Assembly (NCBI RefSeq): GCF_020382885.2
Contig: NC_058515.1
Location: forward strand, 9,407,223 to 9,471,222
DNA length: 64,000 nt
Source: Scatophagus argus
Lineage: Eukaryota > Chordata > Actinopteri > Scatophagidae
Reading direction: 5' to 3'
Within the stretch, counting starts at the first letter, position 1; every line of letters begins with the position of its first letter. The notes under the pieces are model-generated. The model saw only the letters and a program-made list of their open reading frames with translations, ran no database searches and was not told where the DNA came from. Below are positions 1 to 64,000 of this stretch, in pieces. Position numbers and translations under genes: made by a program.

Positions 1-1
1 G

Positions 2-82
2 ACTGAATGTGAGGATTTTACACAGCAGCTTCAAGCACTGGTTGACAGAGTGAGTGCTCTCAATTACAAAAGCAGTTTGTAA
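2..82 (+). CDS. C-terminal end of an unidentified gene (partial, runs off the left edge)
   Basis: Frame 2 is open from the window edge for 26 codons and ends with TAA at 80-82. The residues (TECEDFTQQLQALVDRVSAL, then NYKSSL) look like the amphipathic tail of a coiled-coil protein. A canonical AATAAA lies at 90-95, only 8 bases after the stop, which supports a real plus-strand gene end. I do not recognise the protein. It converges on TRMT44, whose stop codon is at 100-102, so the two transcripts must overlap. Caution: a GTGAGT donor-like string at 50-55 and a cag acceptor-like site at 23-28 mean this could be an internal exon instead, or chance. Confidence 0.4.
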   Translation, partial: TECEDFTQQLQALVDRVSALNYKSSL

Positions 83-89
83 TCAACTT

Positions 90-95
90 AATAAA
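90..95 (+). terminator. Polyadenylation signal AATAAA
   Basis: Canonical hexamer 8 bases downstream of the stop of the partial plus-strand reading frame. Cleavage would be expected about 10-30 bases later, which is inside the last TRMT44 coding exon on the other strand. Confidence 0.4.
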
Positions 96-99
96 TCAA

Positions 100-3000
100 C
101 TAAAGTGAAGGGGAGGGATGGGCCAATTCAAAGGCATCGTTTTTTATCTTCTTCAGAGGTCTGGTTGAGGGTCGGAGGTCGTCAGGTCCATGGGCGAAGG
201 CACAGAGTTCGTCCTGCAGGGGGCAGCGCTGAGGGTGGTGGTCATGAAACCAGCAGGGACGAGTTTTCAGAGCACCGGGGGCAACGGGCTTCCTCTTGGT
301 ATCCGCCCGAGAGGACTTCCTGTCCCGCCAGTCTCTTATGCACACCCTCCCTCCTTCCACTGAAAGCAAGGGAACAACAGGAAGATGCAAGACCTCTTCA
401 GAATAAAATGCTTCTTACAAATGTTACGAGCAAATCTGTTTCTATCGACCAGGCCCTCCAGGAAACCAGCGTATCTTAAGTTAAATAGTACAAGTAAAGA
501 AAAACTTAACTGTCAGCAACAACTGGATGTTTTTTGATGTTTAGCAGTTTAAAAACGCAGCGAAGGTGCTGTGGAAACACTCTGAATGTGCTGCAGCACT
601 GATCTGGTGCTGTTTTTTTCTACAAGGTAATAGCAGTTTATGCTCATGGAGCATTCGCCATATGAAACTGATGGAAAATCACAGCTTCCCAGTGACCAAA
701 AACGTTCATTCGTCAGTGAAAACTTATTTTAAACCACATAAGGGAAAATGTATTTTTCTGTTTTTGCTGTTTCTGTTTAGCTATGAAGCCATTTTGAAAT
801 GTGTAGTCCAACTACCTCTGAAGACTTGGTGGTTGTTCTTGAGCAGAGTCTGAAGACCTCCACACTCCTTCTTCAAGAGCCGCAGGGTTTCCTGCTCCAA
901 CAACCCAGCGACCTCGCTCACAGAGAGGCTGCCTGAAGAGGAGGGAGGCGGGGAAGAAAAGGATGAAAGACGAGAGCGAAGAACAGAGTGACAAAGGAGC
1001 AGGAGGAGGTCTATCGATGTTACATTCATCAATATATTAACATGCCGCTTCGGGCATGCACGGAAATAATTTTTATCCACCATTCAGGAGGGAGACAGAA
1101 GCATCCGATACAGCTTGACTGTCTCAAGTCGATGTCTGCAGTCTGACATTGTCTCAGCGAAAATGATGGGGTGATAAATGTTATATACAGAACATTTTAG
1201 AGAGGGGAAAAAAACACCTCGGCCTCTGTCTTTCCAAGTTAGTCAGGGCTGTGAAGTGTGCTCAATTAAAGCTGCTCCAGCAAGCTGTCAGAGCAACCAG
1301 CGTGTATTTCACCGCTGCATCTCCCACCGGCCGCTTGAGAGCGTGAGTCATTGTCGTCACTCCCCCACTGGGACAGTAATTTTAGATACCAAAGTGCAAA
1401 AAAAGGAGACAGAGTGATACTGAAATACACAAAGTCCTATGCAGGGAGTAGAGCGGATAGTAAGCAGATACATGGCACACCCCTTTGTGTTCACAGCCAC
1501 CCCTCATGAGCTGTTTCATGAGATTTTAAGCATTTCGGGCTTTGCCCCCCACCCCGAAGAGAATTCAATCAGAGCTGACATTTGGTTTGTACAAATGACA
1601 ATCCTCCTCCTCCTGCTCCTCCTCATATTGGGAAGGACCACACCACATTTCAAATGCAAATTGGGTGCTTTTTTCATAACCAATATTTGACCTGCGGACT
1701 TCTCAATGTGATCTTCATCATACTTTTAACCCAAATCTCTGGTGGCACTTCAGACAATCCCCTGTCGGCTTAAAGATGGCTGCCTGCAAGAATTTCACTG
1801 TGAAATATATTGCATTTGTTTCCAAAAACAGCTCAGTTGGTCAAAGAAATAATATATGAGTTTTACTTATAATTTTACAGTAAATCTGCAACTGGATTTA
1901 TGCTGGTTTTCAACTTCTAAAACTTTTCTGCCTCTAAAATTCATGAGAAAACATATTGTCCACTCTGATACATCCTAAATTTAGCTGGTCAAATTGCTGA
2001 ATTAATCCCTAAAATATGCAACACACGCCCACATTCACAGACACTCGCACAGGCCAAATGCAGTTCTGTGTGCTGGAGTGTGAAACCGGGCAGACTGCCG
2101 TCCGACAGCCCAGACGTCGGGGAGCTCCAGGCCTTAATATAATATCAATACACCGCTTAGAGCTGCCCTTTACTGCCTACAATGTTAATGGGAATTAATG
2201 GGAGAAGGTCAGTATTGACGGAGCAGGCTTGGACTAAGACCAATGTAGACAATTATTAATGGCTTGGCTTGGTGTACAGTTGGATTTTTTTTTGTTAAAG
2301 CTTAGGGTTTGATTGCTGACTGTGAATGATTGTTTTTGCTTCTTAGGTCAATTCAGAATCAGGCTGAGTGGAGAAATTTAGATGTAAAATTGCTAAGTGC
2401 TGATCACAACATTTGAAAGGTTAATTTTTTTTTTAGCTACCAAGAGCTCAGGCTTTAAAAAAATCTGGAAATACTCACAAATAATTAACTTTATTTACCA
2501 AACCTGTGAGTCAGTACTATCCCAAGGGGGTCGCAAGATGATTAACAAGTTGGGAAAGAAAAGGAAAAATCAGATTTCTGCATCGATGATGTCGTTTCTC
2601 TTAAAGTTAAATACTGGAGAGTTTTACCTCTTCAGGAAACTTATCTTACAGGTGCTATTTTCATTATAGAATACTGTGCCAATTACTAGATCCACTAGAT
2701 CTAGATCCATCTAATAATCTTTAAAATGCAAGGAAATGCCAACGGCAGTTTCCCAAAGCCCAAGTTGTTATATCTATAACATAGCTGTTCAGCTGAAAAT
2801 TAATGAAGACTAAAGCCAGCAGCAAAGAGTCAAGTTAAAGAAGCTGAAACAAAAGAATTAGCCAATTAACTCTTTAGCCAATTAACTTTGTGTTGATCAG
2901 CTAATCAATAAATGGACTAATCGTCGTAGCTCGACTATTATGAGCAAGGTTAACAATATCTACAAAGTGCAGGTGAGTGCAGCTCAGATCAGTGAAGCCT

Positions 3001-6000
3001 GCTGGTGTGGAGGATGATGAAGATGATTCTGCGAAGCACAAATTACTGCTGGGTCTTCTGGAGGATTCTGGGACCAAACTGGCAAGACGCGTGATAGGAG
3101 GTAATAACATCATGTACCCACGCTCAGACGCTACCTCTTCCATGCAAGCCGTTTCTGTTCAGCACGCAGGAACAACACAAAAGAACGTGACAGGAAGGAT
3201 GTGAAAACTTTCTGACTTGCTGTATCAGATTTGAATGATTTAAGGTTTAGGATTGCATGTTTGATGTAAAGCTGCAAACAGATTTCTGTCCTCAGCAGGA
3301 TTACATAACTACACGAGCCCAGTCAGCAGTACAGCAGGCATGAATTAGTAACTTGACACAAAGGCAAAGTGGCCAACTTAGATGTTCTCATGTTTCACTT
3401 GCTAACTATTCAAAAGAGCCAATGAGGTACAGGATTTTAACCACTGCCATTTTTGCACATAGGTTTGATTTTTATATTCCTCTAGAGGGTTATTTATTTT
3501 TATACTGCTATATCTTTATCTTTTTCTCTTTTTTGTTTGATTAAATTGCAAGGCATTATTACTAAGGTCTAAATAAAAGTCTGGCTGACATTTTGATCCA
3601 AATTTTGATACTTGATTCAAGTTAGTTTTAATATGTAGACCTCAAGAGCCGTATTTTACACACACATCGAGATCACTGCTGTTTGTGTTTTGTTAGAGCC
3701 TGAGTTTGTCACTTCCACGGGCAGAGAGGCACATATATCCAACGCCAAATATTTGTTGGGGCAAACCTACATAATGGTGACAGCAGAAAGCTGTTTCTTT
3801 ACAAGCTAAATGTGTGTTTTTGCAATCTGTTTGCACTGCAATGTGCAATGAAAAAAGAAACAAGGAGCTGAGGACCAGCTGGTGACTATAAGTTCAACAA
3901 AACTTTCACTTACATTAAAGCCCAGAGGTGATAACCAAAACTCTACGTAAGTATCACTTTAAATATCAAAAGCTAATTTATAAAAATATCAATAATCCTC
4001 TTTGAAGATGTATTAAAAATGGAGAGAAACTGAATCGCAAAGCCCTTTCAATAACTTCAAGGCCCTCCTGCACCTATTCAATATGGACTGGCTCACCCTG
4101 AATTTACCCTTTGTTCTTACACAGCAGATAACTGGTAGGAATACCTCAATACAAATGCATACTCATGCATAAATCATAGATGGTGGTGCATTATTAATCC
4201 AGTCATCTCTGTACAGAGTCACAGACTCCCTTCATTCGCTCTCCCTCAGATTCTCTACCTTTAATTTCAGCAGTGACATCCTGACAGAGAATTTTCTGTT
4301 TTAATCATAGTAGTCCTCATATCCTTATCTCATTCATACTGTGTGTGCCTGTGTGGCAGCGGGGTTGCAGAGGCACTGACAAAGGTGATGCGTGGGCGGT
4401 GTGTGAGTGTGTGTAATGGCGTGTGCGTATCTTGCACCCTCCGCACCATGCGGCGTAGGGAGAGGCTGGCGGAGGGTGAGATACAGAGTTCAAAGTGGCT
4501 TCGATCTGTGTCACGAAGGCCCTGTCGACTGATGCTGTGAGGGGGACAGGGCGTTGACAAGAGGTGGAGGGTTAGACGGGATGATGGAGAGGGGATCAGA
4601 CGAGAGGTTCAGAAGCAGTGGAAGCTGCCAACGTGCCACGAAGCACCTAGAAATATTTTTCAAAAAGGTACCGACGAAAAGTGTGAGAAGTGATTCATCT
4701 GTGTTGTTTTGGAGGTATTCAGTTTATAACTATGGCTGCTCTACACAGAAAAGCACTGTAACGTTATGTTTAGATCAAATGGAGTTTACAAAAAAGTGTA
4801 AAAACACCAAAAGGAGCCAAGCGTGTACCTGATTCCAGTCTCTTTGCTAAGCTAAGCTAACTGGCTGTAGCTTCTTATTTAACAAAGAGATATAAAGAAT
4901 TATTATGCCACACTTAACTATGGGCTGTAAACCATAATTATAATTACAAAAAAATTCTTTACCAAAGTACAGGTTTCCCCTTACATGACTTGAATATAGT
5001 ATCTGCATTTTTTAAACTATTTTGTTGGTTCTCTGGCAGTCATTTTTAGGGGTGAAGGTTCAAAAATGCAGCTTAAAAATACAGCCATTACCATCTTTGT
5101 ATCAGTTACTCAGTCTGTCTGAAACTGTAGATACTGATCTCTTCCTTTGTATGGGCAGCACAGCTAACAGACAATAATGAAACCGCCCAATGTGCTCCAT
5201 AATAAGCCTGGATCAGTGAGCGTCATACATATTGTCTCCTTCTCTGGTCTTGATCTGAATCTGTTCATCACATGAGTAGCAGCTCGTGTCCAGGAAGACT
5301 TGTGTGACGTGTTTGTTTATCTCTGATGTTTTTGTGGCTGCTGGTGTTTTACCTCCTCGGTTCCAGTCACTGGACGACCCCCCGCCGTCATCCTCAGTCA
5401 TTCCCAGAAGAACATTAGCAACCCGTAGGACAACGCCGTCAACAAAGTCCCTCGGGAGAGCAGCGCAGTTTCGAACCAACTCAACCCTGTCTCTGGGCTG
5501 GAACCCTTCTCCCCAGCTGCTCCCGGGGGTCCTGTCAGTGTCTTTGTTCCCATGGCAACAGCGCCTGTCATTTCTCATGTCTGACCCGTGAACTGTGACC
5601 CTGGAGGCAATCTGGCGGCTCTCGATGTAATGAGCTCTTCGTCGCTCGGCCTCGGCCTCATCGGGCAGCTGATAGTTTCTCGACTTTCCCACCAGACACA
5701 CCTGCAGAGAGAGGAGCTGAATGTCAGGACGACTCCCACAGGCACCGAGGCTCAAAGACTGTAAAACCAGAAACTCACGAGTAGAAAATGACAACACAAA
5801 TCCTCAACATGAGTGTTACTATGGACAAAGCATACTAAAGCTGCCAGCTGTGAAAGCAATGTCTCTTTGGGGACAATAAAGACTTCTGTCCGTCTATACT
5901 AGATGAGGTTCAGGCGGAGACAAAGGCAGGGATGCGCAGCTGTACCTATTTGAGGAACAAGAACCTTTTGCTTATTTTGCATAGAAATCCAATGACTCCA

Positions 6001-9000
6001 ATGCATATTCCCATAAGAAAAAAAAACTTGTTCATGACATCTCTGCTTTATGAGAAAGTCACAGCGAAGAAAGACTGGAAAAATCCAAGTAAAAAAAAAA
6101 AAACATAAAACGAAAGTCAGAGTCACACCTACGACTTCATCAGTATCACGTATATGTGCATTAGCTATTCAGGAAACCAGCAGGCTGCCTTTTTTTTAAA
6201 CCACCCACTGATTCTATCACTATGTAGTCTTTGTACACAGTGCCAGTACTGTGAAAAGCTACAAGAGCGTGAACATGTATTATATATATTAATAGCTTAG
6301 ACTCATCTTTTCTGTTATTGTGATCATTTTCAGAAAGAAAGCCTCTCGTAAAAATAATCCCGGTACAATGTTGAGCAGATTATACGGACCGAAACTTTAA
6401 CTATGTGGTGTTTTCTACCTTCACATCAGACGGACAGTCAAACAATGTCATTAAGTGCTTGTAAAACCGAAGTCCTAATCTTTATGTGCCAATAATCCAT
6501 TTGTTTTATTAACGAGGTAGTCCAACAATTTTACACATAAAGTTATCTCAGTTTCAGCTTCAAATTTCTAACGAAAAAAAAAAATCAGTGTTACTAAGTG
6601 GGGTTATAGAGTTTTACAGTTAGGTCTAATGACAGTGTCCAGTTGCATTATGGGAGGCGCAGGATACAGGGTTTTTTGTGGCGTGACAGATGCGAGGAAC
6701 TAAAGGTTAAGATATTCTGGGCTTTGCTGCTTCAATTTTGACCAATCTTTTTAATTCTGTTGCTCACAAGCCCATCAGCTTTACATAAGTGCTGAAAATC
6801 TTCTTCTGTTTTTGTCATTCAGTTGTTAGACAGCTGGCAGCAGAGATGGACAGGAAACATGAGGGGAAGAGTGAAATGAGACGGCATGCAACAAAGCTCT
6901 GGAGGGCTGGATTTAAGGAATTTTTGTGAACACTTAGCACTTTGAAATTTCAAAAGACATTTTAAGAGACGTCAACCACACAGTATGACGAATGTTTACA
7001 GATCAGACAGGTGACACGTGAGCCAAGCAGGACAGTTCTGACTTCTGTGGACTTTGTCAGCCTACCCGTTTAGTGGATGGTATTCTCAGGCAGTCCTCTT
7101 CAGCGTTGAAGCCACTGACTTGGCTAACCTCACTGATGAAGTCAATGTATTCCTTATACTGAGACTTCTTACACTGGCGTCTCTGGTATTTTCCATAGAA
7201 GTCAAAGAAACAGCAGGGCAGGACGAAGTACCGACAGGAGTAAGAAGACCTGCAGAGCAAAAGACAAATTCTTATCAAGTGCAAAAGAAAATAAAGACTG
7301 TATATCTTCAGAGTAAAATGTCTTCAGTTTGTGTGCTACTTGTGTTCCTTTAAGTAAAAGTTTAGTAGACAGGAAACAGCAATGCACAGACTCAGACTGA
7401 GGCCTAACATCGCCATCACGTGGTCGCCTTCAAAAGTGCACACTAGTGAACTTACACACAGCACAGGAACACACACACACACATTTTCACACATTCACAT
7501 GCCTATAATGTTATTCCCAACTGAAGAGATCAGCTGGCACTTGAGCTGCTGAGTGAGATTGTGTCTGCTGATGACTCGCCTGGCTGCTATAACAGGGATC
7601 CACGGTGTGAGCTCGTCTGAGTGGTTCCCAATCAGCCAGTCCGTACCCGAAAATAAGAAGCTCTCGCTGGGAGTAATTGCCTTTTCCTGAAATAGCAAAG
7701 ACCCAAAAAGCACAAGAGCTGCTTTAGAGAAGGGAAGATGCACACAGGCGTGATTTGATTCTCACATCAATTTGAATCAATTTATGGAAATTGTATGAAA
7801 AGGAAAACTTTATAGAATCTTTCACACAACACCTGTCAGGAGGTTTATCTGAAACACATTTTTCTGAGTAAAATGATGAATAACACCAAAATTCAGCCAA
7901 GAGTTTCTCTGAAACGTTTCACATTCAGCTCATTTCAACAGGCATCACACATGATGTGAGTTAAGAGCACTGAAGCTTCCAAAAGAAGGTTCAGGAGCGG
8001 GCACAGCACCCCTGGGGGGCCGTAGAAAGATTGCTCTGCCACATCCGCTCTGCAAAATCAGTCAATAATAGATGACCTGAAATGGAAGCATTAAGCAGCT
8101 TGTTGTCAAATGAATGACTGAGGCCAGGGGCCACACGGGGAAAGTGCAGTGTTGTGAGGGCCGGTTTCCCTGCAGATGTTTGCATGTTTTCATTAACATG
8201 TTTATTCAGCGTTACCCCCCTGTGCACTAGTAGAGTTGTTTTTGTACCTTCTAGCAGTCATTACAACATGTATGTCTTAAGTATACTACTGCCTGTTCCA
8301 TGTTCGGTATCCGTCTCATACCAACAGCAGAATCGATAGCTCAACTGGCCTGAAAGTGAAGCATTAAAGCACCAATGAGGGGGACTACGACAGCTGAAAA
8401 CCTACAGCACGTGATACGGCTCCCACGTGAAAAGATAATAGCGCTAATTAAAAACCTGAATACGGCTACAATCAATCCTCCTCCTCCACGCTCGGCTCAC
8501 TCACCTCTAGCAGAGTCTGGGGGCCGTACATGTCCCAGATCTTCCTCTTCCGGACATCAATGCCCTTTCCAGGATGCTGCAACACAAGACGGCATGACGG
8601 TCAGTGGCTAATCGCTCTCAGTCACATTCAGATCCTGACGTTCAACCTCTGTGTGTAATTTCAATTACACCTGTCCTAGTTTGTGATTGGCCACTAAGTT
8701 GACACAGTACTGTGGGCTTAATATATTCAGGGACATGAATGCCCTGAATCCACCTGGTGTTGATGAGCCCCATGTCATTGATTGAACTGCCAGGAAAGGC
8801 TGAAACTGAAAGACCTGTGCTTTGACTGGTCACTGTTTGACAAGAGATGGTTTATCTGGATTTTATAGGGCAAATTTGCTGTAAATCTCTTATTCCTTCT
8901 TAATCAAATAGAACATTATGATGAATGTATTGTTTAAAGTGAGAGTTATTTTTAAACCCAGTTTTTGATTCAGTCAGATAATTTATTCCAGTTTTGTTCA

Positions 9001-10984
9001 ATTCAGTTCAAAGATGTGGCAGTTAAATTCTTCATCATGTAGTTTCTATTGTTTTTTTATTTGTGTTGTAGCTAAGTGACTGCACACCCTTTAAAACACA
9101 CATAATTCAAAAAAAATAAAAGACAGTTTGGTCATTCATAACTGACTGTCCACAGATCAGTGTTAGATTAATTTCGAGTTGTTGCAGGTTAGAAGTGCTG
9201 CATTCAGTTCAGTACAAAACCTGGCACGCATGCCCTCTGTTTTTACGGTTATGAGGACAGAAACCACCAGTGTACATCAGAGTAATCACATCATGGTTGT
9301 TTTCAGAGGCCTCTATGGACTTTCGGTAAGCTTTCAGCCAGAGAGTAACATCAAAAATGACCGAACTTAAAGATTCTGAAACTAATCATCTCTAGAGGAA
9401 GGACACCAATGTCCATGCTGCACCTAACTTACCCCTTCATTGGTCAGTATGTGAACCAGTAGGCCGTTTCCACAGCCCAGGTCCACAAAGGATTGGCTGG
9501 AAGTCAGACTCTTCTCTGCTCGCTCCTCAGCCCACAGCACCTGTACAACAGTGACAGAGAATCAAACCTACCGTATGTCCATGAGAGCTTTAAATCATAT
9601 TAGTAAAGCCCAATGCACATCTGCAACGTGACACCTGCAGCTGACACCTGCCTCTGGCATGGCGTACGAATTGATTAACTGGGTCAAAGCCGTGATTCAC
9701 ATGGCAATTGATTGACCCAGTTTTGGCCGCATGACCTGACATGTGACAGATACATATGAGTTTCACTTACACGTACATATCAATCTTCGGGAACCAACCA
9801 ATTGTTAATTTTGGTGAAAAAACAACCTCAACAACCAGTTTTGAACTCACAAGGAGATAGGTAGCAATGGCGACATCTTCATAGACAAACTTCTCAGGAT
9901 CTGTGACTTCGGGCCAAACCTAGAGGACAGGAAAAAAAGAAGTGCTCAGTAACAAAGACGAATACCCAACCTGAATATGAACAGCATCAAAGCAGAGATA
10001 TTGATATGGTATCAGTATAATACTTTCTTCAGTTGAACTGAGTGGGTAGACAAAGGAGGAGCAATGTCAGCAGCCTGGAACAATGAAGACAAAAGAAAGA
10101 CTTTACCTTGACCATGGCCTTGTACTTCTCCTTCAGCTGCTGGTACATGAGGCTGTACTTCTCCACCGGCAGCAGAGATAAGGTGTTCTTGAACTCGCTG
10201 TTTTTGCACTCGGTGGCCCAGCGCACCAGTTTAGGCAGCAGATCAGTGGACAGCCAGGGCAGCTTTGGATACGCCACGCCATCAGAGAACCAAGCATCTG
10301 GAGTTAAAGCATGCAGCTCCAAGGCCCTGCAGATTAAGGCAGACTTATCTAGATCTTGATTTATGCATACTATTTTAAAACCAGAAAGAAGCAGTGCTTT
10401 CTGTAATGATGGCCCATTTCCATTCAGATTTAGACAGTAGGATTGCTGAGTCTTTGCTACTCACCATTCCTCACAGTCCTGATGGAGAAGCCGAATCTGA
10501 TAAATGTTGCCTCTCTTTAGGCACACCTGCCCTTCTGAATCTTCTTCAAATGGAAGAAAGGTCACTTGTTGTCTGTCAAAATCTTGAACAAACAAAGACA
10601 GTCTTAAAATGCTATAAATACAGAAGGGAATTTGGAACAGCCGTCAAGTCCAGTCTTACCTTTGAGTATAATCTCTTTATGGAGCTTTGTACCATGACAG
10701 TTTACTTTTGGGATAATTGTTCTCACACTAAAAGACCAGGGCTGGTGCGTCTGTTCAGAAACCCCGCTGGAGAGGAAGGACAAAACCTCATGAGAGACTT
10801 CAGGATCGTCGAGCAGGAACTGCAGAGCCTCTCTGCCCACATTTTCACTTTCTGTCTCCTTGACTCCGCAAAGACGCTTGTTCACAACATGAGGTTTCTT
10901 TACCCACACGTCTACGGCTGACCAAAAGCCTTCGGGAAGAGTCTTACATCCTCCTGGAAACTTTAAATTCAGGAGTTTGGGCAT
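100..10984 (-). CDS. trmt44: TRMT44, tRNA(Ser) uridine-44 2'-O-methyltransferase
   Basis: Eleven exons, 5' to 3' on the minus strand: 10660-10984, 10465-10534, 10107-10326, 9851-9919, 9433-9540, 8505-8576, 7580-7686, 7066-7249, 5353-5701, 816-932 and 100-359. They join in phase to give 626 residues; the human protein is longer (about 757). The family methylates the 2'-OH of U44 in tRNA-Ser using S-adenosylmethionine. Seen here: Rossmann SAM motif DLGCGNG (about 248-254), catalytic-region NHSDELTPW (309-317), PCCFFDF (335-341), and a C-terminal CCCH zinc finger with C576, C586, C593 and H597. The ATG at 10984 is preceded by an in-frame stop. The intron after 7580 starts with GC rather than GT. 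The intron between 5353 and 932 is about 4.4 kb and holds no other exon I can support. The 3' UTR runs off the left edge or overlaps the convergent gene. Identification is firm; exon 2 borders are the least certain. Confidence 0.93.
4831..4912 (+). repeat. Fragment of a teleost interspersed repeat (GCTAAGCTAAGCTAAC family)
   Basis: Contains tctttgctaagctaagctaa followed by ctggctgtagcttcttattt, matching the core of a better preserved copy at 36890-37095. It lies in the long TRMT44 intron. The element type (SINE or MITE) is not decided by the sequence alone. Confidence 0.6.
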
Positions 10985-11060
10985 ACCGGTAATTTATTTT
11001 CACATACGACGCCGCGTTACAAAAGGAACTGACTTCCCGGAAATTTTATTTTGTAGATAA
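10985..11060 (-). promoter_or_regulatory. Putative TRMT44 promoter / 5' UTR
   Basis: Immediately upstream of the TRMT44 ATG. It contains a TTCCCGGAA palindrome (11034-11042), which fits both an ETS core (CCGGAA) and a STAT-type TTCnnnGAA site, plus a short CG-rich stretch around 11007-11016. No TATA box is seen at the expected distance. The start site is not determined. Confidence 0.4.
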
Positions 11061-12950
11061 AGACAACAATCCTTTAAGAAAATTATAGGTGGCAAGATTC
11101 TCCGAAGTACATTCTGAAATTAAAAAAACAAATGCTGAACTTTATTATCAACAGCCTGTGAAAGGGAATGAAAATATTGTCGCTATGTGATGACGTTTCA
11201 ACATGCGACAAATATCCGGGTCACACAGTAGAGGGAGCTGTTGCCCTTTGTTCAGGTTTGTTCAGCAGCCAATATGTGGTGACGTTGATCCTTAGTGCGA
11301 AAGTTTACAGGTTTTTAAAAATTACGCTTTACTTTTTTTATTTTCTAACATCCGTACCTGCGTACCTTGCTATTTTAGAATGCACCATTGCTGATGTCAT
11401 TGTGGCTGCTTCTCCAAATAATGTTACTCATCAGTTACACTAAGCACAATCATATCTCTTATACATACACAGTACACAAATACAGATACAGATAAAAGCA
11501 TGTTTGTTCTCAATTTAATGGCTGCAGCATCCCACACAAATGCAAATGTTATTGATCCCTTTGCATTGTTTTAAACAGATTTCCCAAGAATTCATCCTAA
11601 CATATTTGGTGTCTTCTGAAACTTTGATCTCCATAGGATTTCATTAATTATTTAATTAATTTAAGTTCTAGGGGTTTCAACAGAATGTTCAAACCCACAG
11701 GCAAATCAATGAAGTTTATGGGGCTAACTACTACTTTCCTGTAGATACTCATATCATACTTCTCTCTGCTCACTCTGGTGCCTTTGTTCAATTCAAAGAG
11801 CAAATTCTGAACTTTCCCAGTAGTGATTCATAGGCCACGTCTCCTCACGTCCAGTCAGGCCTGTCTCTCAAACATACAAAATAAGACAGGGAAAGCTTCC
11901 CACACTGTAAACTGACACTAAGAAACCTCAGCTTCAGAGATATAAGACAGGATAAGGAGTGTAAACATCAGTCCCACACATTCCTTGTTAGTCCCAGAAA
12001 ACAGCTCATGAAATCCTGGAAATGGCAGGCTACTGTCTTAATGCCTATCAGGTTAGATAAGGATGACTGATGATGCCTGTGAGTGTTACCAACAGTAACT
12101 TCATCTTGACTATCTTAATCAGGAGTTAAAAATGCTCATGTATATTCCTATAAAATACTGATTAAAACCCAAATTATTCCTGCCATAGATCACTGTCAGT
12201 CTTATCCTAATCTAGTTTAGTTGGAAGTTCATGAAAAGCATGTAAAGAGATATCCACAGCAGCTCCTGTCCGCAGGTTACTTTGAATGGCTGTTCCACAG
12301 ACATCTATTGTGTGTGGTAAGTAATTCAGAAGGGCAGGGAGGAGTAACTATGGGAGATACTGTACCAGGAAGTGCAAAGTGCAGGCACCGTGCTGCCTGC
12401 TTTGCGATCAAATGCTCAGCCACGTGGGAGGATAAAAAAAAAACATCCTGTCAAACTTGTTTGGCAAGTGCAGGTATGGAGGAGAGAAAAATAGAGACAG
12501 AAAAGCATTTGCGTTTCTTTGTTTGACTCATTGCTCATGCAGGTTTCGTTTGAACGCTGTCAAAATACTGAAGCGTGACCAAGAGAGTCACAATTAGAGG
12601 GAAATTCTAACACAATCATAATATTAGTTATGGTGGCAGTTGAAAAGATGTTGACGTCCTCTAAAAAATTAAGGGAGAATTTTAAATTTCAATCACTTTT
12701 ATACTTCAAAAGCTTTAATTGGTTTTATATTCACAATTTTATTGTGCTGAGTTCCCAGTTTATTAAAAAATACAGTCTAGTAAACCAGACCTGCAATAAA
12801 TGCTACCAGTTTTTGTGGAAACTGTTTTACAAAACAGTTGGTTCAACTTGATGGTCATTTCAGAGGCTGACATTTTGGTTAGGTGCCCCTAGCAGTCTCA
12901 GCGCAGTTTAGGCTACTCAATAAACTAATTTCTAAACTAAACTAAATTTA
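11061..12950. other. Intergenic DNA, no gene recognised
   Basis: AT-rich spacer between the divergent genes TRMT44 and TNK1. Open frames here are short, have no splice-consistent partners and resemble no family I know. It marks the junction between a block that maps to human 4p16 (TRMT44) and one that maps to 17p13.1 (TNK1 onward). Confidence 0.6.
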
Positions 12951-12954
12951 CTAA

Positions 12955-14690
12955 TTGTTATCTGCTTATTGATAATTGGTGACCTACATTTATTGTTTTC
13001 AACTGATGACGTAGTCATTGGGTAATGTTATTAGTACTCGTGCAGGTAAGTTCATATTGTCTGTATTGTGTGTTTGTGCTGTGTAGGTTCAGGTGAGAAA
13101 AGTCATCTGGGGGTGTGGTCACAGTGGAAAGTTAGTTTTAGCTCGATACACTTGATAAATAAGCTTGCATTTTCATATGGTGGATGTACCCAACAACATT
13201 TAGTTTAAGTTAAGTGCACTCTGTATAAAATTAGCATTTAGGTACAGTAGATTTACTCTATAACATTTAGTTTTAGCTAAGTAGGCCCACTCAAACTGGC
13301 TGAATTTGTTGAACTTAAATTCGGCTGAGTCTATGACTGTGTAAAATTTCCGTGTAATATGCATTCAGTGTGTGTGTTTACTTCACTGTCACGTTAACCC
13401 ACATTGCAATATGCTTATTAACGACTGACCTACATTTAATGCTTTCTATTGATGATGATTCATTTGGTAATGTTATTAGTAACCATGTCAGTAATGTCAT
13501 TCATTAATCTGTCACAAAGGTCATCAAGAGGTCTGGTCATCACAGACAGTGAAAAGTTAGTTTTGACTAGATCCACTTGATACATTTACTAGTATTTTGA
13601 TACGGTACATGTACCCAAAAATATTTAGTTTCAGCTAGATACACTCATAAACTAGCGATTAGGTGCAGTACTCTGCAACGTGTATGGGTGCACCCATTCT
13701 TTCTATGGATGACTTAATCATGTGTAATGTTGTTAGCAACTGTGCAGGTAATTTCATGTTTGGGTCTTGTAGAAAGCTCAGGAAAGCTCAGAAAAGTCAT
13801 CTAGGACATCTGAGACAGTGGAAAGTTTATTTAAGCTATATACACCTGATATTAGATTATACATACAGTAGATATACTCAATAACCAGTGTTGGGAAAGT
13901 TCACTTTCTAAATAAACTAGTTCAGTTCATAGTTCATAATTCAAAATTTTGAACTAAGTTTAAGGTTCCAAAAATGAATTTCATAGTTCTTTTTTATCAT
14001 TATTATTATTAATTATTTTATCAGTTTGAACACTGAAACTATGTGTCAGATTCATGCTTGTATCCGATTTTAAATCTTTATCCAACCAGGGTTTGGGCAC
14101 TGAGCCCTCAAAACACTGGCATTTCCCTAACGCTGTGTTGCCGCCCATTCAGTCCACATTAGTAGCAGCTGCAGGTTTCACCCTTACAGTATATTCTCAA
14201 AAACATGAGGAAAAACTTGCTGCTTGAATGGTTTTTATCTTTATCATGAAAACAAAAAACAGGACTGTAGTCCTAAAGGTGCAATTTTTTGTTTTTTGCC
14301 ATTTCAATTCTTTTCCAATCCTGGAAACAATTCACATCAAATTCCATTTCAGTCACACTAAAAAGGAACCTAAATAAAGCAATTCTGGAAAATTCAAGTG
14401 GTAATCAAGTTTAACTACAACTCAAATCCAGCTGAGTCAATGACTGTGCAAAATTTCTATGTAATATACATCCAGTTTGTATGTCTAACTCATTGTCCGG
14501 CTAAACCACATTGCTGCCTGCTTATTGATCTTTAGTGACCTACATTTACTGTTTTCTACTGATGACTTATGCTTTAGGTGATGTTATTAGCACACGTGCA
14601 AGTCTTTTCATATTGTCTGGGTGTTAAGGCTACGAAGAAAGCGCAGGTGAGAAAAGTCATCAAGGGGCGTGGTCAGCCGAGACACGGGAA
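12955..14690. repeat. Decayed tandem array of about 450-bp units upstream of TNK1
   Basis: The same ordered set of short blocks recurs. Block 1, gacctacattta, is at 12981, 13427 and 14539. Block 2, taatgttattag or close variants, is at about 13024, 13468, 13722 and 14580. Block 3, gaaaagtcatc or variants followed by g(t/c)(g/c)tggtca, is at about 13097, 13518, 13792 and 14651. Block 4, tgactgtg(t/c)aaaatttc, is at about 13334 and 14441. Spacing between the first two units is about 446 bases. The last unit runs straight into the putative TNK1 promoter. Confidence 0.65.
13889..14380 (+). mobile_element. hAT-like transposon fragment nested in the tandem array
   Basis: Begins with CAGTGTTGGGAAAGTTCACT, a terminal sequence typical of fish hAT-type elements, followed by the characteristic agttcagttcatagttca tract. 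It interrupts a tandem unit whose sequence resumes near 14400. A matching 3' terminal inverted repeat (ccaacactg) is not present, so the copy is truncated or strongly decayed. No transposase frame is seen. Confidence 0.5.
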
Positions 14691-15013
14691 AAGAGGCGGG
14701 GAAAAGTACACAGGTAGATCGCAAACAGAGCGCACAGGTAGATCGCAAACAGCGCTTGTAGTGACTCAGCTGCACATGTAAGATTAAATATAGGCTGCAC
14801 ATCTGGATGGGAACATTTGTTGGATCTATCGGTGCGTGAATTTTGAGCGGTACTCCATTTGAGAGGATTCAGAGGCGAGTTTTGATTTGTGGGAAAGCTC
14901 TCCTGTCGACGTCGCTGAAGCTTTTCATTACCAACATGGAGCACTTGTCTCGGGGTGTGTGTGGCTAGGAAATACCTGTCAACTACCGGAGTACTGAGAT
15001 ATTTTGAGAAACG
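14640..15013 (+). promoter_or_regulatory. Putative TNK1 promoter and non-coding first exon
   Basis: GC-richer than its surroundings, with a GC/KLF-like ggggcgtggtc (14664-14674) and gaggcgggg (14693-14701), then two copies of acaggtagatcgcaaacag (14710-14728 and 14734-14752). A strong donor, gaaacg|gtaagaa, follows 15013, so the exon would end there and splice to 17531. The start site is not fixed; I place it near 14760-14800. No transcript evidence. Confidence 0.45.
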
Positions 15014-15827
15014 GTAAGAATCGGACCATAATCTGTTTGAGATCTGGTTTGTATGGACCCTGCAGTCTGGGGAAGTGGATGAAAGTCTGAATGGTTTTTG
15101 AAACAGTTAAGTTTTATTTACTTCCTAATGAGAAAAGTGGCACGTATTCTTAAAACAAAAACATAAAACAACGTTGACAGAAATGGTCATTAAGCTGATT
15201 TTAATTGCCTTTGACACTAATGTTATATGTAATGTCTTTTTGCAGAATAATTGAGAGCGTACATTCAAGGAAGGAATAGCCATATTGTGTGCGTGAGATT
15301 AAATTTTACTCTACTGGATTCTACTTTGACTACATTTCAGAGGTAAATACTGTACTTTTTACTCCTTACATTTATTAGGCCGTTGTTTTTAGTTACTTTT
15401 CAGATTCCGGTTTTATGTACAAAACAAATGTATAGAAACTACCCAGCAGTTTTGTTTTTTAAAAAAAAGTGGTTTCAGGGACCTTGAACATGAAAACTCT
15501 TACACAGTAACCCACTGATGATAATAATCCCAAAAATCTAACATATAATAACATAACATTGAGAGAGGCATAAAGAGTGCTTTCAGTTTTCACAGCACTA
15601 CATTTTTGTCAATAGTAGTCTTAGGGAGCATTTTACATTATAGTATTGCTGCTTTAGTAAAACCCGTGAATACTTATTCCAGTACTGCTCTTGTCTCATG
15701 TTGGCAAAAATGCATCATCAGACACCTTTGGAGAGGTCCACGTCTTTGATAACAGAACTTTAGTGTGATCTAACGCCATAGTTGTGACCGATGATGTGCT
15801 CTCTGCTAACAAAGCTTTGTTGGTGAT

Positions 15828-15830
<3 letters not shown>

Positions 15831-15867
<37 letters not shown>
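15831..15867. repeat. (GT)n microsatellite
   Basis: About 37 bases of perfect GT dinucleotide repeat inside the first TNK1 intron. Confidence 0.95.
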
Positions 15868-15869
<2 letters not shown>

Positions 15870-17542
15870 ACTGGGGATTGATCTTGGTTGTGTTCTTGGC
15901 CTCAGCCAGAGGAAGCAGGCATCACCCATGTAAACAAAAGCTCTGCTACAGAAGTATGGCTGCACTGGCTAAACAACACAGCTCGAAGGTTTTAAGTTGC
16001 AGATAATGGCTCGTAAGATAAAAGTCAGGCCACTTTAACCAGTGACCTTAAGCTAAATAGCTGGGAGAGTTGGTCACACATGCCATCAGGCTGAGAAGAC
16101 TTTTTTTTTTTCAGTAGCTGTGCAGGTTAAAGATTCATCAGTCTGTACATAGAGATCACAGGGTTCTCTTTGTTTTTCCAGTGTGTGTGCTTTCCTTTTG
16201 AATTTTAATGTGACCTGCAGAGAATTTGCCTCACTCATGTTGGGTGCATTTCAATTGGGAGTTGTCCCTGGGAATGAATACAAGCCCAGGCTAGTGTAAC
16301 CTCTTGCACCTGCCTGGTTTTTGCAGCATGAGAAAGAGCAGACCCGAGCGCTGAAGACAGTGTGGTTCTGCTGGTTGTACAGAGTAGATGTGCACTTATC
16401 TCACCAGGGTCGCTGACAGGGGAATGTTTCCTGGCTCATGCCTGCTACAGGGCTCAGTGTGCTGATAAGTAGATGATTTGTAGGTGTCCAACCCTCTGGC
16501 AACATTAATAGCGGAAGCCAAATGCTGTAGCCAACAAAAGAAGAATTTGCTGCGTTTACCCTTTCTGTTTTGTACGTAATAAGGAAACTATGCAGTCTCA
16601 ATCATCCCTGGCATCATGGTCTAGGACACTGAATACTTATTCAGCATTTAAAAATATGAAATGCAAGGCAGATGTTAACCTTACTGGAGCTGATTGGCAG
16701 TCATCCTCCTGTCAACACACAGCATGGCCTCAGCAGTTACATAGATGTTGTGTGAAGGGAATCCTGTCTGACTGGTGCCCCTGAACCATCGACGAGATTG
16801 TGTTTCCACCTCTCAGGTTTTTCACATTGCTTCAGGACTCCTGGCTGGATCTTTTCCTCTGAGGTTCAAAATGAGTCACAACATCAGTGAACGGCACTGA
16901 TACTAGTTGTTCATGCCTCTGAGGAAAAGAAGATCTTTTATATTTGTTTTTGTTTCTCACTCCCCAACATTCACCTGTTCAGGATACTTTGGTGCACTTT
17001 GGCTATTTCCCTCATCTATTTTTGCTCTCCCTGGGGTGTTAAACTGCCTGTTTAGAGATGCGACCATATGCAAATGACACTATGTGCTCCTGGTTAGCGA
17101 AAGCTGAAACTCTTCTGCCACTTTGTTCTTCTGATATTTTGCTACAGCAAACCTGATTGGCAGACAGTCAGTAATTTGCCAGTATGAGAATCTTTCTCAT
17201 AGAACGCCAGTAAACAGCTCATTAAAAGCTGGAACATAGCTGCAAGCTGAGCAATCCCCTTCTGGCATCTTACACCAAGGGCTTTTTGTTGAGTCTCCAT
17301 GGTAACCTAACAAGGCCCAAATGGGAGCAAAGTCACTGTTAAACTTTTTTATTAGTGGTTTATTATTGTGTCTTTGGGTTTTGTCTTTCTCTGATTGAAA
17401 AAAAAACACATGGTTGAGAGCTCTACTCCTTTCTGTCATTTTAGGTTAGTTTAAGAATTTATAATACAAGGAACACTGAGCAAAAAAAATCCACTAAAGG
17501 TCCTCTTTTAACCGTTGACCCTAAAGGCAGGTCGGCTGGGAC

Positions 17543-23640
<6,098 letters not shown>

Positions 23641-23947
23641 AGATTTTGCTGCTGGTTTCTAATGCATTGATGGAAGCATCTTGCCACACTCTGACTCTGG
23701 AAGCTGCCACGTACACCTTGATATGGGAACAGATGGGAGGTCCTGCACGTATGAAAGCAGAACAACGACGATGGTTGATTGATGAAACGGAAAAACATAT
23801 CGAAACACAGGAATGTTTCTGACTACTGTTTTGAACATATTTAATGACACATCATCATCAAGATATTGTATTTTTTTTTGCAAATGGTTTTTATATCTTA
23901 ATGATTTTGTATATACTGTATTAGAAATTAATGTATTATTGAATAAA
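23641..23947 (+). terminator. TNK1 3' UTR with AATAAA at 23942-23947
   Basis: First canonical polyadenylation hexamer about 300 bases after the TNK1 stop. A second AATAAA occurs at 24885-24890, so a longer 3' end is possible. Confidence 0.6.
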
Positions 23948-25290
23948 ACTGATGATCTGGTCTTAATGGTGAGCTGCCATGTGATAATAACAGCAGTTTA
24001 TTCATTTGGTTCGTTGCTAAAAGTGCACCATCATGTATCTGCCGATAGCAGATTATTCTCAGCAGACTTTGGTTTCTCTTTGCTGGGTTTTAAAAGTCAT
24101 GTCACAGTGTTGCAGACAGCTGTCATGTAATTAGGTCAAAGTGCTTTACATTGTGTAAATTTAAAAAGGAACTGATACATCAAAGTCTGTTTGGAGCTCT
24201 CGTGAGGGATCACTGGGTATGTGAAAAAAGTTGAACAAGCCTTTTGAGTCACCTGCAGTTGGGGCTGAAGACTACAAATAGTATAGTATAATATACTCCA
24301 GCTGTGGAGTGAGGTTACCTGACTTTTCATAATGCAGGGCTGCTGGAGTGGAGTGGACAGCTTCAATCGCGGACGCACCACCGGCGGTTCAGTTGCACTG
24401 TGGGTAATATAGGCGCCGTGTTAATAAGAGGCCGCTAGGGGCCCTACTAATATCACACACCTGAATCTATGTGGACTGTTGACGGTTCAGTTGCATTCTG
24501 GGTAAAGTAGGCATATGTGTGTGTCTATATATGCCGGTCTTGTGTGTACTGAATGTCTACTGAATGTATCACATTACATAAATTGTAACTTTTACAAGTC
24601 AAAAGGTGTAAATTTCATTTGTGTTTGAAGAGAGAGGCTGTGGACTCCGCTGAGACACTCCCACCTTGGACACGCAGTATTCTGCTGGGTTTGTCCTCCA
24701 GGTTTACGTTACACAACAACATACTTCTCTGTTGTACTCTTAATAATGTACACTGTGTACATAGACTGACTAGTGTAAATATAGACTGGGAAGTTTAAGA
24801 CTAATTTGTACAAGTTGACAAGTTGTTAAGCTAGTGAATTGTTGATTTCTGTAAGAACTATCTGATTACACATTATGAGATTACAATAAAGTAGACATGG
24901 ATGAACATGTTCTGAAAAAAATGCTGACTCCTTGTCTCCTTTCGTTGCATCTGAAGTAGGGCATGAATACAATCACTTTGTGAACTGGTGCCGATAGATA
25001 AAGGACAATAAAGGTGACGCCAGACACCATCAAAGTCCATATTGTCTTGAGAAAGTTACTCAGTAACTCTTGTTTTCTTTCTTCTTTTTTTTTTTGGATG
25101 AAATTGGACTTTTGTTTCAGAGAATGAGAGACTGGATTTCCCTCTGAAGCAAATTTTTTTTTCCTGAGTGAAACCAAATGTTACATATTTAGACTTAAAG
25201 GTTTTCAAGGGCCTTCCCTCAAAACCTTCCTGGACAGTCACTGGAGCAGAAGAAACAACAAGACAACAACATCATGACTTCATATGACAG
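23948..25290. other. Spacer between the convergent TNK1 and PLSCR3 ends
   Basis: No gene recognised. It contains a 30-base direct duplication (24385-24414 and 24483-24512), and a candidate distal TNK1 polyadenylation signal at 24885-24890. Confidence 0.5.
24385..24512. repeat. Two 30-bp direct copies, 98 bp apart, with a ZNF143-like motif
   Basis: Copies at 24385-24414 and 24483-24512 both start cggttcagttgca and continue with tgggtaa, ending aggc. The second copy's reverse strand contains CTACTTTACCCAGAATGCA, close to the ACTACAATTCCCAGAATGC (ZNF143/SBS-type) promoter element. Confidence 0.55.
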
Positions 25291-25294
25291 GTGT

Positions 25295-27189
25295 TTTATT
25301 TCTTAACTACAAGGTATTTGATGGTTTCTGTAAAAAAAAAAAATAATAATAATAATTCACAAGATACGATGAGTAAACAGGAAATGGATGCTGCAGATAT
25401 CAATGATATGATAAAAGTAAGTGCTGCAAAATAACATAGGCTGCTGTATGCATACTCTATACGCACAGGTGTCATAACAGTTTTAGCTACTGACAGCCAA
25501 ACAGAAAGCTGTGGTTTGGATTAGAGTGGCACCCAAAACTCACAGGAGCCACACCCATTTTATCTCACAATAAAGAAGAATTGTTTAATACAGTACAGAG
25601 AGTTGCATTCAACAGCAAAGGGCAACATTTGCAAACATCAACAACCTCTCCTTTTCTTTTTAATTATTATTCATTCCGAACCACAGCGATCAAACGAGCA
25701 AATAAATTTCACAAGACGAGTTCAGCTTTCCAGTCATTCTGAGGTCAGAATAACGTTCATTAACTCCCACTTCTGCTTTTCTTTTTCTCCCTCTTCTTCT
25801 TTCTTTCTAGTCCACCTTTAGTCAGACTTTCACTCCCATTTTACTTCTCTGTCTCCTGTATTATCACACTGGCACATATGCAGCGGTATCTGGAGAAATT
25901 GGAGGGCGAGGTTCGGCTCTGGGGTCAGCCTCCATGGCAACCGCCAAACCAGAGAGGCAGCATGAGTGCATTTACACAGTAGCCTGGGCTACAGTTTGTG
26001 TACAATAGGCTTTAAGACACAGAGGCCTTTGAGGAAGAGAGAGGCAGCTGAGATAAAGCACTTTGGTAAACACTGTCACTATGTATCAACTTCTGCGTTC
26101 ACAACTTCAACTAACAGATATTAAACATTCCCCCACTTGTCTTGCAAAGAGAACCACAAGTTTCCTGTATGTTTACTAGATCATAATGGCCTGTTTACTG
26201 TGGCTTATGTTCCAGTTTTATATAAAGCTTTCATTAATTCATATGGTTTAAATGAGGCTATACTTGGGCAGAGCAGAATTTTGAGTTAATTGCAGATAAA
26301 CATGCAGATGCTTAGCATGTATGATTTCACATCTTGCTTGTTTGCATGCAAACATTTGCTAATTAGCACTATACACAAAGCACAGCTGAGACTGATGGGA
26401 ATGTCATTACATCTGCAGATATCTGACATGAATCAAAGTATTGGACACAGCAAAAATCTGCTACTAAGACGATGCTAGAGAGAGAGTTAGAGAGTAAGTT
26501 CAAGGATGACGAGAATCGGTACAATTCACCTACTGGGCCTGATGGATAAATGGAAATCCGTCCAATAGCTGGTGAAACACTTCAGTCTACAGTGTAATTT
26601 GTAGGCCGACAGACCAACACTGCGATCAGCTTGCCAGAATGAATACAGCATACACATCCACAACACTTAAACTAGATCTACCTCTTCATAAACCAAGACT
26701 TATGAGTGTGATAATAACAAATAAACACCATAAACATGAAATGTTAACGTCAGTGTAGCATAAAGCACATTCCAATATGCGTGGGGACACCCATGATTAC
26801 TTCTATACGTGGGCATACGTGAAGCAAACATTGAGGGGCAAGACTGACCTTCTTTGGCAGAGATCAAATCTCAGCTGGTGATTTGTTCACTCGCTGAAAA
26901 TAGAAAATTGTCTACAGACTGTACTAAGTGGAAGGAAGATTGGAAACATGGCAGCCAGTATCACTCGCTGAGTTTGGCTAAATTTGAAAAACATTCATTG
27001 GTGAGCATCTGGGATTTAGAGCTCATTAGCTCATATTGGTCTGTGTGTATAAAAGGATGGCTTCATAGTGGCTAGAATGTGATGAAGAAATAACTGGAAA
27101 AACAAAGTACATGAACAAAGTATGCATAACTGGAGAAAGTTCTTGCTCCCATGCTGTTGGTTTCCACTCATCTTTTTTTTCTTCCTCTG
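25295..27189 (-). terminator. Putative PLSCR3 3' UTR with AATAAA (reverse) at 25295-25300
   Basis: On the minus strand the stop of PLSCR3 is at 27190-27192. The canonical AATAAA at 25295-25300 would give a long 3' UTR of about 1.9 kb. There are no splice-consistent coding frames in this stretch. A nearer signal may be used. Confidence 0.4.
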
Positions 27190-30100
27190 TTATGAAAACA
27201 CAGTGCTGCGCTGGTTGGCCTCCCCAACCTTTTCGAAAAACATGAAATCCTGCAAAGGAGACAGCAAAGACAGAAAATCAATTAATCCCCCGATAAGACC
27301 TAGGCAGCAAGTATGCAAAAAATACAACTAGTGTCATTCGAGCATGAAAACTCGAGGGATAACACTAAGAATATCCCTTACAATGAGGAAGCAGGCCCCC
27401 AAGAGGACAGCTTTCATCTTCACGTCCATGTCCATTGGGAACTGGATGCCGAAGTTGTCCGTGTCTGTAAAGACTTCTTTCAACAGGCCGCTCCACTGCT
27501 TGCTGATGCGACCGATTGGTGCGCCACCTTCAGTGCCCTTCAGCTGCAGAACAATAAGAACAACAATGTAAGGTACACTGTGGTGTTAGGAGGAGGGCAG
27601 CAAAGAGAGAGATGGACTCTGTGAAGTTCTGTGAAGAGCTGAAAACCACTCAACAACGGCCCTCTGGCCTCACCTCAAAGTTGACGTCCCCACAGCAGTT
27701 GCAGGCAAAGCAGGGTCCCTCCAGTTTCAGAACAGTCTCTTTGTTGGCTCCCTGGATGGAAAACTTTGGCAGGAAGGGGTGCCAGTCCTGTTTGACATAG
27801 CCTATCGTGGTGCCCGGCGGTGCCTGGACCTCCAGCTGTGAGTTGCAGACATATTTACATATGCATATTAGCATGCCACACAATTAGAAAGTTATGCCAG
27901 AGAGCTTAAACTGTGCCCTCATCCCTTGACACAGAGAGCTATTAAAAAACATCACGGGGTTTGCGTGTCACAAGTCACACAGCAGGAATGATAAGTGAGC
28001 CTCTGACTGCTCTACTGTGGCACCACATAACAAAGGTAACACATCTCACATGTCTCCTGTCTGGCCAGTAAACAGAGCTGGAGTGAGTGCGAGCGTAGCA
28101 GCTTGGGATCAGGCCAATGAGAAGGCAGTCTGATTAGGCAACTGCGTGACAGAGACGAAGACAGAAACGTCTCAGAGGTGCAGGGATGGCAGAGGATCTG
28201 GGGGTTTAGGAGAGATGGCTTGGACTGACAAAGGGTCATTCATAGTCTTAACAAAATACTGCCTGAGCCAACTGGAGCACAAAGACACTGAAGCGCCACT
28301 CAGCAACTGGACAGTAACACAAGGCGAAGGGGGCAAAGATGAAGAAGCCTCTACATAGGAGACCTGCGAGACGGCTGATTTTTATGCTAATAGGTTCTCG
28401 CCCCTGAACTGATGTGGCTGAATCAGTGAGATTAGCTGCTTGAATGCATGGCAGGAGTGGAAACCTGCACACAAACTGCAATTTCAAAATTCAAGTGCTC
28501 CACTTTTGTGTGGTGTCTGCTATTAACTTTGCCTGTGCTGCAACTTTTTCTCCAAATATATGTTTCAAACATGGCTTAGTTCACTCGCCAGTAAATAAAG
28601 TCATCCAAAACACAAAACTACTAGTGTTGACTCACTTATACTGCTTAATGCCAGGCTCATTACTGCCTCCGACATACAGTGTAGCCTGCTCAGCAAGAGT
28701 TTGGCTGACTGCAATCTATGGTCACTATGAACAGAAGTTACAGAAAATATAAAAGCAGCCACAGATGAACCATGTGTATACACAAATAGCACAACATGTC
28801 CAGTTAGACTGGCTAGCTTTGCCTCAATAAATGGACCCTCCCTTGAGGCACAGCCATACTGCCAGCTGTTAGAAATGTGTTTTGATCTCTTGAATATACA
28901 GTATTTTGATAATGTCAAAGTGTCCTTATCACAGTTGATTGTTGAGACATGCGATTGGCTCGAGGACAGGTAGTCATAATTTATTATCAGCCCCATCAGG
29001 TGACCTCCAGTTTATGACTTGTCAACAACATCCATAAAACGCTTATCTGCGTTCCATGACTGCTGATATATTGAATTAGTAAGCGTTATGTGCTTATGAA
29101 TGTAACAATAAGCCACTATGGATAATTTATAAGACACCATGAATGCCCCCATAGTGCAGTATCGGTGTGATCTTTTTAGAAATTATTACCATTGATTATT
29201 AAGATGATCAATATGGTTAAATATTAACATTAACAATGGTTATCTAGGCCACACATCAGAGTGTCTATCTGTAATTGTAGAGAGCAATTTGTCACAGAAC
29301 AAACAATGAAATTAGTACAATATTGGTCTTGGTGTGGTAGATCAATATAGGACAATGCAGTTAAAACGCACTGAGCGACACACACACACACACACACCTC
29401 TTGCAGGCAGCAGGGACACCAGCAGGAGACACAGCGGAAAGGCCGTATGAGACGGATGACCTCCCTGTCCATGTTGTCCTTGATCTTCATGTCGAAGCTG
29501 CGCAGCGAGCCGCAGCAGTTCCTGGTGCAGCAGTCGTTCTTCTCTTTGGCCTTGTAGATCTTTTGGCCAAGGCTGTTCTTTATGTCATACTGGTTATTGG
29601 TCTCAAACCCGATAAATGCTGGGCGGGTTTGGGAGAGGAGACAGGAAGACGTGTGGAAACGGTGAATAACAAAGTGTGGATAAGTAAAGAAGTCCAAGGA
29701 CAGTTTGTCATTTTATCATTATGATTCATACTGAGAGGTTTAAACTCAAGGGTCTCAAGGGTGCACTGAAGATGGACACACTGTTGCCGACCGTTTGCTG
29801 GTCACAAAGTGGCAGGTGTAACTAGGACTGAATGAACGGGCCTTACCTTCCAGGAGTTCAACTTTTTGGTGGATCAGAATCTGGTCAATCTAAAACACGA
29901 TGGGAGACAAAAGACAAGACATGACGAGGAATTTTCACATGTTTGCAATGCAAAGCAACTTCCTCCATGAATTTTCATAAAACTACTGACAATCCTGATA
30001 CTAACAGCTTTTTTTTTTTGTCTGAGTAAACCAAAAGGAAACGAAAAGCAGGTTGAGGTCTTATTTTAAACTCTTTGTACACCAAGAAAACCCACTGAGG

Positions 30101-33100
30101 TACAGTGTTCATCTTTAATGATCAACTACACAGTGCACAAACTTTCCTCACACATAAATGAATTCTAATTCAGTTACAGTAACAGTAACTACAGACATGT
30201 GAACGATGCATACCGAGGAAGTATGAAAAAGAAATTCATGCATTTCAAAGTTCCTCTGCACTGAAACACACCCTCTTACTGCAACTTTTCAGTGCAGCTT
30301 GTCATCATTAATCTCTGTGCGGACAATGACCCCGTACATTGTCAGCCAGCTAAAGGAGTGGTGAATGAATAATCCTTCTTCCCTTGAGGTAAAGAAAAAG
30401 AAAAGCCTAAGAAAAACCTTAAAACGTGTGCAGCAACATTTGAACAGCCTGACTCTTACTGTAAGGTTTTTAAAGAGACACAGCTGGTCTTTCGTTGATT
30501 GGTCTGTCCTACCTGTGTGAGGTACTCGAGCCCTGGTGGGACACCAACGGGAACCATTGCGGGAACCCCAGCTGGGGCCGGGGAGATTGCTCCCGGATGG
30601 CCCCCATACTCCGGACCTGGAACTGGACCAGGCTGATACATGACAGGAGGCTGGCCTGGATTATAGTTCACGTTCAGGCCTGCTGGAGGGGGGTCTCCAT
30701 ACCCACCCATACCAGAGGGATAAGGCTGAGGCATGGGGTAGGGCGCCTGGTTGGGTGAGCCTGGGTAAACTGGAAAACAACATGAGACAATGATATTAGC
30801 TCAAATATCATGGTCTACTGGTTTATTTCTTTATTTGACTGAACTTGTTTATTCACAGAACAAAAAGAACTGAACAGAGGATCCTTTTAACCACAAACCC
30901 AAACAAAAAAGGGTAACATAAAAAGCAAAGACACATCAATTACATATTATAAACACAAAACCTACATTAGGAACAAATGAAAATCATCCATAAAAAACAC
31001 AAAATAAAAAAGCATTAAACAACAACATCTTGACTCTAATCCAGCCTTCAACTTCTCTCATTTCATTATGGTAATGAAAGGATGCCAAAACAACAACTCA
31101 TGTCATCACTGCACCATAGCGACCTGACAGAGGAAGCCATGATCTGTGTGTGTGTATGCCAGCAGCTGCTCTGTGATCATTAACGTGTGTGAGGGAAAGC
31201 ATGTGCGTTTACAGTGGATCATCCTGCTTTTCCCTGAACAGCAGAGCCAATAAGCTACTTATTAGCCGAGCCACAGTCACAACTAAAACCACTCATGAAG
31301 GAGCACGGAAACAGCCAGAACTGGACTGTGTTATACAGCAGTGGCTTTCAGTTGTTTTTAAGTCATGTTTTCGTGATAAGTACCCTCCAAAAACAGGACA
31401 ATTAGATGATAACTAGCTGTCTTTATTCGGGCTTGAATTCAACAGCTGCAGCTTATCTGACCAGAGTTACACCAATTAGTTACCGTAGTCTTTTTAACAG
31501 GCAGTTCAGAGCTGCGCTGGATGCCTCTTATCATCATCATCGCGTAAACATGATAAAATGCACTTTGTTTCTGCTGATTTGCCTGTTTGCACCAGTAATT
31601 TAGTCTGACTTCAATCTGATGTTTATGCATAGGCCTGCACTTTAATGACAGAAACTGATAGAAAACTACGTGGTGACTCAGGAGGGTCAAAGCTACTTAC
31701 CCACAGTGGGAAAACCAAGTTACTCAAGAGTACTCAAAAGAGCCATGAAATAACGTCACATGGCAGGCTGTAAGAGGTGGGTGTGACAGGAGGGTGCAGG
31801 AGGTTTTCTGTTTTATTAAGGTGGAATGCTGTCTGTCATGTGGTCAGTCACAGATAAACAGATGTCTACAAGGTTGTGTTACACCATTTGACTGCAGCAC
31901 GTGCTTTTCCACAAGTTCGTTTTACTAATGATAAAAATCCTTCGTCTCTCTTTTTTGTCCCCAGTCATAGTTATCAGCCACATCTCATCTCATTTTAGTT
32001 CTCGTCTGCCCAGAAGAGGGAACAGCTTTGATGCAGCTCTTGTTTTTTGTGCTCTTTGGAAGTTAAATGAGGAAGCAAGTGCGCTTCTCCAGCACTGAAC
32101 GTTATTTTGGTGGCCTGCCTCACACAAACAATTACAATATGCTTTAACTAATTCAGGAAAAAAAGGTGACATTCAAGCAGTTTAAAAAGAGAAAATTGTC
32201 ACTTAGTGCTTCACTGTTTCTGAATTTGCTTTAAGGCAAACAAGAACACAGCTTTTGAACAAAGTATCAAAAACATAAAACTTAGTGTTTGATTTTGTAT
32301 CACTACAACGCCAAAACGTTTCTTTAATTCACTGATAGATGCAGAAAAAGAAGGGTTTTTACTTTATTGTTCATTTTTCAAGCAACCGTGACAATCATTT
32401 TCTGGTTCTAGTTCCTCAAACGTGAGAATTTCCTGTCTTGCCCACCCATCTTTCACCACAGCTGAACTCTACAACGTTAACTCTGATATCACTGGTTCTC
32501 AGCGCAGAACAGAATCCACTTTAAAATTCTACTTGTGGTGTACTGATACGTATTTGTTTTCTGATGACCTGAGGCCTGCGACAACTGTTCCCACTTTCAA
32601 AAATCAAACCAAGCTGAATCTTGCCATCAGTTAGTCAGTCATCAGTTGCGTCTGTGCAACACATGTGGATTTATTGAATTTATTTATTGTCTGTGGTCTT
32701 CTGTTTTTTCCTATCACAGTCCTCCGCACATGTCACACGTTTTGTATACACTTTAATGTAAAGCTTCTTGAGTTGACTTGCAACCACAATACACTATGCT
32801 ACTACATGAAATTCTCCTCACTGTGCTTGTTACATAAACATGGTGTCACTAACCACGTCTTGTAGCTGACCAAACCGGTTTTTGTTTGCAAGACAGAACA
32901 GTCTCAGAGGTCATCAGCCCACGTCAAAGATTTTGAAAATGAGTCACGTCATTAAATCTCAAAAAGAAATATGCATCGAAGTCACAAAGCAACTGACACC
33001 ACTTCCGCCTTTCTAAGAAGAGCCTGAAAAGAAAAAAGAAGACCTGGGTGAACTAAGAGGTTTGTTATTGCGCCTCTTTTTTTTCACATTCCTTTCTCTG

Positions 33101-33642
33101 CTCGCAGGAAGCAAAACACAACAATTTAAACCAGCGTGTTTGCCTGCACACAGACCTGCCCACACAACGATGCCTTTCACCTCCTGAACTGCTCCCCTCC
33201 ACCCAGAAGGAGTCGGTATGCCGGACCAACGGCAACATTCAGAAGTGTTTTCATGAAGGTATTTGACAAATTCCTTTTAAATTTCACTAATTTGGTTTGA
33301 GATCAAATTTCTCAGGGGCACTGAAGGAATGTGGGGGCAGCAGTGTTTTGATTCACAGCATAATGATGCTCAGTGGAGAGGAAAGCCAAGTGGAAACTTT
33401 GAGAAGGAAGAGAATAATTACCTCACAATGGAAGCAAAATATTGCACAACGGAAGAGGTCAGTAAGGAAGGAAGGAAAAGTCATGATAGTACATATGAGG
33501 TGGAAAAACTCTTCAAAATTCCTAGTCGAAATTTTAATCTCCAGTTTTCTGGATAAAAGTCAAACATGAAATTTTAAAAGAAATGTAGCTGTTGTTTCAC
33601 TTTCTTTGTTGCTGTTTTGAGCCACTTACCAGGAGCGGACAT
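27190..33642 (-). CDS. plscr3: PLSCR3, phospholipid scramblase
   Basis: Seven coding exons on the minus strand: 33630-33642 (MSAP), 30513-30769, 29847-29889, 29398-29618, 27674-27835, 27382-27543 and 27190-27249. They join in phase to 305 residues (human PLSCR3: 295). Family role: calcium-triggered bidirectional movement of phospholipids across a bilayer; mammalian PLSCR3 acts in mitochondria on cardiolipin. Seen: a Pro/Gly/Tyr-rich N terminus (about 5-90), cysteine cluster CVSCWCPCC (167-175) of the kind that is palmitoylated, a second CFACNCC patch, the EF-hand-like calcium segment [12 protein letters not shown] (259-270), and a C-terminal hydrophobic helix [15 protein letters not shown] with a short tail. 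The position next to TNK1 supports PLSCR3 over PLSCR1/2/4. Coding exon 1 carries only the first four codons, and a non-coding exon probably lies upstream. Confidence 0.92.
29378..29397. repeat. (CA)n microsatellite abutting a PLSCR3 splice donor
   Basis: The CA run ends directly at the donor of the exon 29398-29618, so on the minus strand the intron begins gtgtgtgt. Repeat-length change would alter intronic donor positions beyond +2. Confidence 0.85.
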
Positions 33643-34367
33643 CACGAGGAGTTGGCTGAAACTGTTGCGGGCACAGAGAGAAATGAGATCGCACTTCCCG
33701 GTCCACTCCCAGGGTCTCTGCGGGAAAATGGAGAAATGAAAATGAGTGGAAGAAGAGGGAGGGGGATAAAAACCAGAAGAGAAGGAGGGGAGATTTCACA
33801 AAACAGAAAGTGACCATAACACGTCATAATCAGTCACACAACTGAGTGAGAGTTTAAGAGTTTGTCATCACATCCCAATGTGTTATTAAGTACATTTTTA
33901 CAACACCAGAATATAATCCAGTTTGTCCTTTAACAAGAATGAAATAAACTGGAAAGTAAAGTTCAGGAAATAATCCATTTGGTCTTTTTGATGCAACATG
34001 TTTGAGAGCTGAGACACATGCAAGTAAAAGTGGGTGTGGCATGTTATAGCAGAGGCTTGAGGGCTGGTCAGTAATTTTTCCACTGTATTCTGCTGTTCTT
34101 GGTCTTTTTCCTTGATGATAAAGCTGAAAACATCCTGTTCTGACAAAGTTGAAATCCTTCCCAAGGTGATCAGTTCAAGTCTCTGAGAACACAGTTTCGA
34201 TATCTTCTCACAGCAAGTCATGACCCTACAGTACCTTACCCCGCTCTCTGTCTTTATCTGTCCCTCACACACATACACTCTCTGTGTGTGGTAAAGAAAT
34301 GATAAAACACTCTAATCCCCGCCATAGTAACAAGAAGGAGAACATGTAAATGGCGCAGAAATCTCAC

Positions 34368-34535
34368 CTCCTTCTCGATCCCAACCGGAAAAGTGGCGGT
34401 ACAAGTAGAAGACCTGAGATAAGAAAAAAGACAAAACTCACGGAGCCAAGGGGTTTATTTCCCGTATTTTCCCTCACTTGGGTTGGCGTTGCTGTCACTC
34501 CTCCCACCCATAATATAATTATATATCCTCCTCCC
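34368..34535 (-). promoter_or_regulatory. Putative PLSCR3 promoter and non-coding exon 1
   Basis: On the minus strand a TATA-like TATATAATTATATT begins at 34525 and runs down to about 34512. About 150 bases downstream a good donor gaaggag|gtgagat ends a possible exon at 34368. An ETS-like ttccgg lies in the exon. A splice from here to the exon carrying the ATG at 33642 is inferred. Confidence 0.35.
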
Positions 34536-34798
34536 CTTTCGGGTTTTTTCGACCTTTACTGATGCATCGATGTTTTGCCATGCCACACAAAAGCCACATG
34601 TGAACATCAGGATTATGATACAGGTGGCTGAAACTATTTTTGACTTGTGTACAATTTTCGTTTGATCCCGTTCATCACACTGACGGTCGCAGTCGTGCAT
34701 ATGAGGACTCAACAACATGGAAACGAGAACATGTTTTTGCAACACGCAACGGCGGGAGGGCGTGGCCAGTCTGATAAACATGGCGTTAGCATTAACCA

Positions 34799-34812
34799 CC
34801 AGCAGATGGCGC
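34799..34812 (+). promoter_or_regulatory. Candidate CTCF site
   Basis: CCAGCAGATGGCGC is a full match to CCASYAGRKGGCRS. It lies about 300 bp upstream of the putative PLSCR3 start. Confidence 0.35.
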
Positions 34813-35534
34813 CAATACGTCGGTCATGACAGGCGTTACTGTCAGTACAGTCAACTGGAGGACATAAGTGACATTCACAGTATTTACTTATCACAATAGT
34901 CCTACTTGAAAACTATACTTTTCATACATAGTAAGAAGTGGAAGTAGCAGCAGTACTTTCAAGGTACTGAGAATTTATCAATGTATTTATTGAACGGCTA
35001 AACTAATCATATCCAAATCAAACAAATTAGGTAAACTGAATTTAACTACTAGCTAAAACGTTAATTACCCAACCTAATTCACGTCCTGCCATGTTTCCTC
35101 TGTACATCGTGAAGTAAACCGCATTAAACCTGAATAAATTAATCTATACTGTATAGTAAAGTGCAAGGAATTAAACCAGTACAATAACATTTTTAAAACG
35201 GTAATTTATTTATTAAAGCTGCTCTTACCAATACTCACTGAGTTGAAGTGGTTGCTAGTAGCTTACTGATAAAGAGAGAACTGTTGGTTGTTTCTAGAGC
35301 TTTTCGCGTTTTTAGGCCATTTTTTGTAGTCTTCAGAATTAACCCACAACTGAGGAAAGTAGCCTTACCAAAATAAAAAATATCCCCTATGCTGGTAAAC
35401 AAAACTGATTTAAAACAACAGTGAGTACCGGACTTAATCCTCAAGTTTAAAATGAATGCTAACGTACTGCATTAGTTGATAACTGAATGCTAACACATCA
35501 GTCGTTGATATTATCCCGTCTGTCTGGAGTTCGT

Positions 35535-35548
35535 CTGCCCTCTGGTGG
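35535..35548 (-). promoter_or_regulatory. Candidate CTCF site
   Basis: Reverse strand reads CCACCAGAGGGCAG, a full match to CCASYAGRKGGCRS. Together with the plus-strand site at 34799 it makes a convergent pair about 740 bp apart. Confidence 0.35.
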
Positions 35549-35960
35549 CCAACATTGATCATGCAGCGTTACATCAAGTAAACTGTAAAAGCTTAGAAAA
35601 AGTTTATTTATCAAAATCCAAATAAGAAAATTTAAAAAAAAAACATACTGGATGCTATTTCTTGAAAATGGCTCCAGATTTTTACATTGTGATATTTTAC
35701 ATAAGTAAGAGTTGTTGTGTTGTAGAACAGTTGGATACTTTGTAAGGGCATTTCCAGCATAGATGAATGAATGAATCAACAGATATATACATATATACAT
35801 TCCATCTCATATTTTGTAATGTTGTTTTTCATGTTAATCTTTTCTAAAGTTTCTCACGGTTGTGGAGGGGACATTCTCTGCTGAGTCTATATTTGGCACC
35901 TGCTCCAATGCCTGGTACTTATAGGGCTCTGGCCTGGGGCGGGGTGTGTGAGAAGTCAAT

Positions 35961-35963
<3 letters not shown>

Positions 35964-35996
<33 letters not shown>

Positions 35997-36007
35997 AGAG
36001 AGAGAGA
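35964..36007. repeat. Compound (CA)n-(AG)n microsatellite
   Basis: CA run at 35964-35991, then AG run at 35995-36007. Confidence 0.95.
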
Positions 36008-36889
36008 CATAGATTTATCACACAGACACATACTTTTATATTACCGTACTCTTGAGCACTTTCAATGACTATATTCCTGTCCAAACCTTAACTGTAAACG
36101 AAACTAGCGACCCCAAACAACATCACACAGTATTCTGAAAAAGTGAAAGAAGTTTAGACCGTATTTACTGAAATATATTAATGTACTTACACACTTACTT
36201 TAATGTAAACGTCTTTTAAACCGACAGACATTGTACTGTATATATTAACAATAATTAATGAACAGCTTTGTTCAATGCCCTATTCTCAAATTGTTTTTTC
36301 TTTAGGAACAAGCCATGACAAGAGCCATCACATCACACACTCACTGTACGCCATCCCTCACATAGCGTCCAGTATAACTTGTACTTCACTACACTTAAGT
36401 ACACACCTGACTGTGCTAATCTGACCCCATTAACTTGTATTTGAGTATTCTTTTTTTTGCAGTAATGGTTAATTTATTTCTTTTTTTTTACCATGTACTT
36501 GTATTTGTATACAGGCTACTTAGAACTACAACCACCAGACATACTTGTTCAATATATCTCAGCCCTGTAAATATCACACATAAATGGTCATTTGAGTATG
36601 CTGAGGTATATAAAGTACAAACAAATGCATTCAGATTGTATTGATTATAACTTTATGGTGTCTTGTAAGTGCAGTCAGAGTAATAGTTTGATGTTCCCTT
36701 TCTTGCTAAGAGTTGACAAGAGAAAATCAATACCACACATGAAAGCTTGCGTGGTAAATATGATGCTACAGCCAGCTGCAGGTTATCTTAGTGTAGCGAA
36801 AAGGAAGTTGCTGCTCCAGACCAAGAAACGAAAAGTCTCATAACCCCCAATAAAACCACAACTTTTTGTTGCAAAGTGTAACATGTTAA

Positions 36890-37095
36890 CTAGTGAGCTT
36901 TAGAAGTGCTGGTAGGATTATTTTGGTACCTTAGGAGTTATTTCCCTCTGTTATCATTCTTTGTGCTAAGCTAAGCTAACCTTCTGATGGCTTTAGCTTT
37001 GTATTTATCATACAGACACAAAAGGGATATCTAACTCTTGGCAAAAAAGAGTGAAAGGTATTTTCCCTAAACTGCAACTTTCCCTTTAAGCATAA
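36890..37095 (+). repeat. Teleost interspersed repeat, near-complete copy (GCTAAGCTAAGCTAAC family)
   Basis: Shows the order typical of this abundant fish repeat: a tgagctttagaagtgctgg block (from about 36893), the gtgctaagctaagctaac core (about 36963-36980), tacagacacaaaagggatat, and a ctaactcttggcaaaaaaga block near 37031. A shorter copy lies at 4831-4912. Confidence 0.6.
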
Positions 37096-37316
37096 TACAT
37101 ACTTTTGAATTTCATTTAAAAATCTGTTTACATACTAAGAATATTTAAAATTTTAGAATGAAACTTTACCTTAACAAAATCTGATCCTAATCCCTAAAGT
37201 GGACCCCATACAAAACACATGGAGACCTAAAAACCAATAAAAGGTCCCCATTTTGAAGGATTGTCATTACGTTTACAACTTTGGGAGGACATTTGGTTCT
37301 TTATTGCAATAAGACA

Positions 37317-37345
<29 letters not shown>
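37317..37345. repeat. (AC)n microsatellite
   Basis: Perfect AC dinucleotide run of about 29 bases. Confidence 0.95.
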
Positions 37346-37347
<2 letters not shown>

Positions 37348-39140
37348 GCACGAGGCTCCTAATGAGGCCTGTCCCTGATAGTAGAGGTAATCAGTGCAGC
37401 CTATCTGGCCTCTGCCCCTGCTGACATGCTCCCAGCCTTGCCTCGGTTTATTTATACACGCCTGATCTATCAGCACCAGCTCTATGTTTGGTGGGCCTCA
37501 GTGTCCCAAAATAGAAATAATTAGGACAGGGAGGGAAAAGAGGAAAAGTGAAAACGTGTCTGAATGTGCATACGCTCCAAGCGGACCCCCTCCACCCGTC
37601 CCATCCTCCGCCAATCTCTCCATCCATCCCTGCTACACTGTCTCCTCTCTGTTTTCTGTTTTGTGTGGAGGCAGCGGGCAGGCAGGCGGGGTGCAGACTT
37701 TTGTGTGTGGTCTGGATTGGGCGGCCATCCGCCGGTGAAGTCGGGCGAAGCGGACTGATCAACTTTTCCAGATTACCACACACACACTGGGGTCCTGATA
37801 ACATCTCCGATTTCTATGTCTCTGTGCTTGTCTTTGGGTCTACACACAATGACTTAGTGCAGATGTGAATATTGGATTCACTGAATCATTCATTAACTTA
37901 TCAGTTAACTGTACAGCTTTATCATTTATGCTATTTATGACCTGAAAATGAGAAAAACATTGCTTGCTTTTCTTGGTTTCATTTTTTTCATGGCTGTCAA
38001 GTCGTTTAAACATGTCTGCCAGCTCTGATAAACATTTCACAGATTAATTAGTAAATTAAAAATGCATTTTTCCAAGATTACAACAAACCAAATCCAAACT
38101 TTTATGATAAATGAGATTGGGCAATGATTAAATATCAGTAACAGCAGCAGAATAAGGCAGCTCATTGAACCACGGTGATTAAAAATGGCACAGAAAGGTT
38201 TGTGAAGGATTTTACAGAGAGGTTGTGATTACCTCCGAGTGCTGGGAGAAGCTAAGACTTTCAGAACTCAATAACAGACAAACAGCAACTTTTAGCATTA
38301 TCCAGCTGAATGATTTTAAACAAAACAGGTTATTGGGGTTTTGTTTCACATATTTGAAGGTTTTGACACAACACACAAAACACAAATCTAATGATTTTAT
38401 AGGTAATTTTGCAATATGAACGTAGTGCATAATTTAAAAAGTGTCTGTCAAGCAGTTTCTCTTGTTAAAGGAAATGAAAATTGTGCTAATGTATTAACAA
38501 TATTTGAACCTGTGCAGATAAAAATCTACTTATTTCAAGAATTTTGAGTACTAGCATCTTGAAAGAAATTCTGCAACTCGACTTTTAGAATTCAGTAATA
38601 AACAAAAATGGATACTTAAGCACTTTGCCAAAATTATCTTATCCAAACTGATTCAGTGAATAAAACAATCAATAAACTGAAATTAAAAACAAGCATTTGT
38701 GGTCGTTTCTGTTTTACAAGTGTCCAACTTGATACCTGATGCCTGGCAGTGAGTATTTTAGACATTTTACACACATTTACCATATCATAAATCTTACCAT
38801 CAGTACCAGTAATAGAATTAAATATTAAAGATGTGTTTGCATGGTAACAAAAGCTAAAGATTCACCCCAACGCAAGCATCTAAACAGCAAACTACTCAGC
38901 AATGACCTTATCTGGCTCCCATCTTCCCTCATATCGCCTGCAGGGAAGAGGGTGTGGGGATGGGACGATGTGCATGTTGTCAGCACTTAAAATATCTTAA
39001 GAGTGGCTGCAGAGGACCGACTCTAATGAACTAATGATGACAATGCCAGGCGGCAGATGTAATTGGCATGTCTGAGGTCACAGTCTCTCTCTCAGACACA
39101 CACACTCACTTAGCCTAAACAGCCCTCGATGCCGGTCCCA

Positions 39141-39270
39141 TAATATAAACCCACCCTACATGCATGTCTACAAATACCGTCCACGCTGGTCATCAGCTCA
39201 GAAGACGCAGAGATTGCAGTCATAATCAGCTTTGAGGAGAGAAGTCCAAGGAGAAAACTGAAGATTAAAG
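39141..39270 (+). promoter_or_regulatory. TATA box and non-coding first exon of the osteocrin-like gene
   Basis: TATAAA at 39144-39149 predicts a start near 39175. The segment then ends with the donor attaaag|gtaaaact after 39270. A 78-base intron leads to the acceptor ctctgttcag| directly before the ATG at 39349. Without that splice the ATG at 39349 would still be the start of the only long frame. Confidence 0.5.
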
Positions 39271-39348
39271 GTAAAACTGGGATTTTTTTGGAAAATTCAT
39301 TTGCTTGCGTGTTATTGTTACTGACTCTGGCTATCTCGCTCTGTTCAG

Positions 39349-40407
39349 ATGCTTTGGTCCAGGTGTGTGCTACCTTCCCTGGCTCTTTACATGTTGCTGG
39401 AGCAAATATCTGCTGCTGTGTTGCCAAGCGGATTCAGGAACAAGCGGGTAGGCCTTTAGGGGCAAACTCTTCAAATCAAACACCTGGAAGCGTTTAATAG
39501 TTAGCAGTCTATTTTACAAACTGATTATCGTCCACAGGAAGTAAACTGGCTGGACCAAGAGCTCTTCCCCCTGCTTGATGCCTCAGACCAGAGAGACCTC
39601 TCTGTGGGCGATGCTGGGGAGACGGGCAGGGATGTGAACAGACGCCACTCTCACCCAGAGACCGTCCTCGCCCCAGCAGAGCCCCTTCCTGTCAAACGGC
39701 AGAATCAGAACCAGTTCCAGTACCGCCGTAACGAAAAGAGGTGAGGAAAACTTGTATCACGCATCTTGAATGGGTTTACGCCTGTGGTGACATTATGAAA
39801 GTAATGCATGAAGAAACTTTAGAAAATGTAACTTCTAATGAACAAATTGGGAGGACTGAAAATGTTACTAGCTCACAGTTTAAATAACTGTAATACATAA
39901 GTTTTTTTCCATTCAGTTACACATAACTAAGACTATTTCAGTCCCCGAACAGCACAGAAATGAGGGGTTTTGGACTGAGGATGTCTTTTGATGTGTCCTC
40001 AGGAGGAAGGTTGCTCCTCTGGACTCCATTGGCGGTTTTCAAATGTCCAGTTTTCGCCACCGACAGGTGAGTTCCAAGAGACGTACGTACCACATCAGAG
40101 GCTTTTACTGAGAGAAATTAACATCTGGACAAGTTGTCTGACACTGTATTCATTTTTACTGTGCATTTATTTTTTTATGCCTTTTATTTCCAAAACAAAT
40201 TAGCCTCCATCACAACTAACAATTGCATGCCACTTACTTGATTTCCAGGTATCAACCTGCTTGACTTGTCTGTATGGTGTCACTAATAAAGTATAACAAA
40301 GGATTAGTATTGACAATTTCTTAACACTTGAGAATGAAAAACTGAGTATTTGTATGTTTGTGTTACAGGATGAACCCGACTTCCACTGGGAAGAATACAA
40401 GAAATAA
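39349..40407 (+). CDS. Small secreted peptide precursor resembling osteocrin/musclin
   Basis: Four coding exons (39349-39447, 39538-39740, 40003-40066, 40369-40407) join in phase to a 134-residue protein; human osteocrin is 133. Seen: a signal peptide (MLWSRCVLPSLALYMLLEQI, probable cut after A23), a hydrophilic propeptide rich in dibasic sites (NKR 31-33, RR, KR, RR), then KRRK at 100-103 followed by VAPLDSIGGFQMSSFR (104-119), an RHR site, and an acidic tail ending WEEYKK. The only cysteine (C6) is in the signal peptide, so the mature peptide is linear. The segment aligns without gaps to the osteocrin C-terminal peptide at Pro, Asp, Ile, Gly, Ser and Arg, plus Leu/Met swaps. In osteocrin that segment resembles natriuretic peptides and binds the clearance receptor NPR-C. 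Location in the 17p13.1-like block, paralogous to human 3q where OSTN lies, supports an ohnolog. The coding gene is well supported; the osteocrin kinship is inference from my reading. Confidence 0.75.
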
Positions 40408-40582
40408 AGAGCAACACCAACAACTGTTTTCTTCATTGCCGATCCATATTTGAACATTTCATATTTATTCTATATTATTTGACTCATTACCATACTAACA
40501 AGTGAGATACCTGTGTTCGACTCCCTCTAGTGGTAAAAGACAAACATGACAAACTCTGTTATGTGCCAAAGTCCTAATTAAA
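40408..40582 (+). terminator. 3' UTR of the osteocrin-like gene with ATTAAA near 40577-40582
   Basis: Short 3' UTR ending in the common variant signal ATTAAA (ctaattaaat). The PHF23 transcript arrives from the opposite side about 100 bases further on. Confidence 0.5.
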
Positions 40583-40677
40583 TATAATGAAGCAACTGTT
40601 TTGGGTGTCTTATTTTTCTCCACGCAATTTCAATGCAAATTATTATAAATGCCACCTTACATTTGTTCCCAAAGACT

Positions 40678-40811
40678 TTTATTTTTCAAGCTACAATCAA
40701 AGAAAACAATATCAGACTGCAGAAAATATAGATTTTGCTTGGGTATTTTCTCTCTTCACTTTCACATATGTACAGTTGTTAAAGAACGGGATATGTACAC
40801 AGAACTGATGC

Positions 40812-40853
<42 letters not shown>

Positions 40854-42233
40854 CAACTGCTACTGGAGACTTACCAAGACACTCCCATCAACAAAAGAAA
40901 AAAAAAGCACATGGTAAAACCAAACAACATAAAGAAATGCCACAAACCTTTGCGGCATCAGCTTAGTTTCTGTACACTACAACTTTGTTCTCGATGTGAG
41001 ACAACCTTACGTCCGTTCTCTGATGCGGGTCCATCTCTAATCCCGCTTCTGAGAAAGCTAAGAAATAAACAATTACATGAAAAAGGAAAAACATATATTT
41101 TACAACCTTTCTTAAACAAGCCTCAGAGCCACTCTGATATCGTAAAGCGCTGCTAAACCATTCGTCTTACAGCAACATCAGCCCCTCATGTCAGGTAAGT
41201 TCTTAACATGAAAAACAAACAAAAAAAAAAAAACCATGAAACAAAAACATCAAAAATGAACAGCTTTGAACGTAAATGTTGTTCATGATAAATGGCTATC
41301 AATGATTAATAAGCCAGACAGGGAGAAACATTAAGCGCTCAATCACAAATGTACACAGCGACATGCTAAGCACAGTCGTAGCTCATCATAACCCAAACAC
41401 CACCCACAGGTGTGGTAGAAAAGGGTATTTGGGCTTATGTGTAAAAAGTGCACTGCCGAAAGAAGTGTGTGCAATTTGAAATGTAGCAATTTAGATGCAA
41501 AAGAAGTAAATGTTAACAGATTATAGGTATAGATCACTTATTCTAGAGGAGTTAGATCTCAACATTTTCTTTTTTAAGTTCAGTGATCATCACTGAGAAC
41601 TGAAATTCAAAAATAAAAAAATTACAATAAAAAAAATCGCCAAAATACGATCAAAAATAAAAAGAGCTGCCTCTAAACAAATAAAAAGGAGCGACATTTT
41701 CCCATCTCTTAAGCCCTAAATTTTGTCAATGTGTAAAACCTGCATTAATTTAAAGTTGAGAGAAAATGGCTATGACTGAACTAAGTGAAAATGGTACTCC
41801 TTGACGCACTAAAGGAAGTTTTCACTGATTTGTCGATATCCTCAAGAAATAATTTACAAGTCAAAATGCACCTTCAGTGAATATGAGTGTGAAAATTTCT
41901 GTGCACATCACTAGCACAGTATACAACAGTAAAGCCAATTAATAAAGGAATTAATTAGTAACATAAATGATTCTCCACTGTCACCATTGTCTTCTGTCCA
42001 GTTCTTTGTAGTAGCCAAAGAAGAAAATTAAAAAAAACAAACAAAAAACAAAAACAAAATGAGGGATAAATAAGAATGGTTGCGATTGTCAAAAGAAACC
42101 CTACAAAGTGACAATACAATTCCAATCCAGGTGATAATTTAGGCTGTTTTGGCTGTAGGCATCAAAGAAAACAAGTGTCAGAGAACAGCAAAAGGGGGGT
42201 GGGTGTTCCATATCCCTCCCACCCTGTTCCACT
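40678..42233 (-). terminator. Putative PHF23 3' UTR with AATAAA (reverse) at about 40678-40685
   Basis: The minus strand reads gaaaaataaaagtc here, the first canonical AATAAA I find with a plausible position downstream of the PHF23 stop. It gives a 3' UTR of about 1.55 kb. A (GA)n run at 40818-40851 lies inside it. Confidence 0.45.
40818..40851. repeat. (AG)n microsatellite
   Basis: Perfect AG run of about 34 bases, within the presumed PHF23 3' UTR. Confidence 0.95.
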
Positions 42234-44811
42234 CTAGGTGTCTTTTTTGTGACCTGACCGCCGCAAGTCCCTGCACTTGTGGCAGTAAAAGATGTCAGGA
42301 ACGTTGGACTTCTTGATTTTCGCACATGACAAGTGCACCCATATGCTACACTGGTTGCACTCGATCATTGGCCGCCCTGCGAATGGCTTCCCACAGTAAC
42401 AGGTGATCAAGTCCCATGAATCATCCCCTGTGTTGATAAAGATGGCAGCGTTAGAGGATATTAAAGTCATGAATTGCAGCATATTAAGCAATGGACAGAG
42501 CTTTGGTGTAGTAAGTTAGAAGCTTAACATCATACCTGACTCCACCATAATGTCTTCATCAGCAATCCAGGTCTCACCCTCACTGGAACTCATCTCTGCT
42601 TCCCTCATGGACTCGTCTGGCTGCATCTTCCCCAGGCCCTGCATGCTTGAGGGGGAGCCTCCGTGCACAGCCAGCTCCTCTCTGCTGGGTCGTACCTCTG
42701 TATGCGTATGCCGTGCCTCAGAGTCGGTCTCACTTTGGGCGGACGAACTTTTGAGCTTCTTCGCTTTTGGCTGTTTTGAGTTTTTGCTGCGTTTAATGCG
42801 GGCTCTTTTCTCGCCTTCACTACTGCCACTATCTGCCGCCGTCATGGCAGAACCCAGTGACAACTTTTTCAGTTTTTTGTCCTTCTTGCGCTCTGCCTTT
42901 GAGCTGGCCTGGCTCTCAAACAAGGAGTCTTTAAGGCGCATCTTGTCCAGCAGAGTGCTATCAGAGTGCATGCGGCGAATATTTTTGCCCTTATTTGCTC
43001 GAGCTTTGCGGACAAATGTATGGATAGTGTGGATGTCGGAGGTCCCATCTGCCCAAGCATTGCCTGTGGAGCTGCTGCCTCCACCACCTCCATCTGCTGA
43101 CAACCCTGAACTGTGTGCAGAGCTGGAAGATGTTGGGGACCATGAACTTTCCTACAGGACAACAACAACAAAAGAAAAAGTTGCAGTTTCTTCACAACTT
43201 GAGCAAGGCTGACAACAACAGTCACTCATCCTCAGTGATATTCATGGCAGCTTACCTCTTTCGGACTGGGGATGTAGCCAGCATAAGCCAGGACAAAGCT
43301 ACAGAACTTGTTGAAGTCCTCTACAGTCCTCTTTTTCCTCTCTGGGGCCTACAGAAAGCACAGCCTTTGTGTGAATAAAAAAGCAAATCGAATCCAAACA
43401 AGTTCAAACAGCAGAAAGCTACTGAATGAACTACTAAGTAACAGGACAAAGTACTCACCAGAGGTTCCGTTTTGCACGTCAACAGTGAATCTGGTGGAAG
43501 AAAAAAAATAAAACAGTTCTCTAAGTCACAAGTGAATCAGTCTTGATTCGCTTATCATATTCATACAAACAGCTAGTAGACAGAATTACCAAGCACACTG
43601 TTGCCTGGATGTAATGAGACATGTGGACTTACGGTAGCATTAGCCTGCTAACACGGCTCAATAACTTAATCAGGGATATTAGCCATGAGCAAGCTGAGCT
43701 TATTTAAGTGTCGTGTTCGTTTAGAAACGTTAAATTGACCGACAGAGTTTACCGATAACCATTTGAGTGGAAAATAAGCAAATCAGTCATCGGATGTTAA
43801 CGCGAGTTGACTGCCAACAACGGCAACCGGTGTCATTTGGTTATTGTCTGAACTTCACACAAAGTTTGGATATCTCGACATCAGTCAATAATAACTTAAT
43901 TTATTTAATATCGATGTTTGAACAAATAGTTTAGTCCGTAAAAGTGCAGCTAACAACGCTCACTTTGTAGGCTGCGGGGCTATAACTTGTCATTCTTTAA
44001 CGTTATTGTCTAAACGCTCTGTGCTAATGTTAGCTGACATTTAGAAAAGATAACACAACACGTTATTCCTTTTGCAGTGATGACGGCAAGTGTGAGTTTC
44101 TTACTTTCCGTTGCATCTAACGAGTTACCTTTGCACTCGCCACTGCTAACGGCTGATTTTGATTCTTATGCGAGTTAATGTTACAAATAAGCCACTCGGT
44201 TAGCTAGCCAATCACGCTAGCGTTTCTGAAATGGAAGTGGGAGGCTCATCACCCAAGATAGCTTGGTGTTAAAAAGGTCTAACATTTAATCGGCCGTGTT
44301 GTCAGTACTGGAGTTCAAGCTCATGTGAAAAATAGTGTTATTCGTGGCTGACAAGTGAGCTAATTTAACATAACACTTGGAAGTTATAGGGTGTGTTCAG
44401 TCTGTTGGTAGGGGGAACGTTAGCTATCCAGCTATTAGCTATTAACGTTAAGCTAGATCGGCGCGTTAACCAACAAGCAAGCTAACTTAATTGTGCAATA
44501 ACTATGTTAACATTGGGTAAGTTAAATTAACTGCAATAAAACAATGAATATACTAACTTCAACACAACTTTCATGGTATTTTAACTACAGAACATAAGTT
44601 GGCCGCTAGCAAGACGTGTTGTTAATACATACGCAACCAAACGTAACATTAGCGTTAGACATAACTTAGGTTAGCCATCTTAATGTCCGCAAAACTCGGC
44701 CGACAGATTACACCAGTTAACAGATAAACACCACACGGGAGTCGTTTGCTTGATGGCTCGCCACTGTTACATATGCAACATACCTTGGTGCTCAGACATT
44801 ATGTCAAGCAT
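42234..44811 (-). CDS. phf23: PHF23, PHD-finger protein
   Basis: Five exons on the minus strand: 44784-44811, 43459-43490, 43256-43348, 42536-43151 and 42234-42427. They join to 320 residues (human PHF23: 403). Seen: a short N terminus (MLDIMSEHQ), the conserved block [20 protein letters not shown] (about 25-45), a TIHTFVRKA block, MRLKDSLFE, lysine- and serine-rich linkers with probable nuclear localisation signals (RIKRSKNSK), EDIMVESG, then a C-terminal PHD finger with C266, C268, C280, C283, H288, C291, C305 and C308. The C4HC3 set is complete and the aromatic W286 is kept. The family reads histone H3K4me3; mammalian PHF23 is also reported to restrain autophagy. The gene is head-to-head with ELP5 and tail-to-tail with the osteocrin-like gene. 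The large exon is shorter than in mammals because the Glu-run and proline linkers are missing. Confidence 0.93.
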
Positions 44812-45776
44812 TGTCGCCTCACCGACAAGGCCTCGATCCAAGAAACAGAAGCAGCAAGCGAGCTAGCCGGAGTAGCGGCCGTCGCGCCGTGCTTCCCCCC
44901 GGCGTGGCTGCACCTTATCGCCGGGCAACTTTAGCAACAGCAAACCGAGGACGGGGAACACCGAAGACACTGTTCCAAAAAACAATCCTCTCTGGGTCGT
45001 TGCTGTAGTATTTCCTCGCTGTCGATCCGTCACAACAGCTAACGTTAACGTACCAGGAGAAAACCGCCTCTGAACTGTCGCCACACTAACGTTATTAGCC
45101 CGATAAAATACTAATTCCTCTATTGCTTAACGTCCTACGCTTATAGCTCCATTTCTTCGTCACTTTTTTATATAACCATCGGTACTGAAAAGTGTCAGAA
45201 TCGTAAAAAACTCTTTAGATTAACGCGAGTACTAATAAATGTGGGCTGGTTTCGAGAACTTCTCCGATGAAGTTTTTTCCCCTCTACACTGTATGCACAC
45301 AAAACGTCTGGAGTTCTGACTTTATTCCGCACGGTCTTCTCCGTGCGCGGCAGAAACCTCTTGATGCTGCCTGCGCAATGTTTCCCGTGGGGTGTTCTGG
45401 GTAACGTAGTTTATCGTGCAGACATTCTCCACGGTGTAAGCATGTGTTGTAAATTTTCTTAAACTCCATTTCCCATATATGAGCCACAGCAAAGTGACTG
45501 GAACTGACGGGATATGAAGTTTTTGAATATGAACAGTCTAAACACGCTACCTAGCGAAACGTACTGAACTTAATTTGCCAAAAAAGGTTATTTTCTTTGA
45601 AATATAAGTTGCTACGACTTTCGGTGCTCGCCATTCTAAAATGTGAAAGATGTCGTTCTTCTGCCGTTGAATTACTGAATTTTGTTATTATGATATTCAC
45701 GTTGAAATAGGTGATCAGAAGCATGCTAACTAGCTGAGGCTACAATTCTACAATTTACTAATATAACTTTAGCACC
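44812..45776. promoter_or_regulatory. Shared head-to-head interval of PHF23 and ELP5
   Basis: About 965 bp separate the two start codons. The PHF23 side (44860-44960) is CG-rich. A ZNF143-like motif lies on the minus strand at 45392-45410 (ACTACGTTACCCAGAACAC), with a related ctccatttcccata nearby (about 45464). No TATA box is evident. A bidirectional promoter is plausible but not shown. Confidence 0.45.
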
Positions 45777-47855
45777 ATGTTAACTGAATTATTGCAAAGT
45801 ACTGATGCTGGAGGGTTTCTTATAATACAAGGTAAATGTTTTAAAGTCTGAACTTCTGCTAGCATCTGCTCTCAGAATGTGAAGCGAAGCAATAGCATTC
45901 AGTAAAGTCATGTAGCGTATACTTGCTTTGGCAGATTCTGCTCGTTATTCTGGTCGACACCTCCTCAAGAGCTTCATCAGTGCTGCATTGCACAGGTATT
46001 TAAAGAAATGTGTATGGTGATTGTTTGGTCATGTATGTGCCACCAGGTATTCACGTTTTAAGTTATATATTTACTGGAAAAAAAAAACATTTTTATAAAC
46101 TAGCTTATGTTATGAATGTAGGGAGGAGACTGTTCATGTCCTTGGCTTTGAGGTCAGTGAAGAAGAGCTGAAAGATGGACTGAAAGGATCACCCATTCAG
46201 AGGTAACTTAACATTAGTGCTGAAGCAATTGGTCCATCAAAATACAGTTAATAACCCCCTGCTTTGAATTTGATTAATGGTTCATTTATCTGGCAAAATT
46301 CACTGGTACCAGATTTCCCAGTCTGAGCATTTATTGTTTTTATCTACATAAACTGAAGACATTTGAATTAACATGAATTGTTGAAACTTATAAAGTGTAT
46401 TTTTATTATATTTTAAAGGCTAAATACTCAAATGAGCAACCAAAACAAAAAACAAAATCCATTACTACTGGATAATGAATTTGCTGCAGCACTTTTTTAT
46501 TAGGCAGAGTTTATTTAACCTTTAAACAAGCAGACCACTAATTATCTGTTTTTGTCACTTCAGACTACACTTTCACAATGCTTATACAGACCCGCTTGGT
46601 TGGACTGATAACCCAGTATTCACAGTTCACCAGTTCCATCTGGAGGAACTTACACATCTAGTGAAGCAAACATCCCATTCCAAACCAGCTACCTTTGTGA
46701 TTGACTCTCTTTCATGGATTCTGAGACACCTCAGTCCTCCTGCTGTCTGCAAGATCCTACAACAATTCAGAAAAGGTGATAAATAATGAAATTATTTTTG
46801 TAATGTCTGTGTGTCTGCAGGATGTTATAAATGTTTTGCAGTGTAATTGAGTGAAAGAAGGACTGACATTCAGGCTGTAAGAATCATTGTGATTTTTTTT
46901 TTACCTTTAATTTTCTTTAAAGAGAAATCACACATTAAAAACGAATATTTATTAAAAGCTGTATCATCATATTGTCAGACAAATTATCCTGGCTGACTTA
47001 TTTTAGAGTTCAGTGGAGCTTGAAAACCATGCACTGAGTTCACCATTTGAGGTTCTGTGTTTGTGTTTTCATTAGGGGGAGCTGTGAGAGCTATTATCGG
47101 TCTGCTCCATGCAGATATGCATCAGAGGGGTACTGCAGGAAGTGTATGCCACCTGGCTACCTCTGTCGTCACTGTAGCACCTGGGATGAAGGGAGATGAA
47201 GCAGTGGCAAAGATAACAAAGCGCTCAAAATCGGGGAAAGTTGTGCAAGATGTAAGCAGTATTTCTATTGGAATGACTATTTTTCTTGCTATGTTGTTGA
47301 AAATTAATATGGTAACTTTTTTCTTTTTTTGTGTGTGTTCCTAGGAGGAGATTTTCAGCATCAAAGAGGATCTTACAGTCACGGTACAGAGCAGGCAGAG
47401 GCAGCTTGGACCCAAACAGACTGAACCTGAGGAACAGGAGGTGCAATATAATACATGCTTAATACGGTCACACCACATAAGATAGAGCTCAGAAAGAACA
47501 GGAGTGAAAGTGACATCCTTGTTTTTCTATAGATGGACCCAACAGCCAACTTGACTTTCAACCTCCGACTATCTGATACAGAGAGGGAGGCCAAGGAGAA
47601 GCTTGCTCTTCCCTTTGTCTTCAGCAAGGAGAAGTGAGAAATTTTTTGTGTTTTCAAACCTTTTTTTCACTGATAAAATTCTATGTTTTATTCCTAGTTT
47701 TTTGTTTTTACAAACAACCTAAAACACTGTGCTGTCTGTTTTACAGGAAAACAGCTCTGCTCCACTCAGGGCCAGGTTCAGGACGAATTCTATATGAGCC
47801 CGACGCCAATGACGACTATGACCAGGAGGACCCTGACGATGATCTTGATGTGTAG
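45777..47855 (+). CDS. elp5: ELP5, Elongator complex subunit 5
   Basis: Eight exons: 45777-45831, 45935-45995, 46122-46202, 46564-46775, 47076-47251, 47345-47440, 47533-47633 and 47747-47855. They join in phase to 296 residues, near the length of vertebrate ELP5. Elp5 forms, with Elp4 and Elp6, a RecA-fold ring that loads tRNA onto Elongator for wobble-uridine (U34) modification. Seen: the start MLTELLQSTDAGGFLIIQ, a RecA-like beta-strand/helix pattern including FVIDSLSWILRHLSP (about 115-130), FNLRLSDTEREAKEKLALPF near the C terminus, and the hallmark acidic tail (DANDDYDQEDPDDDLDV). As in other ELP5 proteins there is no Walker A/B ATPase motif. It lies between PHF23 and CTDNEP1; in human, GABARAP and CTDNEP1 separate PHF23 from ELP5, so local order differs. 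Confidence 0.92.
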
Positions 47856-48046
47856 GGTTAGGACATAAAATCCACTGAAGGCATGGAAGATACATGTTTT
47901 GTATCCTTCTTGCCATTGAAGACTCTGAGTTGTTTTCAGTAGTGAAGATTTAAAGTTTTTATCACCAAGATTTTTATCTCATGGAAATTTGAAGATATAA
48001 AATAATGTACAGTGTTTTTGTAAAAAAAACTGTTATGTTTATTAAA
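47856..48046 (+). terminator. ELP5 3' UTR with ATTAAA at 48041-48046
   Basis: Nearest polyadenylation-type hexamer after the ELP5 stop, about 190 bases downstream, followed by a T-rich segment. Confidence 0.5.
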
Positions 48047-48779
48047 TGATTTTATGCAAAGGTTTTCTCCAAATATTTTTTATTTACACCACACTTTGCT
48101 TCTTGCACTGAAGAGTCTCTTTACATAATGATTTATTGCAGTGTTGTTTTACTTTATATATTTATATATATATTTGTATATAATATATACTTTATATATT
48201 TGTAAGTGATACATGTGAATTCATGTGATTCATTTATATGATTATAGTTTTTACATAATCTGTCTAGCGAATTTTGTTGACAAAATTGGATTTCTTCATG
48301 GGTATCCAGGGAAACCATTTCCTATTACAAGTAACATCTCTAAATCATAATGCTATTTTCATGGCAGCATCAGAGGAAATTATTCATTAGTTTCCCAGTA
48401 GTTTGAAGTAATTAATTAGTTGGAATAAACTTGTGCATTACCCAAGAGTTGGCAAAGCCATATATCAACTGCTGCCCCTACCAAATCTTATAATACACGG
48501 TATACAGGGACTATAAAAATATTCCCCCACGCCCAGTGAAATTTTCATATTGTATTGTTTTACTACTTCGAATCACGGTAATACAAATCAAACCACTGTC
48601 AAAACGAGAGCAAAACTTTATGCAACCACACACATACACGTCTTACCGGAAATCATGATCGAGTTAAACTGCACTACAGCCATTAAGAGAGTGGCTGAAA
48701 ACTTAAAGACAAAGTAAAACTGCTAAAAAATTATAAAATTTAACAGACATCTACTGGGTTCAACACCTCTGCTCGTCCA

Positions 48780-49462
48780 TGTCTGTTTATTTTCTTTCCA
48801 CGTGGACGTGCTGCGCGCAACCACAGGATTCCTCGCGGAAGTGACGGCAACGCGGCGATGGCGGCTCGCAGTTTCATTCCGGATTTCAACTGGACTACAA
48901 ACTGATTTTAACTGGGCCGGTTAGACTTTGTGGAACTTTTGTGAAGCTGTCTTTCTTTGGACGGCGCAGAGTGAAGTCGCGTTGAACCGGTGCTTGACAA
49001 CGAGCGTCCCCACAGATTTTTGGGGGTATTTTTGTCCTGGGTTCAAGGTGGTCACCCTGTCGAGCTAGCGGTAGCTTGTTGGCTACTAGCTAACCTTAGT
49101 TGGTACACTGCTAGCTCCGGAGCTAGCTTGTCAACGAGCTGCGTGCTAAGGTCCATAGAGCAGCAGTCGTCGTGGAGCAGCTTTTTTTCCACCACGTCCA
49201 CGTTTGTCTTTCATATTTACAATGAAAATATATTCTGTTTAACGTTAGTTGAGCCACAAGTGTGCAGAGCGAGGTACTCACACGTTTGCTTGGCCTCTTG
49301 TTTATTTGAATTGCTAGTTTGGCGGCTGTGGCTAAAGACGGATTTTCACTATCACTAGCAAGCAAGTTCCCTCAGTAATTGTCTCATCAACTTTGAGCAA
49401 AAGCGTGATATCAACCGAGAATTGAAGTTGACTTGCTGTGGGGTCTTTGCGTGCTCATCAAC
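48780..49462 (+). promoter_or_regulatory. CTDNEP1 promoter and 5' UTR
   Basis: CG-rich block at 48795-48870 with ggaagtgacgg (ETS core plus CRE-like half site) and gcgATGGCGGC (YY1-type element, 48855-48864). No TATA box. The 5' UTR could be up to about 580 bases and would then contain a short upstream reading frame at 48858-48905. The preceding 48047-48779 is AT-rich spacer in which I see no gene. Confidence 0.45.
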
Positions 49463-52400
49463 ATGCTGAAGACCCGCCAATGTTTACTTGGTATCCGCAC
49501 TTTTCTCGGCGTAACGTCGAGAATATGGGGCTTCATCATGTACATCCTCAGGAAGCACCTACGAACGGTGAGAATGGGTTTGAAATATATGTGGTAGTTA
49601 AGCCTGTTGTGTTTCTGTGACAAGTAAGCAAAAATCTCTACGTTACCGTGGTTCCCATGTGCATAAACATTATTTTTCAGATCACGTCCACCTTCAGCTG
49701 GCTCTTAGAGAGCTGTGTTTCTCGCCTGTGCTGTACTTGCTATGTGCGTCCTTTCATGCTGGTTTCATCAAATAATCTGTAAATTATGTTAATGTGTGAG
49801 AACAAATCCATCTGTGTGTCGTGGTCCCAATTGCCTTCTTAGGTTCTGCAAGTGTCTGTCAGATGTATTGCTCCATCTTCCAGCTTAAAGAGTGGTTGGA
49901 GTATTTAAAACTACATTTTAAAGGATATATTTAAAAACTGCAAACATGCAACAGTAGATGTATATAAAATGCCACTCAGGATCTAATGAATGAGAAAATA
50001 ATGAAAACTTTTTCCAAGGTGAAGTCTTGGTTGCAGTTCATTTTGCTTGACCAACAGCCTGAGACCAAAGGGTATTCAAGGATATTCATTTTACAAAGAA
50101 CATCCTTGAAGACAGCACATGCTCACATTTACAAAGCTAAAACCATAAACTGTTTGGTATTTTGTTATTGATAAATTACTTCAACAATTACTCAATCATC
50201 AGCACTGTTGCTGATCAAATTTGGGTTTGTCAACCAAAAGACTGTTTCAGCTCTTAAATAATGCATCTAAGTGTCTGTTTTTGTGTGAATGAATGGCTCA
50301 TTCAGCTCCTGTGCAAAGGCGAAAACCTCCCACATCCTAACACTAAATTTGAGGAGCAGGCTGCACAAGCTGCAGGTCACCTTTGATTAGAAATAGATTA
50401 GGAGCTTAGAAATGCCTCCACAATAAACATGGCATTTAACGTGACAGAAGCCACCTGCTTGTAACTTAGACACTCACACACACAGGTGTTGTCAAGTCGT
50501 TAATAGACATGCATGTGTGGTGTAATATGAGTGGACTTCGACTGTAGCTCCATATCAAGCCAACAAAGCTTTTAGGAGTGCCTTGTGTGTTGTAATCATC
50601 TTGCTGTTCGAGTTTTGTCTGTAGTTAATTGTGTGGCAGCAACACTTACAGGTTGTCAACAGGCCCTGAGAATGAGTAGTCCAGTCCATGTTATGGCTGA
50701 AGTGAGAGGGATTATGTCAGCACAGAGAGCGTACTGTTCTCTCTCTCTCTATCCCTCCCTCTGTTTCTCTCATTTTCACTCGCAGTTTAGCGCAGTTGTT
50801 TACTCTCTGCGATTCACTGGAACAATGTCATGATCCAGTGGCTGCTTATTTAGCAGTGTAACATAGGGGACCCTATAGGTGGAAGTCAGGCAAACCGTGA
50901 CAGGTAATTTGATGAAAAGGATGTTAAGACATAAACCACTCGATACAATTAAAGCAAGGGTATTATTATAGATGTCCACTGCCCCAGTTTGTTAACACAA
51001 CGATAAACCCTTTTGTAAATCCATTTATTCCCTTGACAGCTTCATCTGTTGTCTGTGAGTAAGGTAGGGCTCATGGTGTTTCCGTTGGAGAAGACCACAA
51101 TGCGCAAAGCGACCTGGTTCAAAAACATGGATCAATAAAGGCTCTATTGGATTATGAATATTATGACCAGGACATAATCCAACACATGCTGCGCTGCGTC
51201 AACAGATGATGAGATGATTGTTTATTAATCTTACTGACGATCTTGCACAGTGGTTCTGGCTGTCATGCATGGCACTAGCGCTGAAACAAGTTGCTGTCTA
51301 ACGCAAAACTCCTAACATGATTAGTTGATTGATCGATTAGTCAAGCAACATGAAATTGATCTGCAACAATTTTGACCATCAGTCAGGTCATCAGTGTAAT
51401 TTCTTTAATCATAGAAGGCTCTAAATGATCTGGTTTCAGCTTTTCAGATGTGAAAGTCTTCTGGTCCTCTGTCATGTTAAAATGAATACCTTTGGTTTTC
51501 GTTCCATAGGTAGGTCAAAGCAAACAATCTCAGTATGCCAACTTGAGCACTGGAGCCAAATCATTAATCAACATTATCATTAACAAATTGATCTGTAATG
51601 AAAACAAATAGTTGTAGCCAGAGTTTATGGTTTATTTAAAGTCATTTCCGTAATACAATTGCCAGTATTCTACAGCTACATTAATAACTAACTGCTTTTT
51701 TCCATTACTTATTAAAAACTGTTGGTCAGGTTTAGAAAGAACAGTAATTGAAATGTCAGTTGTAGCCCTAGTCTGTAGCTAAGGACTCTGGAGTCTGAGT
51801 TTGCATGCCTGGGGTCCAGATGGACGCTCTTGGAGGTGTAGAAAGCTGAGTCGAGGGTGAGGTCCCCCTGTGGTGCCCAGCAGCCGCTGGCACCAATAGG
51901 CTTCCCCCAAGCGTTCTCTGCCAGGCAGCAGTGGGAGGGGACGCAGAGGGAGGCCCCATGCAAAGCTTAGGTACGAAGGAGCGCCAGCTCAATCTAAAGT
52001 CACCCTGCAAGTCTCTCTTTCTGGATGTGCCCTGTGCTCGGCTGACACCCACAGACAGCTGGGGGGGATAAAAATAGCCCTGTGAAGAAAAGTGCAGAGC
52101 CTCCGGGCAAGAGCAGCACTGGAGAGGATCCTCTCTGTTGTCACTGACCAGAGCAGAGCAAGGAAGTTAGAGAGTGGCCACAGCTGAGCACATTTCAGTA
52201 TTGTGTCCTCTTCAGTTCTCTAATAAAGAGCCAATTTTCCAACAGTGTGTTGTCTAAAGGCTTAAATATAAGTTTGGGGATTTAAAGACTTAAAAGTGTT
52301 TAAGACCTTCATGCAGATATTAGCGTTGATCTAATTCATCCTTAGCTCCGATAAGCATCAACTATGATACTTTTTTTCTAATTGAATTATGGATTGCATT

Positions 52401-55400
52401 GTAAGTGAAGATGAGCATTTCTAGAGTGCAATAGGAAAATGAAGATAAAATATGTCTTTGGTGTAATTAACTCATTATGGTCTAATGTATTGTTTATAGC
52501 TTTTTGTTTTAACGCTGTCCTGATCTGTTAAGGATTGTCTGACTGCTTTGTTTCTTTTGTTCATATGCAGATAATCCAGTATCAGACGGTGCGATACGAC
52601 ACTTTGCCTCTGTCACCTATCTCCAGAAACAGACTCAGTAAGTACATGATTGTTTTCATTGTGCAACTTTTCAGTCAAATTTTCAGGAGCCTCTCTTGTG
52701 TGAGACTGTCAAGAATTGTAAACATAGTTGTAAAAATTCTGGAAAATACTGCTCTTTTACTGAGACGCTGCAATCATAACACATTTGTAATGTTTAAATT
52801 TCCTGGAAACATTCCATGCCTCAGAGTTAATGAGCATCATCAGTATTTCTCGATAGACAACAGAACTTATATAGTATGAGGAAACTCAGACAAGCTTTCA
52901 ACAGGTGCAACCTGTCACACCTTTATTAAAGTCCATCAGACTGCTGCATGCAAACCAGAGTTAGACAGTATTTTGTTTCTCCTATTGTGTCTTTAAAGCC
53001 TAATGTGCTACATTGGTTGCAAATACAGACACACTCCAAAACTGCAGCTAATCAATAACTGCTGCTGGAAAATACCAAGAATGGTAGTACGTTAAAAAGA
53101 AAATAATACTTGACATTATAATTTACACTGCACATCAAATTTGTACTAATAAATAGGTGGCTTGGAGTCTATAGCGTTCAACAAGAACTGTGACCAGAAT
53201 GCTAAAATTAAGATGGCCTAATTTGGTTCTAGACAGCAAACCACTGCATTAGGTAGACAGTCATTGTCTCAAAAGAAGCATTTGAGTAAAACAGTGAATT
53301 ATGGTGGCAGCCAGTAAATGTCACAATTCACCAAACATGGTGACATGGTTTCCTGCCCTGACTCTTTTAACAGTGACGAGACATGTTTGTGGTGTGGAAG
53401 TGGAGGGGAAATGCTAAATGTTAACAGTAGCACGTAGATTAACGTGGACTGCTATGTGTGCGTACTCTGAACGGGTTTCCTTTCTGCTCGTAGAGAGCTC
53501 ATTCACACTCTTGACTTAGAGGAAGGATGGCATATCGGTTCCCTTTGACTCGTCTCTCATTCAATCGCAGTGACCTCAGCTGGAGGTTCAGGTCCAGTCT
53601 CCAGTGAATGAGTGATTCCTTTACATTCAAGGCTGCTGGTATTGACAACACTGTGGACAGAATTAAATTAAGTAACGGCAGTCTTCAAACTTGTGTGTCA
53701 CATTGCTCTCTTATACCTAACAGAAGGTCAACAGAAAAGGCTTTTAGGAGGAGACAACTGCATACAGCCCAAACAAGTTGTATTCAAGTGCAGCCTTCTC
53801 TTGATTGCTGCATGTTGGAGTGCTTATTCTGAGTGTTATTTTGCCACTATCTGGAATAGTCCAGTATGACCAAAGCCCATTATGTCCACTTAGTCAAGCT
53901 TTCATCAGATCATACAGCAGCAGTTTAGTGGCATAGTAATATTGTGTGATTTCATTTGTAACCTCATTCCCCCAGTAAAATGAGGCAAACACAGTTGTGA
54001 TGAAGTAAAAATGTAATTCAAAGTGGTTATGTTGGCTTACTTTCAAGAACACAATGAAACGACTCTGAGGTCAGCCAGTTCAACACCGTCCAACACAGAG
54101 TAACATTGAAAGCATATACTGTCTTTTATTTATACAGAACAAAGGGTCACAAGTGTCTAATATTTTATGCTAAACTCTAAAAGATGCAGTAAAAAGGAAG
54201 ATTCTGGTTCTGGACTTGGATGAGACGCTGATTCACTCTCACCATGACGGGGTCCTCAGACCCACAGTGAGACCTGGAACGCCGCCAGACTTCATCCTCA
54301 AAGTACGAGCATTCAGACACTCTCACGTTCATGTTTTTGCACTTATGCATTCAAGCTAAACTGTCTGCCCACATGAACACAGTTGTTCTGTTTCTCCTTC
54401 TGTGCAGGTCGTCATTGACAAGCACCCAGTCAGATTCTTCGTACATAAAAGGCCACACGTTGACTTCTTTTTAGAAGTGGTGAGTGTCAGGCTGTGATCG
54501 GTGTCGCTGCTTGTATGTTTGAATCCCAGATTAACATGGAAGGGAACAGTAAAGCACACGGTGAACTCGAAACATCATTACTCAGGTCATCTTTTATCCG
54601 ATCTGTCATCTTTGCCATTGCACTCCATTGTGCTGCTCTCTCACACCATCCAATGTCATAAATCTATATTTGTTTTGGATAATAATCCTTCGTGACTTAC
54701 TGTAACTTGTGTACTTATACTATTATGTGTTCTATACTTGTGTGTTTACACAGGTGAGCCAGTGGTATGAGCTGGTGGTTTTCACAGCCAGTATGGAGAT
54801 CTACGGCTCAGCAGTGGCAGACAAGCTGGACAACAACAGGAACATCCTGAAACGCAGATACTACAGACAGGTACTGCTCCAGCCTGTAATTTAAACTCTG
54901 TGTACTGAAGCGGATACTCCTTCGGCTCTTCAGTTTTTTCACTTCCTCTGCTTTCTGGTGGTGTTAGTGACTTTTGCATTTTTGTTTCTTTTATCACAGC
55001 ATTGTACATTGGATCTAGGTAGTTATATTAAAGACCTGTCTGTAGTACACGATGACCTGTCCAGTATTGTCATCCTGGACAACTCGCCTGGTGCTTATCG
55101 TAGCCATCCAGGTAAGACTCAAAGCCTCACCTGCTTTATATCAGTCTGACTCATTCTTTCTCTCTCTTGTCCTAAAGGAAAATCCTATCCAAGAACAATA
55201 CTAGCTAGAAAAAAAATTATACATTTATAGGATGTACTTTGCCACACAAATGTGTCAAGATATGTGTTAAACAGATGAACTATTATAATATAATTGGCAT
55301 CCTTTGTTCATTTATGATTTGGTGATTATTAGTCAAATGGTCGGGGTGAAAAGGTAAAAAAAATGTAACCATATTCAGATTAGTAACGTTGTTGCATATT

Positions 55401-56781
55401 CAGCTGCTTGTGTTCTATGTACTTCCACCTTTCACACACAAAAAAAAAAATCAAAGGAGACATCATCTTACAAACATCAGCCTTGGGATGAGGCAGGAAT
55501 AGAACATATAACTAAGTGGCTTATTCTCACCACAAGGCTTGCATTGTAAGTGCTTGTAACAGTGCATTAAATCTGCAACTCCTCCAACAATTGGTGGTCT
55601 CTTTTAACAGAGCAGCATAAAATCACAACCATGTTGATTTCTCTGACGCAACTGACTGTTTTCTGCCCTCCAGACAATGCAATACCCATCAAGTCCTGGT
55701 TCAGCGACCCTAGTGACACAGCACTTCTTAACTTGCTGCCTATGCTGGATGCACTAAGGTAAAAGGCATAATGTTGGCGTGAGAGCACATAGACGGTGCA
55801 AATGCTTAAACTCTTGTCTGTCTGTCTGTCTGTCTGTCTTCAAATGAGCATGTGGTAATTTCAAAGCTGCAGTTTAATGGCTGAATCTGCTGTATGTGGT
55901 TTTAGTGGTTTAAATATATCGATAAAGCTATTAACAAAACTTGTTGCTTTGAGTATTGTCATATCATTAAAGCAGCACATTAGCAAAGCAGCTTCAGTTG
56001 TGTCAGTTCTGAGTCTTGGAGCCTCATTTAAAATGTAGAAGGAAAATATAGTTGAAGCATAAAAATATGCTTTGGCTCATGTTAGTGTGCATGTTGTGAG
56101 TGAAGCGTTAAGTTGTTATTCGACCTACGTAGACAGCTGTATTGATTAAAATAGGAGCATGAGGCAGATGACTGAAGGACGCTTCATAATATGTTGTAAC
56201 ACTCACTAATACTACGACACGGGTTTAATTCGTTAATGAACAAATATATCAAAGTCAATAATTTGCAGGTATTGAGGGAATCAAGTGGTGTTAACATGCT
56301 TAGGGAATCAGCAGCCGAGCAGTAGGAGTGCATTTATCAGTCTTGTTGTCACTGTGAGGTTGCCAGGTTTGGTTTCATTGTACCTATACAGAGACCAAAA
56401 TTAAAAAAAACATGTTGTGTGGCAACCTGCACTGTAGTCTAAGATGGTACATCTTCTTTACAGCTGGACAGATTGATTCACTGTTGTGAAATCACAGTGC
56501 ATAGCCAGTCTTCAAATCAGTTTTGTGCTTATAGACTAGACTAAGCAGAGGAGATACAATATGTTTATCATTAAGCTTCGCAGATGTTAGTGGGCATAAT
56601 TTTTCACGTTGGAAAGAGCCAAACTTCTTGTTCAACTCATTTTATGTTGAACATTTCCTTTAATTACTTCAATAGTGAAATGTCAAGCAGTTAAATTTCC
56701 TCTCTCCCTCCCCTACCTAGGTTCACTGCTGATGTCCGCTCCGTCCTCAGTCGAAACCTCCACCAGCATCGGCTCTGGTGA
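49463..56781 (+). CDS. ctdnep1: CTDNEP1 (Dullard), nuclear-envelope phosphatase catalytic subunit
   Basis: Eight exons: 49463-49567, 52571-52637, 54184-54302, 54408-54479, 54754-54870, 55000-55111, 55674-55758 and 56721-56781. They give 245 residues (human 244), nearly identical to the vertebrate family. CTDNEP1 is a HAD-type Ser/Thr phosphatase. With its partner CNEP1R1 at the nuclear envelope and ER it dephosphorylates lipin, and it also limits BMP signalling. Seen: N-terminal hydrophobic anchor (IWGFIMYIL, about 20-30), catalytic DLDET (68-72), [18 protein letters not shown], second-motif FTAS (131-134), ILDNSP (185-190) and the conserved C-terminal end HQHRLW. Exon 3 is joined at 54184 (aaag|ATGCAG), giving NRLNAVKRK; a second acceptor six bases later (gcag|TAAAAAGG) would give RLIKRK and looks less family-like. 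Intron 1 is 3 kb. The plus-strand 3' UTR probably ends at AATAAA 57980-57985. Confidence 0.96.
51310..51500. repeat. Diverged teleost repeat with TCGATTAGTC core
   Basis: Contains gattgatcgattagtcaagc followed by a divergent body similar in layout to the copies at 58090-58360 and 61980-62070. It lies in CTDNEP1 intron 1. Confidence 0.45.
51770..52230. other. GC-rich island in CTDNEP1 intron 1 with TATA- and polyA-like strings
   Basis: Distinctly more GC-rich than its surroundings. It contains caccaatagg (CCAAT-type), catgcaaag (octamer-like), ggataaaaatagcc (TATA-like, about 52067) and taataaag (about 52222). A 94-codon open frame on the minus strand (51768-52052) has no recognisable domain. 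It could be an alternative promoter, a retroelement remnant or chance. Confidence 0.3.
55815..55838. repeat. (TGTC)n tetranucleotide repeat
   Basis: Six tandem TGTC units in a CTDNEP1 intron, shortly after exon 7. Confidence 0.9.
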
Positions 56782-57985
56782 TTGGCTGAATCGAGAGGGG
56801 GAGCAGCTTGTTGAGCAGCCTCTTCCTCTCTGCCAGCTTCCATCCTGCTCTCCGTTCCCACAGAGACCACCCACCGGCCCTCTCTGAGCCTCTCAGACCT
56901 GTCCTGAGGAGATGAGGGTTGGGGTGACCGCCTAACATGGGATGAACAGTATGGGATCACCAGAACCCATAAACTACTAAGGAGGGGAGGGGGAGCCACC
57001 TTTTTTTTTTTTCCTTGATTCTTTATTTGTATTTTTTTTTTTTTTCCAAAACAAAACGGAGCCTCTCTGCCTTATCGCTCCTGATACTGACTATGTGCGT
57101 ATGAACGTGAGCTTGTGTACGTGAGTCGGAGTATGCTTGCTGAGTTCCTTAGTCCCTTTTTAAACTTTTTTGACAATTGGGAGGGGAGGGGGGTTTGAGG
57201 ATCAGCAAAGCAACAAAGACAGCTTTACATTAGTTTCCTCTTCTCCATCATCACCAGACATTGCACTTAAGCAGGCAACTCATCGTTTTACTGTCTTAAC
57301 CTCACCGAGCAACTGAGAAGGGGAAAGTAGAAAACCACCCCTTTTTAGGTCAACTTCACAGCCCAGCGATGATTCATTAATCCGAGGTACGTTTTTTTTT
57401 TTTTTTCCCCCCTCTGAACAAGAATGGATCGACTTAAACTTGCAGTTGATGGACTTTTGCTTGCAACAAACCATCCACAGGTGTTCTCCTGGACAAATAG
57501 CCGAGCAGCCTGATATTCTTTATTTTCCCCCAGCCATAATCATCAGTCTTTCCCCAAAAGCTCCTCATGGGACTCATTGATAAAGACGACTGAAAACTTG
57601 TGAGAGGAACAACAAAATAATGGCCTGTTAACGATATGTGGACTGCCTTGCCGCCTTTCCATATTTGTTTCTCTATTATATGATAATATGACATCTGCAT
57701 ACCATGACATTTTGCTCTCCCCCTTTGTCATTTGATGCCATCCTGATTTCATCTAATAGGAATTGCACTTAATTTTTCCTCCTTCTGTTTTTGTTGCAGT
57801 TGGTTTTGTATTTGATTCAAATTTGCAACCTTCCCAGAACGTTTCAGTTTTTACCTGCCCCGCTTTCTGTATGGGTTCAACTAATAGACCCTCCGTCTTT
57901 AAATGCCTTCTGAACAATGTCAGTCTTGTCAAGGCTCTCAGCGGCTTCTTATTGGCTCTGTCTCCAGGTCTGTGTTACTAATAAA
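56782..57985 (+). terminator. CTDNEP1 3' UTR with AATAAA at 57980-57985
   Basis: About 1.2 kb follows the stop, with several poly-T tracts (57001-57012 and about 57032-57046), before the first canonical hexamer in ctaataaaac. Confidence 0.5.
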
Positions 57986-60660
57986 ACACTTGTCAGTATC
58001 GACCAGTTACTACCCGGCTTGTTTTCTTGCCATTCGTTCTACAGTCTTAATATATCACTTTGGACCTTGTCAGTATGCCACGTTTTATCGATTAGTCGAT
58101 CCAAAGAAAATTAGCTACGAACTAATTTGATAAGCTTTTCAGTCATTTTTCAAGCAAACATTCGCTGGTTCCGCCTTCTTAAATGTGAGGATTGGATGCT
58201 TTTATTTGCTATTTGTGATGTTAAATGAAGAGCCTTTGGGTTGTGAACTATTGGTTGGATAGAAGAAGCAATTTCAAGATTTTGGGTTGTGGGAAATTGT
58301 GATGACAGTTGTTTCAGCAGACCAAATAATTAATTGTGAAAGTAATTATTATTGGCAACCTGACCACTAACGACCTTTGCTGGGTTGAGAAAGAGCTGAA
58401 ATGGAGTCACAGTGTCTGTCGGAGGCAATTCATTTTGTTTTTCTAATAATCTGCTGCCATCGTGTGGTGTGACAGGAAACTGCACTGGTCCATCCAGTAT
58501 TCCTAACCTGCAGAAAAAAACACTCATCAACATCAAACTATAAATGAAACTTTTTTGTCTTTCTTAACCTGCCAATTTCTTTGTTCATCTTTGAAGCGTT
58601 AGATGGTTTCCTTCAGTTTATTCTTCCCACTGCAGATGTAGGCAGCTGTACTATAAGGGGACAGGGTATACTTAACAGCAAAAATTACTGTTGTTTCCCC
58701 ACACCTCTACCTCCTCCTGATTATGGTTTGAAAGTAAAACTGAAAACTTGAAATGGCAAAAGTGCTGTTATTGTTTAACTTTGCTCCTTTAAACCAGCCA
58801 CAATATTAAATTTCATTTCATCTGAGGTATTTGACAACACTTCATGGGAATGAGGACTTCCAGGAAAGAGTCTTCTTTCTCTTTTTTTTTTTCTTTCTCC
58901 TCTTACATGTTCCTTTGCAACCGTTGGCTGTTACTCTGCAAGCAAGAACAACGTAATCTCCTCTGATCAAGCATATTGCTTGGTGTCAATCACATGTCCT
59001 ACACATGACATAAAGCAAGAATGCTTACTGTATGAAGCAATGACAAATGTATTCAGAGAAGTATAAAACAAATGCAACACCTTTAATAAAGATGAATATA
59101 AATAACAATATAAATCTCCAAGATCTCAATCCAGAAATGAGAAGGAGCTGGTGTGGCTGAGATGGGAAGTCAGGCGGGTTGTCAGCTCTGATGAGGCAGG
59201 ACTGAGTACACCTTGTGGGAGAGTTGGTTGTTGATCACATAATGGCTTGAGGTGGAGAGGGTAGGCGTTACTGTGGATTTGTCACTGATGATGAAGAGCT
59301 TTTGTGGGAGAAAATATTTGTCAGGGACTAACAATAGTCTAAGGAGGACATGCTACGCAGACCCAAGTGCTCCTGTGTTACAATGAGAAGAGGAGGGAGT
59401 AAAGGAAATTGGAGTCTGAAAAACTAACATTTGCCATTTGTGATGTACGTCCCTCATAAGATCCACAATAAGCCTGAGAAGTAAGACTTGAGGATTTATT
59501 GTAAAGCTTGTACATCCATGTATCCATCTGTACATCAATAAAACCCACAATCTTTTCAAAGTCCATGACATGGAAGAGATAAGATGAGCCTGTACACATG
59601 TTCAGAACTGTGCTGTGTTCAAAAGGATATAAATTCATCAGACTGGGTAAAAAAAACAAAAAACTAGCACTTATAATTTATATTTATCCTTTTGGTTTGA
59701 GGAGAACGTGTAGTTCTCATTCAGAAATATTTCCATTGCTATCACCTTAAACCACCATGAGTCTATGAAGCAAGAGGAGCGTTGTAGATGTAGAGTAGAT
59801 GTCACATGGGCAAGTGGAGTGACTCACTGAGCTGTGGATCACTTGTGCAATAGACAGGTTAACCACTTTTCCCATGAGAGTTTCAGCAAATGAAACACGA
59901 ACAGCAAACTGACTGCAAGACCTGATTCACCTAATACACGCACTATACAATATGTCAGATAAAACATTAATTTTATTTTCAGTTGTACATTTTTTTGTAA
60001 TGTCTTAAGTGCTTAAGTGCTTGCAAGTTCCCAAAACTAGTATGATGGTAAAACTGAAACCAGTATTTGCCATCAATACACACCATTAAAACAATATAAA
60101 AAGTCACAGTTGGGGAGTCCATCCCTCCAGTTAATTACATGTTGTGTGTTGTATTGTGTGATAAGAAAGTGAATTAGTCGACAGTCAGCTGAGAAAAATA
60201 GACAATTATCCCAGCATTTAAGGGGGCTCCTGAATGTTCCAGTGTAGGTCCATCAGCTGCTTTTATTCCCCAAAAGACCCCAACCAGGATAATCTGCCCA
60301 TGAGAAAGGGTACAGAATTACATCTATGGGGTGCAGAACAGCACTACTAAAGCTGAAAGCGATTCTTGCTCAATGACTCTAAAACAGGGTTGGTTTGCCC
60401 CCCTTTATTTTTCAGTAAAGCGAGTTCACGGGTTGAATAATGATCTCAAATATTATTGATCCGATGTGGCAACGGTGGGAATTGGGAAACTTCACGCAGC
60501 CATTATTAACTACTGTTCTGGATTAATGAGTGAATACACGATAAATTACAGTGTTTCCTATATTGTTGAGGACACGATAGATGACATTCGGTCCACATTT
60601 AGCACACCGATAACCCACACAGCCAGAATGCTCCCTTTCTCGTGTTTTTCTATTTCCTCA
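57986..60660. other. Spacer between CTDNEP1 and GABARAP
   Basis: No gene recognised. A diverged interspersed repeat with a tcgattagtcgatc core lies at about 58090-58360 on the plus strand. An open frame on the minus strand near 59378-59659 has no splice support and no family resemblance. Confidence 0.5.
58090..58360 (+). repeat. Teleost interspersed repeat with TCGATTAGTCGAT core
   Basis: tatcgattagtcgatccaaa is followed by the typical body (ggttccgccttcttaaatgt, ggattggatgcttttatttg, gctatttgtgatgttaaatg, gtgggaaattgtgatgaca), ending in gaccaaataattaattgtg. This is a common fish repeat layout. Other fragments are at 51310-51500 and 61980-62070. Confidence 0.6.
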
Positions 60661-62825
<2,165 letters not shown>

Positions 62826-63810
62826 TCCCACTACCACCCCGCCCCACCCCCTCCAACCACTACCAACCTTTCTGAGACCTCCACCATTCATTCATTTAAA
62901 TATTAAATCCAGCTCAGCAGCCTAGAGTTCCCAGAGTAAAATATGTCAGATGCACTTTCACCCCCATACATTACCCCTGTCCCATCCATTTATGTCTTTA
63001 TTATTCTGCAGTCTGAATTGTATTTGCCTCCAGTTTTCTTTTCAGTAACGACTTGGGTTCAGTGGTCTCGTGGCCAGTTACTTTTCCAGTGTCATAATTA
63101 ATCATATTTTACTGAAAACAGTGAGAAAGAATAATAAAAAAATGTTAGGCCGTAATTATAGGCATGCCCAGGGTTAGGGGAAGAAAGGCACGCTATATGA
63201 GTTCAAATTAATTCTTACTGACAGTTAAGATAGGTATTAGCTGTTTATTGTTTGCTGGCTTGCAGGGAGACAAAGTGTGTTTTGAGTTTAGGGTAGGAAA
63301 TCGATAGGATCTTCCGGCCAAACGCGGGTTATTTTTGGTATCTGGCAGAATAAAGGATAACTGTTTTGCAGCAGTTCTTTTTCATAGAAAAAGTTGCTAG
63401 GTGATTTTAAAAAAAAATCACCTGGTTCTGAAGTCTGTGAATGGAAATTTAGTGTGCTACCCCATATCTGACCTTTGCAAGGAGTATAATAGAATTCAGA
63501 CTTAACAATCATCCTCTGCTTTCAGTGGTAAGACTATTATGTTGACTGCTTCTATGATTATTGTTGTTATTGTTAATTTTAGATGGCTTAATTTCTAAAG
63601 GTATTGTAAAGCTGAGTGAAATTTTCTTTTTTTTAAGTTTGTCTCCTTTTTTAAGAAAAAAAATATTTGAACTCTGTATACAGCTGCATTACTGGCTCTT
63701 TCTCTCCACTCATGACCATACATGATAAAATGTGATGAAAAACTACCTGTGTTTCGTGTCTTTATTAAATATCTTAGGTCTTATTTATCACAGAATCGCC
63801 AATAAATAAA
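62826..63810 (+). terminator. GABARAP 3' UTR with candidate polyA signals
   Basis: AATAAA occurs at 63133-63138 and twice in aataaataaa at 63801-63810. The stretch has no coding features. The remaining 63811-64000 is AT-rich DNA in which I see no gene. Confidence 0.5.
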
Positions 63811-64000
63811 GATGCTATCATCTGCTTTTTTCCATAGTGATAATTGTTGATTGGGCTGCAAACTGACCAGATGGAACAAACATTTCTCACTCATTAAAGT
63901 CATTTGATTTTATGTATTTGTCTTAGAAGACATTACATTCAATATTCAACACCCCAAATGGGAGTTATAGTCCAGCCTTTGTTTCCGTACTTGCATGGGT

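Follow-up and report, generated by a model that had tools for sequence, protein, structure and literature searches.

A candidate small-prohormone gene with osteocrin-like exon layout in a 17p13.1-like block of the Scatophagus argus genome

Introduction

Human OSTN, which encodes osteocrin (musclin), a peptide hormone of bone and muscle, lies near TP63 at 3q28, and the arginine of the peptide's D-R-I core has a role in receptor binding. OSTN has been described as having two motifs that are closely homologous to natriuretic peptides and as competing for binding to NPR-C (PMC11291853). The osteocrin gene of sunfish and tilapia is reported to adjoin gmnc and iws1 (PMC5016917), and a cichlid prohormone survey gives one OSTN and no duplicate (PMC4992253). 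Among the matches listed in our literature search, no title described a second osteocrin, and a text search for the letters of the candidate peptide described below found them in no paper. The string "ostn2" occurs in three papers; in two of them it proved to be OSTN followed by a reference number, and the third concerns rice.

We present here a candidate peptide gene of the fish Scatophagus argus, which a first-pass annotation had proposed as a second osteocrin. It is a real and apparently single-copy small-prohormone gene by our reading, and most likely (probability about 0.5) a highly diverged osteocrin paralogue in a 17p13.1-like block. The sequence shows the gene model and its exon layout; the similarity of the predicted protein to osteocrin is too weak for certainty.

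Gene Model

The window analyzed is a 64,000-nucleotide stretch of contig C23 (C23:9407223-9471222) in a genome of 570.7 Mb and 48 contigs. The candidate occupies window positions 39349-40407 on the plus strand. Four coding exons, at 39349-39447, 39538-39740, 40003-40066, and 40369-40407, join in a GT/AG chain that reads through all of them, as first annotated, and give a secreted-precursor model of 134 residues (MLWSRCVLPSLALYMLLEQISAAVLPSGFRNKREVNWLDQELFPLLDASDQRDLSVGDAGETGRDVNRRHSHPETVLAPAEPLPVKRQNQNQFQYRRNEKRRKVAPLDSIGGFQMSSFRHRQDEPDFHWEEYKK) with coding intron phases of 0, 2, and 0. Exon 1, whose acceptor abuts the ATG, encodes the signal peptide and VLPSGFRNKR and ends in a phase-0 donor. 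Exon 2, backed by its coding score and by the exon-chain search, encodes a propeptide with dibasic sites and ends in a phase-2 donor after AAG-AG. Exon 3 (RRKVAPLDSIGGFQMSSFRHRQ), backed by a splice trial, alignment, and a position-specific scoring matrix (PSSM), carries a 16-residue osteocrin-like motif, VAPLDSIGGFQMSSFR, at 40010-40057, with the core PLDSIG at 40016-40033. Exon 4, which the coding sequence of ostn lacks, encodes DEPDFHWEEYKK followed by the stop codon. The splice trial, which took every GT/AG combination within about 10 to 30 bases of these boundaries, gave variants of 133 residues (an acceptor 3 bases on) and 137 residues (exon 3 read in a changed frame). A search of the fish's own genome with the candidate protein returned its four coding exons and only one further match, on contig C3 (E value, 9.6), so no 3R duplicate was detected and the gene is apparently single-copy.

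Comparison with ostn

The bona fide ostn of the same genome was assembled on contig C5 and encodes 135 residues; its three coding exons measure 93, 227, and 88 nt. The Pfam Musclin profile (PF11037) matched the whole genome at one place only, C5:26131376-26131594, which is ostn, and not at the candidate; as controls, a provisional human OSTN sequence scored 243.5 bits and the fish's ostn 111.2 bits. The candidate protein gave no match to this profile up to an E value of 10 (cut-off, 21 bits) in a program, HMMER, whose filters drop most matches above an E value of about 0.1; this is one of the outcomes that the first-pass annotation had named as refuting its proposal. About 40 kb from ostn on C5 lies a TIR-domain exon, which would fit IL1RAP, the neighbor of OSTN on human 3q28. 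Searching the PDB with a provisional human osteocrin sequence gave no hits and therefore no solved osteocrin complex for comparison.

The layouts of the two genes, compared in this one pair, agree in having an acceptor at the ATG, a phase-0 and then a phase-2 intron, and the motif in the third coding exon. In both, the acceptor runs directly into the ATG (98th percentile for ostn and 95th for the candidate), and an equally good abutting acceptor accompanies 7 of the 1,171 ATGs on the plus strand of the window, the candidate's own being among the 7 by construction, and 0 of 1,202 on the minus strand. From its acceptor at the ATG, ostn too would have a 5′ noncoding exon. The first coding exons, of 93 nt (31 codons) in ostn and 99 nt (33 codons) in the candidate, both end in phase 0; the second exons, of 227 and 203 nt, respectively, both end in phase 2 with AAGAG/gt; and the third exons of both contain basic residues and P-[I/L]-D-x-I-G. 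The proline of this block is third-exon residue 15 in ostn and 6 in the candidate (split codon counted), the phase-2 intron of the candidate lying 9 residues nearer the block. On the reverse strand, 57 nt past the ostn stop codon, we also noted a candidate 3′ untranslated region (UTR) intron of 100 nt (donor, CAG/GTATGG), a possible equivalent of the candidate's intron between exons 3 and 4; its splice scores are ordinary (98th and 95th percentiles), and it was given no weight as layout evidence.

Like osteocrin, the candidate is a small secreted precursor of nearly equal length (134 versus 135 residues) in which the last conserved block, P-x-D-x-I-G, follows basic residues. It differs from osteocrin in lacking a recognizable LTAKLL-LDDL-ND propeptide block, in its additional 12-residue terminal exon, and in a gene block unlike the gmnc/iws1 neighborhood of osteocrin in sunfish and tilapia. 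The fish ostn cores read PIDRIG and PLDRLS and the candidate core PLDSIG, without the D-R-I arginine. Where osteocrin has two natriuretic-like motifs, the candidate has one motif-like stretch; the stretch that aligns with the first ostn motif reads HSHPETVLAPAEPLPV. The missing F-G of the candidate is not telling, because fish ostn also lacks F-G before PIDRIG. Since the profile, the pair of motifs, and the core arginine were each looked for and not found, we do not file the candidate as a member of the osteocrin family.

Genomic Neighborhood

The block had been described as 17p13.1-like, and the domains in the window, together with p53-family and Dishevelled (DVL) genes nearby, bear this out. 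Six of 20 window open reading frames (ORFs) matched Pfam, with a tyrosine kinase, two scramblase exons, a PHD finger, ATG8, and, below the cut-off, a CCCH finger; placed on the map of the first-pass annotation, these matches fit TNK1, PLSCR3, PHF23, and GABARAP. A further ORF, presumably ELP5-like, had no Pfam match. Of the two genes nearby, that of the p53 family is at C23:9506758, 59 kb past the end of the candidate, and the Dishevelled gene at C23:9780579, 0.33 Mb from it. Literature searches on synteny and the paralogon yielded no usable background. Toward the start of the window, ORFs on the minus strand (103-10993) end in the CCCH zinc finger (zf-CCCH_UNK, 23.1 bits versus a cut-off of 31.1); they read like a TRMT44-type tRNA methyltransferase, which would not be a human 17p13.1 gene.

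Genome-wide, DVL matches were found on contigs C23, C13, and C8; FXR matches on C6, C23, and C12; p53-family matches on C6, C8, and C23; and scramblase matches on C5 (at 1.08 Mb), C23, C18, and C13. Urotensin, tried as a further paralogon marker, matched on C8, C6, and C12, two of the three weakly (E values, 0.17 and 0.68), and this linkage neither helps nor excludes. At C5:26.1 Mb, ostn is unlinked to the DVL, FXR, p53-family, and urotensin genes found in this genome, and the sole scramblase found on C5 is about 25 Mb away. The separation of ostn from the sister genes might be due to rearrangement in fish and gene loss after 3R; it lends the paralogon no positive support. The C5 scramblase match itself (C5:1075281-1075928) covers profile positions 8 to 221 of 221 at 277 bits in one intronless open frame and is possibly a retrocopy.

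Sequence Similarity and Alternative Families

The resemblance first remarked on was that of the core, PLDSIG, to the osteocrin core PMDRIG. The alignment is indeed gap-free with 4 of 6 residues identical, but 73.5% of 200 shuffles contain at least one 6-mer that is identical to osteocrin at 4 or more positions; the core 6-mer alone therefore means nothing, and the idea that its identity is significant by itself was rejected.

Longer comparisons place what signal there is in the third exon. Aligned collinearly, exon 3 of the candidate and exon 3 of ostn gave P values of 0.002 (global, free ends) and 0.005 (local) in 3,000 shuffles and 0.003 in a separate run of 1,000. By shuffling, no significant similarity was found between the first exons (P = 0.12 and 0.15), between the second exons (P = 0.96 and 0.50), or between the candidate's mature region (P = 0.29 and 0.14) or full length (P = 0.14) and fish ostn. 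An osteocrin hidden Markov model built from three sequences, two of them provisional, scored the candidate at 4.0 bits, a value reached by 0.9% of 3,000 shuffles. When a panel of 31 provisional precursor sequences was compared with the mature region (400 shuffles), mouse and human OSTN ranked first and second, osteocrin having the top score as well as the lowest P values (uncorrected, 0.0225 and 0.0275). With the tail alone, ghrelin (P = 0.0125) and kisspeptin (P = 0.0175) came ahead of OSTN (P = 0.02 and 0.0325). All of these P values flatter osteocrin, because the first-pass annotation had preselected that family from many.

A 16-residue PSSM of the second osteocrin motif placed the candidate motif 2nd among 183,568 six-frame 16-mers. 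Only ostn itself stood above it, ostn's own first motif came below it, and its score was reached by 0.16% of 5,000 whole-protein shuffles. In a mixed PSSM the candidate motif was 5th; it was not in the top 12 with a first-motif PSSM or in the top 20 with a 10-residue second-motif PSSM. In the reverse direction, with the candidate motif as the query, the second motif of ostn was only 12th of 183,325, and with a 10-residue query it was not in the top 12. The osteocrin signal of the third exon appears real from these tests, but it is weak and not conclusive.

The proposal that the candidate is the OSTN sister copy is partly supported: it keeps the layout, the third exon, and the 17p13.1-like block in its favor and has the Musclin profile, exons 1 and 2, and the linkage of ostn against it. 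In its full form, the reading would be that a second osteocrin of 2R origin was kept in ray-finned fish beside tp53, lost the clearance-receptor arginine, gained a C-terminal exon, and acts as a linear hormone whose receptor is changed or new; for all of this together, we would give slightly less than even odds. If it is true, the osteocrin family of vertebrates would comprise two hormones, of which mammals have lost one, and comparing them could reveal how a ligand parts from its clearance receptor.

A serious competitor, which we consider quite possible though distinctly below an even bet, is a real secreted peptide gene of another family whose motif and intron phases match osteocrin by chance. 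This would account for exons 1 and 2 that are unlike those of ostn, for motif tests that are not reciprocal, for ghrelin and kisspeptin tails that do as well as osteocrin or better, and for a protein without a relative in Pfam, the PDB, or viral contigs. Chance would also have to supply the abutment of acceptor and ATG, two intron phases, and exon sizes that coincide with those of ostn, all in a block where a p53-family gene is also found. Among such families, the ghrelin/motilin-associated peptide has a WEE-K tail in common with the candidate and, when the alignment is gapped, AP-[F/L]-[D/E]; aligned by the tail, ghrelin equals osteocrin in score (33). Ghrelin and motilin precursors feature GSSFLS-type and motilin-type N-terminal peptides; the candidate has neither after its signal sequence and matches no Pfam family.

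Derivation from a natriuretic peptide of the CNP type by loss of the cysteines, rather than from osteocrin, is very improbable. The P-x-D-x-I-G block resembles the natriuretic ring too, the natriuretic peptides (ANP, BNP, and CNP; PF00212) having D-x-I-G in the core, and contig C23 also carries a natriuretic-peptide locus (C23:15.84 Mb), 6.4 Mb off. The candidate, however, has no cysteine ring and no match to PF00212, its mature region is no more similar to provisional natriuretic precursor sequences than shuffles are (P = 0.62 for NPPA, 0.71 for NPPB, and 0.995 for NPPC), and it is absent from the six ANP-family matches in the genome.

Precursor and Proposed Processing

Several features of the precursor were confirmed: a signal peptide, judged by eye; dibasic sites, read directly as RNKR33, NRR68, VKR87, YRR95, and EKRRK103; and no cysteine after the signal peptide, the sole cysteine being Cys6. 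We infer common descent with osteocrin, processing, and receptor. The signal peptide would be removed first, and furin or a convertase would then cut at the dibasic sites. The main cut, after NEKRRK, would release a linear peptide of about 29 to 31 residues, VAPLDSIGGFQMSSFRHRQDEPDFHWEEY(KK). This peptide would keep the osteocrin-type P-L-D-x-I-G turn, without the arginine and the second motif and with an acidic-aromatic tail added; because of these changes, its interaction with a receptor is probably of another kind or weaker, and it is probably not a strong NPR-C decoy. With serine in place of the DRIG arginine, binding to NPR-C is doubtful, weak or no binding being expected, and a role as a strong NPR-C ligand is unlikely.

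Coding Evidence and Gene Ends

A home-made exon-chain search (codon scores trained without the candidate or ostn; intron limit, 500 nt) found the same four exons, starting from a later in-frame ATG, with a score of 60.8. Most of 26 other strand-stretches of 2.6 kb in the window gave no chain. The highest comparison scores, 41.7 and 40.2, belong to stretches overlapping the candidate and the ELP5-like gene near 47 kb, respectively, and the best chain in stretches that overlap neither scored 20.1; some of the noncoding DNA in this comparison had also set the background. The finder is a crude one. For ostn (score, 56.4) it found exon 2 and missed the true exons 1 and 3, a wrong chain that arose because the first ostn intron exceeds the 500-nt limit.

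The coding score of candidate exon 2, 0.38 bits per codon, is close to that of ostn exon 2 (0.36) and was exceeded by none of 1,086 overlapping noncoding pieces of equal length and without stops, which come from the noncoding DNA that also set the background. The +1 frame of exon 2 also scores 0.27, and exons 1, 3, and 4 score 0.10 (weak), 0.08 (weak), and 0.27 bits per codon. Scored with provisional consensus tables, the splice sites range from the 88th to the 99.95th percentile and are good except for the exon 2 acceptor (88th).

A chance chain of exons in noncoding intergenic DNA, a view that the weak scores of exons 1 and 3 and the score of the +1 frame of exon 2 would favor, is hardly credible against the gap between 60.8 and at most 20.1 in the exon-chain scores, the rank of exon 2 above all 1,086 noncoding pieces, and splice sites that are mostly good. 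By these scores the candidate is almost certainly a real gene.

The original count of four exons stands for the coding part; in total the gene probably has five, the first noncoding. This first exon is probable because a TATAAA lies upstream and the acceptor at the ATG is paired with a donor at 39271. The TATAAA, a candidate core promoter read from the letters at 39144-39149, precedes a probable noncoding exon at 39175-39270, whose start is set by the TATA spacing and whose donor GT at 39271 is in the 98th percentile. At the other end, AATAAA at 40403-40408, likewise read directly on the plus strand, is a candidate polyadenylation signal that overlaps the stop codon, so the 3′ UTR may be very short. 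An (AG)n microsatellite is present at 40818-40851, about 400 bases 3′ of the gene.
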